DNA of 64,000 nt from Planobacterium oryzisoli (GTDB lineage: Bacteria > Bacteroidota > Bacteroidia > Flavobacteriales > Weeksellaceae). The notes beneath the pieces are model-generated. The model had not been told where the DNA came from and did not search any database. It saw only the letters and a program-made list of their open reading frames with translations. The translations under genes and the position numbers were made by a program. Positions 1 through 64,000 of the stretch are shown one piece after another. Positions within the stretch are counted from its first letter, which is position 1, and each line of letters opens with the position of its first letter. The DNA is taken from contig NZ_JADKYY010000014.1 in NCBI RefSeq assembly GCF_015354315.1, forward strand, positions 1 through 64,000, given 5' to 3'.

Positions 1-835
1 TGACTGTTTTCAATGAACTCGTTAGGCGTTAAATTTCCCAATGAGCTATGGGGTCTGTAACTGTTATAATCCTCTCTCCATACCTCCAGCTTTTGCTGAG
101 CATCTTCCAGCGATAAGAACCAATTCACATTGAGGCATTCATCTCTTAATGATCCGTTAAAACTCTCTATAAATGCATTATCTGTAGGCTTTCCCGGCCT
201 GGAGAATTCCAGTTCTATTTTCCTTTCATAAGCCCATCTGTCCAATGCTTTACTGATAAACTCCGGCCCGTTATCAATCTTAATACGCTTGGGATAGGCT
301 TGCTGCTTAAAGGTAACCTTTTTTAATATTTCAGCAACATCTTCTCCTTTAATGGAAATTCCGGTGTGAAGCACCAAGGATTTACGGCTATAATTATCCA
401 CTAAAGTTAAGACCCTGAATTTCTTGCCGTCAAACAGGGCATCGCTCATAAAATCCATGCTCCAGCACTCATGTAAACTAGAAGCAATGCCATTGGTAGG
501 AACCCGTGAGCGTGCAGATTTTATTCTTTTGTTCCGTTTTCTCCTTAGGTTCAAACCTTCCTCACAATAGATTCTGTAGATCCTTTTATGATTGTCTTTC
601 CATCCTTCCCGTCTCAGAAGAATATGTAAACGCTGCACGCCATACCGGACACGAATGTTGGAAAGTTCTATAAGTCGCATCCTCAAAGCCTTATCATCTC
701 TGCGATGTGGATGGTAATAATAAACACTAGGCTGTAAAAACACCAAACGACAGCTTCTTCGCTGAGAAACACGGTAATCCTGCTGTATCCCTTTCGCCAG
801 TTCACGCCTCTGAACCGGCTTTAGAACTTTTTTTT
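1..835 (-). CDS. IS3-family transposase OrfB (DDE integrase), 3' end missing
   Basis: This is the catalytic part of the transposase. Reading the minus strand in the -1 frame from the A-run near 828-835, the frame stays open to the window edge. It contains an HTH_21-like region, then an rve integrase core with WSMDFMSDALF (first Asp), IDNGPEF (second Asp) and NGSLRDECLN (Glu), the DDE triad. It has no good ATG of its own; expression is expected by -1 slippage from OrfA on an A-AAA-AAG heptamer, which lies within the last four codons of OrfA. This gives an OrfAB fusion. The final residues at the C-terminus (after PNEFIENS) lie outside the window. Confidence 0.85.
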
Positions 836-1087
836 CAGAACATCCTGAAGAATTTGTTTATCCAAACTTAAATCAGCTACCAACTTTTTGAGCTGGCTGT
901 TCTCTTCTTCCAGCTGGCGCAAACGGCGAAGTTCCGTGATGCCTAAGCCTCCGAATTTTTTTTTCCAATTGTAAAAAGTTGCCTCGCTGACACCCATTTT
1001 GCGACATACTTCTTCCACTTTTACTCCCGTCTCGGATTGCTTCAAGGCGAAGACAATCTGACTTTCTGTAAATCTGCTTTTTTTCAT
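821..1087 (-). CDS. IS3-family transposase OrfA (HTH_Tnp_1)
   Basis: An 88-residue protein with an N-terminal helix-turn-helix (VEEVCRKMGVSEATFYNWKKK, about residues 23-43) and a C-terminal leucine-rich coiled coil (LRQLEEENSQLKKLVADL). This is the standard OrfA that binds IS ends and multimerises. It ends in LKKKF encoded over the eight-A run where slippage into OrfB is expected. The start ATG at 1085-1087 fits the family length of 87-90 residues. It resembles the IS407 subgroup; assignment is by motif only. Confidence 0.88.
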   Translation of the reverse strand: MKKSRFTESQIVFALKQSETGVKVEEVCRKMGVSEATFYNWKKKFGGLGITELRRLRQLEEENSQLKKLVADLSLDKQILQDVLKKKF

Positions 1088-1142
1088 TTGATTTTTCTTG
1101 TATTAAAGTTAATTACTTTATCGAAAAATCTCTACTTTTAGG

Positions 1143-1352
1143 TGTTACGGTTTTGTGGGAGAAGGTCATGTTGATGATACGCCAAGTTGCAGTTTAGCAG
1201 AGGCATTGGAAAAACAAGATTTATATATCAATTCCACTTTAGTACAAATGGGAAGTTCACTTTTATGGAATCTTTTCCGAAATGGTTTGACAGAAAATAG
1301 AGGTTTCTTCCTCAATTTGAAAAATTTCAATTCCCAAACTTTGAAATTGTAA
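1143..1352 (+). pseudogene. 3' remnant of a PRTRC-system ThiF-like gene
   Basis: About 70 codons in one frame read into the region from the IS side and stop at 1350-1352. The peptide has DDTPSCSLAEALEKQDLYIN, then NSTLVQMGSSLLWNLFRNG and RGFFLNL. From memory this matches the C-terminal end of ThiF/E1-like proteins of the PRTRC cassette found on Bacteroidota and proteobacterial plasmids and integrative elements. The N-terminal ThiF nucleotide-binding part is absent here. The IS lies directly upstream and may have split the gene, with the 5' part outside the window. I am fairly sure it is a fragment, less sure of the family. Confidence 0.55.
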
Positions 1353-1376
1353 AATTAACCGCCAAAAAATCGGGCG

Positions 1377-1419
1377 GCAAAAATGCAATTCCTCGCTTCG
1401 GTCGGAAACGCATTTTTGC
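1377..1419. repeat. Imperfect palindrome downstream of the ThiF remnant
   Basis: GCAAAAATGC at 1377-1386 is perfectly inverted as GCATTTTTGC at 1410-1419. Inside it TTCC (1389-1392) pairs with GGAA (1404-1407). A second hairpin, CCGCC (1359-1363) with GGCGG (1373-1377), sits just before it. These could be a terminator for the remnant gene or a protein-binding site of the mobile element; there is no long T-run to decide. Confidence 0.6.
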
Positions 1420-1556
1420 AAATAATTGGAGCAACCACATTTCTAGAACATTCCTTCTCTTTGGCTTTATTGTTTTTGAAAAAAGGTTGCGGGATTGTTT
1501 GGGAAAGCTGGAGCTTTATTATTTTGTCATCTTTGAAAAGGATAAGAAATAAAAAA

Positions 1557-1583
1557 GGGACTAAAGTCCCTACTTTAGTCCCT
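1557..1583. terminator. Bidirectional intrinsic terminator
   Basis: GGGACTAAAG (1557-1566) is inverted perfectly at 1573-1582 around a 6-base loop. It is preceded by six A and followed by a T-rich stretch, so it can stop transcription from both sides: the remnant on the plus strand and the tRNA-Met on the minus strand. A second small hairpin (CGCTGA/TCAGCG) lies at about 1597-1611, between it and the tRNA. Confidence 0.7.
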
Positions 1584-1618
1584 AATCTTTTTAAATCGCT
1601 GATTTTCAGCGTTGTTTG

Positions 1619-1692
1619 TAGCGAAGACGGGAATTGAACCCGTGACCTCAGGGTTATGAATCCTGCGCTCTAACCATCTGAGCTACCTCGCC
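1619..1692 (-). tRNA. tRNA-Met (CAT)
   Basis: The complementary strand folds into a full cloverleaf of 74 bases: acceptor GGCGAGG with CTTCGCT (two G-U pairs), D-arm GCTC/GAGC, anticodon stem CAGGA/CCCTG with loop TTCATAA (anticodon CAT), T-arm ACGGG/CCCGT with TTCAATT. The discriminator base is A and CCA is not encoded. It looks like elongator Met rather than initiator. Its 3' end points at the IS and PRTRC-like remnant, the usual orientation when an integrative element uses a tRNA 3' end as attachment site. Confidence 0.95.
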
Positions 1693-1736
1693 ATTAGAGT
1701 GGTGCAAATATATAAATTATTTAAATTTCCACAAAA

Positions 1737-3023
1737 TTATTTTAAACCTAAATAAGCTACCACATCCAACGCCATATTAGGCTTAGCCTCTATTTTATTA
1801 TCGTTGTCTACTACGATATAAGTGGGTGTGGCGTGTATATTATAAATCTCATTAAAACTACTGTTCCACCCCCTTAATTCCGTGGCATTTATCCACGGAT
1901 ACGCAGAAGCTTTCTGAGTAAATGTCGTAAGGTCCGTATCCAATGACAGACCCACTATTTCTATTCCGCGTTTTTTCATCTCGCTGTAGTATGGAATGAG
2001 CTTAGGCAGGTCCGTCTGACAGTGCGAGCACCCCGAAGACCAAAACACAAGAACTTTTTTCTGCGCCTTAATTGAATGTACGCTATGAGCTTGTGTGTTG
2101 TGAACGCGATCGAATGCGTAGTCAGGGAGAATCGCCCCAATAGCGGTATTAGTGTTTACAGACAGTGTGTGACGTAACCTATCATTTAGTTCGCATTTTA
2201 AATTGTTAGCTTGCTGTAGGTAATGCTCCTTTAGATCTTTTAATCCATAGATATCAAATATCTCAATGAACTCAGATAATACGATTTGGCCGCGAGCGCT
2301 TTCCACATTCAATTCCTGCAATAGAAAATCAACAGCTTGTTTTGCATCCGTCTGTGTGGCATTTTCAAGATAACCGACAAGTGCGGTACGCATTAAACCA
2401 GAACTTTCTAATAAGTCATTAGAACGCACTAAAAAATCAACTAGCTGTTCTTGGCTAAAAGTGGAAGCACTTTGGTCTGTAGGCTCCAGCCTGAGCTTGT
2501 TTTGAATATAAAAGTTGATAAATTCAAAATCCGTTTTAGCAGCCGAAGGGTTAGAAAGTTTAGCAATTTCTTTCTGTAGTGCAACATAAAAATCAGATTG
2601 TGGAGAATAATAATTAAGTATTTGGTAGTACACTGGGAGTAACTCTCTCTTTTTTTGACTTAAGCTCTCCCATTCCTGCATAAAATTATTGGGTGCATCG
2701 CGAAATTCATACTCCAAAACTCCTTTCGGTGAAACTTTCAGGGTTAAATCCACATCCGTGTTTTCACTTACTAGTGCAATTTCGGTATTGTTTTCAGGAA
2801 AATAGAGTTTCAACTTTCCTTTATAATAATCCGGCACATTTACTTTCCAGCCATTAGAGCTGCGAATTGCTTTAGCAACGAGTACGTCTTGTGTTCCTAA
2901 TAGGGTATATAAATATGCTTCTTTAGGCAGAAAATTTTCATATGCTTTGACATTAACCTGAAACTGCGCATAAAAGGGAACAGCAAATAAAAAGCATAGA
3001 ATAGAACTTAATTTATATCTCAT
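1737..3023 (-). CDS. TlpA-like thioredoxin-fold protein, exported
   Basis: A 428-residue protein with an N-terminal signal peptide ending near FYAQ, a long middle region of about 270 residues rich in helices, and a C-terminal thioredoxin-like domain. The active-site motif is WSSGCSHC, with Cys at about 332 and 335, followed by cis-Pro in HATPTYIVVD. It is probably a periplasmic thiol-disulfide oxidoreductase of the TlpA/AhpC-TSA type; its substrate is unknown. I chose the ATG at 3021-3023 rather than a GTG three codons upstream because the signal peptide begins MRYKLSS. It lies 15 bases after clpX and is probably cotranscribed with it. Confidence 0.75.
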   Translation of the reverse strand: MRYKLSSILCFLFAVPFYAQFQVNVKAYENFLPKEAYLYTLLGTQDVLVAKAIRSSNGWKVNVPDYYKGKLKLYFPENNTEIALVSENTDVDLTLKVSPKGVLEYEFRDAPNNFMQEWESLSQKKRELLPVYYQILNYYSPQSDFYVALQKEIAKLSNPSAAKTDFEFINFYIQNKLRLEPTDQSASTFSQEQLVDFLVRSNDLLESSGLMRTALVGYLENATQTDAKQAVDFLLQELNVESARGQIVLSEFIEIFDIYGLKDLKEHYLQQANNLKCELNDRLRHTLSVNTNTAIGAILPDYAFDRVHNTQAHSVHSIKAQKKVLVFWSSGCSHCQTDLPKLIPYYSEMKKRGIEIVGLSLDTDLTTFTQKASAYPWINATELRGWNSSFNEIYNIHATPTYIVVDNDNKIEAKPNMALDVVAYLGLK

Positions 3024-3038
3024 AATTCGCACTGGAAT

Positions 3039-4223
3039 TTAATTAAAATGTACATTTCTCTTAGTAAGCTGAATCTTCTTCTCCTCTCCTATATGGAACA
3101 TGTAATCTTCCAACACTTTTTCCGTAGTGCCTCTAAGTCCCCGGGCACCTAATCCTTTATCCATGGTTTCATTAACAATCTTTTCAATAGCACCATCGGT
3201 AAAGGTTAGTTCAATCCCATCCATCTTGAAAAGCTCCACAAATTGATTAACAATGGAATTTTTAGGCTCTTTCATAATTCGGATTAAAGTGTCTTTCTGT
3301 AATTTGTCCAGATACGTTATAATAGGAAACCTCCCCAAAAGTTCGGGAATTAATCCAAATTTCCGAAGGTCAATCGCATTTATATGACTTAGTATGTACT
3401 CTTCTTCTGTAGTACTTTTTAACTTTTCCTTACTGAAACCAATTGCTTGTTTATTGAGTCGGCGTTCAATTATCTCACTCATACCATCAAAAGCGCCACC
3501 CGCGATAAACAAAATATTCTGGGTATTCACCTGAATGTATTTCTGGTCGGGGTGCTTTCTCCCTCCTTGTGGCGGTACATTTACAATACTACCTTCCAGC
3601 AGTTTTAGTAGCCCCTGCTGAACTCCTTCTCCGGATACATCCCTAGTAATGCTAGGATTGTCTGATTTTCGTGCAATTTTATCAATCTCATCAATAAAGA
3701 CAATCCCACGCTCTGCTTTCTGTACATCGTAGTCTGCGACCATAAGAAGTCGTGAAAGTATACTTTCCACATCTTCACCAACGTATCCAGCTTCTGTAAG
3801 AATCGTAGCATCGACAATGCAAAATGGTACATTTAACTCTTTAGCAATAGTTTTTGCAAGCAAGGTTTTGCCAGTCCCGGTCTCGCCAATCATTATTATA
3901 TTGGATTTCTCAATCTCCACCTCCTTATTTTCTCTTTGGCTGTATAATATCCTCTTATAATGATTGTATACAGCGATAGAAAGTTGCTTCTTGGCCTGAT
4001 CCTGACCAATTACATATTGATCAAGAAATTCTTTAATCTGTTTGGGCTTTTTCAAATCTACATCTTCCGATACTGCGGAGGAATCCGACTGTTTATTAGA
4101 TTCCTTAACAATTGAGTGCGCTTGTTCTATACAAGATTCACAGATATAACCGTTCTGGCCCGATATTAATATTTCAACTTGGTTCTTCGTGCGTCCACAA
4201 AAGGAACATTGATTAGGGTTCAT
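3039..4223 (-). CDS. clpX: ATP-dependent Clp protease ATP-binding subunit ClpX
   Basis: ClpX is the AAA+ unfoldase that feeds proteins to ClpP in the cytoplasm. The 394-residue protein has the N-terminal zinc-binding domain (C6, C9, C28, C31), Walker A GETGTGKT (113-120), the pore loop GYVGE (146-150), Walker B IVFIDE (174-179), the RKH loop (GGRKHPDQ) and the C-terminal sensor-2 domain with GARGLR. Length is normal for the family in Bacteroidota. clpP is not adjacent. An intrinsic terminator lies just upstream, after the HIT gene, so clpX probably has its own promoter in the short gap, but I see no clear TAnnTTTG element there. Confidence 0.97.
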   Translation of the reverse strand: MNPNQCSFCGRTKNQVEILISGQNGYICESCIEQAHSIVKESNKQSDSSAVSEDVDLKKPKQIKEFLDQYVIGQDQAKKQLSIAVYNHYKRILYSQRENKEVEIEKSNIIMIGETGTGKTLLAKTIAKELNVPFCIVDATILTEAGYVGEDVESILSRLLMVADYDVQKAERGIVFIDEIDKIARKSDNPSITRDVSGEGVQQGLLKLLEGSIVNVPPQGGRKHPDQKYIQVNTQNILFIAGGAFDGMSEIIERRLNKQAIGFSKEKLKSTTEEEYILSHINAIDLRKFGLIPELLGRFPIITYLDKLQKDTLIRIMKEPKNSIVNQFVELFKMDGIELTFTDGAIEKIVNETMDKGLGARGLRGTTEKVLEDYMFHIGEEKKIQLTKRNVHFN

Positions 4224-4245
4224 GTAATTTCTAAACTTTAAAGTG

Positions 4246-4276
4246 AAAAAAAATTGCCAAAGAATATCTTTGACAA
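4246..4276 (-). terminator. Intrinsic terminator after greA-HIT
   Basis: On the minus strand TTGTCAAAGA (4276-4267) pairs with TCTTTGGCAA (4263-4254), one G-T pair, loop of 3 bases, followed by eight T. It ends the greA-HIT transcript before clpX. Confidence 0.75.
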
Positions 4277-4283
4277 ATTGTTA

Positions 4284-4673
4284 TTATGCTTCTCTTATAG
4301 AGCGTGCAATTTCTTGGTATTGACTATCTGATAAGGAAAGACGTGGCTTCGTAAAGCTTAGATCCTCGATAGTGTTAAGAGGTACGAGGTGGATATGGGC
4401 ATGAGGAACTTCAAGTCCAACAACTGCAATTCCTACCCTTTTACAAGGCACGGCGCCACGTAATTTGCGCTCCACTAACTTTGCAAATTGCCATAATTCA
4501 CTGTAACGTGCACTTTCTATATCAAAAATGAGGTCCGTTTCTTGCTTAGGCACCACTAAGGTATGCCCAAGGGCAATTGGACTAACATCTAAAAATGCAA
4601 TATGATTGTCGTCTTCAGCGACAATATATGCCGGAATCTCCCTCTGAATAATTTTTGTAAAAATAGTACTCAT
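4284..4673 (-). CDS. HIT family nucleotide hydrolase/transferase
   Basis: A 129-residue protein with the histidine triad H-A-H-I-H (His 91, 93, 95) followed by LVPL, and the N-terminal FTKIIQREIPA typical of the HINT/HIT branch. HIT proteins hydrolyse nucleotide phosphoramidates or related adenylated compounds, the triad His attacking the alpha-phosphate. The precise substrate is not known. The start codon follows the greA stop with no gap (TAA ATG), so the two are translationally coupled in one operon, an arrangement I recall as common in flavobacteria. Confidence 0.92.
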   Translation of the reverse strand: MSTIFTKIIQREIPAYIVAEDDNHIAFLDVSPIALGHTLVVPKQETDLIFDIESARYSELWQFAKLVERKLRGAVPCKRVGIAVVGLEVPHAHIHLVPLNTIEDLSFTKPRLSLSDSQYQEIARSIREA

Positions 4674-5144
4674 TTACAAGGTAATTTCTAAAACTTCAAA
4701 GTGCAATTGGTTTCCATTCGGTAAAGCAATCTCAGCCTTCTCACCTACAGCTTTCCCTAAAAGACCTTTTGCAATAGGGGTACTAACGGAAATCTTTCCG
4801 GCTTTTATGTCACTCTCATTATCTGGCACGATGGTGAATTTCTGCTCCCCTTTACTAGTAAGATTTTTCAATCGAACCGTAGTAAGAATAGCCACTTTCG
4901 AAGTGTCAAGTTGGGACTCATCAATTACTTTCGATGTCGCAATGCTGTCCTTTAATTTTGAAATTTTCATCTCGAGCATACCCTGAGCTTCTTTTGCAGC
5001 ATCGTATTCAGCGTTCTCACTGAGATCTCCTTTATCACGGGCTTCAGCAATCTGCTGCGTAATCTTAGGTCGTTCAATGGTCTCAAGCTGTTCAAGTTCC
5101 TTGGTCATTCTCTCCAAACCTTCCTTAGTTACGTATGTAGCCAT
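4674..5144 (-). CDS. greA: Transcription elongation factor GreA
   Basis: GreA rescues backtracked RNA polymerase by stimulating transcript cleavage. The 156-residue protein has the N-terminal coiled coil with the tip acidic motif DKGDLSENAEYDAAKEAQ (about residues 36-53, with the key Asp and Glu), and the C-terminal FKBP-like domain with VSTPIAKGLLGK. Length matches the E. coli protein. It is the first gene of a two-gene unit with the HIT gene; a -7 promoter element lies about 80 bases upstream. Confidence 0.97.
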   Translation of the reverse strand: MATYVTKEGLERMTKELEQLETIERPKITQQIAEARDKGDLSENAEYDAAKEAQGMLEMKISKLKDSIATSKVIDESQLDTSKVAILTTVRLKNLTSKGEQKFTIVPDNESDIKAGKISVSTPIAKGLLGKAVGEKAEIALPNGNQLHFEVLEITL

Positions 5145-5222
5145 AATTTTGTATTTTTGAATTTATAAAAAAAAATTATCCGACCTTAAAGCCCGGACAA
5201 TATTTGTGCATCTTGTATTGGA

Positions 5223-5230
5223 CAAATATA
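5223..5230 (-). promoter_or_regulatory. Probable greA promoter -7 element (TATATTTG)
   Basis: The minus strand reads TATATTTG, a perfect match to the Bacteroidetes TAnnTTTG element. I see no TTG at the expected 19-base distance upstream. It would give a leader of about 70 bases. The same stretch must also hold the promoter of the divergent gene at 5245. Confidence 0.5.
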
Positions 5231-5244
5231 TAAAATATTTTTAT

Positions 5245-5685
5245 ATGAAAAAAAATGCCAGTACAACTCTTGCTTTCCTTTTACTGGTTTTCAGCATTTT
5301 AGGATCTTGCCGCCAAGCTCAAGAACAGGATTCATGTAGTATCCAGCAAGTTATAAATGTTTCCGTTGATTTACACTCACCAGCTTTTCAAGTATTGCAG
5401 CAAACCGGTCAATGGGCGTACGTCCAAAGCCCTAAAGCTGGAAAATTGGGGTTAATAGTTGTAAATACGCCACAGGGATACCGAGCGTACGACAGAATTG
5501 CGCCTCATATTTGTCCGCACAGCACAATAAAGCTGGAAGTTAATGGCGGCAGAATTGAATATCAACCAGACGGCACACAGTGGGATTTAATGACAGGAAC
5601 ACCCCGTAGTGGCAGCAATGTCCCACTGAAAATTTACCGAGTATTTTTAAATTATGACTCGCAGAGCATTCAAATTATAAACTAA
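5245..5685 (+). CDS. Lipoprotein with a degenerate Rieske-like domain
   Basis: A 146-residue protein with a lipoprotein signal (FSILGSC). After the signal it has the strand pattern of Rieske domains: LGLIVVNTPQGYRAYDRIAPH, then CPH (a C-x-H first ligand pair), and GTQWDLMTGTPRSG followed by PLKIYRV. Where a Rieske protein carries the second pair C-x-x-H it has Y-Q-P-D, so the two second-half iron ligands seem lost and a 2Fe-2S cluster is unlikely. Related Rieske-like lipoproteins occur in flavobacteria; function is unknown. Start: the ATG at 5245 gives a proper signal peptide; an upstream in-frame start at 5206 would add 13 residues before it. dtd follows 3 bases later. Confidence 0.65.
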   Translation: MKKNASTTLAFLLLVFSILGSCRQAQEQDSCSIQQVINVSVDLHSPAFQVLQQTGQWAYVQSPKAGKLGLIVVNTPQGYRAYDRIAPHICPHSTIKLEVNGGRIEYQPDGTQWDLMTGTPRSGSNVPLKIYRVFLNYDSQSIQIIN

Positions 5686-5688
5686 AAA

Positions 5689-6138
5689 ATGAAAATAGTA
5701 GTTCAACGTGTAAAGCAAGCTTCGGTATCGGTGGAAGGCAAAATCGTGGGGCAAATTGGAGCAGGACTCGTCTTACTGATTGGGATACATCAAGATGATC
5801 AGGAATCGGACGCAGATTGGCTTGCACATAAAATTGTTAACCTGAGAATTTTCTCCGATGAAAATCAGAAAATGAATCACTCGATTAAAGATAGTCAGGG
5901 AGCAGTGCTATGTATCAGTCAATTTACACTTTTTGCCGACTACAAAAAAGGGAACAGGCCCTCGTTTATAACGGCCGCACCTCCTTCTATTGCCCTACCA
6001 TTACTCGAATATTTCCAACTAAAATTAAAAGATTCAGGACTGCTGGTGGAAAAAGGCCAATTTGGTGCGGATATGCAAGTCACTCTCACAAACGATGGTC
6101 CTGTGACCATTGTTCTAGATAGTTTTACAAAATCATAA
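5689..6138 (+). CDS. dtd: D-aminoacyl-tRNA deacylase
   Basis: DTD hydrolyses D-amino acids mischarged on tRNA and keeps them out of protein. The 149-residue sequence starts MKIVVQRVKQASVSV and has the two active-site motifs SQFTLFAD (about residues 77-84) and NDGPVT (about 136-141, the GP motif), which meet across the dimer interface. Length is typical. It follows the Rieske-like lipoprotein gene by 3 bases, so the two are probably cotranscribed, though no functional link is evident. Confidence 0.96.
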   Translation: MKIVVQRVKQASVSVEGKIVGQIGAGLVLLIGIHQDDQESDADWLAHKIVNLRIFSDENQKMNHSIKDSQGAVLCISQFTLFADYKKGNRPSFITAAPPSIALPLLEYFQLKLKDSGLLVEKGQFGADMQVTLTNDGPVTIVLDSFTKS

Positions 6139-6140
6139 AA

Positions 6141-6177
6141 AGCAGCTCAAGACAGTGTTCTCAATCATTGAGCTGCT
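6141..6177. terminator. Intrinsic terminator between convergent genes
   Basis: AGCAGCTCAA (6141-6150) is perfectly inverted at 6168-6177 with a 17-base loop; A-rich sequence precedes it and a TTTT run follows a few bases later. It can serve both dtd and the convergent lipoprotein gene. Confidence 0.7.
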
Positions 6178-6188
6178 CTATAAGGGTT

Positions 6189-6689
6189 TTATTGAATTGG
6201 CAAACTGGTAAATGTAATGGAGCTCTTAACATTCATATCAGTTGTGGGTGCACTTTTAAGTACATACACCACTCGTTGCTGAATGGAACTACCACTCTTC
6301 ATAACATCATCCACTATCTGCGACCGCACATCTAAAGAAAGAGAGGTGCCGATATTGTCTGCTATTTGATCTCTAGAGGCTATTAGTATTTCCTTTTGAC
6401 CAGAAGTTAAATAAACATGGACCGACTTAAATACGCCCATTCCCTGTGCACCGCTAGTAACTGAGACAGTGGCAGTACTCGGTCGTATCTCCTTCACATT
6501 ATTACTAACGCCTACGATTTGATTCAAACTTGCGCCCGTTCCAACAGCAGAAAGCTGCGTCTGCGCTGGAGATCCTTGGGTAACAACAAAATTTGAATTA
6601 AAGGGCAGATTATTCTGAAGTACAGAAGATACTGTAGAACAGCTCGTTAAAGTGGCAGCTGCTACAAAAATAAAAGTTAGATTCTTCAT
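6189..6689 (-). CDS. Putative lipoprotein, function unknown
   Basis: A 166-residue protein beginning MKNLTFIFVAAATLTSC, a lipoprotein signal with lipobox LTSC. The mature part is rich in Ser, Thr and Val with alternating hydrophobic residues, which suggests beta structure, and has no motif I recognise. The ATG at 6687-6689 is preferred; an in-frame start at 6725 would put 12 residues, several of them charged, in front of the signal. It is convergent with dtd and stands downstream of the HTH/membrane-protein module, but a gap of about 65 bases separates it from that module. Confidence 0.7.
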   Translation of the reverse strand: MKNLTFIFVAAATLTSCSTVSSVLQNNLPFNSNFVVTQGSPAQTQLSAVGTGASLNQIVGVSNNVKEIRPSTATVSVTSGAQGMGVFKSVHVYLTSGQKEILIASRDQIADNIGTSLSLDVRSQIVDDVMKSGSSIQQRVVYVLKSAPTTDMNVKSSITFTSLPIQ

Positions 6690-6754
6690 AATTTTTTTTT
6701 TGAATAAGAGCACAAACTGTACCAAATAGCATGTTACGCCACCAATGTACCTTG

Positions 6755-7033
6755 CTAGCTTCCGGCCCAGGGACTACCGAAAAGACCTACTGCTAGTTCG
6801 GCCCAAACTACTAATAGTAAAAATAAAACTAAGGAGATAAGGACAACTCTCCACCTTGTTATTTTTACAAATCTAAGGAATAGTTCGATGAGGGAAACCG
6901 CAGAAAATAGCAGAATGAAGCCTACAAGAAAATCAAAGGCATCCCAATTAAAGTGCCAGTTAAAAATAGTACCTACTAACGGTAGGGTAAGTAAAGTCAC
7001 AACAGCTGAAATTAAAATTTGATAACGGTTCAT
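6755..7033 (-). CDS. Small membrane protein, function unknown
   Basis: A 92-residue protein with about three hydrophobic segments (ISAVVTLLTLPLVG, FDFLVGFILLFSAVSLIELFL, VVLISLVLFLLLVVWAELAVGLF). No family is recognised with confidence. The start MNRYQ at 7031-7033 is chosen over an upstream one at 7081, because 7081 lies inside a 17-bp operator-like palindrome that carries a TAACTTTG promoter element. It is the third gene of a module with the HTH regulator and a larger membrane protein. Confidence 0.7.
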   Translation of the reverse strand: MNRYQILISAVVTLLTLPLVGTIFNWHFNWDAFDFLVGFILLFSAVSLIELFLRFVKITRWRVVLISLVLFLLLVVWAELAVGLFGSPWAGS

Positions 7034-7067
7034 TGTTTGATTATTAAGGTTATACGTATTATAACGT

Positions 7068-7084
7068 ACTTTGTAATTCAAAGT
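7068..7084. promoter_or_regulatory. 17-bp palindromic operator, copy 1
   Basis: ACTTTG-TAATT-CAAAGT, a near-perfect palindrome. Its exact reverse complement occurs at 8022-8038. On the minus strand it overlaps TAACTTTG (7086-7079), a consensus -7 element, and lies about 35 bases before the start of the small membrane protein at 7033. The HTH protein encoded beside it is the natural candidate to bind. Confidence 0.65.
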
Positions 7085-7100
7085 TAAATTCCAAAAAAAA

Positions 7101-7391
7101 TCAGGAACGAATAAGTTCCTCTAGAGCACTGAGATGTGCTTTAAAAGCCTTCATGCCTTCGGAAGTTGCCTCACAAGTGGTCTTAGGTTTACGACCCACA
7201 AACTGCTTATGCGTTTTCACATACCCTACTTTCTCCAATGCTTGTAAATGGCTAGACAAATTACCGTCCGAAGCGACGAGCAAGTTTTTCAGCTCTGTGA
7301 ATTCAACCTCATCGTTAACTGCCAAAACAGACATGATGCCCAATCGCATACGGCTTTCAAAGCTCTTATTAAGTTTTGTTAAGTCCAACAT
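7101..7391 (-). CDS. Winged-helix transcriptional regulator (HTH_34-like)
   Basis: A 96-residue one-domain protein of the MarR/ArsR-like winged-helix type: recognition helix region DGNLSSHLQALEKVGYV (about residues 43-59), wing FVGRKPKTTCEATSEG, then a C-terminal helix. It resembles HTH_34 family regulators common in Bacteroidota. There is no effector domain. It sits 10 bases after the 204-residue membrane-protein gene and 67 bases before the small membrane protein, and identical palindromes lie before both partners, so autoregulation of the module is likely. Confidence 0.85.
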   Translation of the reverse strand: MLDLTKLNKSFESRMRLGIMSVLAVNDEVEFTELKNLLVASDGNLSSHLQALEKVGYVKTHKQFVGRKPKTTCEATSEGMKAFKAHLSALEELIRS

Positions 7392-7401
7392 TCAACAGCA
7401 G

Positions 7402-8016
7402 TTAGCGGTATTTATAGTGCATATAGGAACCGTATAAGATATGGAGGATTCCAAAGCCAAATCCCCACAAATAAAACCCAAATTGTGGAAGAAAAAAAGC
7501 AAGACTGCCAGTGGCTGCTATAAGTATTCCTAAATGTGAGAGTTCTTTATACGTAAAATGACCTGCGTAAAAAAGTGCGATTCCATAAAATAATAAGGTC
7601 GAGGGCGCAACAAGAATGGGAAAATCATTTATTAGCAATCCAATTGTAACTAGTGCACCCAGTAGAAAAGGCTCCGTAAAAGCTTTTAGTAATCTTCGGG
7701 AAGCAGGATTCTTAAGGCTCGTCTTCGATTGGGAACTTTTACGCAAAGAGAGAATATACGCCCCTACCAACGAAAATAAAACCATCAAAAATCCGTAAAA
7801 ACCTACCTCCAACTTTACACCCTGGGGCAAAGGACCTGAAAGTAAGGCGTACTCCAAATTATGGTAGTTTAATACCTGGTTAATGAAATAAAGTCCAAGC
7901 AGCGCAATAAAACCTGCAAATACGCCAGAGAGTCCACTGAGGGATAAGAATTTCGATGATTTCTCCATCATTTCGCGGATATGATGAACATCCTGGCTTA
8001 ACTTTGTCTTTTCCAT
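7402..8016 (-). CDS. Multi-pass membrane protein, function unknown
   Basis: A 204-residue protein with a short soluble N-terminus (KTKLSQDVHHIREMMEKSS) and about six hydrophobic segments, including LSGVFAGFIALLGLYFI, FYGFLMVLFSLVGAYILSL and FLPQFGFYLWGFGFGILHILYG. I know it only as a conserved Bacteroidota type usually found with an HTH_34 regulator. It starts the three-gene module; the operator copy at 8022-8038 lies 5 bases before the start codon, within the likely promoter. Confidence 0.75.
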   Translation of the reverse strand: MEKTKLSQDVHHIREMMEKSSKFLSLSGLSGVFAGFIALLGLYFINQVLNYHNLEYALLSGPLPQGVKLEVGFYGFLMVLFSLVGAYILSLRKSSQSKTSLKNPASRRLLKAFTEPFLLGALVTIGLLINDFPILVAPSTLLFYGIALFYAGHFTYKELSHLGILIAATGSLAFFLPQFGFYLWGFGFGILHILYGSYMHYKYR

Positions 8017-8021
8017 AAAGT

Positions 8022-8038
8022 ACTTTGAATTACAAAGT
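8022..8038. promoter_or_regulatory. 17-bp palindromic operator, copy 2
   Basis: ACTTTG-AATTA-CAAAGT, the exact reverse complement of the copy at 7068-7084. On the minus strand it overlaps TAACTTTG (8040-8033), a perfect -7 element, so a bound repressor would block the promoter of the membrane-protein/HTH operon. Confidence 0.65.
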
Positions 8039-8062
8039 TATAACTTTTCTATTAAACCGAAA

Positions 8063-8824
8063 TTATTTCTTTAAACGTTTTTTGATTTTTTCAATATTTT
8101 CTTTTGCAGAATCCTCTAGAATCAGTGATGCACTCATATGAATTCTTTCCGGCATAAGACTGTCAAAGTGCTCCGTACCTTCCCAGCTCACCTTTTTAAT
8201 GAGTTCCAATGCTTTTGCACTTTTCTTCGTAATACTGCTAGTAAATTCGCTCAGCCCTCGATCCATGTCCTGGATTGACTCAAATACCCGATGGTAAATG
8301 TTGTGCTGCATTGCCCATTCCGCATTACGAAATTCACCATCAAGTGCCATAGCAGTAAATTGACTTTTTCCAATCTTGCGCTCCACATACGGCCCTATCA
8401 CGAAAGGGCCTATTCCCAGGTTAATTTCTGTCAACGCAAGACTTGCGGCAGAAGTAGCAAAACAGTAGTCCGCTGCGCAAGCAATCCCTACTCCACCTCC
8501 TGTAGTTTTACCTTGTACGCGCACAATCACTATTTTCCCACATTTTCGCATTGCCGAAAGCACTTGCGAGAAACCTCCAAAGAATTTTGTGGATCGTTCT
8601 AACTCTTGAATCTCAATTAATTCATCAAAACTTGCTCCGGCGCAAAAAGCCTTCTCACCAGCGGAGCTGAGGATAATAGCTTTTACTTCTGGACGATCCT
8701 TTTGTTCCATTATGGCTTGGGCCAAGGCTTCCAAAATGGACAGTGGCAAGGAATTACTTTTCTCGGTAGCAAATTCAATAGTAACAATAGAATTATGCTC
8801 GGTGGTCTGTACTCTTTCTTTCAT
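8063..8824 (-). CDS. Enoyl-CoA hydratase/isomerase family protein
   Basis: A 253-residue crotonase-fold protein. Oxyanion-hole segments are AFCAGASFDEL and GGGVGIACAAD. Of the two glutamates that catalyse hydration in classical enoyl-CoA hydratase, the second is kept (TEINLGIGP) but the first position, in GGGVGI, is Gly. It therefore may not be an ordinary hydratase; isomerase or another crotonase activity is possible. It is the last gene of the long run that includes the paa genes, 6 bases after the GH5 gene, and could be the PaaF-like enzyme needed to hydrate 2,3-dehydroadipyl-CoA, but that is inference. Confidence 0.8.
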   Translation of the reverse strand: MKERVQTTEHNSIVTIEFATEKSNSLPLSILEALAQAIMEQKDRPEVKAIILSSAGEKAFCAGASFDELIEIQELERSTKFFGGFSQVLSAMRKCGKIVIVRVQGKTTGGGVGIACAADYCFATSAASLALTEINLGIGPFVIGPYVERKIGKSQFTAMALDGEFRNAEWAMQHNIYHRVFESIQDMDRGLSEFTSSITKKSAKALELIKKVSWEGTEHFDSLMPERIHMSASLILEDSAKENIEKIKKRLKK

Positions 8825-8830
8825 AGCTAT

Positions 8831-10102
8831 CTAGGGATTCATTCCCAAGGCTTCAATATAGCCCTTATTAATACGGTTATTCTCGAATTTCATATTATGA
8901 AGTAGTTCAATTAATGCATTTCTCACCCTTTGCTGGTCCGGTCTTGCATTTCGGATCTTTTCGAAACTACTTCGATCTTGTTTGGTATACTCCACAATTA
9001 AATCCCAGTCTTTTGGCTTTGGAATAATGACCATTCCAGCAGTTTCAACCATTTTCTTGTAAGGCCAAAAGGTCCAACCAACATTGTTTCTTTCCAAAGT
9101 CTCTCTAAAGTCCTTAACCCATTGATCGGTGTTTTCCCCTGTTTCACCAATAAAAAACGGCAAGTTCACTTTAGCTCGGAATTCAAGAAAATCCTTAATT
9201 GAATTATCATCGGTACCGCTCCAATAACGGTGTCCAGTGAAGGCTAGCTTACTGTCATACTTCCAGTCATTGAAAATACTGAAATTACTATTCCACTGCG
9301 AACCTCCTAAAAATACGATATGATTTTTATCTACCTTTCGTAGTTCAGTAACTGCCAATTTATAAAGCGCCTCCAAACTAGGATGCAGTACTGCATAATC
9401 CTTCTCGAAATAATGTGCAATAGGTTCGTTTAACAAATCGTAGCCCATCACTGTAGGTTCATTTGCGTAACGCTTCGCGATTTGTACCCAGATGTCCACA
9501 AACTGCTTTTGAGAAGCCTTTTCAGTGAATAGCCAAGGATAACCATAGCTATCATCAATATTATCACCTGTCTGACCACCTGGAGCCACATGCATATCTA
9601 GGATTACATACAATCCATGCTTCTTGCTCCATTTTATTACGTTATCCAATATAACGAAGCCGTCCTGCTTTCCGGTTTGCCCCATAAAATCCTCATCTGT
9701 GAACTGCTTGTAATGAAAGGGCACCCTAACCGTGTTCATTCCAGTAGACTTAATGTACTGAATATCTTTTTCTGTGATATAGTTATTCTTGAACTCTCTC
9801 CAAAACCAATTGGTGAAATCGGGCCCCACCATCTCTTTAAAGGCCTGATCTATTAGTCGATAGGAAGAAGTGTCCTTGAAGAAAAACATATAACCCTCGG
9901 GGTTCAACCAATTCCCAACATTGGTACCTTGAATTAGGATCTTCTGACCTTTGGTGTCAATGAGGTTTTGCCCCGAGATGGACACAAATTTATTCGCACT
10001 CCCATTCTGGGCATTCAAACTTAGCGTTAGAAGTATCAAAAAAATTCCAAGCCATTGCTTCAAGCGACTTTGTATCTTCAATACGGGCAAGTAGCGATTC
10101 AT
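8831..10102 (-). CDS. Secreted glycoside hydrolase family 5 (cellulase-type)
   Basis: A 423-residue protein with a signal peptide (WLGIFLILLTLSLNAQ) and a GH5 TIM-barrel. Seen: GMNTVRVPFHY, the acid/base motif LLNEP (Glu about 226), GHRYWSG, and the nucleophile in FFIGETG (Glu about 320). GH5 enzymes cleave beta-glucans, mannans or related glycans; the substrate cannot be read from sequence. The ATG at 10102 is chosen because it gives a good signal peptide; one 8 codons upstream overlaps the previous gene. Its place between a DNA glycosylase and a crotonase at the end of a phenylacetate operon is odd. Confidence 0.88.
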   Translation of the reverse strand: MNRYLPVLKIQSRLKQWLGIFLILLTLSLNAQNGSANKFVSISGQNLIDTKGQKILIQGTNVGNWLNPEGYMFFFKDTSSYRLIDQAFKEMVGPDFTNWFWREFKNNYITEKDIQYIKSTGMNTVRVPFHYKQFTDEDFMGQTGKQDGFVILDNVIKWSKKHGLYVILDMHVAPGGQTGDNIDDSYGYPWLFTEKASQKQFVDIWVQIAKRYANEPTVMGYDLLNEPIAHYFEKDYAVLHPSLEALYKLAVTELRKVDKNHIVFLGGSQWNSNFSIFNDWKYDSKLAFTGHRYWSGTDDNSIKDFLEFRAKVNLPFFIGETGENTDQWVKDFRETLERNNVGWTFWPYKKMVETAGMVIIPKPKDWDLIVEYTKQDRSSFEKIRNARPDQQRVRNALIELLHNMKFENNRINKGYIEALGMNP

Positions 10103-10118
10103 AATATAAGTTTTAAGA

Positions 10119-10820
10119 TTATTCAATTCGGTTATGTAAACTTAACAGATATTTATCTATGTACAAGCTTCGTTCTTTGTATTTATACTGTTGAATAAAA
10201 CGCGGGTGTTCTAAAACTACCAATTCATCAAAGAATCTAGCCTTTGTATTGAGGCGTTTTATAAAGTCTCCATTCTTTTTTCCCAGGACAAAGGCTTTGT
10301 CACTACGAACGCCCATAGCTAAATGAGCCTTCATCATTTCTATCATAAAAGGTTCGACCGTTTGATACAACTGATGATCGTCGTAGTAGTTAGCATTTAC
10401 TTCACCTCCACTTTTAGTTCTGCGTACAATTGCAAGAGGAAAAGGAGAATTGATGTAGAAATCACGGTAAAAAGACGAGACGCCACCGTACGCATCAATA
10501 AGGTCGTATATAAATACCGACGAAACTTCATGCGTACGCTGGCCTTCCAGTTCAATCCCACAATGAGATTGTAGTCTCTTGGTATCAGTGAAAGGCACCC
10601 CGGTTATCCCTGCACCATGCCGACTAGGGTTAATGCCAATTAGCATAGTGCGAGGCATGTTATCGTTGTAAAACTTCTGATAGAATTCTCCCATAGCTTT
10701 TGTTGCGGTAGGGCTATCTCGAAAAGGATTAATAAAGTCGTACCCCGGCGGCATTGGGCCGGGATAATCCAAATTTATATTGAACTCTGTTACGCGCTGA
10801 CCAAAGGTCGAATTAGACAT
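10119..10820 (-). CDS. SMUG2-like uracil-DNA glycosylase family protein
   Basis: A 233-residue protein with the pattern of the UDG superfamily: motif 1 as IGINPSRHGAGITGVPFTD (about residues 61-79) and a late motif around LEHPRFIQQYK. This fits the SMUG2/DUF4918 type known from Bacteroidota, monofunctional enzymes that remove uracil or other deaminated bases. Start ATG at 10818-10820. It follows paaZ by 9 bases and precedes GH5 by 16 bases, so it appears to be expressed with the paa genes; no link to that pathway is known. Confidence 0.75.
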   Translation of the reverse strand: MSNSTFGQRVTEFNINLDYPGPMPPGYDFINPFRDSPTATKAMGEFYQKFYNDNMPRTMLIGINPSRHGAGITGVPFTDTKRLQSHCGIELEGQRTHEVSSVFIYDLIDAYGGVSSFYRDFYINSPFPLAIVRRTKSGGEVNANYYDDHQLYQTVEPFMIEMMKAHLAMGVRSDKAFVLGKKNGDFIKRLNTKARFFDELVVLEHPRFIQQYKYKERSLYIDKYLLSLHNRIE

Positions 10821-10829
10821 AGCTATTAT

Positions 10830-13325
10830 TTAGTCCAAAATTCCAAACTGATTAAAATGGTAAGTGACATGCTTCGCATGAAACAGTTCCCACATCTCTT
10901 TGTTTATTGGACCAAATAGCGGATGGGGATGCTGGGCTTCTGGTACCTCATTATAGTATACAGAAAAATCTTCAAAACTCTTTATAAGGGCTTTCTTTGC
11001 ACTAGATAGATCCTTATACTTTAGCGGGGCATTGGATTCAAGGGGTAAACCGGGGTATTTCAAGCCTTGGGAGATGGGCTTATGCTTGTACAGCCAATCC
11101 TTTAGCCTATCAAGTTGCTCACTATCTAGATTGGCTTGTTCGTCCACAGTTTCCCTACCCATCGATAAATGTACAAAATGTTCTAAGTGCTCAACCATGT
11201 TTTGTGGGGTCATCAGCCCCCACCTTGGCGTGCTGGATTCAGAAAGAGTTTCTAGCACTTTTTTTAAAGTGATAGAATTAAGTGCAATAAATGGGGATTT
11301 TTTTGCTACTAGGGTAAGGATAGTGGCGACACATACCAGTTCGTTGCGCTGATTATATACTTCAACCAACCACTTAACTACTCCTGAAGGTATATTCCTA
11401 CCTTTCACTCCCCGATTTATCTTTTCTTTTGCGGTTAGAAAGACTCCTATAGTATCCCCAGCATACACTGGTTTGAAAAAGCTAGCGTCCTCTAATCCAT
11501 AGTTTGCTATTACTGGGCCCTTCTTCCCAGAAACAAACAGACCTGCAGCGGCAGAGAGCAAAAAGTATCCGTGGGCAACTACCCTATCGAATATGGTTCC
11601 AGTTAAGCTAGTTGAATCTGTATGGGCATAAAAATGATCCCATGATACATTTGAAAAATTCACAATATCAGCCTCAGTAATGGTTCGGTTGGCGGTCTGC
11701 AGACTATCACCTACTTGGATTTCTTCAAAGTGCAGTTGAAAAGGATGGACTTGGGTAAAACGGTACTGAGCACCTGGAATGTGAATTTTACTTACCGCCC
11801 TAAGCATGTCAGGGGAACCCTGTACCGCCGTTTTCTGTAAGAAGAAGTGCAGTCCTTTAAGGCCTCCTAATTCTTCCCCTCCACCAGCTCTACCCGGTCC
11901 ACCATGCATCATGGTAGGAAGAGGAGATCCATGACCTGTTCCCTCTTGCGCATTATCTCGATTGAGAATATATATCCTTCCGTGTGTAGTTGCTAACCTC
12001 CATGCCACTTCACTAGCAAAAGCGGTGTTATTACTCACCACCGAAGCCACAAGACTTCCTTTGCCTTTTCGTGCAATACTAACTGCTTGTTCCGCATCAG
12101 TATAAGGCATTATCGTTGCAACCGGACCAAAAGCCTCCGTCTCATGTGAAATATCGGATTCTAATGGACGGGGATTAAAAAAGAGTCTCGGCGTAATAAA
12201 GGATCCATTTGTAAAATCCGCATCTATCAACTGGTGTTTACCTTCATAAATCAATTCAGAACCTCCTGCAAGGAGTTGAATTTTCTCCTTCAATGTATCA
12301 AGCTGCTCTTTCCCAGCAATTGCGCCCATCCTGGTCTGCTTATTAAGAGGATTTCCAATGGGTACTTGATCCAAAGCAGAAGACAATGCCTTTTGAACGG
12401 CCTCTACCTGATCCTCAGGCACTAAGATTCTTCGAATTGCGGTACATTTTTGTCCGGCTTTGGTTGTGATTTCATTACGGACTTCGCGAATGAACAAATC
12501 AAATTCAGGCGTGCCTACTTTGGCGTCTGGGCCAAGTATAGAACAATTCAAACTATCTGCCTCCATATTAAATCTAACAGTACTTCCAGCTATTTGAGGC
12601 ATGCTTTTTAATTTTCTTCCCGTACTTGCTGAACCGGTGAAAAGAACACTATCACCGTCCTGCACATACTCAAGTAAATTTCCTGGATCACCACACACGA
12701 GCTGAAGTGCCCCTTCAGGCAAAAGTCCACTTCCAATGATATCTTGAAATACAGCGTGTGTTAAATAACAACCTGGCGTGGCTGGCTTTACGATACTGGG
12801 CACCCCAGCTAATAAAGAGGTAGAGAGTTTTTCCATCATACCCCACACTGGGAAATTGTACGCATTAATCTGCACCGAGACTCCTTCACTGGGAGTGAGA
12901 ATATGCAGCCCTAAATGAGAGCCCTCTGCGGAAAGCTTTTCAACACCCGTCTCTACCCAAAAGGTTGTGTTTGGAAGCATTCTTTTTGCCAGGCCAGAAT
13001 AGGTAAAAAAAGTTCCAAAACCGCCTTCAATATCTACCCATGAATCTACTTTGGTCGCACCAGTGCGATACGAAAGCTCATAATACTTTTGCTTTCTTTC
13101 CAGTAAATACAGAGCGATCTTCTTTAAAAGTTGCCCTCTGTCGTAGAAGGTCAAAGCAGAAAGGTTTTTATAACCCACCGTGCGAGCATAATCCGTCGCA
13201 AGACCTAAGTCCAGCCCAGAAGTATCGGAAATTGCAACGACTTGGCCAGTAACTGAATCTAGCACAGGTATTTCATCTCCTTTACCCAGCACCCAGTTTC
13301 CACATATATAATTACTTAATCGCAT
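10830..13325 (-). CDS. paaZ: PaaZ: oxepin-CoA hydrolase / semialdehyde dehydrogenase, with extra C-terminal domain
   Basis: PaaZ opens the oxepin-CoA ring and oxidises the resulting aldehyde. At 831 residues it is about 150 longer than the E. coli protein. Order: an aldehyde dehydrogenase domain to about 520 (FTGSASTG; catalytic Cys in AGQKCTA), a MaoC-type hydratase at about 530-670 (SWDHFYAHTD, VAHGYF), and an added C-terminal domain at about 685-831. The added part has RWGLMTPQNMVEHL and HPLFGPINKEMWELFHAKH followed by HFNQFG, the His pattern of DUF1569/DinB-like four-helix proteins. It could bind a metal or a thiol cofactor; its role is unknown. It lies 5 bases after paaI. Confidence 0.93.
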   Translation of the reverse strand: MRLSNYICGNWVLGKGDEIPVLDSVTGQVVAISDTSGLDLGLATDYARTVGYKNLSALTFYDRGQLLKKIALYLLERKQKYYELSYRTGATKVDSWVDIEGGFGTFFTYSGLAKRMLPNTTFWVETGVEKLSAEGSHLGLHILTPSEGVSVQINAYNFPVWGMMEKLSTSLLAGVPSIVKPATPGCYLTHAVFQDIIGSGLLPEGALQLVCGDPGNLLEYVQDGDSVLFTGSASTGRKLKSMPQIAGSTVRFNMEADSLNCSILGPDAKVGTPEFDLFIREVRNEITTKAGQKCTAIRRILVPEDQVEAVQKALSSALDQVPIGNPLNKQTRMGAIAGKEQLDTLKEKIQLLAGGSELIYEGKHQLIDADFTNGSFITPRLFFNPRPLESDISHETEAFGPVATIMPYTDAEQAVSIARKGKGSLVASVVSNNTAFASEVAWRLATTHGRIYILNRDNAQEGTGHGSPLPTMMHGGPGRAGGGEELGGLKGLHFFLQKTAVQGSPDMLRAVSKIHIPGAQYRFTQVHPFQLHFEEIQVGDSLQTANRTITEADIVNFSNVSWDHFYAHTDSTSLTGTIFDRVVAHGYFLLSAAAGLFVSGKKGPVIANYGLEDASFFKPVYAGDTIGVFLTAKEKINRGVKGRNIPSGVVKWLVEVYNQRNELVCVATILTLVAKKSPFIALNSITLKKVLETLSESSTPRWGLMTPQNMVEHLEHFVHLSMGRETVDEQANLDSEQLDRLKDWLYKHKPISQGLKYPGLPLESNAPLKYKDLSSAKKALIKSFEDFSVYYNEVPEAQHPHPLFGPINKEMWELFHAKHVTYHFNQFGILD

Positions 13326-13330
13326 AGTGT

Positions 13331-13756
13331 CTATAGTTCTAAATCGTAAATAGTCTTATTTAATTTATATACAGTTCCTGTAAACTTACTAACCAGCGAT
13401 TTTTGCTCATTTCGAATTGTTATTTCATAAATTCCCGTTCGCCTGGTCTCTGAAACCAACTGGGATTCCGCAATCAATACATCTGCAGTCTTACAGGCTT
13501 TAATGAAATTAATGGTGCAGTTTAATGCCACCGACGCCTCTGCTGTATTGTTGGACGAAAAGGCCAGTGCACTGTCTGCAAAAGAAAACAATATTCCGCC
13601 ATGCACAGTACCCAATCCATTGATCATTTCTGGACGGATCCTCATCTGTATTTTACAATATTTCTCTTTTACTAAAAGAAGCTCAATACCTAGCCACTGG
13701 GAGAAGTTGTCTCTGCCTAGCATAAATTGCGCTACATCTGCTGCATTCTGATTCAT
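13331..13756 (-). CDS. paaI: Hydroxyphenylacetyl-CoA thioesterase PaaI
   Basis: A 141-residue hotdog-fold thioesterase with the signature NGLGTVHGGILFSFADSALA (HGG motif, about residues 46-65). PaaI is a salvage enzyme that removes CoA from dead-end intermediates of the phenylacetate pathway. Five-base gaps to paaH and paaZ on either side support this role rather than a generic thioesterase. Confidence 0.9.
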   Translation of the reverse strand: MNQNAADVAQFMLGRDNFSQWLGIELLLVKEKYCKIQMRIRPEMINGLGTVHGGILFSFADSALAFSSNNTAEASVALNCTINFIKACKTADVLIAESQLVSETRRTGIYEITIRNEQKSLVSKFTGTVYKLNKTIYDLEL

Positions 13757-13761
13757 TGGAT

Positions 13762-14916
13762 CTAAGATTTAGCTAATTGCTTTAATAAAGGGCTTTGTCT
13801 GTAGCGTTCCTCTTGGTACTGTAAATATAAGTCCTGTAAAGTCTCAGAAATTTTTTCAAAACCTATCTCTTGGCCCCACGCCAATAGGCCTTTTGGATAG
13901 CCCACACCTTTCATCATCGCGAGTTCAATATCCTCCTTACTAGCAAGACCTATACGGTACGCTTCCACAGCCTCGTTTACCAGCATACTAATTATACGCA
14001 TGAAGATACGTCCTTCCAGACCGCTGTCCACAGCTACATTGGTTATATTTGCTGGATAAGAATAAAATCCTACACCAGTCTTTCTCCCTAATAGTCCGGC
14101 TTCAACCATCCGGGTTTGCAACAAAGAAGGTTTATACTTAGGATCATAAAAAAAATCCTTATAAACAGTTTGCGTAACCATTAGATTTACATCAATTCCG
14201 ATAAGGTCCATTAATTCAAAAGGACCCATCTTGAAGCCTCCTGCACAGCGCATTACACTGTCGATTTGATTTTCTGTTGCAATTCCTTCTTCGACAATCC
14301 GTAATGCTTCTCCGTAATAAGGCCTAGCGATTCTATTAACAATAAAACCGGGAGCATCTTTTGCTACAACGGGATTTTTATTCCATCGCTGTAGTAACAA
14401 GCGGCATTTTTCAATTAGATTTGGGTCAGTCCGCAGTCCGGGAATAATTTCCACAAGTGGCATTACCGGTGCAGGGTTGAAAAAATGTATACCACAGAAT
14501 CGTTCAGGGTGCAATAAAGCACTGCCCAAAGCTGTTATTGAAATAGACGATGTGTTGGAGGATAGAATGCATTTCTCTGAAACAATATTCTCTAAACCTT
14601 TAAGCAAATTCATCTTGGCTTCGCGGTCCTCGACAATAGCCTCAATCACCAGATCACATTCTGAGAAAGCAGCAATTACATTCGTATACGCGATACGTGA
14701 ACCGATTTCCATGCGCTGTTCAAAAGAAATCTTATTTTTTTCCTTCAAACGCTCCAAGGATTTTTCAAGCTGTACTCGAGCTTTGGTTAACTGAGACTCC
14801 AGCTGATCATAAAGTACTACGGAAGAACCATTTTGTGCTGCTAATTGAGCAATTCCCTGACCCATCGTCCCCGCTCCTACCACTCCTACAATAAGTGGTT
14901 CCTTGAATTCCTTCAT
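13762..14916 (-). CDS. paaH: 3-hydroxyacyl-CoA dehydrogenase PaaH
   Basis: A 384-residue protein with an N-terminal NAD-binding Rossmann fold (GVVGAGTMGQGIAQLAAQNG, about residues 11-30), the 3HCDH signature region around CGIHFFNPAPVMPLVEI, then two helical dimerisation domains (GFIVNRIARPYYGEA; LAWGQEIGFEKI). It oxidises 3-hydroxyadipyl-CoA to 3-oxoadipyl-CoA. The start is 1 base after the paaG stop. The thiolase PaaJ that should follow in the pathway is not in the window. Confidence 0.93.
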   Translation of the reverse strand: MKEFKEPLIVGVVGAGTMGQGIAQLAAQNGSSVVLYDQLESQLTKARVQLEKSLERLKEKNKISFEQRMEIGSRIAYTNVIAAFSECDLVIEAIVEDREAKMNLLKGLENIVSEKCILSSNTSSISITALGSALLHPERFCGIHFFNPAPVMPLVEIIPGLRTDPNLIEKCRLLLQRWNKNPVVAKDAPGFIVNRIARPYYGEALRIVEEGIATENQIDSVMRCAGGFKMGPFELMDLIGIDVNLMVTQTVYKDFFYDPKYKPSLLQTRMVEAGLLGRKTGVGFYSYPANITNVAVDSGLEGRIFMRIISMLVNEAVEAYRIGLASKEDIELAMMKGVGYPKGLLAWGQEIGFEKISETLQDLYLQYQEERYRQSPLLKQLAKS

Positions 14917-14917
14917 T

Positions 14918-15721
14918 CTAGTTGCCTTTATAAACTGGTTTTCTCTTTTCTAAAAATGCGCTAACTCCTTCAGAAAAATCCATTGTTTCCGCCGCGCTTT
15001 GCTGCAGGATACCCTCAATATCAAGTTGCTCCTTTAATGTATTATCATAGGACTCATTAAAAGCCTTTTTGGTCAGTCCAATGGCTTTAGTCGGCTGTTG
15101 GCACAAATCAAACAGAACGTCCATGGATTCGGATTGAAAAGTTTCATCACTGTAGACTTCAACTACTAAACCCATTTCAAGTGCCTTTGCTGCAGGTATT
15201 TTTTTTCCAGTAAAGCTGTAGTAACTGGCCCGCTGACTTCCTAGTAATTTGGGCAGAATGTACGTACCTCCGGTATCAGGGATTAAACCAATATTCACAA
15301 ATGCGAAAGAAAGATAAGAGCTGCTACTTGCAAGGCTAAAATCTGAAAGAAGCGCAAGTATTGCACCTGCTCCCACTGCAGGACCATTAATAAGAGAAAC
15401 GACCGGTTTTTTACTTCCAATTATTTCCTTTACAAGGGGATTGTAATAGTCAATTATAAACCTTTGCACAGTCCTGTCTTTTACAATGTCCCCAAACCCT
15501 AGTGCCTCCTTGAGGTTTTGACCACTGCAGAACGCACGCCCTCTGCCGGAAAGCGCAATACATCTTATGCTCTCATCCCGATTGGCATCTCCTACCGCTC
15601 TACGCAGTTCTTTTAGCATTTCGGCATTCAGACTGTTAAATGTCTCGGGGTCATTAAGGTAAAGCATTACCAATTTACCTTCATTTAAATGCTCTGTTTC
15701 TATATATTTATATGGCATCAT
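14918..15721 (-). CDS. paaG: PaaG: ring-1,2-epoxyphenylacetyl-CoA isomerase
   Basis: A 267-residue crotonase-fold protein. It matches PaaG rather than a plain hydratase: GRAFCSGQNLKEA, YYNPLVKEI, and GLIPDTGGTY, whose Asp corresponds to the catalytic Asp of E. coli PaaG. It converts the epoxide made by PaaABCE to the oxepin. The ends MMPY leave a choice of start at 15721 or 15718. It is the first gene after the 36-base gap following paaD, still within one run. Confidence 0.92.
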   Translation of the reverse strand: MMPYKYIETEHLNEGKLVMLYLNDPETFNSLNAEMLKELRRAVGDANRDESIRCIALSGRGRAFCSGQNLKEALGFGDIVKDRTVQRFIIDYYNPLVKEIIGSKKPVVSLINGPAVGAGAILALLSDFSLASSSSYLSFAFVNIGLIPDTGGTYILPKLLGSQRASYYSFTGKKIPAAKALEMGLVVEVYSDETFQSESMDVLFDLCQQPTKAIGLTKKAFNESYDNTLKEQLDIEGILQQSAAETMDFSEGVSAFLEKRKPVYKGN

Positions 15722-15757
15722 AAATAATTTCTTTTAACATTTATCCTACATACCAGA

Positions 15758-16216
15758 TTAATGGCATTTAAAATAATCAAAGGGTTCCAGACAATCGTTG
15801 CATTGGTATGCAGCTTTGCACAGTGTTGAACCAAATCTACTGACCTGTCGGGTATTGTTGGAGCCACATCTGGGACAGGTTTTGCCTACACCGGATAATT
15901 CTTCATCCACTTTTCCAGGGGGTGAAATTCCAAACTGCCGGAGCTTCTCCAGGGCATCTGCAGTAATCCAATCGGTGGTCCAGGCTGGGGCGTACACTGT
16001 TTTTATCTGGCTCTTTAGCCCCTGCTCTCTAAGTAACTTGTCGATATCTTGCTTAATCGCATACATCGCAGGACAAGCGGTATAGGTGGGAGTAATGATT
16101 ACCTGCACAGATTCCCCATCCAAAAAAAACGCATCCCTTACTATCCCCAGTTCCACAATATTGACCACCGGTATTTCGGGATCGGGTATCTTTGATAAAA
16201 GTTGCAGTAAATCCAT
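15758..16216 (-). CDS. paaD: Phenylacetyl-CoA epoxidase subunit PaaD
   Basis: A 152-residue protein with an N-terminal MIP18/DUF59 domain (IPDPEIPVVNIVELGIVRD) and a C-terminal zinc-binding tail (CPRC, then CNDC and a final C-H), the usual PaaD/PaaJ make-up. PaaD is needed for a functional epoxidase, most likely in iron-sulfur or iron centre maturation. It is 16 bases after paaC. Confidence 0.93.
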   Translation of the reverse strand: MDLLQLLSKIPDPEIPVVNIVELGIVRDAFFLDGESVQVIITPTYTACPAMYAIKQDIDKLLREQGLKSQIKTVYAPAWTTDWITADALEKLRQFGISPPGKVDEELSGVGKTCPRCGSNNTRQVSRFGSTLCKAAYQCNDCLEPFDYFKCH

Positions 16217-16232
16217 GAATTATTATAACCCT

Positions 16233-16991
16233 TTACCATTGGCAGCCAGGGTAGGCACGCTGCATATATTGTAGTTCGCAAAGCAAATAGCCAAAATACT
16301 CCGTATGCCGTCCTTGCCTTCCACCTAAATGCTGAAAAGGATTTTCAGGAACTTTCAAATCCCATTTCTGAAAGTCCTCCACCACCTGCACATACCACTT
16401 TTCCTTTAATACATCTGCGTCGGGCACCACTGCCGATAAGGCAAGTCCTTTTTCTCCTTCAACTATCTCAAATAGACCCCCCGTATATCCCCATAGTTCA
16501 GATAGTGCATTCTCAATACGCATCCGACTTTCATGAGTACCTTTAGAAAAGATCTCTACCCAAGTTCTGGCATGAATGAGATGGTATTTTGCTTCTTTCA
16601 AAGATTTAGCACTTAAAGCACTTAGCCTTTCGTCTGTGCTATTTTGCAAATTCTCCAGCAGTACATTTTGATACACCGAAAAGAAATAAACTTTAAGGAT
16701 AGTATTTGCATAGTCTCCCACGGGAAGTTCCACCAATTGACAGTTTAGATACTGATGTTCATACCGTAAGAACGCTAGTTCATCTTCTGTAGGACCCCCC
16801 AATTCAAGTTCGCTGATGTAAGAGTAAAAATTGGAGCTTTGCCCTAAGTAGTCCAGAGCTATATTGGTTAAGGCGATGTCCTCTTCCAAATAGGGGCCCT
16901 GACCACACCATTCGGCCAAGCGCTGCCCAAAAATCAACGAGTCATCCGCTAATTTCAAGACATAGTTTTTCAAGTTTAGTGATCCGTCCAT
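16233..16991 (-). CDS. paaC: Phenylacetyl-CoA epoxidase structural subunit PaaC
   Basis: A 252-residue ferritin-like protein (LRYEHQYLNCQLVELPVGD; AKYHLIHARTWVEIFSKGTHES; GGRQGRHTEYFGYLLCELQ). PaaC is the structural, non-catalytic partner of PaaA in the multicomponent oxygenase. It starts 3 bases after paaB ends. Confidence 0.94.
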   Translation of the reverse strand: MDGSLNLKNYVLKLADDSLIFGQRLAEWCGQGPYLEEDIALTNIALDYLGQSSNFYSYISELELGGPTEDELAFLRYEHQYLNCQLVELPVGDYANTILKVYFFSVYQNVLLENLQNSTDERLSALSAKSLKEAKYHLIHARTWVEIFSKGTHESRMRIENALSELWGYTGGLFEIVEGEKGLALSAVVPDADVLKEKWYVQVVEDFQKWDLKVPENPFQHLGGRQGRHTEYFGYLLCELQYMQRAYPGCQW

Positions 16992-16994
16992 GGG

Positions 16995-17276
16995 CTACAT
17001 ATTCTTAACATCATTAGGAATTTGGTAAAACGTTGGGTGACGGTACAGTTTGTCGTCTGCGGGATCAAAGAAGGCTTCTTTATTCATTCCTTCACTGGTT
17101 ACCAGATATTTACTTGGAACAACCCAAATGGACGTTCCTTCCATACGTCTTGTATAAACATCTCTCGCATTTTGTAAAGCAGTTTCAGCAGTAGCAGCTT
17201 GCACCGTTCCTGCATGTTTGTGTGATAGTCCCGGTTTGGTCTGTATAAAGACCTCCCATACATCTAATGTACTCAT
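16995..17276 (-). CDS. paaB: Phenylacetyl-CoA epoxidase subunit PaaB
   Basis: A 93-residue protein (MSTLDVWEVFIQTKPGLSHKHAG, SIWVVPSKYLVTS) of the PaaB type, a small subunit that bridges PaaAC heterodimers. The ATG at 17274-17276 is preferred; an in-frame start at 17312 would overlap paaA by 29 bases and add a lysine-rich extension absent from the family. Confidence 0.93.
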   Translation of the reverse strand: MSTLDVWEVFIQTKPGLSHKHAGTVQAATAETALQNARDVYTRRMEGTSIWVVPSKYLVTSEGMNKEAFFDPADDKLYRHPTFYQIPNDVKNM

Positions 17277-17283
17277 ATCTGTA

Positions 17284-18231
17284 TTACGTTGTTTTTTCCT
17301 CTTTTGCGGCAAAAGCTAGTGCTGCCTCCTTGACCCACCTATTTTCTTTCTGTGCATTAATTTTGGTATCCAGTCTTTTTTTATTAGCCGGTCCATTCCC
17401 TGCTAGAACCTCATGAAATTCATCCCATGGCAGCTCTGAGAATTCATAGTGTCCTGTAGTCTCATTAAAGTGAAGATTAGGGTCGGGTATACTAAGACCC
17501 AGATATTGGGCCTGAGGTACGGTGACATCCACAAAACGCTGTCTGAGACTGTCATTGCTTTCACGCTTAACCCGATACTTCATAGACTTTTGAGAATTTG
17601 GAGAGGCATCATCATTCGGTCCGAACATCATCAGGGCGGGCCACCAGAATCTATCCAGGGCACGTTGCGCCATTTCCTTCTGTTCTTGTGTACCTCGGCA
17701 GAGTGTCATTAATATTTCATATCCTTGCCGCTGATGAAACGATTCTTCCTTACATATACGAACCATCGCCCGGGCATAAGGACCGTAAGAATTCCCCATC
17801 AACATCACCTGATTCATTATGGCAGCTCCGTCTACCAACCAGCCAATGGCACCAATGTCCGCCCAACTTAAAGTAGGGTAATTAAAAATGCTGGAATACT
17901 TGGCTTTTCCCTGCAGCATCTGTTCGTAAGTGTAATCTCTATGTGCTGTAAACCCCTCCTGCCCCAAGGTTTCGCAAGCTCCATAAAGGTAGAGCCCGTG
18001 ACCTGCTTCATCTTGAATCTTTGCAAGTAAGGCCATTTTCCTTCTAAGTGAAGGAGCACGCGATATCCAATTGGCTTCCGGCAGCATTCCCACCACTTCA
18101 GAGTGTGCATGCTGGGATATTTGCCGTATAAGCAACTTTCTATAATCCTCAGGCATCCAGTCTTTTGGCTCTATTTTATTCTCTTGCGCTACGTACGCTT
18201 CAAACTCCGTGTTTTTATCTATTATTTTCAT
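17284..18231 (-). CDS. paaA: Phenylacetyl-CoA epoxidase catalytic subunit PaaA
   Basis: A 315-residue ferritin-like di-iron monooxygenase. Metal-binding E-x-x-H motifs are visible as DEAGHG and [10 protein letters not shown], with the further carboxylates in helices around [12 protein letters not shown]. It inserts one oxygen atom of O2 into the ring of phenylacetyl-CoA to give the 1,2-epoxide. Its ATG overlaps the stop of the preceding small gene (ATGA). Confidence 0.96.
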
Positions 18232-18485
18232 AATCGTCTATCACTGTAATCGTCCTTGATATAAAGTCCCATTTGTCCGGAAGAATATTCACCCGCTACA
18301 AAATCTAAAGTGCCATTTCCAGTTTTAATTTGGTATGCCTTGAAGTAATAAATTTGTCCCTCGAAAGGCCCTAAGACTTGTATTTTCTTGTCTAGGCAGT
18401 GCCAGTAATAATCCCAAATATTTATCCCCTCCAGTAAAGCAGGCGTATCTTGCGAGATCAGTGAGTGAAATTTCCAGTTTGCCAT
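18228..18485 (-). CDS. Small unknown protein within the paa operon
   Basis: An 85-residue protein between paaE and paaA, 12 bases after paaE and overlapping paaA by ATGA. It has no signal or membrane segment. Visible features are [19 protein letters not shown], an alternating pattern that suggests beta-strands ([31 protein letters not shown]), and an acidic end. I do not recognise the family. Tight coupling to paaA suggests a role with the epoxidase, for example as an accessory or regulatory subunit, or an assembly factor; this is inference. Confidence 0.75.
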
Positions 18486-18497
18486 AATTAAAAGTTT

Positions 18498-19580
18498 TTA
18501 AACATCGTAGTTTAGAAGCACTACATTGGTAACAGGATGGCATTGGCATGTCAATACATAACCGTTTTCTACCTCCTGGCTAGTAAGGGCAAAGTTTTTC
18601 TCCATAAAAACTTCGCCGTCAAGAACCTGCGCCTTGCAGGTACAACAAACTCCCCCTTTGCAGGCAAAAGGAACGGGTAACTTTTCGGCTATCGCTTGAT
18701 CCAGAATGCTCTTCTTTTTGGAATTTAGATGGAAGGAATATTCATCGTCATCAATAATGAGTGTTACCATACTCTCTAAATTAGGAAGCGCTTTAAATTC
18801 GTCACTTTTTTCCGCATTGTCTTCATCGTCCGGTGGAGAATAGTACTCATACATAACCTGCAGAGAAGGTACCTTTTTCTCTTGACTCAAATAATTTGAC
18901 GTTGTTTTAATCATTTCGGTAGGACCACATAGGAAATAGGTACTCTTTGCGACTTCAATTCCTAAATGTTCTAGAATAAGATCTAATTTGGTCGGCGATA
19001 TTCTTCCTTCAAACAGAGGATTACTGCATCCCTCTCGTGTCATTAGATATACTACTTTGAACCGACCTTCTAACTGCTTCTCAAGAGTGTCAATTTCCTG
19101 TTTAAACACAGTATCCCCTAAGCATTTATTGCTATAAATAAGAATACCCCTTGAGTTCGGCTCATCAAATAGTGCTTGCTTAAGATTAGAAAGAACAGGT
19201 GAAATACCGCTTCCAGCTGCTATTCCCACATAGGTTTTACTGTTTTTTACATGATGGTGTGTATGGAAATGTCCCATTGGAGGCATAACTTCCAAAGATT
19301 CTCCCACTTTAAAATGGTCGTAGAGCCATGACGACATTTTTCCACCTTCAATTTGTTTAACCAAAACCCCAATAGTGTCGGAACCCTCATTGGGTGCGTT
19401 GACAATCGAATACGATCGACGAATGTCCTGACCGTCGAGCATCTTACGCAAGGTCAAATATTGCCCCTGCTTATATCTGAAAACTGCGCGTAACTTTTCA
19501 GGAATTACAAACTCTATATAGGTACAGCGGTTAGCCAAGCGTTCAACTTTAGTTGCGATAAGCTCATGGAAGTGTTGCAT
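18498..19580 (-). CDS. paaE: Phenylacetyl-CoA epoxidase reductase PaaE
   Basis: A 360-residue NADPH-dependent flavin/iron-sulfur reductase that supplies electrons to PaaA. FAD-binding motif RRSYSI, nucleotide-binding GIAAGSGISPVLS and CGPTEMI, then a C-terminal plant-type 2Fe-2S domain with C-x4-C-x2-C (CKGGVCCTC) and a last Cys near LTCQC. The ATG at 19578-19580 is chosen; a longer frame from 19670 would include the promoter. Here paaE leads the operon, whereas in E. coli it is the last epoxidase gene. Confidence 0.93.
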   Translation of the reverse strand: MQHFHELIATKVERLANRCTYIEFVIPEKLRAVFRYKQGQYLTLRKMLDGQDIRRSYSIVNAPNEGSDTIGVLVKQIEGGKMSSWLYDHFKVGESLEVMPPMGHFHTHHHVKNSKTYVGIAAGSGISPVLSNLKQALFDEPNSRGILIYSNKCLGDTVFKQEIDTLEKQLEGRFKVVYLMTREGCSNPLFEGRISPTKLDLILEHLGIEVAKSTYFLCGPTEMIKTTSNYLSQEKKVPSLQVMYEYYSPPDDEDNAEKSDEFKALPNLESMVTLIIDDDEYSFHLNSKKKSILDQAIAEKLPVPFACKGGVCCTCKAQVLDGEVFMEKNFALTSQEVENGYVLTCQCHPVTNVVLLNYDV

Positions 19581-19610
19581 AAAATCTTTCAATAACCAAA
19601 TGGTGGTACA

Positions 19611-19618
19611 CAAATATA
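19611..19618 (-). promoter_or_regulatory. Probable paa operon promoter, -7 element (TATATTTG)
   Basis: Minus strand TATATTTG is a perfect TAnnTTTG, giving a leader of about 25 bases to the paaE ATG. No TTG sits 19 bases upstream, so the promoter may be weak or need an activator. This fits a regulated catabolic operon, but no regulator gene lies in the window. Confidence 0.55.
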
Positions 19619-19740
19619 ATAAATTAAAAAAACTGTTTGTCAGTGGTCTAAATAATTGAAATCCACACATTTAAACAGTTACCACACAAACGTCAACTCT
19701 GATTTCCTTGCCCCACCCTTAACAGTAAACTAATAAGATA

Positions 19741-19809
19741 AAAATACGGAAATTTTGACAGGTTTTATATAGTAAATTGTAATTAATACGGCTAAATTGT
19801 CCGTATTTT
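19741..19809 (+). promoter_or_regulatory. Three AATACGG boxes upstream of clpB
   Basis: AAAATACGG at 19741-19749 recurs as its exact reverse complement at 19801-19809; a third box, AATACGG, lies at 19785-19791. The last two form AATACGG-N9-CCGTATT, 50 bases before clpB. The 9-base spacer is the same as in CIRCE, but the arms differ. TAAATTGT occurs twice here (19773-19780, 19793-19800). Probably a regulator-binding region for clpB. The rest of the 280-base gap between paaE and clpB holds no gene that I can see. Confidence 0.5.
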
Positions 19810-19859
19810 AGTAAAAGAATGCTTTTTGAGTACAAATTATACAAATACTAAATGCAGAC

Positions 19860-22451
19860 ATGAACTTAAATCAATTTACTGTAAAATCGCAAGAGGCTAT
19901 TTCTAAAGCACAACAAATTGCCATGGAAAATAACCATCAAAGCATTGAACCTACACATATCTTGGAAGGTATGTTTCAAAGTGACGACCATATCTCTAAC
20001 TTCCTATTGAAAAAGAGTGAAGTGGACACTGCCGGCCTAAGAGAAAAAAACAAGCATGCCCTAGAGCAACTTCCAAAGGTGGAGGGCGGTAACTTATACC
20101 TTTCCACAAATGCAAATAAAGTTCTTCTAGAGGCACAAAATATAGCTAAACGCATGGCTGATGAGTTTGTAACTCTAGAGCACCTATGGCTCGCTTTATT
20201 TGAAGTCCAGTCCCCTACATCACAAGTTTTACGCGATATGGGGCTAACTAAACCCTCATTGGAGGGGGCTATTAAAGAGCTTCGCAAAGGCGCGAAAGCT
20301 ACCTCAGCCAGCTCGGAAGAAACCTACCAAAGCTTAAGCAAGTATGCCAAAAATTTCAATGCACTCGCCAGTGAAGGCAAATTAGATCCTGTTATTGGTA
20401 GGGACGAAGAGATTAGAAGAGTTTTACAAATTCTTTCGCGCCGCACTAAAAACAACCCCATTTTAATAGGAGAACCGGGTGTGGGAAAGACTGCAATTGC
20501 AGAAGGAATTGCACACCGCATTATTAGTGGTGACGTACCGGAAAATCTTATGGACAAGACCCTCTATTCCTTGGATATGGGAGCACTCATCGCAGGGGCC
20601 AAGTACAAAGGAGAATTTGAGGAGCGTTTGAAATCCGTAATCAATGAGGTAACACAGTCCGATGGTCAAATTATTTTATTTATAGATGAAATACACACAT
20701 TGGTAGGTGCTGGCGGAGGAGAAGGTGCAATGGATGCCGCCAATATTTTAAAACCTGCCTTGGCACGTGGGGAACTTCGTGCTGTGGGAGCAACCACCTT
20801 GAATGAATATCAAAAATATTTTGAAAAAGACAAAGCACTAGAAAGACGATTCCAAAAAGTCATGGTAGAGGAACCAGATACAGAATCTGCTATTTCTATA
20901 CTTCGTGGTATAAAAGATAAGTACGAAGCCCACCATAAAGTACGAATTAAAGATGAAGCTATTATAGCTGCTGTGGAGCAGTCACAACGATACATCACAG
21001 ACCGCTTTCTACCAGATAAAGCTATAGACCTTATTGACGAAGCTTCGGCCAAGCTACGCATGGAGATTAACTCTAAGCCTGAAGAGCTAGACAAATTGGA
21101 TAGAAAGCTCATTCAAATGGAAATTGAGCTTGCTGCAATTTCACGTGAAGGGAACGAAATTAAGGTCAATCATTTAAAGGAAGATATTGCCAGACTCACC
21201 GAGCAGCGAAATGAAATAAACGCACAGTGGCTTGCTGAAAAACAAAAATCGGAAGATTTAACCCTCATCAAAAAAGATATTGAATCGCTAAAACTTGAGG
21301 CAGAACGTGCGTCGCGAGTAGGTGATTATGCAAAAGTGGCGGAAATCCAATATGGAAAACTAAGGGAAAAAGAGTCCCAGTTGCAGGCCCTTGAGGAGCA
21401 AATGCAGGAAAATCAGAACGAGTTAATTAAGGAAGAGGTTACAGCCGAAAACATTGCTGAAGTTATATCTAAATGGACCGGGATTCCCATCACAAAATTA
21501 CTTCAAACGGAACGTGAAAAATTATTGCATCTTGAAGAAGAACTGCACCGAAGAGTTGTGGGGCAGCAGGAGGCTATTGAAGCAGTTTCCAACGCCATCC
21601 GACGGAATCGCGCAGGCCTAAATGATGAAAGAAAACCAATTGGTAGCTTCTTGTTTTTGGGATCCACCGGTGTGGGTAAGACCGAACTTGCTAAAGCACT
21701 AGCCGAGTATTTATTCAATGATGAAAACAACATGACACGCATAGACATGAGTGAATATCAGGAAAGACACTCGGTGTCAAGGCTAGTAGGCGCGCCCCCA
21801 GGATACGTAGGTTATGATGAGGGAGGACAACTAACGGAAGCAGTTCGAAGACGTCCCTACTCTGTAGTTTTACTGGACGAGATCGAGAAAGCGCATCCCG
21901 ATGTCTTTAATACACTTTTACAGGTTTTGGACGACGGACGATTAACCGACAACAAAGGTCGTGTGGTTAACTTCAAGAATTCCATTATCATTATGACCTC
22001 TAATTTGGGATCTGCAATCATCCAAGATAACTTTTCGAGCTTAAATGAATCTAATTATCAAGACGTTACTAACAAAACTAAAGAGGAAGTTTTTGCTTTA
22101 CTACGGCAATCCCTACGTCCTGAGTTCTTAAATAGAATAGATGAGATTGTACTTTTCCAGCCGCTTACCAAAAAGGAAATTGGCAAGATTGTCCAATATC
22201 AACTTAGAGGATTTAATAAAATGCTTGAAAAAAAGAATATTATTCTCACTACCACCGAAGATGCAATAAACTACATCATGAACAAAGGGTACGATCCTAC
22301 TTTTGGAGCTAGACCTTTAAAACGGGTACTGCAAAATGAGGTTCTTAATATTCTTTCCAAGGAAATACTCGCAGGAAAAATACAAGAAGGAGACCGAGTG
22401 ACATTAGATTATTTTGACGAAGCGGGACTGATATTCCGGCCAACTGAATAA
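19860..22451 (+). CDS. clpB: Chaperone ClpB (disaggregase)
   Basis: ClpB is an AAA+ hexamer that with DnaK extracts proteins from aggregates. The 863-residue protein has the N-terminal Clp-N repeats (about 1-145), the first AAA domain with Walker A GEPGVGKT (about 204-211) and FIDEIHTL, the middle coiled-coil domain (about 400-525), and the second AAA domain with [22 protein letters not shown] and GARPLKR. Full length for the family. A strong terminator follows, so it is monocistronic. The repeats upstream are likely to mediate stress control. Confidence 0.98.
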
Positions 22452-22471
22452 CGATGTCACTTTAAAAAACA

Positions 22472-22514
22472 ATGTTGCCCCTAACGAGTAATCTACTCTA
22501 ATTAGGGGCAACAT
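22472..22514. terminator. Strong intrinsic terminator after clpB
   Basis: ATGTTGCCCCTAA (22472-22484) is perfectly inverted at 22502-22514 with a 17-base loop. A-rich before and T-rich after. It separates clpB from the convergent gene at 22548. Confidence 0.8.
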
Positions 22515-22547
22515 ATATTTGAAAACTTTTCCTACCTACTCTCTTAA

Positions 22548-23399
22548 TTACTTCTGGTGTACTACGACAAGTACGGGAAAATGGTCCGAAGGATAAAGAA
22601 AATTATCTCTGCGGTCTTCTATTGTTCTATGACTCTTCACTTTAAATCCCTTCACAAATATATAATCAATCCTCTCAAACTCCTTTCTTTCTGTGTCGAA
22701 GGCATTATACGTTCCTGCAGGACCGTAAGGCTTTTGCTCTGAAGCGGAATGAGCGTCTGTTAGATAACTATTAAAATTACTTATGGGTTTTGATTCTGGA
22801 GTAGAATTGAAGTCTCCCATTAAAACCACAGGAACTCTTTCACGGGTTAATTCTCGAATACGATCCAAAATAAGTTCAGTGGAACGCATCCTTGCTTGTA
22901 CGCCCACATGGTCAAAATGCGCGTTAAAAGCCCAAAACTTTCGTCCCGTGTGCTTATCTTTAAAAAAGGCATAACTACACACCCTATTGTACGCTGCATC
23001 CCAACCTTTTGAGGGGGTCTCAGGTGTATCAGACAACCAAAAAGTTCCAGAGTCCAAGATCTTAAGTCTTTCTCTGTTGTAGAAAATAGCACTAAACTCA
23101 CCCGCACGATTTCCATCATCCCGACCTACTCCCACAAAGCTATATTTAGGAAGGGCAGTAGATAAGGCATCCATCTGAGAAGGAAGAGCTTCTTGCACGC
23201 CCAATATTTCCGGTCGGTAATACTCAATTAAGTCTACTACCTCTCTACTTCTTTCACCCCATGCATTCTTACCGTCTGAGCTCAAATCCAGGCGAATATT
23301 GTAAGTCATAATACCCAAGTCTTGGCCGGACATCTTGTGGCAGTAAAACAGACCTATGCAAAATGCTACTTTAATAAAAAAAATCAGGGATCTGCCCAT
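22548..23399 (-). CDS. Endonuclease/exonuclease/phosphatase family protein, exported
   Basis: A 283-residue protein with an N-terminal signal sequence (IFFIKVAFCIGLFYC) and the EEP fold: GIMTYNIR (metal site), GVQEAL (catalytic Glu), FNAHFDH, MGDFNSTP and the terminal SDHFP with catalytic His. Such exported EEP proteins may act on phosphodiesters outside the cytoplasm; the substrate is unknown. The TAA of fabV overlaps its ATG by one base (TAATG), so it is coupled to fabV. Confidence 0.85.
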   Translation of the reverse strand: MGRSLIFFIKVAFCIGLFYCHKMSGQDLGIMTYNIRLDLSSDGKNAWGERSREVVDLIEYYRPEILGVQEALPSQMDALSTALPKYSFVGVGRDDGNRAGEFSAIFYNRERLKILDSGTFWLSDTPETPSKGWDAAYNRVCSYAFFKDKHTGRKFWAFNAHFDHVGVQARMRSTELILDRIRELTRERVPVVLMGDFNSTPESKPISNFNSYLTDAHSASEQKPYGPAGTYNAFDTERKEFERIDYIFVKGFKVKSHRTIEDRRDNFLYPSDHFPVLVVVHQK

Positions 23400-24598
23400 T
23401 AGTCAATGCTTGGAATTTTAACATTTTCGTCGGTATCAGCATCGTAATCGATACCATCGATTTCAAAGCCAAACAGCTGAAAAAACTCCTTTCTATAACC
23501 CTCAATATCACTCAATTCACTGAGGTTCTCAGTCGTTACCTTATTCCATTTCTCAGCCACTTCCTTCTGTACATCTTCTCTCATTTCCCAGTCATCAATT
23601 CGGATACGTCCTACATCATCTACTGGAACTGAACCAGTAGGGGAATACAGACGGTCTGCGAACAGTCGTTGCATTTGTTCAATGGTCCCCTCGTGTATAT
23701 TCTTCTCCTTCATCACCTTGAAGAGTAAAGAGATATACAATGGAACAACGGGAATGGCAGAACTGGATTGCGTTACCAGCGCTTTATTCACCGAAACGTA
23801 TGCTTCGCCCTTTTTTTCTTCCAGTAATTTATTAATTTTAATTACAGATGCTTCCAGATCATTCTTTGCTTGACCGATGGTTCCATTTCGGTAAATCGGG
23901 AATGTCAATTCTGGACCAATATAAGAATACGCCACTGTTTTCACACCGGCAGCTAATACCCCGGCTTCCTTTAGGGCCTCCATCCACATGATCCAATCCT
24001 CCCCTCCCATTACCGCCACTGTATTATCTATATCCTCTTGTTTGTCAACTGGCTGTATAGTAATGTCAGAAACTACCCCGGTGTGAAAATCGACTGTTTT
24101 ATTTGAGAACGGAGCTCCTATCGGCTTAAGTACAGAGGAATATGTTTCCCCTGTCTTTGGATGGGTTCTTCGGGGTGATGCAACACTGTAAATCACCAAG
24201 TCCACTTCTTTCAGATCTTCCTTAATAAGAGCAATCGTCTGATTCTTAATATCATCTGAAAATGCATCACCATTAATTGATTTTGCGTACAAACCCTCTG
24301 CATGTGCTAACTGCTCAAAAGCCGCACTATTGTACCAACCTGCAGTACCAAGTTTAGAAGGAGATGAAGGCTTCTCAAAAAACACACCTATCGTGGCTGC
24401 TCCACTTCCAAAAGCTGCAGTGATACGGGAGGCGATTCCAAAACCAGTGGACGCTCCGATTACCAAAACCTTTTTTGGCCCATTTTCTATTGTTCCCTTC
24501 TCTTTTATGTACGCTATTTGGTTCTTCATGGTTTGCAGTGCTCCTGCAGGATGGGCTGTCAGGCAAATAAAGCCTCGTGTGCGCGGTTGTATAATCAT
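23399..24598 (-). CDS. fabV: trans-2-enoyl-ACP/CoA reductase FabV
   Basis: FabV reduces the double bond of enoyl-ACP in the last step of each fatty-acid elongation cycle and is naturally insensitive to triclosan. The 399-residue protein has the FabV start MIIQPRTRGFICLTAHP, the NADH-binding GASTGFGIASR (about 49-59), YSVASPRRTHP and the active-site Y-x8-K as YRNGTIGQAK. Length is that of the family. Its stop overlaps the EEP start. Confidence 0.96.
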   Translation of the reverse strand: MIIQPRTRGFICLTAHPAGALQTMKNQIAYIKEKGTIENGPKKVLVIGASTGFGIASRITAAFGSGAATIGVFFEKPSSPSKLGTAGWYNSAAFEQLAHAEGLYAKSINGDAFSDDIKNQTIALIKEDLKEVDLVIYSVASPRRTHPKTGETYSSVLKPIGAPFSNKTVDFHTGVVSDITIQPVDKQEDIDNTVAVMGGEDWIMWMEALKEAGVLAAGVKTVAYSYIGPELTFPIYRNGTIGQAKNDLEASVIKINKLLEEKKGEAYVSVNKALVTQSSSAIPVVPLYISLLFKVMKEKNIHEGTIEQMQRLFADRLYSPTGSVPVDDVGRIRIDDWEMREDVQKEVAEKWNKVTTENLSELSDIEGYRKEFFQLFGFEIDGIDYDADTDENVKIPSID

Positions 24599-24667
24599 TG
24601 TATCTTATTTAAAGCATTGCAAATTAAACAATTTTTAAAGAATTCTCTCCTATCATAATGGCTAAAA

Positions 24668-25549
24668 TCACCCTGGATTCTTACGTGCCTTAACCATCAT
24701 TTCCAAAGCATCCCACATCTCCTGAGGAAGCGCCTCTAGCATATTAAATTCACCGGCACCTTGCAACCACTCTCCTCCGTCAATAGTTACTACTTCACCA
24801 TTCATGTACGCAGAATATTCTGATACAAGGTAAGCTGCGAGATTAGCTAACTCCTGATGTTCTCCCACTCTGCGAAGGGGAACTTTTTTTCTCATATCAA
24901 ATTTTTCAGCTAAATCGCCAGGGAGTAGTCTTTCCCAAGCTCCTTTTGTAGGGAATGGACCAGGAGCAATTGCATTAAATCGAATCCCGTACTTAGCCCA
25001 TTCGACCGCAAGACTCCTGGTCATGGCCAAAACGCCCGCCTTAGCGCAGGCCGAGGGGACAACATATGCTGAACCAGTCCATGCATACGTAGTTACAATA
25101 TTAAGAACGGTTCCTTCAATTTTATTATCAATCCAGTATTTGCCTAACGCAAGAGTGCAGTTTTTTGTGCCTTTTAGAACAATATCTAAGATGGAGTCGA
25201 ATGCACTTGGTGTTAAACGCTCGGTTGGAGATATAAAATTACCTGCAGCGTTGTTCACAAGCACATCAATTCGACCAAAGTGCGCAATGGCAGCATGCAT
25301 CATCTGGGTTACTTGCTCAAAATCCCGCACATCGCAAGCCAAAGGAAGCACCTCTCCTCCTGCATCATTAACGAGTTCTTTCGCAGTATCTTCAAGTTTG
25401 GAAAGATCCCTCGATGTTATAATGAGTTTTGCGCCAAGGGTAAGGAAATACCTGCTCATCGCTTTGCCCAGACCACTTCCACCACCGGTAACAAGAATTA
25501 CCTTATTTAAGAGTGCGTCCTCACGCAGCATACCTTCTTTATATTTCAT
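24668..25549 (-). CDS. SDR oxidoreductase, 2,4-dienoyl-CoA reductase type
   Basis: A 293-residue short-chain dehydrogenase: cofactor motif TGGGSGLG (about 21-28), NNAAGNF, and VVPSACAKAGV with the catalytic Lys. The residue four before that Lys is Ser, not Tyr, as in mitochondrial 2,4-dienoyl-CoA reductase (DECR1), which it also resembles around GPFPTKGAWERL. It most likely reduces dienoyl-CoA during oxidation of unsaturated fatty acids using NADPH. It is separate from fabV by about 70 bases. Confidence 0.85.
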   Translation of the reverse strand: MKYKEGMLREDALLNKVILVTGGGSGLGKAMSRYFLTLGAKLIITSRDLSKLEDTAKELVNDAGGEVLPLACDVRDFEQVTQMMHAAIAHFGRIDVLVNNAAGNFISPTERLTPSAFDSILDIVLKGTKNCTLALGKYWIDNKIEGTVLNIVTTYAWTGSAYVVPSACAKAGVLAMTRSLAVEWAKYGIRFNAIAPGPFPTKGAWERLLPGDLAEKFDMRKKVPLRRVGEHQELANLAAYLVSEYSAYMNGEVVTIDGGEWLQGAGEFNMLEALPQEMWDALEMMVKARKNPG

Positions 25550-25655
25550 AATTTATCTAGTTTAAATGTTAAAGTTACGTTTTTTGAATGGACGCTTGAC
25601 CTATTTCATTATTTGCCGAATAGAACAATTATAATACATTAACACAACGGGGAAT

Positions 25656-25685
25656 TTGCACCAAATTCCAAAAAATGTAACTTGC
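25656..25685 (+). promoter_or_regulatory. Possible promoter of the M3 peptidase gene
   Basis: TTTG (25655-25658), a 19-base spacer, then TAACTTGC (25678-25685), close to but not matching TAnnTTTG. It would start RNA roughly a dozen bases before the ATG at 25704. Confidence 0.4.
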
Positions 25686-25703
25686 ACTTTTTAGCGATTT
25701 TAC

Positions 25704-27722
25704 ATGGAAAACATACTTACTAAAGCATTTGATACGCCATTCGGAACCACACCGTTTGAAAGAATCACCCCAGAAGATTTTCTACCAGCAATTACACAAT
25801 TAATTTCAGTTACCACAGCTGAAATTGAGAAAATAGCAACAAATCCAAAAACCGCTAACTATGAAAACACTATTGAAGCGCTTGCCTATTCAGGCAAAGA
25901 ACTTAATACAGTAAGCAGTATATTTTTTAACTTAAATTCTGCAGAAACCACTGATAGACTGCAAGATCTTGCCCAACAGATATCTCCCTTATTAACGGAA
26001 TTTTCTTCCAAAATTACGCAGAATGAACAGCTTTTTGCACGTATTTACCGCGTACATAAACTAACCGATCGTTCAACTCTTGATAAGGAGCAACAAATGC
26101 TATTGGAAGAAACTTACAAAGAGTTTATACGCAGTGGAGCGAAATTATCTTCGGAACAAAAGAAAGAACTTGAGCTAATAAATAAGGATATCGCCAAAAA
26201 ATCACTTCAGTTTGGCCAGAACCTTCTCGCTGCCACAAACCAATACTTTAAACATATAAAGGATGAGGAAGAATTAAAAGGCGTACCTGAAGGGATAAAA
26301 TTTCAATTTGCTGAAGAGGCCAAAACCCGTGGATTGGATGGGTACGTCATAACGTTGGATTACCCAAGTTATCTGCCGGCAATGATGTATTTAGAAGACC
26401 GAAACCTGCGGATGGAGTTAGCTCTGGCAAACGGAAGAAAAGCTGCGCAGCCTGGAATGTATGACAACCGTAACTTGATTCGCGAGCTTACAGTACTTAG
26501 AAGTAAAAAAGCAATTCTTCTGGGTTACCGTAATTATGCAGAGTACGTACTTGAAGAACGTATGGCCAAATCACCCGCTACCGTAGAGAACTTTCTACAC
26601 GAACTTCGAGAGAAAGCAACTCCTTTTGCATACAGAGACGTGGAAGAAATCCAACGTATGGCAAAGGCGGACGGAATCAAACAGGTAGAAACATGGGACC
26701 ATTCCTATTATGCAGAAAAGATAAAAAAAGAACGTTTTGACATTAACGACGAGGAACTTCGACCGTATTTACCATTAAAAAGCGTCGAGAAAGCACTTTT
26801 TACACTAATTAACACTCTGTTTGGGTTAGAGTTCATTCCAAGAACAGACATTGAAGTCTACCACAAGGAGGTACAGGTTTATGAAGTACGCGAGCAGGGA
26901 AGTTATAAAGCGATTCTATATACAGACTACCATCCTAGGAAAGGAAAAAGAGCGGGGGCTTGGATGACCAGTTACCAAAACCAATATATTGAAAATGGAG
27001 AAAATCATAGACCCCACATCTCAGTAGTATGCAATTTCACAAAACCCACCGCACAAGTACCGAGTCTCTTGACTTTTCAAGAGGTTACAACCCTCTTCCA
27101 TGAATTTGGACACGCTCTACATGGCATGCTTGCCAATACAAGATATCCCTCGCTTTCAGGAACTAATGTGAAATGGGATTTTGTAGAATTGCCATCGCAG
27201 TTTATGGAGAACTTTTGCTATGAACCTGATTTTCTGCAATCATTCGCATTTCATTATAGAACTGGGGAGCCATTGCCATTGGAGAAAATTAGCAAAATCA
27301 CCCAAAGCAAGAATTTCATGGAAGGCTATCAGACCCTTCGGCAGATTGGATTTGGACTACTGGATATGGGCTATCATCAGCACAATGAAACAATAGGAGA
27401 TATTAGAGAATTTGAACTTCTGCAGACCGCGAGTACCCAAGTATATCCTATACATAGTGACATGTGCACCAGTACCAGTTTCTCACATATATTTCACGGG
27501 GGTTATGCTTCAGGTTATTATTCCTATAAATGGGCAGAAGTTTTAGACGCTGATGCCTTTGATCATTTTAAGAGTCAGGGACTAGACGACAACTCCACTG
27601 CGAAGAAATTTAAAACTTTACTCTCTAAAGGAGGTAGTGAGGATCCTATGCAGCTGTACATCGAATTTAAAGGAGATGAGCCAACGATAGACAGTTTAAT
27701 GAAAAGAGCTTTTGGTCAGTAA
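25704..27722 (+). CDS. M3 family metallopeptidase (oligopeptidase/dipeptidyl carboxypeptidase type)
   Basis: A 672-residue cytoplasmic zinc peptidase. The zinc motif HEFGHALHGML is at about residue 468, with the third ligand Glu in the following helix (FVELPSQFMENF). The C-terminal YKWAEVLDADAF is typical of M3A. These enzymes cut short peptides and complete cytoplasmic protein turnover. No signal peptide. Length fits Dcp/OpdA relatives. It converges on the membrane-protein gene at 27726, with only 3 bases between. Confidence 0.93.
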   Translation: MENILTKAFDTPFGTTPFERITPEDFLPAITQLISVTTAEIEKIATNPKTANYENTIEALAYSGKELNTVSSIFFNLNSAETTDRLQDLAQQISPLLTEFSSKITQNEQLFARIYRVHKLTDRSTLDKEQQMLLEETYKEFIRSGAKLSSEQKKELELINKDIAKKSLQFGQNLLAATNQYFKHIKDEEELKGVPEGIKFQFAEEAKTRGLDGYVITLDYPSYLPAMMYLEDRNLRMELALANGRKAAQPGMYDNRNLIRELTVLRSKKAILLGYRNYAEYVLEERMAKSPATVENFLHELREKATPFAYRDVEEIQRMAKADGIKQVETWDHSYYAEKIKKERFDINDEELRPYLPLKSVEKALFTLINTLFGLEFIPRTDIEVYHKEVQVYEVREQGSYKAILYTDYHPRKGKRAGAWMTSYQNQYIENGENHRPHISVVCNFTKPTAQVPSLLTFQEVTTLFHEFGHALHGMLANTRYPSLSGTNVKWDFVELPSQFMENFCYEPDFLQSFAFHYRTGEPLPLEKISKITQSKNFMEGYQTLRQIGFGLLDMGYHQHNETIGDIREFELLQTASTQVYPIHSDMCTSTSFSHIFHGGYASGYYSYKWAEVLDADAFDHFKSQGLDDNSTAKKFKTLLSKGGSEDPMQLYIEFKGDEPTIDSLMKRAFGQ

Positions 27723-27725
27723 CAC

Positions 27726-28775
27726 CTACTCTTGAAATTGACTTTGCTGCAAGTTAGCCGAATTACGTGCTTTAGCCAAAAAAGGGATAGAAAGAAATCC
27801 CATTAGTAGAAATAGGAATAATTGCAAAGTATGAGAGATAAAGCCGTACGCCAAACCGACAGCAAATCCTTCGTGCATATCTTTGCCCTGTGATATAAAT
27901 AGTGCACCAACACCTATTTTCATGGCAAGATGGAATGCACCTATACCTCCACTGGCAGGAATAATCATTCCTAATGTACCCACCACCAAAAGAAAAAGCC
28001 CGTCAGCCAGCTGAAAATCAGAAGTCTGAGGCAGGGAGAAACAAACTATATACGATGCTAAGAAATAGCACACCCAAATAGCAATGGTGTAGATTACAAA
28101 CATTATTGGACGCTTAAGTCGTGCGATGGCTGTAAGACCATCCATAACACCATCATACAAAGCGTACAGCTTTCCTAGTATCGGAATATTTGTGAATCGA
28201 TTTCTAAACCAAATAAAAACTATTCCACCTAGTAATGCACCCACAAGTACAGCGGGTATAAACCATTGCAGTCCGCCGATGTTCGGGTTTCTTTCCACAT
28301 TTGCATACTTATAAAAGGAAAATATAGCCTCATACCGAAAAACAAGAACAAGGACTAAAAACACCACCATACATAGTAAATCAACGACCCGTTCTAAAAT
28401 GATAGTACCAAAGGAACGGTCTGCAGGAACCTTATCGGTACCGTATAAAGCTGTGGCTCTGGCTATTTCCCCACTTCGAGGTATCGTTAAATTCATTAAA
28501 TAACCAAAGGAAATACTCCAAAGGGCATTTGTAGACTTGACCTTATATCCCATCGGTTCTAATAGAATGTTCCAACGTACAGCCCGTAACCAGTAGGCCA
28601 GAAGACCAAAAAACGCCGCAAGAAGTACATAGCGCAAATCAGCTTGAATAAAATATCCCGAAACTGCGTTGACATCAAGTCCCTGCAGTGCCCACCACAT
28701 GAAAACTCCCGCAATCAAAATCGAAACTAAAAGGGTCAGCAAAGATTTACGCTGCACAACAAAGAAACCGGCCAT
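27726..28775 (-). CDS. LPG synthase/flippase-like integral membrane protein (UPF0104)
   Basis: A 349-residue protein with about eight membrane segments (LLTLLVSILIAGVFMWWAL, VVFLVLVLVFR, FVIYTIAIWVCYFLASYIV and others) and the family features RAVRWNILLEPMGY, NLTIPRSGEIAR and ASGGIGAFHLAM. This is the lysylphosphatidylglycerol synthase TM-region family; without the catalytic C-terminal domain such proteins probably act as lipid flippases or unknown transporters. It follows panD by 4 bases. A second relative lies at 42293-43204. Confidence 0.85.
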   Translation of the reverse strand: MAGFFVVQRKSLLTLLVSILIAGVFMWWALQGLDVNAVSGYFIQADLRYVLLAAFFGLLAYWLRAVRWNILLEPMGYKVKSTNALWSISFGYLMNLTIPRSGEIARATALYGTDKVPADRSFGTIILERVVDLLCMVVFLVLVLVFRYEAIFSFYKYANVERNPNIGGLQWFIPAVLVGALLGGIVFIWFRNRFTNIPILGKLYALYDGVMDGLTAIARLKRPIMFVIYTIAIWVCYFLASYIVCFSLPQTSDFQLADGLFLLVVGTLGMIIPASGGIGAFHLAMKIGVGALFISQGKDMHEGFAVGLAYGFISHTLQLFLFLLMGFLSIPFLAKARNSANLQQSQFQE

Positions 28776-28779
28776 TAAC

Positions 28780-29130
28780 TTAAAGTAAGAGATTGGTACT
28801 TTCGTCAGGGAATATTATGGTTGGCTGAAAAGATTTTGCCTCCTCTGGCGTCATTTGAGCATATGCAATTATTATAATAATATCGTTTTTCTGCACTTTG
28901 CGCGCTGCTGGACCGTTTAAGCATACTTCACCTGATTTACGCTTTCCGCGAATCGCATAAGTATCGAAGCGTTCGCCATTATTTACATTAACGATATAAA
29001 CACGTTCGCCTACAATAATTCCCGACGCATCCAGAAGATCTTCATCGATGGTTATACTTCCGATATAATCCAGATCAGAGGAGGTAACTCTGACACGGTG
29101 GATTTTAGATTTAAAGACTTCTATTAACAT
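28780..29130 (-). CDS. panD: Aspartate 1-decarboxylase PanD
   Basis: PanD makes beta-alanine for pantothenate and CoA. The 116-residue proenzyme cleaves itself between Gly and Ser in DYIGSIT (about residues 22-28) to form the pyruvoyl cofactor. Other family features: [10 protein letters not shown] and [13 protein letters not shown]. The ATG at 29128-29130 is preferred over a GTG two codons upstream, because the family begins [12 protein letters not shown] and the GTG sits in a possible -7 element (TAAATTTG, 29143-29136). Confidence 0.95.
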
Positions 29131-29136
29131 GGTCAC

Positions 29137-29468
29137 AAATTTATTAATAAATAAACAAAATCTATACTAAATTAACCCGTTGATTATGAAACATCTATGA
29201 TTAAATAAAATGCCGAAATATCAATAATATCAAATTAATTTTGCCTATTTTGGAAAACTTTGAGCTATTAGTTAACAATTGATATGTAAATTCACAAATT
29301 CGTAATTCGCTGTAACAATTAAACAAGTATTTGAAAACCACTATAAATAGAGGAATAACACACAAAGTAACCCTGTGTAAATCCCTATTTTATGTAATCT
29401 TCTTAATTATTGATTTTTAACAATAGTCTTCTCTTTAGTGTAATTTATATGAAATAAATCAAAATAAA
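29137..29468. other. Gene-free AT-rich stretch between panD and HU
   Basis: About 330 bases with no credible reading frame on either strand. I see no long hairpin or T-run; only a weak ACACA/TGTGT inverted pair near 29360-29377. It may be a regulatory region for HU. I see nothing else in it. Confidence 0.5.
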
Positions 29469-29499
29469 TTTGCGATATTTCAAAATAGTACTATATTTG
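29469..29499 (+). promoter_or_regulatory. Consensus Bacteroidetes promoter of the HU gene
   Basis: TTTG (29469-29472), a spacer of exactly 19 bases, then TATATTTG (29492-29499), a perfect TAnnTTTG. The predicted RNA start is near 29506, leaving a leader of about 30 bases to the ATG at 29536. Confidence 0.8.
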
Positions 29500-29535
29500 T
29501 GTATACAACAACCTAACTAATTAATAAATAGAATT

Positions 29536-29826
29536 ATGAACAAGTCTGAATTAATTGACGCAATGGCTAAAGACGCCGGAATTACTAAAGTTGCCGCGAA
29601 AGCTGCTCTTGAATCATTTATGACCAATGTACAAGACACACTTAAGAAAAAAGACGGTAAAGTTTCTTTGGTTGGTTTTGGAACTTTTTCAGTAGCAGAA
29701 AGGGCTGCCAGACAAGGTATTAACCCTGCAACCAAAAAGCCAATTAAAATCGCCGCTAAAAAAGTTGCGAAATTTAAAGCTGGAGCTGACTTATCTAATG
29801 CAGTTGCTGGTACTAAGAAAAAATAA
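29536..29826 (+). CDS. DNA-binding protein HU
   Basis: A 96-residue histone-like protein that bends and compacts DNA as a dimer. It begins MNKSELIDAMAKDAGITKVAAKAALESF, has the GFGTFSV strand and the DNA-binding arm RAARQGINPATKKPIKIAAKKVAKFKAG. The C-terminus ends in a short lysine tail. It is monocistronic, between a perfect promoter and a strong terminator. Confidence 0.97.
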   Translation: MNKSELIDAMAKDAGITKVAAKAALESFMTNVQDTLKKKDGKVSLVGFGTFSVAERAARQGINPATKKPIKIAAKKVAKFKAGADLSNAVAGTKKK

Positions 29827-29854
29827 CTAAACAACAGTTATAATTAACCTCTTG

Positions 29855-29878
29855 GCCCCTCTCTTGAGGGGCTTTTTT
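29855..29878 (+). terminator. Intrinsic terminator of the HU gene
   Basis: GCCCCTC (29855-29861), loop TCTT, GAGGGGC (29866-29872), then six T. The T-run overlaps the stop codon of the convergent pdxH. Confidence 0.9.
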
Positions 29879-30521
29879 ATGGTGCCAGCCTCTGCAAGCT
29901 CCAGTTAAAATCTTTATCGTAGGTATATAGTATGCGGTCATGAAGTCTATTAGGTCGACCCTGCCAGAACTCAATTTCGTAGGGCCGTGCGATATATCCG
30001 CCCCAATGCGAAGGTCGCGGAACTTCCTTATCACGGTATTCCATCTCTAGTTCTCTCAATTTAGATTCCAAGTACTTTCTGTCCGGCACCACTGCGCTCT
30101 GATTAGAAACCACAGCCCCCAACTGACTCCCTTTCGGTCGCTGTGAAAAGTATCCGTCACTTAAATTTTCCGGCAACTTTTCCAGTTCGGATTTTATAAT
30201 AATTTGTCTTTCCAGTCCAGGCCAGAAAAAATGCAGGCACGCGCTTGAAAAGCGCTCCAAAGCACGACCCTTTTTACTATGATAATTGGTATAAAAAATA
30301 AATCCCTCCCAGGTATAGGATTTTAGTAAGACCATTCTGGTCCTTGGGCATCCATCAGGCTCTACTGTAGAGAGAGCCATAGCATTAGGTTCCGTCACAG
30401 AGGAGTCAGCCTCTGCATCAAGAAACCAGTCACGGAATTGCTCCATTGGATTAGCTTTGCAATTTTCTTCTAGTAATTCAAGCTTTTCATATACCTTCCT
30501 GCGATCATGCAGATTTTCCAT
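29877..30521 (-). CDS. pdxH: Pyridoxamine/pyridoxine 5'-phosphate oxidase PdxH
   Basis: PdxH is an FMN enzyme that makes pyridoxal 5'-phosphate. The 214-residue protein has NAMALSTVEPDGCPRTRMVL and FYTNYHSKKGRAL (FMN and phosphate contacts) and the C-terminal EFWQGRPNRLHDR signature followed by LAP. The start at 30519-30521 (MENLHDRR) is chosen; an in-frame start at 30548 would overlap the divergent gene. Only 19 bases lie between it and that gene. Confidence 0.96.
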   Translation of the reverse strand: MENLHDRRKVYEKLELLEENCKANPMEQFRDWFLDAEADSSVTEPNAMALSTVEPDGCPRTRMVLLKSYTWEGFIFYTNYHSKKGRALERFSSACLHFFWPGLERQIIIKSELEKLPENLSDGYFSQRPKGSQLGAVVSNQSAVVPDRKYLESKLRELEMEYRDKEVPRPSHWGGYIARPYEIEFWQGRPNRLHDRILYTYDKDFNWSLQRLAP

Positions 30522-30540
30522 ATTTTTATTATTTTTGAAT

Positions 30541-31089
30541 ATGAGCAACTCCTACAAAGGTAAAATATTAATTTCTACACCTGATTTGACAGGAGATGTA
30601 TTTTCACGTTCTGTGGTTTTAATCATTGACCATAATCCCGAAGGTGCATTTGGTTTAATACTTAATAAAAAAAATGTAGAAGTAAGTCAAAACATAGCGC
30701 AAATCTTCGGTTATCCGGTTGACGTTTATGAGGGTGGCCCCGTTTCAAATGAAAAGATTTTTTTTATTGTCAAAGGCACACCTATGAACGAATTTTTCAT
30801 GAAAATAGATAATGATTACTACTTAACTGAGGATGCAGAAACCATCGTCACAGCACTTATTGACGGAGAACTAGAGTTGCAGCAAGTCAAGGTTTTCTCA
30901 GGCTATTCGGGCTGGTCTGCAAACCAGTTGGAGTCCGAGATTGGGCAGAAATTCTGGACGCAGGTAGAACTTGTTAACCTAGACTACACCTCGCCTAACG
31001 ACCAAGGCCTTTGGAGACAAATAATGGAAAATCTAGGGGGACAATTTTTACTTTTTGCTAACACGCCAGAAGATATTTCAATGAATTGA
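30541..31089 (+). CDS. YqgE/AlgH family protein (DUF179)
   Basis: A 182-residue protein with the family pattern KGKILISTPDL, FSRSVVLIIDHNPEGAFGLILNK, VYEGGPVS and FSGYSGWSANQLESEI. Structures are known in the family but the role is not; AlgH has been linked to alginate control in Pseudomonas. The start ATG at 30541 matches the usual N-terminus; an earlier in-frame start would run through pdxH. Divergent from pdxH with a very short shared promoter gap. Confidence 0.92.
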   Translation: MSNSYKGKILISTPDLTGDVFSRSVVLIIDHNPEGAFGLILNKKNVEVSQNIAQIFGYPVDVYEGGPVSNEKIFFIVKGTPMNEFFMKIDNDYYLTEDAETIVTALIDGELELQQVKVFSGYSGWSANQLESEIGQKFWTQVELVNLDYTSPNDQGLWRQIMENLGGQFLLFANTPEDISMN

Positions 31090-31122
31090 AGTACTCCATC
31101 GAAATAAGTATCGAGAAGAGTA

Positions 31123-31911
31123 CTAAACAAAACTACTCTGCCACTTTCCAACCCATTGCCGGAAACTCTCGGAAGCAAATTCTTTGTTACGTATCGAGGA
31201 TACTGCTGTAATTCCATGGGAATCTGAAACCACCAGAATCTCCTGCGCTTTTTGCGTTTCAAATGCGCTCATTTCTATCTGCTCATGCTTAACATGCAAC
31301 GTTCTGAGAAAATAGGTGAGCATATTTTCCATGAGCGGTGATATATATGCACCTTCTGACTGCGGAACTACCTTAATCACCCCATCTTGCAACAGCAGTA
31401 GATTACCATATATACTCCTTGCTACTCTGCGGTTGGAGTTTAACAAAATGACATCATTAAGCTCATTCTCTTTAGCATATACTTTAGCGTAAATATTTTC
31501 TGGTGATGGCACCTGGATATTACTAAGAAGGTTAGTTCCTATTGATATTTCCTTAATAACATCCATAGTGTACCCTTCCTTCATCGAGAACGGATCAGTG
31601 ATACTTTGAATTTCATGCAACAGATCTACCGGTGCCTCCGATATCGGTCCATCAAAATCTTTTCGATAAACAAACAGACTAATGATACCATGCAGGAGTT
31701 GTTGCTCGCTAGCAATCTTCAATATACACTCTTCAAAAAATTCTAGCGTAAAATTCAAAGGGATTTTCATCCGCATTTTGCGCATTGAAGACATTAAAAA
31801 GAAGTAACATTCCTCTCCCATTTGCAAAGAGCCGTTTCTTACAAAAAAGGAAACACGAACTACATCGCCTAAGAGCATCGCCCGGTTAATTTCAGTTGTA
31901 TTTTTATGCAT
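31123..31911 (-). CDS. Class IV aminotransferase homologue, probably not catalytic
   Basis: A 262-residue protein with the fold pattern of branched-chain aminotransferase/aminodeoxychorismate lyase: INRAMLLGDVVRVSFFVRNG near the start, YAKENELNDVILLNSNRRV in the second domain. Key positions differ: the usual GDGLFE is GDVVRV, the Lys that binds PLP seems replaced in SNIQVPSPENIYAK, and the VTE glutamate is VAR. The ATG at 31909-31911 is preferred; the frame upstream opens with TTG. It follows the START-like gene by 86 bases. It may be a non-PLP relative with a binding or structural role. Confidence 0.65.
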   Translation of the reverse strand: MHKNTTEINRAMLLGDVVRVSFFVRNGSLQMGEECYFFLMSSMRKMRMKIPLNFTLEFFEECILKIASEQQLLHGIISLFVYRKDFDGPISEAPVDLLHEIQSITDPFSMKEGYTMDVIKEISIGTNLLSNIQVPSPENIYAKVYAKENELNDVILLNSNRRVARSIYGNLLLLQDGVIKVVPQSEGAYISPLMENMLTYFLRTLHVKHEQIEMSAFETQKAQEILVVSDSHGITAVSSIRNKEFASESFRQWVGKWQSSFV

Positions 31912-31997
31912 ATGTAGTATTTCAGATATAACCTTTACCAAAAAAGAATGAACGAAACTAATCGTCCATAAAGCATTTATTGTATTTCTAAAAACCT

Positions 31998-32384
31998 CTA
32001 CGAGGCACCAAGTTTAATACGTAAGTTCTCTATTAGATTTTCCCAATAAAGTCTATTCTCGTCTTCGTCTCCAGGATAACAAAAGTCGGTAATATTCAAA
32101 GCCAAATCATCAGTAATTTCATCGATTACAATGGTCATCTCAAAGAAATTCTTAGTACCTTCATCTTCCTCCCAACGAAATCTAACAAAACTCTCCGGCT
32201 TATATCTGATGAGCGTAGCCTTCTCAGAAGGACCACCACCCCAGCTAAAATAAAAATCATCCCCCTTTTCAACCACCTCGTCAGCAAACCATTCCGAAAG
32301 CCCCTCAGCACTAGCGAGGTATTCATATAAAATTTCAGAAAGGCAGTGCATTGGGTACTCATACTGCACTTTATGCTTCACCAT
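31998..32384 (-). CDS. START-like (SRPBCC) domain protein
   Basis: A 128-residue protein: VQYEYPMHCLSEILYEYLASAEGLSEWFADEV, then FSWGGGPSEKATLI, VRFRWEEDEG and a long C-terminal helix (RLYWENLIENLRIKLGAS). This is the helix-grip fold of START/AHSA1-like proteins, close to a small flavobacterial START-like family. Such domains bind hydrophobic ligands; the ligand is unknown. Confidence 0.85.
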   Translation of the reverse strand: MVKHKVQYEYPMHCLSEILYEYLASAEGLSEWFADEVVEKGDDFYFSWGGGPSEKATLIRYKPESFVRFRWEEDEGTKNFFEMTIVIDEITDDLALNITDFCYPGDEDENRLYWENLIENLRIKLGAS

Positions 32385-32468
32385 AAATTATTTTCTTAAT
32401 GTGCCGCAATATATAAATTAATTCAGTATCAAAACAAAATAAACAGATTGATTTTTGTTCAATCGCAA

Positions 32469-33647
32469 CTAGCTTCTTTCGTCCAAAACTTCAATAATAA
32501 TGGAGCACCCTTCAATGATTTCATCTCTGGAAATAGTTAATGGAGGAGAAATCCTTAAAAATTCATTTCTATAAAGTTGCCAGAATACAATTAAACCCTT
32601 TTCCATGCATCTCTTGGCTACTGCCAGTGTTACCTCAGGGGATTCAAGCTCTACTGCTAACATCAGTCCCCTTCCATTAATATTCTTAATAAGACGGTGT
32701 ACTAGTAACTCCCTGAATAGTTTTTCTTTTATATGAACCTCAGTCATTAAATCTCCCGAAAGCACTTCCGTTAGTGTTGCATAGGACGCAGCGGCAATGA
32801 GTGGATTACCTCCGAAGGTGGTAATATGTCCTAATTTCGGCGAATGTGTTAAACTATTCATGATTTCGGCAGAACTCATGAATGCTCCCACGGGTAGACC
32901 TCCGCCCATGCCTTTACCCATGACCAAAATATCAGGAACGATACCATAGTGTTCGAAGGCAAATAGCTTTCCTGTTCTACCAAAACCAGGTTGGATTTCA
33001 TCAAGAATAAGAAGTGTCCCAGTATCAGTGCATTTTTGACGAAGAGCTTTCAAATACTGCACATCAGGAAGTAAAAATCCAGCAGCACCCTGGATAGTTT
33101 CCAGTATCACACATGCAGATTCCTCATCGATACTATCCAAATCCGTTAAAGAATTGAATTCAATGAATTCTACTAAGGGAAGCAGCGGCCGGAATTCTCT
33201 TTTATGAACTTCATTACCTGATACAGAAAGTGCGCCATGCGTATTTCCATGATAGGAATTTTTAAACGATATAATTTTTTCACGACCGGTGTGGCGCTTA
33301 GCCAGCTTAAGGCTACCGTCAATGGCTTCTGCCCCGGAATTCACCAAATAGGTTACTGCCAGTGGATCGGGAGTATTTTCAGCCAACGTCTTACATAGTG
33401 CTACAGGCATATCTTGAGCAAATTCTCCGTATACCATCACATGAAGATATTTATTCATCTGATCGGATATAGCCGACAATATTTTGGGATGTGAATGACC
33501 TAATGTATTTGCGGAGACGCCCGCTACAAAATCAAGATACGCCTTACCATCCTTACCATATATATAACTTCCCTGCGCTTTCTCTACCTCAAATCCGGAC
33601 GCAAATGGGGTAGTCTGAGCTTGGTATGTGAAAAACTCTTCTTTCAT
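32469..33647 (-). CDS. Class III aminotransferase (acetylornithine/4-aminobutyrate type)
   Basis: A 392-residue PLP enzyme: NSGAEAIDGSLKLAKRHTGR, YHGNTHGALSVSG, ILDEIQPGFGRTGKLFAFEHY, and the PLP Lys in VMGKGMGGGLPVGA. It is fold-type I subgroup II and uses glutamate or a similar amino donor; substrate cannot be told from context, as no arginine biosynthesis genes are adjacent. Start at 33645-33647 (MKEEFFTYQ), because the frame upstream opens with TTG. Confidence 0.9.
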   Translation of the reverse strand: MKEEFFTYQAQTTPFASGFEVEKAQGSYIYGKDGKAYLDFVAGVSANTLGHSHPKILSAISDQMNKYLHVMVYGEFAQDMPVALCKTLAENTPDPLAVTYLVNSGAEAIDGSLKLAKRHTGREKIISFKNSYHGNTHGALSVSGNEVHKREFRPLLPLVEFIEFNSLTDLDSIDEESACVILETIQGAAGFLLPDVQYLKALRQKCTDTGTLLILDEIQPGFGRTGKLFAFEHYGIVPDILVMGKGMGGGLPVGAFMSSAEIMNSLTHSPKLGHITTFGGNPLIAAASYATLTEVLSGDLMTEVHIKEKLFRELLVHRLIKNINGRGLMLAVELESPEVTLAVAKRCMEKGLIVFWQLYRNEFLRISPPLTISRDEIIEGCSIIIEVLDERS

Positions 33648-33662
33648 TAGGTTACTTTGCAA

Positions 33663-35402
33663 TTATTTCCTTGTTCTCCTTACGCGCGCTGGCTGGCTTT
33701 CGCTACGTTTAGCTTCCAAAGCATCCTGGGCCTGTTGGTAAAGACTGTCGTCGGATTCGTATTGTATTTCCGGGTAATTGGGTGTGTCGAGGAAAATATC
33801 TTGCCATCTTCGTATCCTGTCTTTTGTATTCCAATTAAAATCAGGGAAAAATCTTCTTTCTTTTGAAATTTTTGACATGGGATAAAAATCAGATTTTGCT
33901 CCAATATTACATGATATTATTTCCACCTTTCTCTTGGTAAATTCCGCCTCAATAGTGCCACAGGTAGAAAGTACAACTCCTAATCGCTCCATCTCCTTGG
34001 TTTGCTCATTTTCTGAGTCTGCATAGGTAATAGCCTGGGCATTACCTAACGCTTGGGCAAGAGAAATTTCACTGTCCTTATAATAAACCGTCATAACGCG
34101 CCCTTTAATTTGGTTAAATTCATCGCGCAAGTTCAAAGTATCCACCTTATTTATAGCAAAAGCATCTTCAAGAACTTTCAGTGAATCTATATCTTCAGTC
34201 TCTGTGTTAAAATATGCCAGGATCTTTTGCCCTGTCACTTGCCTTTCGCCACTCCATAGTATAGGTTTGTCTATTAGGTGCAAGATCCCGTCAGTTTCAT
34301 TAAATGAAATAGAATCGGCGCGCGCTTGCGCATTGGATTTATACATCCTTGCTTTGTTGTAAGCGCGCATATGACTTTTCTTTACTCCGATAGAATCCAA
34401 TTTCTGATAAGCCAATATTCTCTCCGCGGCAAAATAAATAGAATCCTTCTCTAGGATTTTAACCGCATAGGGCTTTTCTGTAACCATAGCAGAATCCTTT
34501 TTTTCGTACACTTCCGCATACCCTCCTTTCAGATACCTACTCTCAAGTGGATCATCCAAAGTGACGTTTCCTCGGGCCGTCCCGTATCCTGTAATTTGAT
34601 TAAAATAAAGCGCATCTCCGGTGAGTACTTTATTATTGTAGTAAATCCTTGAGTTCTTTTCGAGATATGCTTCCTTCTGGTCCATCAGATAACGACCTTT
34701 CTCCGTATAGAGATAATTGCTGGGATTTTTTTTATTTCTAATGGTGGTAGGGCCAAAAAATTCAGCCGTATTGGTATTTTGGTTTTGCTTAATATTAATA
34801 CCCTCTACTGTATACTCTGGATTATCAATTCTTACATTGCCTCTAAAATCTATCATTTTAGACGATATATCGTACGTAGCGGAATTGGTATACATTGTAT
34901 TTCCATCGCTACGAATAGTACCGCCGGTATTAAAATAGGCTTCGTTAGTGCGACGATCGTAGTATAAGGTTTGTGTTGAAATAGTTTGTTTTGGATCAGT
35001 AAGCACTACATCTTTACGGGCAATACCTCTCTCTGTATTTCCATCGTATTCCATTTCCTGGGCTGTAATTACCGAACCATCTGCATTTTCCAACCGCACA
35101 TTTCCAACCGCGCGAATGAAATTCTGCTCCTTATATAGTACGACTTCATTAGCTGTTAAAATAGAACCTTTATGTGAAAATTTCACATTACCCGAAAAAA
35201 AAGGATTACCCTGAAAACGTTCTTTATCCACCTGAAAAAGGTCCGAATGAACCAACTCCACCTGCTCTGCAGGATTTTGCGGTGTCTTACTTTGATTGTT
35301 AAAAAATGGATCTTTTGTTAAAGGGGTAGTTGGCTGCGTCTTAATCTGCGCAGAATAAAATCCTATCGAAAGAACACATATTAATAAGAAGATATTTTTC
35401 AT
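33663..35402 (-). CDS. OstA/LptA-like outer-membrane biogenesis protein
   Basis: A 579-residue protein with a signal peptide (IFLLICVLSIGFYSAQ) and repeated OstA-like beta-jellyroll segments: GNPFFSGNVKFSHKGSILTA, AVGNVRLENADGSVITAQ, FRGNVRIDNPEYTVEG, GTARGNVTLDDP. It is expected to carry lipopolysaccharide or another amphiphile across the periplasm. The C-terminus is basic (RVRRTRK). It overlaps the Fur-family gene by ATGA and precedes the class III aminotransferase closely. Confidence 0.85.
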   Translation of the reverse strand: MKNIFLLICVLSIGFYSAQIKTQPTTPLTKDPFFNNQSKTPQNPAEQVELVHSDLFQVDKERFQGNPFFSGNVKFSHKGSILTANEVVLYKEQNFIRAVGNVRLENADGSVITAQEMEYDGNTERGIARKDVVLTDPKQTISTQTLYYDRRTNEAYFNTGGTIRSDGNTMYTNSATYDISSKMIDFRGNVRIDNPEYTVEGINIKQNQNTNTAEFFGPTTIRNKKNPSNYLYTEKGRYLMDQKEAYLEKNSRIYYNNKVLTGDALYFNQITGYGTARGNVTLDDPLESRYLKGGYAEVYEKKDSAMVTEKPYAVKILEKDSIYFAAERILAYQKLDSIGVKKSHMRAYNKARMYKSNAQARADSISFNETDGILHLIDKPILWSGERQVTGQKILAYFNTETEDIDSLKVLEDAFAINKVDTLNLRDEFNQIKGRVMTVYYKDSEISLAQALGNAQAITYADSENEQTKEMERLGVVLSTCGTIEAEFTKRKVEIISCNIGAKSDFYPMSKISKERRFFPDFNWNTKDRIRRWQDIFLDTPNYPEIQYESDDSLYQQAQDALEAKRSESQPARVRRTRK

Positions 35403-35875
35403 TCGTCCTTCTTAGTTCCATAGAAATACAATGAATGCGAATCAATATTCACTCCGAAAGCGTTTTCGATGGCTTCCTTAATTCCTTGGATCCTTGGGTC
35501 GCAAAATTCAATTATTTCTTCTATCTCCTTATCTGAACCTTTCTTATAGATGACCAAATGATCATGCTGTTTGTCAAAGTACGATTTTTCATACGACGAG
35601 GAAGTAAGTGTTTTTTCGCCGAACTGATGTTTTCTAATTAGTCCTGCATCCAAAAATATTTCTATCGTATTGTATATGGTCGCTTTGGACACATGGTATT
35701 TTTTCTGCATCATTAAGAGGTACAGATCATCCACATTAAAGTGGTGCTCCATTCCGTAAATCTCTTCCAGAATTGTATAGCGTTCAGGTGTATTTCTAAA
35801 ACCCTTCTCCTGGAGGTATTGCCTTAGTACTTCTCTTATTACCTGATTATTGGATTGTCCCTGTTGGTTGTTCAT
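35399..35875 (-). CDS. Fur-family transcriptional regulator
   Basis: A 158-residue protein with the Fur winged helix (FRNTPERYTILEEIYG; HVSKATIYNTIEIFLDAGLI, about residues 64-83) and dimerisation domain with QHDHLVI. The C-x-x-C structural zinc site normally found after that His-Asp-His is missing: the segment reads YKKGSDKEIEE. It may sense iron or peroxide without structural zinc. Start at 35873-35875, because the codon before is TTG. First gene of a unit with the OstA-like gene. Confidence 0.88.
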   Translation of the reverse strand: MNNQQGQSNNQVIREVLRQYLQEKGFRNTPERYTILEEIYGMEHHFNVDDLYLLMMQKKYHVSKATIYNTIEIFLDAGLIRKHQFGEKTLTSSSYEKSYFDKQHDHLVIYKKGSDKEIEEIIEFCDPRIQGIKEAIENAFGVNIDSHSLYFYGTKKDE

Positions 35876-35949
35876 CAATTGATTTTAACTACAAATTTAT
35901 TAAATTTAATCGATAGTGACAGTTAGCCAAGAAGCGGACCAAATGCCAC

Positions 35950-37932
35950 TCAGGTTTTAATAAATGCAACTTGTTGTATCTTTTTTACAATTATTTCCTG
36001 ATCCAGCAAAGGTGCTGATTCAACAACAACATTATGAGGGGAAACACCCCAAGCTTTAAAGTCATCGCTACCGATATATTTTACGAAGTTATAGATATTA
36101 AGAGTTATCTTCTCCTTGACACTTAATAAGGTGTCATTAATGTATGTGTTATCAATAATAATATACATCAAATCAGGTGGAATGTTATGCATACGTAATG
36201 AAGGATGGGCACTCCGGGAGGGAATAACATCTTGCTGCATTAAGTCTTCTAGAACCTGGTCGAAATAATCATTAATTCTTCGGTCGATTTTAAAGCCAAG
36301 ATAAAAGTTGATTCTAAAAATGGTACCAGGAACAATTTCTTCCACACTGTAATTAAACGTATAGGGATCTTCCTGGTTTACAATGTTTAGAATAAAATAA
36401 TGATCCGCTCGTTTAGGCTGTTTTCGGATTATACTGTATATAATTTTGGCCTCCAATTCATCTTGTCTTTTAGCCCTGGAAAGAAATGCAAGATTAGTTG
36501 CATACTTGGGAATAGTTTCATCTAGCTTCATATCCTTTATCACCGGAGCATATTTATCCAATTTGACAAACTTGATGAATTTATTTTTGATAAGTCGGCC
36601 GTTATACCACGCATACATACAAATTCCTATAAAACCACCAAGTACAACTGTTAACCACCCTCCCTCGAAAAATTTAATAACATTGGCATAGAAAAAACCA
36701 AGTTCAATAGAGAGGTATACCAAAGCAAAACCGAGTACAAATATCCAGTGCACCCGCTTTCTTTGAAACCAAAATAAAAGCAACAAGGTGGTCATTAACA
36801 TGGTGATTGTAATTGTCAGCCCGTATGCAGCTTCCATCTTTCCTGATTCTTTAAAATAGAGCACCACCATAATACACATGATCAGTAGCGTCCAGTTGAT
36901 GCGAGGGATATACATCTGTCCCTTTACCCCTGACGGGTAATCAATCTTCTGATTGGGCCAGAAGTTAATGGACATCGCCTCAGAAAACATGGTAAAGGAA
37001 CCTGTAATTACTGCCTGACTGGCAATAATAGCTGCTAACGTTGCCAACAATACACCTGGAATAACTAGATAAGAGGGCATAATGCCAAAAAAGGGATTCA
37101 TACCAGAGCGTGCCAAATCTAAGTTATCCAAAAGCCAGGCGCCTTGTCCCAAATAATTCAGAATGAGCATAACTTTCACAAAAATCCAACTCACACGAAT
37201 GTTCTGCTTTCCGCAGTGTCCTAAGTCAGAATAAAGAGCTTCCGCACCAGTGGTACAAAGAAATACTGCCCCCATAATTATAAGAGCGGAGGGAGACTGT
37301 GTTATTAATTGATAGGCATAATAAGGATTAAAGGCCTTTAGAATTTCCAAATGAGAGGTTATATGTATAAGTCCAAATCCACCCAGGGCGACAAACCACA
37401 ACACCATAATAGGCCCAAAAAACTTACCAATAAAACTCGTTCCAAATTGCTGTACGACGAAAACTACAAGCAGGATAATGCAGGTAATTAAGACTACAGG
37501 TGTCTCCGGCTGGTAAATCTTAAGTCCTTCCACGGCCGACATCACCGTAAGTGAAGGTGTTATCACACTATCTGCCACCAAAGTAGCTGCACCGATTAAT
37601 GCTACAACATAAAGCCAAGGCTTTTTTAACTTCTTCACTAAGGAATACAATGCCAGTATACCACCTTCTCCTTTATTATCAGCGCGCAAAGCAATGAGTA
37701 CATATTTGACTGTAGTTTGTAATGTAAGAGTCCAGATGATGCAGGAAAGCGCACCTTCAATATATTCCTCTAAATGAAGCTGAGGTGTATCTTGGAATGC
37801 TCCCACAATAGCCTTCATCACGTAAAGTGGTGAGGTTCCAATGTCACCAAATACAATTCCCAGCGAGACAAGCACACCAACAAAAGAAAGTTTTTTTATA
37901 TCAAAGGAGTGCGCAGTTGAGTTACGTGGCAT
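35950..37932 (-). CDS. kup: Kup-family potassium uptake protein
   Basis: A 660-residue K+/H+ symporter: SLGIVFGDIGTSPLYVMKA, LRADNKGEGGILALYSLV, about twelve membrane segments in the first 430 residues, then a cytoplasmic C-terminal domain. Typical KUP/HAK/KT length. The ATG at 37930-37932 is used; the frame upstream begins with TTG inside the promoter element at 37948-37955. Confidence 0.95.
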   Translation of the reverse strand: MPRNSTAHSFDIKKLSFVGVLVSLGIVFGDIGTSPLYVMKAIVGAFQDTPQLHLEEYIEGALSCIIWTLTLQTTVKYVLIALRADNKGEGGILALYSLVKKLKKPWLYVVALIGAATLVADSVITPSLTVMSAVEGLKIYQPETPVVLITCIILLVVFVVQQFGTSFIGKFFGPIMVLWFVALGGFGLIHITSHLEILKAFNPYYAYQLITQSPSALIIMGAVFLCTTGAEALYSDLGHCGKQNIRVSWIFVKVMLILNYLGQGAWLLDNLDLARSGMNPFFGIMPSYLVIPGVLLATLAAIIASQAVITGSFTMFSEAMSINFWPNQKIDYPSGVKGQMYIPRINWTLLIMCIMVVLYFKESGKMEAAYGLTITITMLMTTLLLLFWFQRKRVHWIFVLGFALVYLSIELGFFYANVIKFFEGGWLTVVLGGFIGICMYAWYNGRLIKNKFIKFVKLDKYAPVIKDMKLDETIPKYATNLAFLSRAKRQDELEAKIIYSIIRKQPKRADHYFILNIVNQEDPYTFNYSVEEIVPGTIFRINFYLGFKIDRRINDYFDQVLEDLMQQDVIPSRSAHPSLRMHNIPPDLMYIIIDNTYINDTLLSVKEKITLNIYNFVKYIGSDDFKAWGVSPHNVVVESAPLLDQEIIVKKIQQVAFIKT

Positions 37933-37947
37933 GAATGAAAATTTCGG

Positions 37948-37955
37948 CAAAGTTA
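37948..37955 (-). promoter_or_regulatory. kup promoter -7 element (TAACTTTG)
   Basis: Perfect TAnnTTTG on the minus strand, 16 bases before the ATG at 37932. No TTG at the usual distance. It supports the shorter start for kup. Confidence 0.5.
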
Positions 37956-37993
37956 GTCCTTAGAACAGTGTACTATGAAACTATTTATAAATA

Positions 37994-38019
37994 AAAAAAC
38001 TCTCTTTCGAGAGTTTTTA
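37994..38019. terminator. Intrinsic terminator after pdhB
   Basis: AAAAAACTCTC and GAGAGTTTTT surround a TTTC loop (38005-38008); A-rich and T-rich arms make it work in both directions. It separates pdhB from kup, both on the minus strand. Confidence 0.8.
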
Positions 38020-38025
38020 TCTATA

Positions 38026-39009
38026 TTAAGCCTTAATATACATCGCTTTTTTAAGCTCTTCCTTAACTTTTTCAAGTTTAGGGAACCACTCTGAGAACAA
38101 TGCTGCCGAATAAGGAGCAGGGGCGTCAGGCGTAGTGATTCGCTTCACGGGAGCATCCAAATAATCAAAAGCTTTCTGTTGTACCATGTAGGTGATTTCA
38201 GAAGCTACAGAACCAAACGGCCACGCTTCCTCCAATACTACCAATCGATTGGTCTTTTTTACTGATCCTAAAACGGTTTCATAGTCTAAAGGCCGTACAG
38301 TTCTCAGATCTATAACTTCCACAGAAATACCTTCCTTCTCTAAATCTTCTGCTGCCTGCATAGCCAATTTCATAATCTTTCCGAAAGAAACTAATGTGAC
38401 ATCCGTTCCCTCCTTTTTTATATCTGCCTTGCCGATTGGGATGTAATACTCTTCGTCAGGAATTTCCATCTTATCACCATACATCTGCTCCGACTCCATA
38501 AAGATTACAGGATCATTGTCCTGTATAGCTGATTTTAAAAGTCCCTTAGCATCGTAAGGATTAGATGGAACCACTACTTTAAGACCAGGGCAGTTGGCAT
38601 ACCAACTTTCAAACGCCTGTGAGTGCGTAGCACCTAACTGACCCGCAGAGGCCGTTGGACCTCTAAATACTATTGGGCAATTCCATTGCCCTCCACTCAT
38701 TTGTCGGATTTTTGCAGCATTATTTATAATTTGGTCAATACCGACCAACGAAAAATTAAATGTCATGAACTCCACTATAGGGCGGTTTCCATTCATTGCC
38801 GCACCAACAGAAATACCCGTAAAACCAAGCTCAGCAATTGGAGTGTCAATAATTCTTTTTGGACCAAATTCAGTTAGCATCCCTTTGGAAGCTTTATATG
38901 CTCCATTGTACTCCGCAACTTCCTCACCCATAAGAAATATGGATTCGTCCTTACGCATTTCCTCGCTCATTGCCTGGGCAATTACTTCGCGAAAAGTATA
39001 TTCTGCCAT
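38026..39009 (-). CDS. pdhB: Pyruvate dehydrogenase E1 component, beta subunit
   Basis: A 327-residue transketolase-like protein that pairs with E1-alpha to decarboxylate pyruvate with thiamine diphosphate. Seen: FLMGEEVAEYNGAYKAS, DTPIAELGFTG, VPSNPYDAKGLL and IDLRTVRPLD. The alpha subunit and E2 are not adjacent, which is usual in flavobacteria, where pdhA and pdhC lie together elsewhere. Monocistronic, with a terminator behind it. Confidence 0.95.
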   Translation of the reverse strand: MAEYTFREVIAQAMSEEMRKDESIFLMGEEVAEYNGAYKASKGMLTEFGPKRIIDTPIAELGFTGISVGAAMNGNRPIVEFMTFNFSLVGIDQIINNAAKIRQMSGGQWNCPIVFRGPTASAGQLGATHSQAFESWYANCPGLKVVVPSNPYDAKGLLKSAIQDNDPVIFMESEQMYGDKMEIPDEEYYIPIGKADIKKEGTDVTLVSFGKIMKLAMQAAEDLEKEGISVEVIDLRTVRPLDYETVLGSVKKTNRLVVLEEAWPFGSVASEITYMVQQKAFDYLDAPVKRITTPDAPAPYSAALFSEWFPKLEKVKEELKKAMYIKA

Positions 39010-39112
39010 TTTAAAGTGTATTTTTTAGGTCTACAAATTTAAACAATATAATTGAAAACTTAATAGAGAAAGAATCTAAAGCCTCCTGGAAAATGATTCA
39101 TGTCATAAAAAA

Positions 39113-39132
39113 AATGCACCCTACGGTGCATT
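39113..39132 (-). terminator. Intrinsic terminator after the DUF2147 gene
   Basis: On the minus strand AATGCACC (39132-39125), loop GTAG, GGTGCATT (39120-39113), then about eight T. It ends the DUF2147 transcript. Confidence 0.8.
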
Positions 39133-39162
39133 CATTATTCAAAGTATAAATAAGAGAATCAT

Positions 39163-39582
39163 CTAGTTTACTTTATGCCAGGTCTGTGTACGACCAATAA
39201 GAGAAAAACCTACATAACCACGCACATTTAACTTATTTCCATCCCTTGTAATTGTACATTTATATGTTTTACCTGTTTTGGGATCGGTTATGGTTCCTCC
39301 TGTAAACTCATTTCCGGATTTCTTTAGTCCACGGATAATCTCTAAACCTATAAGCGGCTTATTTTTTCTATCGTCGGTACACTTCACACAGGTCTCGTTT
39401 TCTGGCTTTGCCATCAGCTGCGTAATCTTTCCATAATACTGCCCATTGGATTTCTTGAACACTTCCACAATGGATTTGGCCTGGCCCGTCTCATCGTCTA
39501 TTGTTTTCCATTTGCCTTCAATTTGTGCAAAAGATAAACTTGAAATTAACAGTGCCGCAAAGGCAAATAGCATTTTTTTCAT
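39163..39582 (-). CDS. DUF2147 exported protein
   Basis: A 139-residue protein with a signal peptide (FAFAALLISSLSFAQ) and the DUF2147 pattern: GKWKTIDDETGQAKSIVEV, NGQYYGKI, GLEIIRGLK, GGTITDPKTGKTYKC and VRGYVGFSLIGRTQTW. Two Cys (CVKC) could bind metal or form a disulfide. The family is widespread in Gram-negatives with unknown function, predicted to be a beta-barrel-like periplasmic protein. Confidence 0.9.
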   Translation of the reverse strand: MKKMLFAFAALLISSLSFAQIEGKWKTIDDETGQAKSIVEVFKKSNGQYYGKITQLMAKPENETCVKCTDDRKNKPLIGLEIIRGLKKSGNEFTGGTITDPKTGKTYKCTITRDGNKLNVRGYVGFSLIGRTQTWHKVN

Positions 39583-39722
39583 ACAATTTTATTTCTAATA
39601 TTAATTAATCTATACTTTGGATAAAAGTAAATAAAAAATGTTAAACGCCAAATGTTTAATTATCCATTCCATATCAATTTCAGTACTTTACTCCAGTACT
39701 AGCTATTAAACAGTTTTGAACA

Positions 39723-41339
39723 TTATAAAATCTCAACAATTATCATTTTGGAAAGCTGCTCCGCTCTTCTCTGGGGATTTATAAACTTAGCACTCAATCT
39801 GGTAATTCTAAAGTCATTTTCAGCTCTTATTATTTTGTAAGAACGCTTCAAATTAAGCAGTGAAGATTCATGCAACACTACCCACTGCCCCGCCTCGAGG
39901 GATTCGGGAGAAATTCTAGGAGTATTTCTAGAAGTATAAAAATCAAATGCCCACGACTCACTTCCCTCTAACATTACAATATTGTCTTTTGACATTTCTT
40001 TTCTATTTACCCACTGAGCTAGAGTATAGCTTCCTTGATACTGAGTAAGTATAGGATAAAAATGACTATTTAGAAACATGTTCAAAGAAACCGAGCCGAT
40101 TAACGCTATCCATAGAATCTTTCCTGCTTCGCCCTTTGAATCCCTAAGACCAATAGCCACAAGGAGAAAACTAAGTGCCACAAGAATTAGTAAAAACCAA
40201 CTTACCACACCCGTAAACGCAAGCAGTAGAACTAGTACAAGTAGTAGAGCGATTATCACAACGAATATTTGTATACCCTTTAAAAACTTTAGAATACCCT
40301 TTGTCTTTTCTTCTGATAAATAAGCGACAACTAGAATGGATAATAGTGGTAAAAGACCGTTTAAATAATGAGGCAATTTGAAGGAAGAAAGGCTAAACAA
40401 AAGCATAACCCCCCAGAAAGAACCTATCGTTAATACTTCACGCGAATTAATCATGCTAAATCTACTGCGAACCAACTCTGCAGTTCTGAAATACACCGCG
40501 AAGTACAAGGGAACAGAGAGCGGAAGAAACACCCATAATAAAGCATGAAAGAAAAAGAATGGATCCGAATGCGTGGATCCAAAATCACTTCCATCCAACC
40601 TACCCAGGCTTTGTCCTATCAATATAAATTCTATTCCCTTTGCGCCAAACTGAGAGTAGTAGGCATAGAGGACCGGTGCAATGCCCAAAGCGAATCCAGA
40701 TACAATATAAATCATCCTTTTAGAAAAGAAAATGCTCCACTTTCGACTATAGGTGAGGTATGATAAAACTGCTATACCTATAATCACCACCGGCATCAAT
40801 CCCTTTGCATCAAAAGAGATGGCTGCACTCAGACCTGCCACAAACCCATAGTACCATTTTCCCCGCTGTAAAAATTGAACAAAGAGATAGACAGACAATA
40901 TAACAAACCCCGTCAATACCGCGTCCGTTCTAACATCGTGACCTGACAGAATTATAGATTGAGAGCAAAGAAACACTAGACTAGCCACTTGCCCTATATG
41001 GCGCTGCGGATAAAGGACATCAAATAATTTCTTGGTTGCGACTGCTCCTATTGCCAAAGATATAATTGCGGGTAGGCGATAGGCTATGTGGTTTACGCCA
41101 AACACTTCCATAGCTAATGCGGATAGCCAAAAATGCATATGGGGCTTATCCAAATAAGCGTTCTCCCCCTTGAATAGATTAAGATAATCTCCGGTAAGTG
41201 TCATTCGCATAGCCATTGATGCATGTTGAGCCGAATCGTTTTGCATCAAGGGCACCATCGTTCCTAGTATGTAAATAAGTCCGATTCCGATGTAGAGGGT
41301 CCAAAGTTGACGTGAGCTGAGAAATGGGTTGTTGCGCAT
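39723..41339 (-). CDS. GT39-family (ArnT-like) glycosyltransferase, integral membrane
   Basis: A 538-residue protein with about twelve membrane segments and the PMT_2/GT39 pattern: MVPLMQNDSAQHASMAMRMTLTG with the catalytic Asp in the first periplasmic loop, KPHMHFWLSALAMEVFG, and FSLSSFKLPHYLNGLLPLL. Such enzymes move a sugar from a polyprenyl phosphate to lipid A or protein on the periplasmic side. The start at 41337-41339 is preferred, with the promoter element about 40 bases upstream; the next ATG upstream is at 41369. Divergent from the GT2 gene, which probably makes its donor. Confidence 0.85.
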   Translation of the reverse strand: MRNNPFLSSRQLWTLYIGIGLIYILGTMVPLMQNDSAQHASMAMRMTLTGDYLNLFKGENAYLDKPHMHFWLSALAMEVFGVNHIAYRLPAIISLAIGAVATKKLFDVLYPQRHIGQVASLVFLCSQSIILSGHDVRTDAVLTGFVILSVYLFVQFLQRGKWYYGFVAGLSAAISFDAKGLMPVVIIGIAVLSYLTYSRKWSIFFSKRMIYIVSGFALGIAPVLYAYYSQFGAKGIEFILIGQSLGRLDGSDFGSTHSDPFFFFHALLWVFLPLSVPLYFAVYFRTAELVRSRFSMINSREVLTIGSFWGVMLLFSLSSFKLPHYLNGLLPLLSILVVAYLSEEKTKGILKFLKGIQIFVVIIALLLVLVLLLAFTGVVSWFLLILVALSFLLVAIGLRDSKGEAGKILWIALIGSVSLNMFLNSHFYPILTQYQGSYTLAQWVNRKEMSKDNIVMLEGSESWAFDFYTSRNTPRISPESLEAGQWVVLHESSLLNLKRSYKIIRAENDFRITRLSAKFINPQRRAEQLSKMIIVEIL

Positions 41340-41380
41340 CAAGGTGGTTGTTTTTTCGTATTTTTGCATGACAATCTTTG

Positions 41381-41388
41381 CAAAAATA
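41381..41388 (-). promoter_or_regulatory. Probable -7 element of the GT39 gene (TATTTTTG)
   Basis: Perfect TAnnTTTG on the minus strand. It would start RNA close to 41374, leaving almost no leader for the ATG at 41369 but about 35 bases for the ATG at 41339. Confidence 0.45.
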
Positions 41389-41406
41389 ACAATATAAAGG
41401 CATTTT

Positions 41407-42360
41407 ATGAATTCCGATAAATTCTATTCACTGATTATCCCGATGTATAACGAACAGGGCAATGCTTCGTTACTAATAGATAGGATTAATGAGGTACTTC
41501 ATAACTACCCTTACGAACTTATTTTGATTGATGATTTTTCAACCGATGGCACCGTAAAAGAAATAAAATCCAAGAATGACCCCCATGTTATTCTTGTGGA
41601 ATTGAAGAAAAACTATGGGCAGAGCAGTGCTATGATGGCTGGCATTGATATAGCGAAAGGAGATTATATTATAACCCTTGATGGTGATTTGCAGAATGAT
41701 CCATCTGACATTCCTGCAATGGTAAATCTTTTGGAGCAGGGAGATTACGACCTGGTTGTTGGAAAACGTGCAAAAAGAAAAGATTCTTCATTACGCACTG
41801 TGCCCTCAAGGATAGCCAATTTCATAATTAAACACAGCACCAAGCTCCAGATTTCGGACCAGGGATGTGCTCTAAAAGTATTCACCCGTGATACGGCAAA
41901 AGAACTAAATCTTTATGGAGAAAATCACAGGTTTATAAGTTTATTAGCGCATCTAAACGGTGCACGAATTACTGAAATGCCTGTAAAGCACCATGCACGT
42001 CAGTTTGGGGAGTCCAAATACGGAATGAACCGGACGTTCAAAGTAATTAATGACTTACTGCTAGTTCTCTTCAATCAGCGTTATTTATCCAAGCCCATAT
42101 ATTTGTTTGGAAACATTGGAATGGCGGCATTTACTTTAGGGATGTTTATTAATGCCTATTTATTTATTCTTAAGATAATGGGTAATGAAATCGGAACGCG
42201 CCCCCTTCTTATACTAGGAGTCCTTCTCGTATTTATGGGAATTCAATTCTTTACCACAGGAATCATAGTTGATATGTTGATGAAGACCTATTATGAATCT
42301 CAAAGTAAAAGACCGTTTAATATCCGTAAAATCAGTCGCTTTGGAGAGCAAGCCGTTTAA
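41407..42360 (+). CDS. GT2 polyprenyl-phosphate glycosyltransferase
   Basis: A 317-residue family 2 glycosyltransferase: LIIPMYNEQGNASLLIDRI, IDDFSTDGT, LDGDLQNDP (metal-binding DxD-type motif), ADQ-like SDQGCALKVF, and a C-terminal pair of membrane segments. It is of the DPM1/ArnC/GtrB type, which loads a sugar on undecaprenyl phosphate at the cytoplasmic face. Its end overlaps the next gene by 68 bases. Confidence 0.9.
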   Translation: MNSDKFYSLIIPMYNEQGNASLLIDRINEVLHNYPYELILIDDFSTDGTVKEIKSKNDPHVILVELKKNYGQSSAMMAGIDIAKGDYIITLDGDLQNDPSDIPAMVNLLEQGDYDLVVGKRAKRKDSSLRTVPSRIANFIIKHSTKLQISDQGCALKVFTRDTAKELNLYGENHRFISLLAHLNGARITEMPVKHHARQFGESKYGMNRTFKVINDLLLVLFNQRYLSKPIYLFGNIGMAAFTLGMFINAYLFILKIMGNEIGTRPLLILGVLLVFMGIQFFTTGIIVDMLMKTYYESQSKRPFNIRKISRFGEQAV

Positions 42361-43204
42361 AAAGAAGTTAATTGGATTCGCTAAGATCGTAGTTAGTGTG
42401 GTACTACTCTACTATGCAATATCCAATATTTCTACAGAGCAGCTATTATCTTTATGGTCAGAAATTTCGTTATTCTATTTGATTCTTAGTACATTTCTTT
42501 TTCTTTTATCACAGTTACTTTCCACTGCTAGATTAAACATTTACTTTGAAAGCAACGGAATTAGACTTGATTATTGGACCAATGCAAAGTTGTATTTGGT
42601 TGGTATGTTCTATAACTTTTTTATTCCCGGAGGAATTGGTGGCGATGCGTACAAAGTATATTCACTGAAACAACATCTTGGCTACGGAATAAAAAAGTCA
42701 GGTTTTGCATTACTAATGGACCGTTTCAACGGCTTTACAGCAATTTTGGTATTGATTGGTGTGGGTGTAGCATTTATAGTGCCTACTCTAAGATCGTATC
42801 TGATTGTTTTCGGTCTCGTGCTCTTTTTTTTAGCTTATTTATTAAAATACTTCAACAGATTTTCTACAACCCAAACATTACTCCATGTTAAAGCGTTCGT
42901 GCTTTCGATTTGTATCCAGGTGCTTCAGGCGGGAAGTTTTATTGTTCTAGCGAAAGGTTTGGGTATCGATGATAAGTACGTTGAGTACTGTGTGCTGTTT
43001 CTCTCAAGTTCTATATTAAGTCTAATATCGTTCGCAGGAATTGGTGCAAGGGAAGTGCTTTTTCTTGAAACCAGCCAGTATTTCCAAATTGATCCTCAAG
43101 CTAGCATAGCAGCTTCCTTGCTTTTTACATTTATTACTGCGTCCGTCAGCATTTTTGGATTATATTACCATTTCAAATCTCCTCTAAAACAAAAGCTAAA
43201 ATGA
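42293..43204 (+). CDS. LPG synthase-TM/flippase-like membrane protein
   Basis: A 303-residue protein with about seven membrane segments (IVVSVVLLYYAISNI, FYLILSTFLFLLSQLLSTARL, LIVFGLVLFFLAYLL and others) and the family motif FFIPGGIGGDAYKVY with LMDRFNGF. It belongs to the same family as the protein at 27726-28775. Between a sugar-lipid synthase and pssA, a role as flippase for the GT2 product is plausible. It starts inside the GT2 gene in another frame; no later Met precedes the first conserved region. Its stop overlaps pssA (ATGA). Confidence 0.82.
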   Translation: MNLKVKDRLISVKSVALESKPFKKKLIGFAKIVVSVVLLYYAISNISTEQLLSLWSEISLFYLILSTFLFLLSQLLSTARLNIYFESNGIRLDYWTNAKLYLVGMFYNFFIPGGIGGDAYKVYSLKQHLGYGIKKSGFALLMDRFNGFTAILVLIGVGVAFIVPTLRSYLIVFGLVLFFLAYLLKYFNRFSTTQTLLHVKAFVLSICIQVLQAGSFIVLAKGLGIDDKYVEYCVLFLSSSILSLISFAGIGAREVLFLETSQYFQIDPQASIAASLLFTFITASVSIFGLYYHFKSPLKQKLK

Positions 43205-43914
43205 TGTTATTTATCAAGAATAATTTAGCCAACCTTTTAACACTACTAAATCTTGGTGCCGGAACGGTTTGTGTGATAGCCCTCTTAGACGGAAATTACA
43301 CACTTGCAGCCATCTGCCTGATAGTTTCATTGGTAATGGACTTTTTCGATGGTTTTGTAGCACGGCTTCTAAAGGCTGACTCTGCCCTTGGTATACAGTT
43401 GGACTCTTTAGCCGATATGGTAAGTTTCGGCGTGGTGCCTGGCATTGCTATGTACTTAATGTTAAGTCCATTCCAACACCAATTCTTAAACGTCGAACTA
43501 CCTTTTGAAGTAAAATATATTGGACTTTTGATCACGCTATTCTCATGCCTTAGGTTAGCTATTTTTAATATCGACACGGAACAGGCTTATTATTTCAAGG
43601 GCTTAAATACACCTACAAATACACTATTGATCTTTTCACTTGCACATCTTGCATACCAAGACGATGCAATGGTTATAACAGATAATGCTGCATACTTAGT
43701 ATTTATAACACTATTAAGTTCCTATCTGCTGGTAAGCCCTATAAAAATGATTGCCTTAAAATTTAAGAGTCTACGAATAAAGGACAATATCCCCAAATTA
43801 GTTTTGCTCGCTGGGTGTGTGTTATTAATCTTTATGTTTGGATTAGCAGGGATACCCTTAAGTGTGGTCTATTACGTATTGGTATCCCTTGTTTTCCAAC
43901 GTCAATTCAACTAA
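43201..43914 (+). CDS. pssA: CDP-diacylglycerol--serine O-phosphatidyltransferase
   Basis: A 237-residue membrane enzyme that makes phosphatidylserine, precursor of phosphatidylethanolamine. The CDP-alcohol phosphatidyltransferase motif D-x2-D-G-x2-A-R-x8-G-x3-D-x3-D is visible as DFFDGFVARLLKADSALG followed by IQLDSLAD. About eight membrane segments. Translationally coupled to the flippase-like gene. Confidence 0.94.
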   Translation: MMLFIKNNLANLLTLLNLGAGTVCVIALLDGNYTLAAICLIVSLVMDFFDGFVARLLKADSALGIQLDSLADMVSFGVVPGIAMYLMLSPFQHQFLNVELPFEVKYIGLLITLFSCLRLAIFNIDTEQAYYFKGLNTPTNTLLIFSLAHLAYQDDAMVITDNAAYLVFITLLSSYLLVSPIKMIALKFKSLRIKDNIPKLVLLAGCVLLIFMFGLAGIPLSVVYYVLVSLVFQRQFN

Positions 43915-43921
43915 TATTTAA

Positions 43922-44689
43922 ATGATGAATTTAAAACTTCATAAACCTCTTTGTGTATTTGATCTGGAAACTACGGGAATAAATGTAGCGAAAGACAGAA
44001 TAGTGCAAATATGCGTCATGAAAGTAAATCCAGACGCTTCGCGGGAAACCCGCACCTGGCTTGTGAATCCCCAAATACCCATTCCGTCGGCAGCAACGGC
44101 GGTGCATGGAATTAACGATGAACAGGTAAAAGATTGTCCTACTTTTGGTGAAATCGCGGGAAAAATAATGGAGATGATCGCCGGATGTGACCTTGCAGGT
44201 TTTAATTCTAATAAATTTGATGTTCCTCTGCTTGCAGAAGAACTTTTGCGGACTGGGATTGATTTTGACCTTTCCAAGTTTCGTTTGGTAGACGCCCAGG
44301 TTATTTACCATAAGATGGAGCCGAGAACTCTGGGCGCAGCATACGAATTTTATTGTGGAAAAAAAATGGAAAATGCGCATGATGCTGAATATGATGTACT
44401 TGCAACATTTGAGGTCTTAGATGCTCAGGTAGCTCATTATCAGGATTTGCCAAATGAAATTGGACATTTGAGCGAATTCTCATACCACCAAAAGAGCGCT
44501 GATTTAGCCGGAATGGTATCTTTCAATGAACAAGGTGAGGAGATCTTCTCTTTCGGAAAATATAAGAATCAAGCAGTCCGGGATGTATTCAAAAAAGATC
44601 CTGGGTATTATGGATGGATACAAAATGCGGATTTCCCCTTATATACTAAAAAAGTACTAACAGGAATCTACTTAAAATCTAAATTTTAA
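43922..44689 (+). CDS. DEDDh 3'-5' exonuclease with ExoX-like C-terminal domain
   Basis: A 255-residue protein: Exo I motif VFDLETTGI (about 12-20), Exo II GFNSNKFDVPLLAEEL, Exo III HDAEYDVLATFEV with the catalytic His-Asp. After it, residues about 205-250 (EIFSFGKYKNQAVRDVF, DPGYYGWIQNADFP) form the small domain seen at the end of exodeoxyribonuclease X-like proteins. It probably trims DNA 3' ends in repair. It is followed 5 bases later by the FAH-family gene. Confidence 0.9.
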   Translation: MMNLKLHKPLCVFDLETTGINVAKDRIVQICVMKVNPDASRETRTWLVNPQIPIPSAATAVHGINDEQVKDCPTFGEIAGKIMEMIAGCDLAGFNSNKFDVPLLAEELLRTGIDFDLSKFRLVDAQVIYHKMEPRTLGAAYEFYCGKKMENAHDAEYDVLATFEVLDAQVAHYQDLPNEIGHLSEFSYHQKSADLAGMVSFNEQGEEIFSFGKYKNQAVRDVFKKDPGYYGWIQNADFPLYTKKVLTGIYLKSKF

Positions 44690-44694
44690 TTAAT

Positions 44695-45300
44695 ATGAAG
44701 CTCATATGCATCGGAAGAAATTATGCTTTGCACGCTAAGGAACTTGGAAATGAAGTACCTGAAGATCCAGTAATATTTTTGAAACCCGACACTGCGGTGC
44801 TTAAAGGGCGGGATTTTTACTTACCGGACTTCTCGCAAGATGTGCACTATGAACTTGAACTTATTGTCAAGATAAGTAAGACGGGAAGATATATTACACC
44901 AGAAAATGCAGACAAGCATTACGAAAATATAGGATTAGGAATTGATTTTACTGCACGTGATTTGCAAGCTAAATTAAAAAACAAAGGACTGCCATGGGAG
45001 CTGTCGAAAGGCTTTGACGGTTCGGCAGTTTTAAGTGAATTTTTACCCAAAAACGATTTTAAAGTAGAAAATCTCGAATTCCATTTGGAGAAAAATAAAA
45101 ACGTGGTGCAAAGGGGTAACACCACGCAAATGCTCTTTGCTATTAAGGACATCATTGCATTTGTTTCTCGCTATTTTACATTAAAAGTGGGAGATATTAT
45201 ATTTACCGGAACACCGGCAGGTGTTGGTAAAGTCGCAGAAGGCGACCGACTGCAAGGATATTTAGAAGATAAAAAATTACTTGATATTGTAGTTCATTAA
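44695..45300 (+). CDS. Fumarylacetoacetate hydrolase family protein
   Basis: A 201-residue FAH-fold protein: MKLICIGRNYALHAKELGNE, PVIFLKPDTAVL, YELELIVKI (metal-binding Glu residues), IGLGIDFTARDLQ, and FTGTPAGVGKV. Short members like this include acylpyruvases and oxaloacetate decarboxylases/tautomerases. The substrate is not set by context. Confidence 0.9.
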   Translation: MKLICIGRNYALHAKELGNEVPEDPVIFLKPDTAVLKGRDFYLPDFSQDVHYELELIVKISKTGRYITPENADKHYENIGLGIDFTARDLQAKLKNKGLPWELSKGFDGSAVLSEFLPKNDFKVENLEFHLEKNKNVVQRGNTTQMLFAIKDIIAFVSRYFTLKVGDIIFTGTPAGVGKVAEGDRLQGYLEDKKLLDIVVH

Positions 45301-45309
45301 ATAAAAAAA

Positions 45310-45342
45310 TGCCCCTAAAAAGTGTCTAACTTTTTGGGGGCA
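45310..45342. terminator. Intrinsic terminator, convergent genes
   Basis: TGCCCCTAAAAAGT (45310-45323) pairs with ACTTTTTGGGGGCA (45329-45342), one G-T pair, loop of 5. An A-run precedes it and a T-run follows at about 45359-45369. It lies between the FAH gene and the DUF3467 gene. Confidence 0.75.
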
Positions 45343-45387
45343 GTTCATTGCTGTCAGATTTTTTTTTTAAATCAAAGCTTATTTTTT

Positions 45388-45693
45388 TTAAGCTTGCACA
45401 TTATTTTGACCAACTACAAAAGGCTCTACTTCTTTAATTTCTCCGAATTGTTGCTCATAATTGGCAATATTCTGCTGAAGTGCAGTAAGTACTCTCTTGG
45501 CATGAAGTGGAGCAAGAATTACTCTTGAACGCACATTCGCCTGTTGTACTCCTGGCATTAATTGAATAAAATCAAGTACAAATTCTGAAGGAGAATGGTT
45601 TACAAGTGCTAGGTTACAATATACGCCCGCTGCTACCATTTCATTCAAATTAATGTTTAGGTTTCCATCTTGTGGATTCTGGTTGTTTTCCAT
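45388..45693 (-). CDS. DUF3467 protein
   Basis: A 101-residue cytoplasmic protein: NINLNEMVAAGVYCNLALVNHSPSEFVLDF, then VRSRVILAPLHAKRVLTALQQNI and a final Asn/Gln-rich tail. DUF3467 is a small family of unknown role; in Bacteroidota it commonly follows rpoC, as here (81 bases). That association suggests a link to transcription or simply a fixed neighbourhood. Confidence 0.9.
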   Translation of the reverse strand: MENNQNPQDGNLNINLNEMVAAGVYCNLALVNHSPSEFVLDFIQLMPGVQQANVRSRVILAPLHAKRVLTALQQNIANYEQQFGEIKEVEPFVVGQNNVQA

Positions 45694-45774
45694 TTTCTGT
45701 TATTTATAAGTTTATAAGAATCTTGGGTCTACAAAGTTAATGTTTCCTTGCAAACCCAAATATTCTAATTGGTA

Positions 45775-48700
45775 TTAATTTAAATCTTCAAACTCTTTTT
45801 TCGAGCCGACAATCACATTTTGATACTCTCTGAGACCGGTACCGGCTGGAATTCTATGACCAACAATTACGTTCTCTTTCAAACCATTCAGCTCATCTAC
45901 CTTACCTGAAACCGCAGCTTCATTAAGTACTTTGGTTGTTTCCTGGAAGGAAGCGGCTGACATAAACGATTTGGTCTGAAGTGCAGCACGGGTAATACCT
46001 TGTAGCACTGGAGTAGCAGTAGCTGGAAGTGCTTCACGAACTTCAACAAGCTGAAGATCCTCTCTCTTTAGTTTGGAATTTTCATCTCTTAGTTCTCTTG
46101 CATTAATCATCTGACCTGGCTTGAATTCTTTCGAATCGCCGGCGTCAGTAACTACTTTCAGCCCAAATATTCGGTTGTTCTCCTCCAAGAAGTCATACTT
46201 ATGCTCTAAGGCACCTTCCAAGAATTGGGTATCTCCACCGTCCACAATCTCGACTTTAGTCATCATCTGACGAACAATTATCTCGAAATGTTTATCGTCA
46301 ATTTTCACCCCCTGAAGTCTATATACCTCTTGGATTTCATTCACTAAGTATTCCTGAACTGCAGTCGGTCCCTTGATTTTAAGAATATCGTCTGGCGTTA
46401 CTGATCCGTCAGACAATGGAGAGCCCGCACGAACAAAGTCATTTTCCTGAACTAAAATCTGATTGGAGAGCTTTACTAGGTAAATACGTCTTTCACCCGT
46501 TTTAGCCTCCACAATAAGTTCGCGATTACCTCTCTTAATCTTACCGTAGGATACCACACCGTCGATTTCAGTTACTACCGCAGGATTTGAAGGATTTCTG
46601 GCTTCAAATAATTCAGTCACCCTTGGAAGACCACCGGTGATGTCCCCTGCTTTTGCAGATTTTCTTGGAATCTTAATTAGAACTTTTCCAGCCTTAATCT
46701 TTTCTCCGTCATTTACCATTAAGTGAGCTCCTACCGGCAGGTTATATGCTTTGAGTTCCTCACCTTTAGTATCTACAACTCTAAGGGTAGGTACGGCCTT
46801 CTTATTTCTTGATTCTGTGATTACTTTTTCCTCAAATCCGGTTTGTTCGTCAATTTCTAACTGGAATGATACACCTTGAATAATATCTTCATATTCTACC
46901 TTACCAGCAGACTCTGCGATAATTACTGCATTATATGGATCCCATTTAGCAATCAGATCACCTTTCTTCACCTTATCTCCTGGTTTTACAGAAAGAGATG
47001 CACCGTACGGTAAATTAGCAATCATTAATGGTGTTCTAAGCTCATTGTCCGCTACTAATCTAAATTCTGTAGATCTAGAAACAACAACTTCATGTGTTTC
47101 ACCAAATTCATTCTCTGAAGTTACTGTACGAACTTCATCCATTTCAACAATACCGTCTCTTTTGGCAACTATGGAAGGATTTTCTGAGACGTTACCAGCA
47201 GTACCACCTTGGTGGAAAGTTCTTAAGGTTAGCTGGGTCCCAGGTTCCCCAATGGATTGCGCAGCAATAACTCCTACAGCCTCACCCATATGGATTGGTT
47301 TCCCCGTGGCCAGGTTACGTCCGTAACATTTTGCGCAAATTCCCCTTTTGGCTTCACACGTTAGAGGCGAGCGCACTTCAACGGCTTCTATACCTGCATC
47401 TTCGATCTCCTTAGCAACAGCTTCAACGATAATTTCATCTGCATTAACGATTAGATCGTCGGTCTCTGGGTGGTACACATCGTGTAAGGATACACGACCG
47501 AGAATTCTCTCCGAAATTCGTTCAACAATCTCATCGTTCTTTTTCAATGCTGCAACTTCAGTTCCTCTGAGCGTTCCACAATCTGTTTCCGTCACAATAA
47601 CGTCCTGGGCAACGTCCACAAGTCTACGTGTCAAATAACCTGCATCCGCAGTTTTAAGAGCCGTATCCGCAAGACCTTTACGAGCACCGTGGGTAGAAAT
47701 GAAGTACTCCAAAATGGAAAGTCCCTCCTTAAAGTTTGCTACAATTGGGTTTTCAATAATTTCAGCACCAGTAGATCCAGCTTTTTGAGGCTTAGCCATC
47801 AAACCTCTCATACCGGATAACTGTCTAATCTGTTCCTTAGAACCCCTTGCACCGGAATCAAGCATCATATAAACTGAATTAAACCCACCTTGATCGGTCT
47901 TCATTCGGCTCATGATCATCTCTGTTAAACCTGCATTGGTATTAGTCCAAACGTCAATAACCTGATTATAACGCTCAGTATCAGTAATTAGACCCATGTT
48001 GTAATTGGCTCTAATTTCATCAACACTTTCCACTGCTTGAGCTATCATGGTCTTTTTCTCCGCTGGGATTACGATGTCTCCAAGCGAGAAGGACAATCCT
48101 CCCTTGAATGCATTAGAGTATCCAAGGTCTTTCATATCATCAAGGAATTTCACTGTAGTAGGGAAATCCGTATCAGCTAGTATGCGACCAATAACGTTTC
48201 GAAGTGACTTCTTAGTAAGTAATTCATTAACAAAGCCAACTTTCTTAGGTACAATTTGGTTGAACAGTATTCTACCTACTGTAGTTTCAATGAGCTTAAC
48301 AACTAACTCACCATTTTCCTTAACTGGAAGGCGACAACGAACTTTGGCATTTAAGCTTACTTTACCTTCATTGTACGCAATTTCAGCTTCCTCAGGAGAA
48401 TAGAAAGCCAAACCTTCACCTTTTATTTTAACTTCGTCAGTTGAAGAAGCTTCTTTGGTCATAAAATACAGTCCCAATACCATGTCCTGCGAAGGAACAG
48501 TAATTGGTGATCCGTTTGCAGGGTTAAGAATATTTTGCGAACCAAGCATTAGCAACTGAGCTTCGAGAATGGCTTCTGGCCCCAATGGGAGGTGTACTGC
48601 CATCTGGTCACCGTCAAAGTCGGCATTAAATGCCGTGGTAACAAGTGGGTGAAGCTGGATTGCCTTACCTTCAATCATTTTTGGTTGGAAAGCCTGAATA

Positions 48701-50040
48701 CCTAATCTGTGAAGTGTAGGTGCCCGGTTTAACAAAACTGGGTGACCTTTCATTACATTCTCCAATATATCATATACCACTGGTTCCTTCCGGTCAATGA
48801 TACGTTTTGCAGACTTTACTGTTTTAACAATTCCTCTTTCAATTAACTTCCTTATTATAAATGGCTTGTATAATTCAGCTGCCATGTCCTTTGGAAGTCC
48901 ACATTCATGCAATTGAAGGTTGGGTCCCACTACAATTACGGAACGTGCGGAATAGTCAACCCTTTTACCAAGCAAGTTTTGACGGAAACGCCCTTGTTTC
49001 CCTTTCAGGGAATCCGATAAGGATTTCAATGGACGATTAGATTCGGACTTAACTGCAGAAGATTTACGCGTGTTATCGAATAATGAATCCACTGCTTCCT
49101 GCAGCATTCTTTTTTCGTTTCGTAAGATTACTTCTGGCGCTTTAATTTCCAGAAGCCTCTTCAGTCTATTATTACGAATAATTACCCTACGGTAAAGATC
49201 GTTCAAATCAGAAGTTGCAAAACGTCCTCCATCTAGTGGAACAAGTGGTCTAAGCTCAGGTGGAATCACAGGTAGAACACGCATAACCATCCATTCCGGC
49301 TTATTAATCATCCTGGTATTTGCACCTCGCAATGCTTCTACTACATTAAGACGTTTTAATGCTTCCGTTCTTCTCTGTTTAGAGCCTTCGTTGTGCGCTT
49401 TGTGACGTAAGTCAAAAGACAAAGCATCTAAGTCAATACGACGCAGCAATTCTTCAACAGCTTCCGCTCCCATCTTAGCAATAAACTTATTTGGGTCAGA
49501 ATCGTCAAGATACTGGTTTTCCACTGGTAAGGTCTCCATAACATCAAGGTATTCCTCTTCTGTTAGGAACTCCATTGTATCGAAATCTGAACCGTCGGCT
49601 TTCTTAGCAATTCCTTGTTGGATCACAACGTATCTCTCATAGTAGATAATCATGTCAAGCTTCTTGGAAGGTAATCCAAGTAAGTATCCAATCTTGTTCG
49701 GTAAAGAACGGAAATACCAGATATGAGCCACTGGCACTACAAGATTAATATGCCCGATTCTTTCTCTTCGTACTTTTTTCTCTGTAACTTCTACACCACA
49801 ACGGTCGCAGACAATACCTTTATATCGAATACGCTTGTACTTACCACAAGCACATTCGTAGTCTTTAATAGGCCCAAAGATTTTTTCACAAAATAACCCA
49901 TCACGCTCAGGCTTGTGCGTCCGGTAATTGATAGTCTCGGGCTTTAGGATTTCTCCTCTTGATTCCTGAAGTATAGACTCCGGGCTTGCAAGTCCGATAG
50001 TGATTTTATTAAATCTACTTGATTTATTTTTATTTGACAT
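45775..50040 (-). CDS. rpoC: RNA polymerase subunit beta'
   Basis: The 1421-residue largest RNA polymerase subunit. The active-site motif [12 protein letters not shown] is at about residue 470, with the zinc sites [19 protein letters not shown] near the N-terminus and [11 protein letters not shown] in the later part, and the trigger-loop region [16 protein letters not shown]. Length is as in Bacteroidota (E. coli 1407). It follows rpoB by 68 bases in the same transcript. Confidence 0.99.
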
Positions 50041-50108
50041 TTGTTAGATTTTAGATTTAGGATGTTAAATTTTACTTCTGGAAGGTAATTCCATCATAAT
50101 CTGTAAAA

Positions 50109-53100
50109 TTATTCTTCAAGTCTTATATCCAGACCTAATCCCTGCAATTCATGGAGTAAAACGTTAAATGATTCCGGAATTCCTGGTTCAGGCATTGCCT
50201 CACCTTTAGCGATTGCTTCGTACGTTTTCGCACGTCCAATAACATCATCCGATTTCACTGTTAGAATCTCTCTTAGAATATTTGATGCACCGAAAGCTTC
50301 CAGTGCCCACACTTCCATCTCTCCGAATCTTTGACCACCAAATTGAGCCTTTCCTCCCAATGGTTGCTGTGTAATAAGAGAGTACGGTCCAATGGATCTA
50401 GCGTGCATTTTATCGTCTACCATATGCCCCAACTTAAGCATGTAAATAACTCCTACGGTCGCAGGCTGGGCAAAACGTTCTCCAGTACCACCATCGTACA
50501 GGTAGGTGCTTCCATAGCGAGGAAGTCCTGCCTCATCGGTATACTTAGTAATATCATCGAGCGACGCACCATCAAAAATTGGAGTAGCGAATTTAAGACC
50601 AAGCTTTTTCCCTGCCCATCCTAATACAGTCTCGTAAATCTGACCAATATTCATCCTGGAAGGTACCCCTAGTGGGTTTAGCACAATATCTACTGGAGTT
50701 CCATCCTCTAGGAATGGCATATCTTCTTCACGCACTATACGTGAAACGATACCCTTGTTTCCGTGACGTCCTGCCATCTTATCGCCCACATTGAGTTTTC
50801 TCTTCTTGGCAATATAGACTTTAGCAAGTTTCATAATTCCCGCAGGAAGCTCATCTCCGATGGAGATAGCAAACTTTTCACGGTTTTTTATACCTGCAAT
50901 GTCGTTGTACTTGATTTTATAGTTGTGGATTAATTGCTTAATTAACTCGTTCTTTTCCGAATCAACAGTCCAATCCGCACCACTTACATTTACATAATCC
51001 TCAACGCTTTGTAAAAGCTTAGTGGAGAATTTAACTCCTTTCCCAATTATTTCCTCGTTGAGATCATTGTTTACACCTTGGGACGTTTTACCATTTACTA
51101 GTATTCCTAATTTTTCAATTAGTGTATTACGCAATTCAGTGAATTTCTCTTTGTAGCTGTTCTCTATCTCTTCAAGTCTTAATTTTTCTTCTGCTCTTTT
51201 CTTCTTATCCTTGATATTTCTGGAGAACAGTTTCTTATTAATAACAACTCCGCGAAGGGAAGAATCGGCTTTTAAAGAGGCGTCTTTTACATCACCTGCC
51301 TTATCTCCGAAGATTGCTCTAAGAAGTTTTTCTTCAGGAGTAGGGTCAGACTCACCTTTAGGTGTAATCTTACCAATCATAATGTCTCCGGGCTTCACTT
51401 CTGCTCCAATGCGAATCATCCCGTTCTCATCAAGGTCTTTAGTTGCTTCCTCAGAAACGTTCGGGATATCCGCAGTAAGTTCCTCCATACCTAGTTTGGT
51501 ATCTCTTACTTCAAGAGAATACTCGTCCACGTGAATAGATGTGAACCAATCCTCTCTTACAACTTTTTCATTTATAACGATTGCATCCTCAAAGTTGTAA
51601 CCTTTCCAAGGCATGAATGCCACTGTCAAGTTTCGTCCTAAAGCAAGCTCACCATTTTCTGTAGCATAACCGTCACATAGTACTTGTCCTTCCTCAACTC
51701 TATCTCCTACGCGAACGTTTGGACGTAAAGTAATGGTAGTACTTTGGTTTGTTTTACGGAATTTCGTGAGCTTATAGGTTTTGGTAGCACTCTCAAAACT
51801 TACTAGATCAGCATCTTCGCTTCTTTCGTACTTGATAACAATTCGGTCAGCGTCTACATATTCTACAACTCCCGGTCCTTCTGCATTAATTAGAATACGC
51901 GAATCTTTAGCTACTTGCTTTTCAAGGCCGGTACCAACTACTGGTGCTTCCGGCTTCAATAATGGTACTGCCTGACGCATCATGTTGGATCCCATTAAGG
52001 CACGGTTAGCATCATCGTGCTCTAGGAATGGAATTAACGAAGCAGAGATACCTGAAATCTGATTCGGAGCTACGTCGATTAGATTTACTTCTGAAGGTTC
52101 CACTACTGGGTAATCACCATCTAAACGGGCAATTACTCTTTCAGTCTGAATTGTACCATCTGTATTTAAATCAATGTTCGCCTGAGCAATCACCTTATCT
52201 TCTTCATCCTCTGCGTTTAAGTAAATTGGTTCGGACTGAAGGTCAACCTTCCCATTTTCTACCTTACGGTATGGTGTCTCAATAAATCCTAAACTATTAA
52301 TCTTGGCATAAATACCCAATGACGAAATAAGACCAATGTTTGGACCTTCAGGGGTTTCAATTGGACAAATTCTACCATAATGTGTATGGTGAACGTCACG
52401 TACTTCAAACCCTGCACGCTCTCTTGAGAGACCTCCAGGTCCTAATGCGGATAATCTACGTTTGTGCGTAATCTCCGACAGTGGATTGGTTTGGTCCATA
52501 AACTGAGATAGCTGATTGGTACCAAAGAAAGAGTTTATAACTGAAGTTAATGTTTTAGCATTTACTAGATCCGTAGGAGTAAATATCTCATTATCGCGCA
52601 CATTCATTCTTTCACGAATAGTTCTAGCAATACGCGACAAACCTACTCCAAACTGTCCCGCCAATTGCTCACCAACGGTTTTGATCCTTCTATTGGATAA
52701 GTGGTCAATGTCATCCACCTCCGTCTTAGAATTCGCAAGTTCGATCAAGTGTCTTACAATCGCTATAATATCTTCCTTGGTTAATACTTCTGTATCTTCA
52801 GGAATGTTAAGTCCTAGTTTCTTATTGAGTCGGTAACGTCCTACCTCTCCTAAAGAGTACCTTTGCTCAGAGAAGAATAATTTATCAATAATACCTCTCG
52901 CTGTCTCTGTATCGGGTGGATCTGCATTCCTTAACTGTCTGTAGATGTACTCTACCGCTTCGATTTCAGAGTTGGTAGGGTCTTTCAGTAAAGTATTCTG
53001 GATTATTGAAAACTCATTTGAATTTTCCTTGTGGATTAGAATTGTTTTAACACCTGCATCAAGTATAATATCGATATGCTCCTTTTCAAGGACCGTTTCG

Positions 53101-53945
53101 CGCTCTAATATAATCTCGTTTCTCTCTACCGATACTACCTCGCCAGTATCTTCGTCTACGAAATCTTCAAACCATGAGTTTAGCACTCTGGCAGCTAAAG
53201 TACGTCCTTCCACTTTTTTCAAAGCAGCTTTAGACACCTTCACCTCTTCAGCTAGATCAAAAATTTGAAGGATATCCTTATCCGACTCGTATCCAATTGC
53301 TCTTAATAGTGTCGTTAAAGGAAGTTTCTTTTTACGATCAATATATGCATACATTACATTATTGATATCCGTGGTAAACTCCATCCAAGACCCTTTGAAA
53401 GGAATAATTCTTGAGTAATAAAGTTTGGTTCCATTCGCGTGATAGGTCTGTCCAAAGAATACACCAGGAGATCGGTGCAACTGAGTAACTATTACACGTT
53501 CTGCTCCATTTATAATAAAGGATCCTGAAGGAGTCATGTAAGGTACAGGTCCCAAATAAACGTCTTGAATAACTGTCTGGAAATCTTCATGTTCCGGATC
53601 TGTACAATACAATTTTAGTCTGGCCTTTAAAGGCACAGAATATGTTAATCCTCGCTCAACACATTCATCGATGGAATAGCGTGGAGAATCAACCAAGTAG
53701 TCAATAAATTCCAATACAAACTGATTCCTAGAATCGGTAATTGGAAAGTTTTCCTGAAAAGTCTTATAAAGACCTTCATTCAATCTTGATTCAGGCAGCG
53801 TATCTAGTTGGAAAAATTCCTTAAACGATGCAATTTGCACGTCAAGAAAATCCGGAGACACCACTCTACCCTTGGACTCCGCAAAATTAATCCGCTCTGT
53901 GGCCTTAATCTCTACGGTGCTTTTTGTTGCTTTAGATTTACTCAT
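50109..53945 (-). CDS. rpoB: RNA polymerase subunit beta
   Basis: The 1278-residue beta subunit. Landmarks: the rifampicin-binding region [20 protein letters not shown] and [17 protein letters not shown], and the C-terminal [24 protein letters not shown]. The rifampicin region shows the wild-type pattern at the usual resistance positions. A terminator after rplL, a promoter at 54233-54263 and a leader of about 280 bases suggest that rpoBC is also transcribed separately from rplJL. Confidence 0.99.
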
Positions 53946-54232
53946 AAAGTAATAAAAAAAATAGGTTGGTTAAAAATATTTTGATTTTAAAAATATTAGA
54001 AAAAGAGTGAAATAAATAGAAGAAAGTGTTATCCGTTACAATAAGATTCTGTCTACTTAGGCGTCTTTTCCTACTGCAACACCGGTATATCTTTTCACGG
54101 AGTAGTGCAAAATATTCTTACAACGCTTAGAAGTTGTCCTGGAACAAAACAAAAATTGCCTCATTATCATAGATAATGACGCATTACAAGTCTATTTAAA
54201 AGTTTTGAACAACGGATAACTTCAAAGGACTG
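53946..54232 (-). promoter_or_regulatory. Long rpoB leader with potential RNA structure
   Basis: No credible gene lies here. On the minus strand the leader begins near 54226. GTTATCCGTT (54220-54211) is complementary to AACGGATAAC (54038-54029), a perfect 10-base closing helix about 170 bases apart. Inside are TCATTATC-ATA-GATAATGA (54161-54179) and ACAAC/GTTGT around 54120-54137. A short frame without a clear start ends with YTGVAVGKDA at about 54061. This looks like a structured regulatory leader; the type is not one I recognise. Confidence 0.5.
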
Positions 54233-54263
54233 CAAATGTACGACTTATAATTTAATTTCACAA
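54233..54263 (-). promoter_or_regulatory. rpoB promoter
   Basis: Minus strand TTG (54263-54261), a 20-base spacer, then TACATTTG (54240-54233), a perfect TAnnTTTG. Lies between the rplL terminator and rpoB. Confidence 0.7.
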
Positions 54264-54305
54264 GCCCCTTAGTTACTCCCCCCTAGGTGTGACTACAACA
54301 AAAAA

Positions 54306-54329
54306 ATCGCCAGGCGTTAGCCTAGCGAT
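54306..54329 (-). terminator. Intrinsic terminator after rplL
   Basis: ATCGC and AGGC (54306-54315) pair with GCCT and GCGAT (54320-54329) around loop GTTA with one mismatch; on the minus strand about seven T follow. It should stop or attenuate rplJL transcripts before rpoB. Confidence 0.8.
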
Positions 54330-54352
54330 TAATATAGAACGTGCGAAATGAA

Positions 54353-54721
54353 TTACTTCAATTCTACTTCAGCTCCAGCTTCTTCAAGTTGCTTCTTAAG
54401 TGCCTCAGCTTCGTCTTTGGATATTCCCTCCTTAATTGCAGCAGGAGCTCCATCAACCATATCTTTAGCTTCTTTAAGACCTGCACCTGTTAAATCTTTA
54501 ACTAATTTAACTACGGCTAGCTTAGAAGCACCTGCAGATTTAAGGATTACGTCGAATTCTGTTTTCTCTTCAGCAGCTTCTCCAGCGCCACCACCAGAAA
54601 CTACAACTGCCGCAGCAGCTGGCTCGATTCCGTACTCATCCTTAAGGATTGCAGCTAATTCATTTACGTCTTTTACTGTTAGGTTTACTAGCGTTTCAGC
54701 TAAGTTTTTTAAATCTGACAT
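54353..54721 (-). CDS. rplL: 50S ribosomal protein L7/L12
   Basis: A 122-residue stalk protein: N-terminal dimerisation helices ([23 protein letters not shown]), an Ala/Gly-rich hinge (about 36-50) and the factor-binding C-terminal domain ([38 protein letters not shown]). Recruits GTPase factors to the ribosome. Follows rplJ by 48 bases. Confidence 0.98.
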
Positions 54722-54769
54722 TGTGATAATGTTTTAAATGTTGAACGATTATAATTTTTTGAGTGTGTA

Positions 54770-55342
54770 TTATTCAGCAGAGGTTGTTTCTGCAGATTCT
54801 CCTGCAGCATCCTCTGTAGACGGCTGTTCAGCAGCAGTCTCAGTTTGCTCAGATCCTTCTGTTGCATCAGGTCTGTTCTGAAGTGCAGATACCAATCTTT
54901 GGATTGGAGATTGAAGAAGTCCGATGATTTCTCCAAGCATTTCTTCCTTGGACTTGATATTTGCAAGGGCTTCAAGATTGTTGTCACCAACATAAATAGT
55001 CTCCTGAAGGTAAGCAGCTTTCAATGCAGGCTTCTCTTCTTTCTTTCTGAAATCTCTAATTAATTTAGCAGGTCCGTTCGCGGTTTCGGAAATCATAAGT
55101 GCAGAATTCCCCTTGAACGACTCAAACATTTCAGAGTAATCTACATCCATGCCCTCCATTGCTTTTTGGAGAAGGGTGTTTTTTACTACCTTAACTTTGA
55201 TATTGTTTTTAAAAGCCTGTCTTCTGAAATCTGATGACTTCGCAGCATTCAAGCCTTCAAGATCTGCAACATAGACTACTTTAGCGTCCTGAAGCATATC
55301 TTTAATTTCTTGTATTACTAATACTTTATCTTCTTTAGTCAT
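54770..55342 (-). CDS. rplJ: 50S ribosomal protein L10
   Basis: A 190-residue stalk-base protein: MTKEDKVLVIQEIKDML, VYVADLEGLNA, KVVKNTLLQKAMEG, and an L12-binding C-terminal helix (LGEIIGLLQSPIQRLVSAL). It is about 25 residues longer than the E. coli protein because of an acidic Glu/Thr/Ala-rich tail after about residue 160; such tails occur in some Bacteroidota L10. It lies 12 bases after rplA. Confidence 0.97.
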   Translation of the reverse strand: MTKEDKVLVIQEIKDMLQDAKVVYVADLEGLNAAKSSDFRRQAFKNNIKVKVVKNTLLQKAMEGMDVDYSEMFESFKGNSALMISETANGPAKLIRDFRKKEEKPALKAAYLQETIYVGDNNLEALANIKSKEEMLGEIIGLLQSPIQRLVSALQNRPDATEGSEQTETAAEQPSTEDAAGESAETTSAE

Positions 55343-55354
55343 TTTGTACAGATT

Positions 55355-56047
55355 TTAGTTTACAGATTTAGAATCAATAGCAATTCCAGGACTCATAGTA
55401 GAAGATAGATAAATACTCTTCACGTAGGTGCCCTTTGCTGCTGTAGGCTTAAGCTTGATAAGGGTCTGGATAAGTTCCTGAGCGTTCTCCTTGATCTTTT
55501 CAGCATCGAACGACACTTTACCAATAGCTGCGTGAATAATACCGTATTTGTCTACTTTAAAGTCGATTTTACCTGATTTTACCTCAGATACTGCTTTACC
55601 TACTTCCATAGTAACGGTTCCAGATTTTGGATTTGGCATTAGACCTCTTGGACCTAATATTCTACCCAAAGGACCTAATTTTCCCATTACAGCCGGCATA
55701 GTTACAATTACATCTACATCAGTCCAACCGCTCTTAATCTTGTCAAGATACTCGTCAAGACCAACATAATCTGCTCCAGCAGCTTTAGCTTCAGCTTCTT
55801 TATCAGGAGTTACAAGAGCAAGTACTTTAACATCTTTTCCAGTACCGTGTGGTAGAGAAACTACACCACGAACCATCTGATTAGCTTTACGAGGATCAAC
55901 ACCAAGGCGAACAGCAATGTCCACAGAAGCGTCGAACTTCGCGGTATTTACTTCCTTTACTAAAGCAGAACCCTCTTCAAGGTTATAGATTCTTCCCTTC
56001 TCAACTTTACTTAAAGCTTCCTTTTGTTTCTTAGTCAATTTTGCCAT
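55355..56047 (-). CDS. rplA: 50S ribosomal protein L1
   Basis: A 230-residue protein: [53 protein letters not shown]. It forms the L1 stalk and, in other bacteria, represses its operon by binding the leader of the L11 mRNA. The leader before rplK here has hairpins that could serve. Confidence 0.98.
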
Positions 56048-56058
56048 TTCAATCAGAT

Positions 56059-56502
56059 TTAAGCGTTAGTTGGTTTAGCTCCAGTTACTCTAATTCCCAT
56101 AGATCTTGCAGTTCCAGCAACCATAGATAGAGCAGCGTCAATCGTGAAACAGTTAAGATCGGTCATTTTATCTTCTGCAATTTTCTTCACCTGATCCCAT
56201 GATACAGCGCCAACCTTGTTACGGTTAGGTTCTCCAGAACCACCTTTTAACTTGGCAGCCTCAAGAAGTTGAATAGCGACAGGAGGTGTTTTGATGACAA
56301 ATTCAAACGATTTATCTTCGAAAACTGTAATTACTACAGGTAACACTTGTCCTGGCTTGTCCTGAGTTCTACCATTAAATTGTTTACAAAACTCCATGAT
56401 GTTCACACCAGCGGAACCTAAAGCAGGACCTACTGGAGGAGAAGGATTAGCAGCGCCACCCTTCACCTGAAGTTTTACCATTTTAAAGACTTTTTTAGCC
56501 AT
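56059..56502 (-). CDS. rplK: 50S ribosomal protein L11
   Basis: A 147-residue protein: [32 protein letters not shown], and the C-terminal 23S-binding domain ([12 protein letters not shown]). Part of the GTPase centre. First gene of rplKAJL under its own consensus promoter; 11 bases before rplA. Confidence 0.98.
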
Positions 56503-56591
56503 TTTATTTTTTTTTAATTTGAATAATGAATGAGTTTGGAAGCATTATTATTCATACCGCTTGTTTATCTCACCTCACACAGCGGTATTTC
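56503..56591 (-). promoter_or_regulatory. rplK leader with hairpins, possible L1 target
   Basis: Leader RNA of about 90 bases. ATACCGCT (56588-56581 on the minus strand) pairs with AGCGGTAT (56561-56554); next to it GAATAAT (56553-56547) pairs with ATTATTC (56527-56521). In E. coli, L1 binds the corresponding leader. The site itself is not proven here. Confidence 0.5.
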
Positions 56592-56597
56592 GGTTTG

Positions 56598-56627
56598 CAA
56601 AATTATAACATTTTTTTTAATTAACAA
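56598..56627 (-). promoter_or_regulatory. Consensus promoter of rplKAJL
   Basis: Minus strand TTG (56627-56625), exactly 19 bases, then TAATTTTG (56605-56598), a perfect TAnnTTTG. Confidence 0.8.
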
Positions 56628-56665
56628 TACAATTAACTAAAAATCAAAAACTTTACATAAAAAAA

Positions 56666-56682
56666 CCGTCTTAAAAAGACGG
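56666..56682 (-). terminator. Intrinsic terminator after nusG
   Basis: CCGTCTT (56666-56672), loop AAA, AAGACGG (56676-56682); on the minus strand seven T follow. It separates secE-nusG from rplKAJL. Confidence 0.85.
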
Positions 56683-56708
56683 CATATTAGTTTGTTCTCA
56701 ATCGCTTA

Positions 56709-57254
56709 CTACACAACTTTCTCCACTTGCATAAAATTTAACTCCATTGGAGTCTTGCGACCAAAGATCATAACAGACACTTCTACTTTCTTCTTATCTT
56801 CTAGAATCTTTTCAACAGTACCATTGAATCCGTTAAAAGGTCCATCGATTACTTTCACACTTTCTCCAACTACATATGGAATTGCCATCTCAGTAGCATA
56901 TTCGGAAAGCTCATCCATTCTACCAAGCATACGGTCTACTTCGGATTTACGCATTGGTACAGGATCCCCTCCTTTGGTCAAACTCAAAAAAGAAATAACT
57001 CCTGGGATATTTTTGATAACGTGTGGAACTTCACCTGTTAAATTAGCTTCCAACATCAAATACCCCGGATAATAAGGCCTTTCTTTTGGAACTTTCTTGC
57101 CATTCTTCAATTGAATGACTTTTTCCATAGGAATTACTACCTGCGTTACATATTGATCAAACCCAAGTCTCTGAATTTCATTTTCGATATAGGTCTTAAC
57201 CTTATTCTCCTGTCCGCTAACCGCCTTTAACACATACCACTTCAAATCACTCAT
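56709..57254 (-). CDS. nusG: Transcription termination/antitermination factor NusG
   Basis: A 181-residue protein with the NGN domain (KWYVLKAVSGQENKVKTYIENE, YYPGYLMLEANL) and the C-terminal KOW domain (VGESVKVIDGPFNGFNGTVEKI). It binds RNA polymerase and couples it to Rho or ribosome. 11 bases after secE. Confidence 0.97.
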   Translation of the reverse strand: MSDLKWYVLKAVSGQENKVKTYIENEIQRLGFDQYVTQVVIPMEKVIQLKNGKKVPKERPYYPGYLMLEANLTGEVPHVIKNIPGVISFLSLTKGGDPVPMRKSEVDRMLGRMDELSEYATEMAIPYVVGESVKVIDGPFNGFNGTVEKILEDKKKVEVSVMIFGRKTPMELNFMQVEKVV

Positions 57255-57265
57255 CTCTGCAGTTT

Positions 57266-57472
57266 TTAGTTGAACAGATTAATTAACATGGCGAGAGCAT
57301 TTTGTATAAACTCACTAAACAAGGTATCCACCCCGAATAAAAATATAGCCAACAATACAGTTGCAATAGTCACTACAATTGTAGAAGACTGCAAGTCAGG
57401 CCATTTTGGCCATTCGACTTTATCTTTAAATTCAGAATAGGAACCTTTTAAAAAATTTACAAATGAACTCAT
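57266..57472 (-). CDS. secE: Preprotein translocase subunit SecE
   Basis: A 68-residue protein with an amphipathic N-terminal helix (FVNFLKGSYSEFKDKVEWPKW) and one membrane segment (TIVVTIATVLLAIFLFGVDTLF), the short SecE form. It stabilises SecY in the translocon. Lies between tRNA-Trp and nusG. Confidence 0.95.
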   Translation of the reverse strand: MSSFVNFLKGSYSEFKDKVEWPKWPDLQSSTIVVTIATVLLAIFLFGVDTLFSEFIQNALAMLINLFN

Positions 57473-57484
57473 AATCTAGATTTG

Positions 57485-57555
57485 CACGGGCACAAGGATT
57501 CGAACCCTGATCAACGGTTTTGGAGACCGGTATCCTACCATTGGACGATGCCCGT
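57485..57555 (-). tRNA. tRNA-Trp (CCA)
   Basis: Complementary strand forms a 71-base cloverleaf: acceptor ACGGGCA/TGCCCGT, anticodon loop CTCCAAA (anticodon CCA), T-loop TTCGAAT, discriminator G. CCA not encoded. Located between tuf and secE; a hairpin with a T-run ends only about 6 bases before its 5' end. Confidence 0.95.
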
Positions 57556-57561
57556 ATTTAA

Positions 57562-57591
57562 AAAGTTCCGTAAGTTTCCTTACGGAACTTT
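57562..57591 (-). terminator. Intrinsic terminator after tuf
   Basis: AAAGTTCCGTAAG (57562-57574) is perfectly inverted at 57579-57591, loop of 4; on the minus strand a short T-run follows. It lies directly before tRNA-Trp, so it either ends tuf transcripts or acts in processing. Confidence 0.75.
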
Positions 57592-57607
57592 ATATATTGG
57601 ATATTAA

Positions 57608-58795
57608 TTAGTCTAGGATTTCAGTTACCTGACCTGCACCAACTGTTCTACCACCTTCTCTGATCGCAAATCTAAGACCTACGTTAAGAGCGATTGGTTG
57701 AAGAAGTTCAACAGTAATAGTCAAGTTATCTCCTGGCATTACCATCTCTACACCTTCTGGTAAGAAGATCTCACCAGTAACGTCAGTAGTTCTAACGTAG
57801 AACTGTGGACGGTACTTGTTATGGAATGGTGTGTGACGACCACCTTCTTCTTTTGAAAGAATATAAACCTCAGCTTTGAATTTTTTGTGTGGCTTAACAG
57901 AACCTTGCTTAGCGATAACCATACCTCTTCTGATATCGGTTTTCTCAATACCTCTAAGAAGTAGACCTACGTTATCTCCAGCTTCACCTCTGTCAAGAAT
58001 CTTTCTAAACATTTCAACACCAGTTACAGTAGAAGTAAGTTTTTCCTCACCCATACCTACGATGTCCACAGCGTCACCTGAGTTGATTACACCAGCTTCG
58101 ATTCTACCTGTTGCCACAGTACCTCTACCAGTAATAGAGAATACATCTTCAATTGGCATTAGGAATGGCTTGTCTTGATCTCTCACAGGAAGTTCAATCC
58201 AAGTATCAACGGCATCCATAAGTTCTTCTACAGTTGCAACCCACTTAGGCTCACCGTTAAGTGCACCAAGAGCTGAACCTTGAATTACTGGAGAGTTATC
58301 ACCATCGTACTCATAAGTAGATAGAAGATCTCTAAGCTCAAGTTCTACAAGCTCAAGAAGCTCTGGGTCATCTACCATGTCCACTTTGTTCATGAAAACT
58401 ACAACCTTAGGTACGTTTACCTGACGGCAAAGAAGGATGTGCTCTCTAGTTTGTGGCATTGGACCATCAGTAGCAGCACACACAAGGATAGCACCATCCA
58501 TCTGGGCAGCACCTGTTACCATGTTTTTCACATAATCCGCGTGACCTGGACAGTCTACGTGTGCGTAGTGTCTGTTTTCAGTTTCGTATTCAATGTGCGC
58601 AGTATTGATAGTAATACCTCTTTCTTTTTCCTCTGGAGCAGAGTCAATTGCTGAGAAGTCTCTCTTTTCAGCTAAACCTTTATCTGCCAATACTTTAGAG
58701 ATAGCAGCAGTTAAGGTAGTCTTACCGTGGTCAACGTGACCAATAGTACCAATGTTTAAGTGTGGTTTGCTACGATTAAACGTTTCCTTTGCCAT
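57608..58795 (-). CDS. tuf: Elongation factor Tu
   Basis: A 395-residue GTPase that brings aminoacyl-tRNA to the ribosome: GHVDHGKT (P-loop, about 19-26), the switch I motif [26 protein letters not shown] and NKVD, then beta-barrel domains 2 and 3. Flanked by tRNA genes on both sides, with a terminator after it and its own -7 element before it. Confidence 0.99.
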
Positions 58796-58838
58796 GATTT
58801 AAATTATTTATTTAATTACTTTTTTGATTTTCGGTCTG

Positions 58839-58846
58839 CAAATATA
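58839..58846 (-). promoter_or_regulatory. tuf promoter -7 element (TATATTTG)
   Basis: Perfect TAnnTTTG about 45 bases before the tuf ATG. No TTG 19 bases upstream. The remaining 170 bases up to the terminator at 59020 show no gene or other structure that I recognise. Confidence 0.5.
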
Positions 58847-59019
58847 GTGATTTTTTATATATTAAAACCTTTTTGAAAAAAAATTGGTTTAGTATCATTC
58901 TCAATTACTTGCGAGCAACTAGTCAAAATTTCTAAGGTCTAAAATTACAATTATTTTTCCAAACCGAGAAAACGAAATTTTACACCACTAAATCAAAAAG
59001 AGGCTTGAATTACCAATTA

Positions 59020-59046
59020 AAAAGTCCTGAATTAATCAGGACTTTT
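59020..59046 (-). terminator. Intrinsic terminator after tRNA-Thr (GGT)
   Basis: AAAAGTCCTGA (59020-59030), loop ATTAA, TCAGGACTTTT (59036-59046), a perfect 11-bp stem directly after the tRNA; on the minus strand a short T-run closes it. It separates the tRNA cluster from tuf. Confidence 0.8.
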
Positions 59047-59048
59047 AG

Positions 59049-59120
59049 AGCCAACGATGAGATTTGAACTCACGACCTCTTCCTTACCAAGGAAACGCTC
59101 TACCCCTGAGCTACGTCGGC
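59049..59120 (-). tRNA. tRNA-Thr (GGT)
   Basis: A 72-base cloverleaf: acceptor GCCGACG/CGTTGGC, anticodon in CTTGGTAAG (GGT), T-loop TTCAAAT, discriminator T, no encoded CCA. Matches the place of thrT in the E. coli tufB operon. Confidence 0.95.
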
Positions 59121-59135
59121 AGAATTTTTAAAAAA

Positions 59136-59163
59136 AAAATCACATCCGCTTAGGAGTGATTTT
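59136..59163 (-). terminator. Hairpin with T-run between tRNA-Gly and tRNA-Thr
   Basis: AAAATCAC (59136-59143) pairs with GTGATTTT (59156-59163), with inner TCC/GGA; on the minus strand about ten T follow. It looks like a terminator within the tRNA cluster, or a processing hairpin. Confidence 0.65.
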
Positions 59164-59168
59164 CTTAG

Positions 59169-59241
59169 AGCGGAAGACGGGGGTCGAACCCGCGACATTC
59201 AGCTTGGAAGGCTGACGCTCTACCAACTGAGCTACTTCCGC
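59169..59241 (-). tRNA. tRNA-Gly (TCC)
   Basis: A 73-base cloverleaf: acceptor GCGGAAG/CTTCCGC, anticodon loop CTTCCAA (TCC), T-loop TTCGACC, discriminator T. Third of the four-tRNA cluster; corresponds to glyT of E. coli. Confidence 0.95.
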
Positions 59242-59304
59242 ATGATTGTTGGTAAACGGTATGCAAATTTACTAATAAATCCGCAAACTGCAAACAAAAA
59301 AAAG

Positions 59305-59385
59305 TGGGGAGAGCAGGATTCGAACCTGCGAAGCCGAAGCAACTGAGTTACAGTCAGTCCCATTTGACCGCTCTGGAATCTCCCC
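59305..59385 (-). tRNA. tRNA-Tyr (GTA)
   Basis: An 81-base class II tRNA with long variable arm: acceptor GGGGAGA/TCTCCCC, anticodon loop CTGTAAC (GTA), T-loop TTCGAAT, discriminator A. Corresponds to tyrU. Confidence 0.95.
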
Positions 59386-59407
59386 AATACTTTTAATTAC
59401 AAAAACG

Positions 59408-59481
59408 AGCCTCCAGAGGGATTCGAACCCACGACCCCGAGATTACAAATCACGTGCTCTGGCCAACTGAGCTATGGAGGC
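59408..59481 (-). tRNA. tRNA-Thr (TGT)
   Basis: A 74-base cloverleaf: acceptor GCCTCCA/TGGAGGC, anticodon in TTTGTAA (TGT), T-loop TTCGAAT, discriminator T. First of the cluster; corresponds to thrU. Confidence 0.95.
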
Positions 59482-59516
59482 AAATTTCAAAAGAACTTTT
59501 TCTCTTTTTGCGAGTG

Positions 59517-59548
59517 CAAATATAATGTTGTTTTTTTGAAATTAACAA
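59517..59548 (-). promoter_or_regulatory. Promoter of the tRNA cluster
   Basis: Minus strand TTTG (59549-59546), 21-base spacer, TATATTTG (59524-59517), a perfect -7 element about 36 bases before tRNA-Thr (TGT). The spacer is 2 bases longer than usual. Confidence 0.6.
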
Positions 59549-59579
59549 ATATTTATGCCTGTTTTTTTTACATTTATTT

Positions 59580-59870
59580 TTAAGCTAATTCTTTTTTCTT
59601 GATTAGCAGCTTTTTAGCTGTATCCACACATAAATCCAAAGACGCTTCAAAAGAAGCAGATGTTTTCTTTACTACTATATCATCTCCCGGAACTACCAGC
59701 TTTAACTCTGTTGTTTTGTTTTCTTTATCGGAAGCATTTTCAACTTTTAAAAATATCTGACACTCTATGATTTTATCATAAAAAGTGTCAAGTTTATTAA
59801 CTTTTTTGTCGATATACTCCTCTAACGGCTGGTGTGGGGTCAACCCAATGGCCTGTACTGTGATTTTCAT
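59580..59870 (-). CDS. hpf: Ribosome hibernation-promoting factor, short HPF type
   Basis: A 96-residue HPF/RaiA-like protein: MKITVQAIGLTPHQPLEEYIDKKVNKLDTF, with FLKVENASDKENKTTELKL and the C-terminal helix ASLDLCVDTAKKLLIKKKE. It binds idle ribosomes and lacks the long C-terminal domain used for dimerisation in other bacteria. It follows xerC by 22 bases and is likely cotranscribed. Confidence 0.92.
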   Translation of the reverse strand: MKITVQAIGLTPHQPLEEYIDKKVNKLDTFYDKIIECQIFLKVENASDKENKTTELKLVVPGDDIVVKKTSASFEASLDLCVDTAKKLLIKKKELA

Positions 59871-59892
59871 AATAAAATTATTTATATGTTAG

Positions 59893-60753
59893 TTATTTTT
59901 TTGATCTTGGATGCGATTTTTCAAATACATCTTTCAATTTTTCAATATCTGCGTGCGTGTACACTTGGGTGGAGGCTAAGCTTGAGTGGCCTAACAAACT
60001 TTTGACAACCGAAATCTCCGCACCATTTCCTAATAAATGAGTCGCGAAACTATGTCTTAACATATGTGGACTACGCTTTGTTTTGGCGCTGACCAAACTA
60101 AGATAATTCTTTACTTGAAGATAAACAAACTTTTGGTTTAATTTCAAAGCTCTTGGTGAAAGCAACAGCCACTTTAAGTCCGATTCTGGACGGGCCTCCA
60201 CAATGTACTGCGACAATTTCTTTGCCAATTCTACTCCAACAGGCACAATTCTTTGCTTGTTTCCTTTACCCGTGACATGGAGTTCCCTTTTCGAAGGATT
60301 CCAATCATCTAATACTAAATCACATAACTCGGATTTCCGTATACCGGTCTGATACAGTAATTCAATTATCATGTACGTTAGAGGCGAGACTTGTTCTCCT
60401 TGGAGAATACCAGATAACTCATCCATTTCATCCCTAGAAAAAGGAATTTGTTTTTCAGCAAAAACTTTAAGCGAGTCTATTCCCAATGTAGGATCCACAG
60501 CTAGTAGCCCCACCCTCATGGCAAACTTATAGAAAGAACGCAAAGCAGAAAGTTTACGATTGATTGATCGCTTTGAAAATCCTGCGGTGTGGAGTGCCAC
60601 TACAAAAGAACGTATATGGCTTTTTTCAGCTTTATCGATTGTGGTTGGAAATGCAAAATGTCCAAAATCACACAGATCCTTACTATAACTTTGTACTGTA
60701 TGTTTTGAATATCGTTTCTCTGACTCTAAATATTTTATGAACGCTTCTACCAT
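59893..60753 (-). CDS. Tyrosine recombinase XerC/D type
   Basis: A 286-residue recombinase: N-terminal SAM-like core-binding domain (about 1-85), then the catalytic domain with Arg in TGIRKSEL, Lys in VTGKGNKQR, H-x-x-R in HMLRHSF, His in LLGHSSL and nucleophile Tyr in TQVYTH. Of the XerC/D class that resolves chromosome dimers at dif; a housekeeping location between rpsU and hpf supports this rather than a phage integrase. Confidence 0.92.
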   Translation of the reverse strand: MVEAFIKYLESEKRYSKHTVQSYSKDLCDFGHFAFPTTIDKAEKSHIRSFVVALHTAGFSKRSINRKLSALRSFYKFAMRVGLLAVDPTLGIDSLKVFAEKQIPFSRDEMDELSGILQGEQVSPLTYMIIELLYQTGIRKSELCDLVLDDWNPSKRELHVTGKGNKQRIVPVGVELAKKLSQYIVEARPESDLKWLLLSPRALKLNQKFVYLQVKNYLSLVSAKTKRSPHMLRHSFATHLLGNGAEISVVKSLLGHSSLASTQVYTHADIEKLKDVFEKSHPRSKK

Positions 60754-60762
60754 AAAAAAAAA

Positions 60763-60792
60763 TCACTTCCCAAATATACATTTAGAAAGTGA
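60763..60792 (-). terminator. Intrinsic terminator after rpsU
   Basis: TCACTT (60763-60768) pairs with AAGTGA (60787-60792); on the minus strand nine T follow, reaching the xerC start codon. The loop contains TATATTTG (60778-60771 on the minus strand), a perfect -7 element that could start xerC-hpf transcripts. Confidence 0.65.
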
Positions 60793-60816
60793 CAATATAG
60801 TAACGTTATTTAATCC

Positions 60817-61014
60817 TTAAGCCTGCTCCTCTCGGCTAGCTTCTCTTTGTTTGTGGGAAGCTTTAGCTACCTTGGCTCTTTTAGTTACAGATGGCTTGAT
60901 GAATTGCTGTCTAGATCTTAATGAACGTACGACACCTGTTTTATCAAATTTTCTTTTGTATCTCTTTAGAGCTCTATCGATAGACTCTCCGTCTTTTACT
61001 GGAATTATTAACAT
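60817..61014 (-). CDS. rpsU: 30S ribosomal protein S21
   Basis: A 65-residue basic protein: MLIIPVKDGESIDRALKRYKRKFDKTGV, then RSRQQFIKPSVTKR, typical S21. In Bacteroidota S21 sits near the anti-Shine-Dalgarno end of 16S rRNA. It has a perfect promoter and is first in the rpsU-xerC-hpf run. Confidence 0.95.
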   Translation of the reverse strand: MLIIPVKDGESIDRALKRYKRKFDKTGVVRSLRSRQQFIKPSVTKRAKVAKASHKQREASREEQA

Positions 61015-61037
61015 ATTTTACATCTCATTTTGGATTG

Positions 61038-61067
61038 CAAAAATAATAAATATTTTATTATCTGCAA
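61038..61067 (-). promoter_or_regulatory. Consensus promoter of rpsU
   Basis: Minus strand TTTG (61068-61065), exactly 19 bases, then TATTTTTG (61045-61038), a perfect TAnnTTTG, 23 bases before the ATG. Confidence 0.8.
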
Positions 61068-61139
61068 ATTTTCTTTCCAAAATTAAATGTTGGTTGTATT
61101 GTAGTATATTTACCTATCCTTCATTTAATACGTCTGCAT

Positions 61140-64000
61140 ATGGATAATACCGCACTACCTCTTCAAATTTTAACCGCCTCTGCAGGATCCGGTAAAACGC
61201 ATGCGTTGGTAGAACGTATCCTTTCTATATGTTTAAAGAAAGAAAAGGGCCATACCGAAATAAGACACATTCTGGCACTGACCTTCACAAACAAAGCAGC
61301 CAATGAAATGAAGGAGAGAATTTTAATGTGGTTACAGGAGTTTACTCACCAAGACTATCAGCAAAGCACCAAATTAAATGAACTTCGCAAAAAACTCAGC
61401 GTGCAAGGAGTTGAAGTGGACTTACTTACTTTGCACAGTCGCAGCGTACTTTTACTTCAATATATATTGCACAATTATTCCGCGATTAACATTAGCACAA
61501 TTGACAAGTTCAATGCGAAAATTGTAAAGAGTTTTTCCCAGGAATTAGGTTTAGCCCACCAATTTAACCTTGAAATTGATGCTGCACCGTTTGTCCTAGA
61601 AGCAGTTGACTCACTAATAAATGAAGTTGGAGTCAACCCCCAACTCTCGTTCGTGCTGTTGGACTACCTCCGATACAATCAGGATGAACAAAAGCACACC
61701 TCTTTACCCAAGCTTCTTTTTGACAAAAGCAAGGAATTTATCAACGACGTCAACTATCAGGGCTTAAAGGATAATGAGGCATTTAATTGGACCGCATACG
61801 ATGCTACCCGTACGCAACTAAGGGACAAAATAAAAAGCCTGAACTTAACCATTGAAACGACGAAGGCTGAATTAACAGATCTAATAAACGAACGTAATTT
61901 CTCGGCAGAAGACTTTGACGGTCGCACCTATAGTATCTTTAATTGGGTAAAGAAGTTAGAAAGTAACAAGTTTGATACGAATAAGACTATACAAAGATTC
62001 TTAAGTGGAGAACCGCTAGCACATAAAAAAGCCACTGCAGTAGTAAAGCAAAAACTTGAAGAGATCGAGGACAGGGTACGGCACTTGGCACACACCCTCA
62101 TAGAAGCTCATACAAATAAAGAAGAACTGAAATTTATTCTAAAGGAGATTTTACCATTAGTTATTTTCAAAGAGATCGAAAGAAAGATAAAACAAATTGA
62201 AGACGAAAACGACATCGTGTTGTTATCAAAGTTTAATACACTAATCTATGAGAACCTGAAAGACGAACCTTCACAGTTTATCTACGAGAAAATAGGCACG
62301 AAGTTCCATCATTTTTTTGTAGATGAATTTCAGGATACCTCACTTATGCAGTGGCTAAATTTAGTGCCCCTAAAACACAATGCAATAAGTTCTTCAGGGC
62401 ATAGCTTCACCTTAATTGGAGACCCCAAACAAAGCATATATGGATTTCGAGGAGGGGACAGTCAGCTTATGATCGACCTTATTGCAGAGGCAGAAAAAAA
62501 CCAAAAAACCTCCTATGTAAATAAGCTTAAGAATAACTACCGCAGCGCCAAAAACGTTGTTTTATTCAATAACGATTTATACAAAAGAATCAGCGCACTA
62601 CTCCTAGATGTCTCACACCGGGAAATGTTTAGTGACGCAGTGCAGGAGCATGTTTCACAGGAGGAAGGCAGAGTCCGACTTTTTTATTCCAATACAAAGG
62701 GAATCGCAGCAAAAGATGAATTCCTCAGCCAGATGCAGAAGGACATTCAACAGTGCTTGCATGATGGATATACTCTGTCGGACATTACCATTCTGCTACG
62801 AAGCAATAGTGACATCCGGTATTTCGCGCAAGCATTAGGAAAAATGCTAATAATAGAAAATGGTACTGAAACATATATTTCCACTTTATCGGATCAGGGA
62901 CTAACTTTAGACCTTTCTTCCACAATACTTGCGCTGATCGAATATCTACAGTGGGAACTACAGCCACAAAAAACAGAAAATTTAATTAATTTCTTATATT
63001 ATCTTAACCAAACGGGAAAGTTAGATTTTAAGGATTTCACACAAGAAACGTTACATATTTTAAACCTTACCGATAAACATTCGATTCTCAAGTACCTTAG
63101 AGAACATCATGACATAGAATTACCCCTTTACATTAAGCCTTCCATAGCACTCTATAGTACAATTGAATCTCTTTTGCACAAACTGAGTGTTCCAGGTGTT
63201 GAGACCATATACATTCTGAATTTCCTGGAAACTGTATATAATTTTTCCCAAGCGCGAAGTGCCAATTTCCAAGATTTAATTTCCTACTGGCAAGAGGAAG
63301 CACATAAAGTATCAATAAAAGCAAGTGAAAGCATAAATGCGATCCGGCTAATGACTATTCATGCCGCTAAAGGACTTGAGTTCCCAGTGGTCTTCATTCC
63401 ATATATGGGACCAACAAAAAAGACACCATTCGACTGGTACCCTATTGAGGAATTCCCTGGTCTGAAATCAGTACGAGTTAACAAACTCCCCTTTCCTCTT
63501 AGCAGCCCGCATCAGCAGGCCTTTCAGGAAAAATTAGCAACTCGCAAAGACTTGGAAGAACTTTGCGTGCTCTATGTGGCAACCACTAGAGCAGTGAGTC
63601 AATTACATCTTTATATAGAAAAGGAAAACAAAACTGAGGGCAGTGAAGATTTAAAAAAGAACTTACGTCAATGGTATCCACCAACTGGAGATTTATATGA
63701 AGTTGCCGGTACTCTGGAACTAGACCAACGCGCAAACGACCGAAAGGAAACGGACGTGCAGAAAATTCAGTTAACTACCAATAAATACTCTAAAGTATCC
63801 AACGTGCGAATTGCCACGCCTTCAAAAAGTTACCAAGCCCGAAATGAATCCGTTCGAATTGGACTGCTTATGCATGAGATACTGGAAAAAACTACTGGTC
63901 CGGAGAATATTGCATCTACGCTAAAACGTTATGCATTGGAAGGCATAATAACTACCATTGAAAAAGAAACTATAGAAAAAAGGATTCTATCGCTATTTGA
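61140..64000 (+). CDS. RecB/AddA-like UvrD-family helicase-nuclease, 3' end outside window
   Basis: At least 953 residues, open to the window end. Superfamily 1A helicase motifs: Walker A ASAGSGKT (13-20), LTFTNKAANEMKERI, ISTIDKFNAKI, VDEFQDTS (Walker B), GDPKQSIYGFRGGD (motif III), NYRSAKNVV (IV), MTIHAAKGLEFPVV (V) and VATTRAVSQLHLY (VI). Near the end GLLMHEILE resembles the start of the PD-(D/E)XK nuclease domain of AddA/RecB. It should act in double-strand break repair with an AddB-like partner, not seen here. The ATG at 61140 directly precedes the motif I region. Confidence 0.9.
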   Translation, partial: MDNTALPLQILTASAGSGKTHALVERILSICLKKEKGHTEIRHILALTFTNKAANEMKERILMWLQEFTHQDYQQSTKLNELRKKLSVQGVEVDLLTLHSRSVLLLQYILHNYSAINISTIDKFNAKIVKSFSQELGLAHQFNLEIDAAPFVLEAVDSLINEVGVNPQLSFVLLDYLRYNQDEQKHTSLPKLLFDKSKEFINDVNYQGLKDNEAFNWTAYDATRTQLRDKIKSLNLTIETTKAELTDLINERNFSAEDFDGRTYSIFNWVKKLESNKFDTNKTIQRFLSGEPLAHKKATAVVKQKLEEIEDRVRHLAHTLIEAHTNKEELKFILKEILPLVIFKEIERKIKQIEDENDIVLLSKFNTLIYENLKDEPSQFIYEKIGTKFHHFFVDEFQDTSLMQWLNLVPLKHNAISSSGHSFTLIGDPKQSIYGFRGGDSQLMIDLIAEAEKNQKTSYVNKLKNNYRSAKNVVLFNNDLYKRISALLLDVSHREMFSDAVQEHVSQEEGRVRLFYSNTKGIAAKDEFLSQMQKDIQQCLHDGYTLSDITILLRSNSDIRYFAQALGKMLIIENGTETYISTLSDQGLTLDLSSTILALIEYLQWELQPQKTENLINFLYYLNQTGKLDFKDFTQETLHILNLTDKHSILKYLREHHDIELPLYIKPSIALYSTIESLLHKLSVPGVETIYILNFLETVYNFSQARSANFQDLISYWQEEAHKVSIKASESINAIRLMTIHAAKGLEFPVVFIPYMGPTKKTPFDWYPIEEFPGLKSVRVNKLPFPLSSPHQQAFQEKLATRKDLEELCVLYVATTRAVSQLHLYIEKENKTEGSEDLKKNLRQWYPPTGDLYEVAGTLELDQRANDRKETDVQKIQLTTNKYSKVSNVRIATPSKSYQARNESVRIGLLMHEILEKTTGPENIASTLKRYALEGIITTIEKETIEKRILSLF

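What the first reader, a model, noticed from the sequence alone, without database searches (positions are those of the whole stretch)
53946..54263. Long structured leader of rpoB after an internal terminator
Between rplL and rpoB lie an intrinsic terminator, a near-consensus promoter and a leader of about 280 bases with a perfect 10-bp long-range helix (GTTATCCGTT/AACGGATAAC) enclosing further hairpins. In E. coli, rpoB follows rplL by partial read-through. A separate promoter with a folded leader would allow independent control of RNA polymerase, perhaps by autoregulation.
Basis: partly seen in the sequence, partly recalled or inferred. Interest (0 to 1): 0.6.

Follow-up and report, generated by a model that had tools for sequence, protein, structure and literature searches.

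The report
Structured leader RNA of rpoB
In Chryseobacterium and its relatives the gene for RNA polymerase's beta subunit has its own promoter and a roughly 280-base folded RNA leader, preserved by compensating mutations and shaped like a transcription on/off switch; it matches no catalogued RNA family, and what it senses is unknown.

Summary
Between rplL and rpoB the minus strand carries a terminator, a perfect Bacteroidota sigma-A promoter (TTG-N20-TACATTTG, predicted start 54228) and a 283-nt leader whose 5' end pairs with a segment about 190 nt downstream.

Comparative data turn this into a defined RNA element. A 48-nt core stands alone, 105-227 nt upstream of rpoB, in the Chryseobacterium-type Weeksellaceae. 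No other sampled Flavobacteriales family has it, and no Rfam family matches. The long-range helix (P0), a core hairpin with an invariant 12-nt loop segment (P2), a 5' hairpin (Pa) and a stem directly before a U-tract (P3) all show compensatory changes. P3 has 79 tree-mapped double changes, against 3-28 in shifted controls. P0 and P3 cannot both form in one nested fold: P0 is favoured in short transcripts, P3 once the U-tract is made. In two reduced relatives the terminator stem uses the core's own 3' strand.

Best reading: a dedicated transcription attenuator for rpoBC with a lineage-specific sensor hairpin. Termination, the sensed signal and autoregulation are inferred, not shown. Closest precedents are the E. 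coli rplL-rpoB attenuator and the Lacto-rpoB leader; it is a member of neither.

The parts
54305..54330 (-). Intrinsic terminator after rplL (11-pair stem, then TTTTTG)
   Evidence: separates the ribosomal-protein genes from rpoB
54233..54263 (-). Bacteroidota sigma-A promoter TTG-N20-TACATTTG; predicted RNA start about 54228
   Evidence: TAnnTTTG conserved at a near-fixed distance from the core in relatives; consensus and -12 to -5 position from PMC9723704
53946..54228 (-). rpoB leader RNA, about 283 nt
   Evidence: no Rfam match
54209..54220 (-). P0 5' arm GTTATCCGTTGT near the RNA 5' end
   Evidence: pairs with 54028-54039; compensatory changes across genera
54161..54179 (-). Hairpin Pa (TCATTATC-TAT-GATAATGA), followed by a U-rich run
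   Evidence: 67 distinct stems in relatives, mostly 8-9 bp, with compensatory differences
54108..54120 (-). P1 5' strand TAAGAATATTTTG (suggestive)
   Evidence: pairs with 53971-53983; conserved on both sides, mostly wobble changes only
54069..54116 (-). Conserved 48-nt core (model R1), containing hairpin P2
   Evidence: R1 match, 75.2 bits; found upstream of rpoB in the relatives
54074..54110 (-). Hairpin P2: UUGCA(CU)AC-U-CCG [UGAAAAGAUAUAC] CGG-U-GU UGCAG
   Evidence: 99.4-99.5% of cells paired; C-G, U-A and G-C exchange at the x:x' pair; G-U wobbles fit the sense strand
54064..54073 (-). P3 5' strand TAGGAAAAGA
   Evidence: pairs with 53997-54006
54034..54046 (-). P3* 3' strand TCTTATTGTAACG, which can pair with 54069-54081 and excludes P0 and P2 (window's own clade only)
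   Evidence: 11-13 bp in L001, L002, L003 and L029; not supported family-wide
54028..54039 (-). P0 3' arm GTAACGGATAAC
53989..54006 (-). P3 3' strand TCTTTTTCTA followed by ATATTTTT: terminator-like stem and U-tract
   Evidence: 79 tree-mapped double changes against 3-28 for slid controls
53971..53983 (-). P1 3' strand CAAAATATTTTTA, about 26 nt before the rpoB start codon
50109..53945 (-). rpoB, the gene controlled; rpoC follows at 45775-50040

Best explanation
This is a lineage-specific cis-acting leader RNA that acts as a transcription attenuator for rpoBC. RNA polymerase starts at the leader's own sigma-A promoter, because the terminator after rplL uncouples rpoB from the ribosomal-protein genes. 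As the leader emerges, hairpins Pa and P2 fold, and the 5' end then pairs with the P0 3' arm. About 48 nt later (family median; 31 nt in the window) the 3' strand of P3 is made, directly followed by a U-tract; if P3 forms it should act as an intrinsic terminator just before rpoB. P0 and P3 cross each other in the sequence, so in a simple nested fold only one can form: P0 first (read-through), P3 if P0 is absent or displaced. The P2 hairpin with its invariant UGAAAAGAUAUA loop segment is most likely the binding site of the factor that biases the choice. Shown: promoter conservation, the P0, Pa, P2 and P3 pairings by covariation, the crossing topology and the energy ranking. Inferred: that P3 terminates, that P0 prevents it, that P2 is the sensor, and everything about the signal.
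For: The core occurs once per genome, always upstream of rpoB: 164 of 168 loci have rpoB 105-227 nt downstream, and the other four are cut by the locus edge. P3: mean helix 8.25 against 7.27 for shuffled partners (maximum 7.57 in 200); on an RpoB tree 84.3% paired and 79 double changes against 44-53% and 3-28 for slid partners; the stem ends directly before the U-tract in most leaders. P0: helix weight 23.2 against 20.3 for shuffled partners (maximum 20.8), with variants such as GTTATCCGTTGT/GTAACGGATAAC, TTTGGTGCAA/TTGCACCAAA, TTTTGGGCTTATT/GATGAGCCCAAAA and TTTTGGCGTTA/TAACGCCAAAA. P2. Switch energetics in 106 leaders: up to the P0 3' arm, P0 gains a median 10.5 kcal/mol; at the U-tract the P3 fold is a median 8.2 kcal/mol better than the P0 fold. 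Two reduced relatives without the 5' half of the leader place the P2 3' strand inside the terminator stem: L018, ACCGGCGUUGCUGA...UCAGCAACGCCGGU-UUUUUUU (z = -5.79), and L017, GUUGCAAUU...AAUUGCAAC-GGAUUUUUU.
Against: No transcript data. P3 is A/U-rich and usually closes a long loop (roughly 60-120 nt), which is weak for an intrinsic terminator; some Kaistella leaders have only four U (L057, L117). P0 and P3 could coexist as a pseudoknot, giving no switch. P0 is not recognisable in several lineages (e.g. L007, L013, L056, L060, L094), so it cannot be essential to the mechanism everywhere. In most genomes P2 and P3 are compatible, so the L018/L017 logic (P2 against terminator) does not carry over directly. 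In the window itself P0 does not beat the alternative P3* in the short transcript (-44.1 against -46.9). The energies come from nested-fold models with enforced helices.
Confidence: 0.52

Rival explanations
1. The leader controls translation or mRNA stability rather than termination: P3, P1 and the A/U-rich segment just before the start codon form a structured platform that opens or closes the initiation region.
For: The P1 3' strand lies about 26 nt before the ATG and is conserved with its 5' partner. [quoted passage not shown] In L057 and L117 the U-tract is short while the AUAUUUU/AAAAUAU pairing is kept.
Against: P1 has almost no two-sided changes and its sequence is low-complexity. P3 is placed directly before a U-run in nearly all leaders, and L018 and L017 carry plain terminators.
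Confidence: 0.22
2. RNA polymerase itself, or an elongation factor, binds P2 and sets its own synthesis (autoregulation; a special case of the attenuator).
For: The element is found only at rpoB, once per genome; the P2 loop is near-invariant, as expected of a protein- or ligand-binding site.
Against: No direct evidence of any ligand; an r-protein, a metabolite or a Nus factor would leave the same pattern.
Confidence: 0.2
3. P0 and P3 form together as one pseudoknotted, static fold that stabilises or processes the mRNA, without switching.
For: In some relatives the P0 3' arm sits in a small apical loop (AUAAC-AGCGCCAAA-GUUAU in L131), suited to loop-to-end pairing. A large 5' structure could protect the mRNA.
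Against: Does not explain the U-tract directly after P3, or the L018/L017 terminators that overlap P2.
Confidence: 0.12
4. A leader peptide (GTGAAAAGATATACC... read as MKRYT...) regulates by ribosome position.
For: An open frame with a GTG start begins in the core.
Against: Third codon positions in AAA-AGA-TAT are invariant, while first positions vary (G/A/C at +15) and change the residue; the changes follow pairing, not codons.
Confidence: 0.02
5. Chance structure in A/T-rich DNA.
For: The region is A/T-rich and the window's own fold is only modestly better than shuffles (z = -2.34).
Against: Conservation of the core across the clade and compensatory changes far above controls.
Confidence: 0.01

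Closest known systems
Lacto-rpoB RNA motif (RF01709)
   Same: A lineage-specific conserved RNA structure associated with rpoB, rated probably cis-regulatory (PMC2864571)
   Different: Lactobacillales only; no match of this leader to RF01709 even at E up to 10, nor of ten relatives at the gathering score
E. coli rplL-rpoB attenuator
   Same: A control point between rplL and rpoB that uncouples RNA polymerase from ribosomal proteins (PMC4670729; Barry et al. 1980, cited in PMC5371410)
   Different: The E. coli attenuator acts on read-through from rplL; here there is a dedicated promoter, a 283-nt covarying leader with a conserved core, and a second terminator-like stem
Short rplL-rpoB gaps of other Flavobacteriales
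   Same: A hairpin with a T-run between rplL and rpoB
   Different: Gap mostly about 100-230 nt in the genomes read; none has the core, and no TAnnTTTG was found in those gaps
Riboswitch/attenuator leaders in general
   Same: Mutually exclusive early helix and terminator-like stem, and a conserved candidate receptor hairpin
   Different: No ligand known, and only one target gene

Membership tests
Lacto-rpoB motif (RF01709) | Match to the RF01709 covariance model | tested here: not met
   Not among matches at E up to 10 for 53800-54450; no family at gathering score in ten relatives
Lacto-rpoB motif (RF01709) | Located upstream of rpoB | tested here: met
   164 of 168 loci, the other four truncated
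E. coli-type rplL-rpoB attenuator | Partial terminator between rplL and rpoB | tested here: inconclusive
   A terminator-like hairpin with a T-run is present at 54330-54305; whether it is partial cannot be tested here
E. coli-type rplL-rpoB attenuator | rpoB expressed mainly by read-through from upstream promoters, without its own promoter and leader | tested here: not met
   A conserved dedicated promoter and leader are present
Intrinsic-terminator attenuator | Stem directly followed by a U-tract upstream of the coding region | tested here: met
   P3 plus UAUUUUU; covariation; strong terminator-like hairpin in L018
Intrinsic-terminator attenuator | A mutually exclusive antiterminator pairing | tested here: inconclusive
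   P0 and P3 cross and rank differently at different transcript lengths, but a pseudoknot is not excluded
Intrinsic-terminator attenuator | Regulated termination in cells | not testable with these tools
   No transcript data available
Riboswitch | Conserved aptamer that binds a metabolite | not testable with these tools
   P2 is a conserved candidate receptor; no ligand known
Leader-peptide attenuator | Conserved short reading frame with synonymous substitution pattern | tested here: not met
   column counts: third positions fixed, first position +15 variable
L10 leader (RF00557) | Match to the RF00557 model upstream of rplJ | tested here: not met
   18 bits against a gathering score of 44, overlapping the terminator after rplL, not the leader

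The most novel reading that the evidence does not exclude
The P2 hairpin is a receptor for RNA polymerase or its elongation complex: free polymerase binding the nascent leader sets the P0/P3 choice, so the enzyme senses its own abundance through an RNA made only by the Chryseobacterium lineage.
Probability: 0.2. Interest if true: 0.82.

Novelty: new variant of a known kind. Interest (0 to 1): 0.57.

Why it matters
How bacteria set the amount of RNA polymerase is still incompletely understood even in E. coli (PMC4670729). This leader is a compact, testable control element for rpoBC in a phylum with unusual promoters and little Shine-Dalgarno use, in a group that includes clinical and veterinary genera (Elizabethkingia, Riemerella). 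It is single-copy, has a near-invariant hairpin to use as bait, and natural reduced versions (L017, L018) that suggest the minimal switch. It would also be a new RNA family, absent from Rfam 15.

Tried and rejected
Leader peptide: rejected from the substitution pattern. Core pairing with the P0 3' arm (P3*) as a general feature: own partners 14.02 against 13.83 for shuffled partners, inside the control range, so only the window's own clade has it. Core on the antisense strand: G-U wobbles in P2 are valid only for the sense strand. Core elsewhere in genomes, suggesting a regulon: one strong match per genome; none in viral contigs. Core in the family genera lacking it, in other families or across the phylum: only weak chance-level matches or none. 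A first extraction with strands mixed was discarded and redone. The first version of P2, with a U-U mismatch (used in model R1), was replaced by the two-base-bulge version, which explains the invariance of UUGCA/UGCA. A resemblance of GUGAAAAG..ACC to a 23S rRNA segment was recalled but not tested. The Weinberg 2017 catalogue was not held.

Full report
OBSERVATION. The window is from a Weeksellaceae-type member of the Flavobacteriales; named relatives with the same element are Chryseobacterium, Kaistella, Elizabethkingia, Riemerella, Bergeyella, Moheibacter and others. All coordinates are on the minus strand. rplL ends at 54353 and rpoB begins at 53945. The 407-nt gap holds an intrinsic terminator (54330-54305) and a promoter TTG-N20-TACATTTG (54263-54233). 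TAnnTTTG is the sigma-A -7 box of flavobacteria, at -12 to -5 (PMC9723704), which puts the RNA start at about 54228 and makes the leader 283 nt. The leader folds better than shuffles (z = -2.34).

A CONSERVED ELEMENT AT rpoB. In 296 genomes of the family, 258 had at least one match with up to two mismatches, the strong ones listed having none. All loci were pooled (168 with the core, some duplicated between collections): 164 have rpoB 105-227 nt downstream, and the other four are cut by the locus edge. The rplL-rpoB distance meanwhile varies from 307 to 6357 nt, so the leader travels with rpoB, not with rplL. A covariance model of the core (R1) found 60 of 296 genomes in the order, all in the window's family, and 7 of 296 in the phylum, all in the family. 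In other families, and in family genera lacking the core, the rplL-rpoB gap is mostly about 100-230 nt with one hairpin. No Rfam family matches, and no viral contig holds the core.

CAVEAT ON SAMPLING. Many loci were collected with an exact pattern, so invariance inside GTGAAAAGATAT and GTTGC is partly selected. The two-mismatch family search found essentially only exact versions at rpoB, which argues that the invariance is real.

PROMOTER. TAnnTTTG lies 130-169 nt upstream of the core in nearly all of 141 leaders: 138 occurrences in those four 10-nt bins, and single digits in every other bin. Elements of this form downstream of the core are sporadic (15 of 137 leaders, most inside the U-tract), so there is no conserved start near the ATG.

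STRUCTURE. P0: the RNA 5' end pairs with an arm about 190 nt later in the window. In relatives the two strands change together, for example GTTATCCGTTGT/GTAACGGATAAC, TGTTTGAAGCC/GGCTTCAAACA, TTTTGGCGC/GCGCCAAAA, TTTGGTGCAA/TTGCACCAAA, TTTTGGGCTTATT/GATGAGCCCAAAA, ATTTTGGCACA/TGTGCCAAAAT. Mean helix weight is 23.2, against 20.3 (maximum 20.8) for shuffled partners and 15.4 for shuffled letters. A second P0 count that maximised placement was less discriminating, 88.3% paired against 83.5-85.5%, because most 5' arms share TTTGGCGC. Pa: a local hairpin with 67 distinct stems. P2: the core hairpin; 99.4% of cells paired, 6 cells with two-sided changes against 1.2 in shuffles, and 6 tree-mapped double changes against 0-1 for slid partners. 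P3: the strand directly after P2 pairs with a strand that ends right before a U-tract; 79 tree-mapped double changes against 3-28 for slid partners, and mean helix 8.25 against 7.27. In the window P3 is UAGGAAAAGA/UCUUUUUCUA-AUAUUUUU. P1: AAAAUAUUUUG with CAAAAUAUUUU near the start codon is conserved but weakly tested, because the sequence is simple and changes are mostly wobbles.

WHY A SWITCH. P0 and P3 cross, so they exclude each other in any nested fold. In 106 leaders the P0 fold gains a median 10.5 kcal/mol as soon as the P0 3' arm is out, while at the U-tract the P3 fold is a median 8.2 kcal/mol better. The median spacer is 48 nt. That order is typical of attenuators, in which an early helix delays a more stable terminator. 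Two reduced leaders show the logic plainly. L018 and L017 have the promoter only 53 and 45 nt before the core, lack the 5' half, and use the 3' strand of P2 itself as the terminator's 5' strand; for L018 the stretch folds at -30.7 kcal/mol (z = -5.79). There, forming P2 must block termination. In the window's own clade a further hairpin, P3*, competes with both P0 and P2.

MECHANISM, GRADED. Shown by sequence comparison: own promoter, the P0/Pa/P2/P3 pairings, and a constant link to rpoB. Modelled: the energy switch. Inferred: P3 terminates, P0 or P2 prevents it, and a factor binding P2 tunes the outcome. Guess: that factor is RNA polymerase. The main rival is translational control through P1/P3; next is a static pseudoknot.

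COMPARISON WITH WHAT IS KNOWN. E. coli has an attenuator between rplL and rpoB that uncouples polymerase from ribosomal proteins (PMC4670729). Lactobacillales have the Lacto-rpoB motif, rated probably cis-regulatory in the original catalogue (PMC2864571). This leader works in the same place and probably to the same end, but it is a member of neither. It has its own promoter, a different conserved core, no match to RF01709, and a separate lineage. In the limited full-text library no description of it was found; subscription journals are mostly not held, so prior description cannot be ruled out.

VERDICT. A real, undescribed (as far as could be searched) structured leader RNA, most likely a transcription attenuator for rpoBC in the Chryseobacterium lineage.

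Noticed in passing
L207, L210, L214, L217 (upstream of rpoB): In other Flavobacteriales families several rpoB frames seem to start at a TTG in a conserved CCATTG context rather than at ATG.
   Followed up: no
L201-L220, rplL-rpoB gap: A conserved hairpin GGTTTAGRCCT...AGGYCTAAACC followed by TTTTG occupies the rplL-rpoB gap across many Flavobacteriales families, at the place of the E. coli attenuator.
   Followed up: partly
54179-54141: Hairpin Pa is followed by AATTTTTGTTTTG; in L056 and L111 it looks like a complete intrinsic terminator, so there may be a second, promoter-proximal attenuation point.
   Followed up: partly
L045, L016 and other relatives, between the core and the P0 3' arm: Purine-rich tandem blocks (AAGAGCCAAGAGCC) that can pair with the pyrimidine-rich stretch before P3, lengthening the P3 stem.
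   Followed up: no
rplL-rpoB gap in Chryseobacterium-type genomes: Insertions of up to about 6 kb separate rplL from rpoB while the leader stays next to rpoB.
   Followed up: partly
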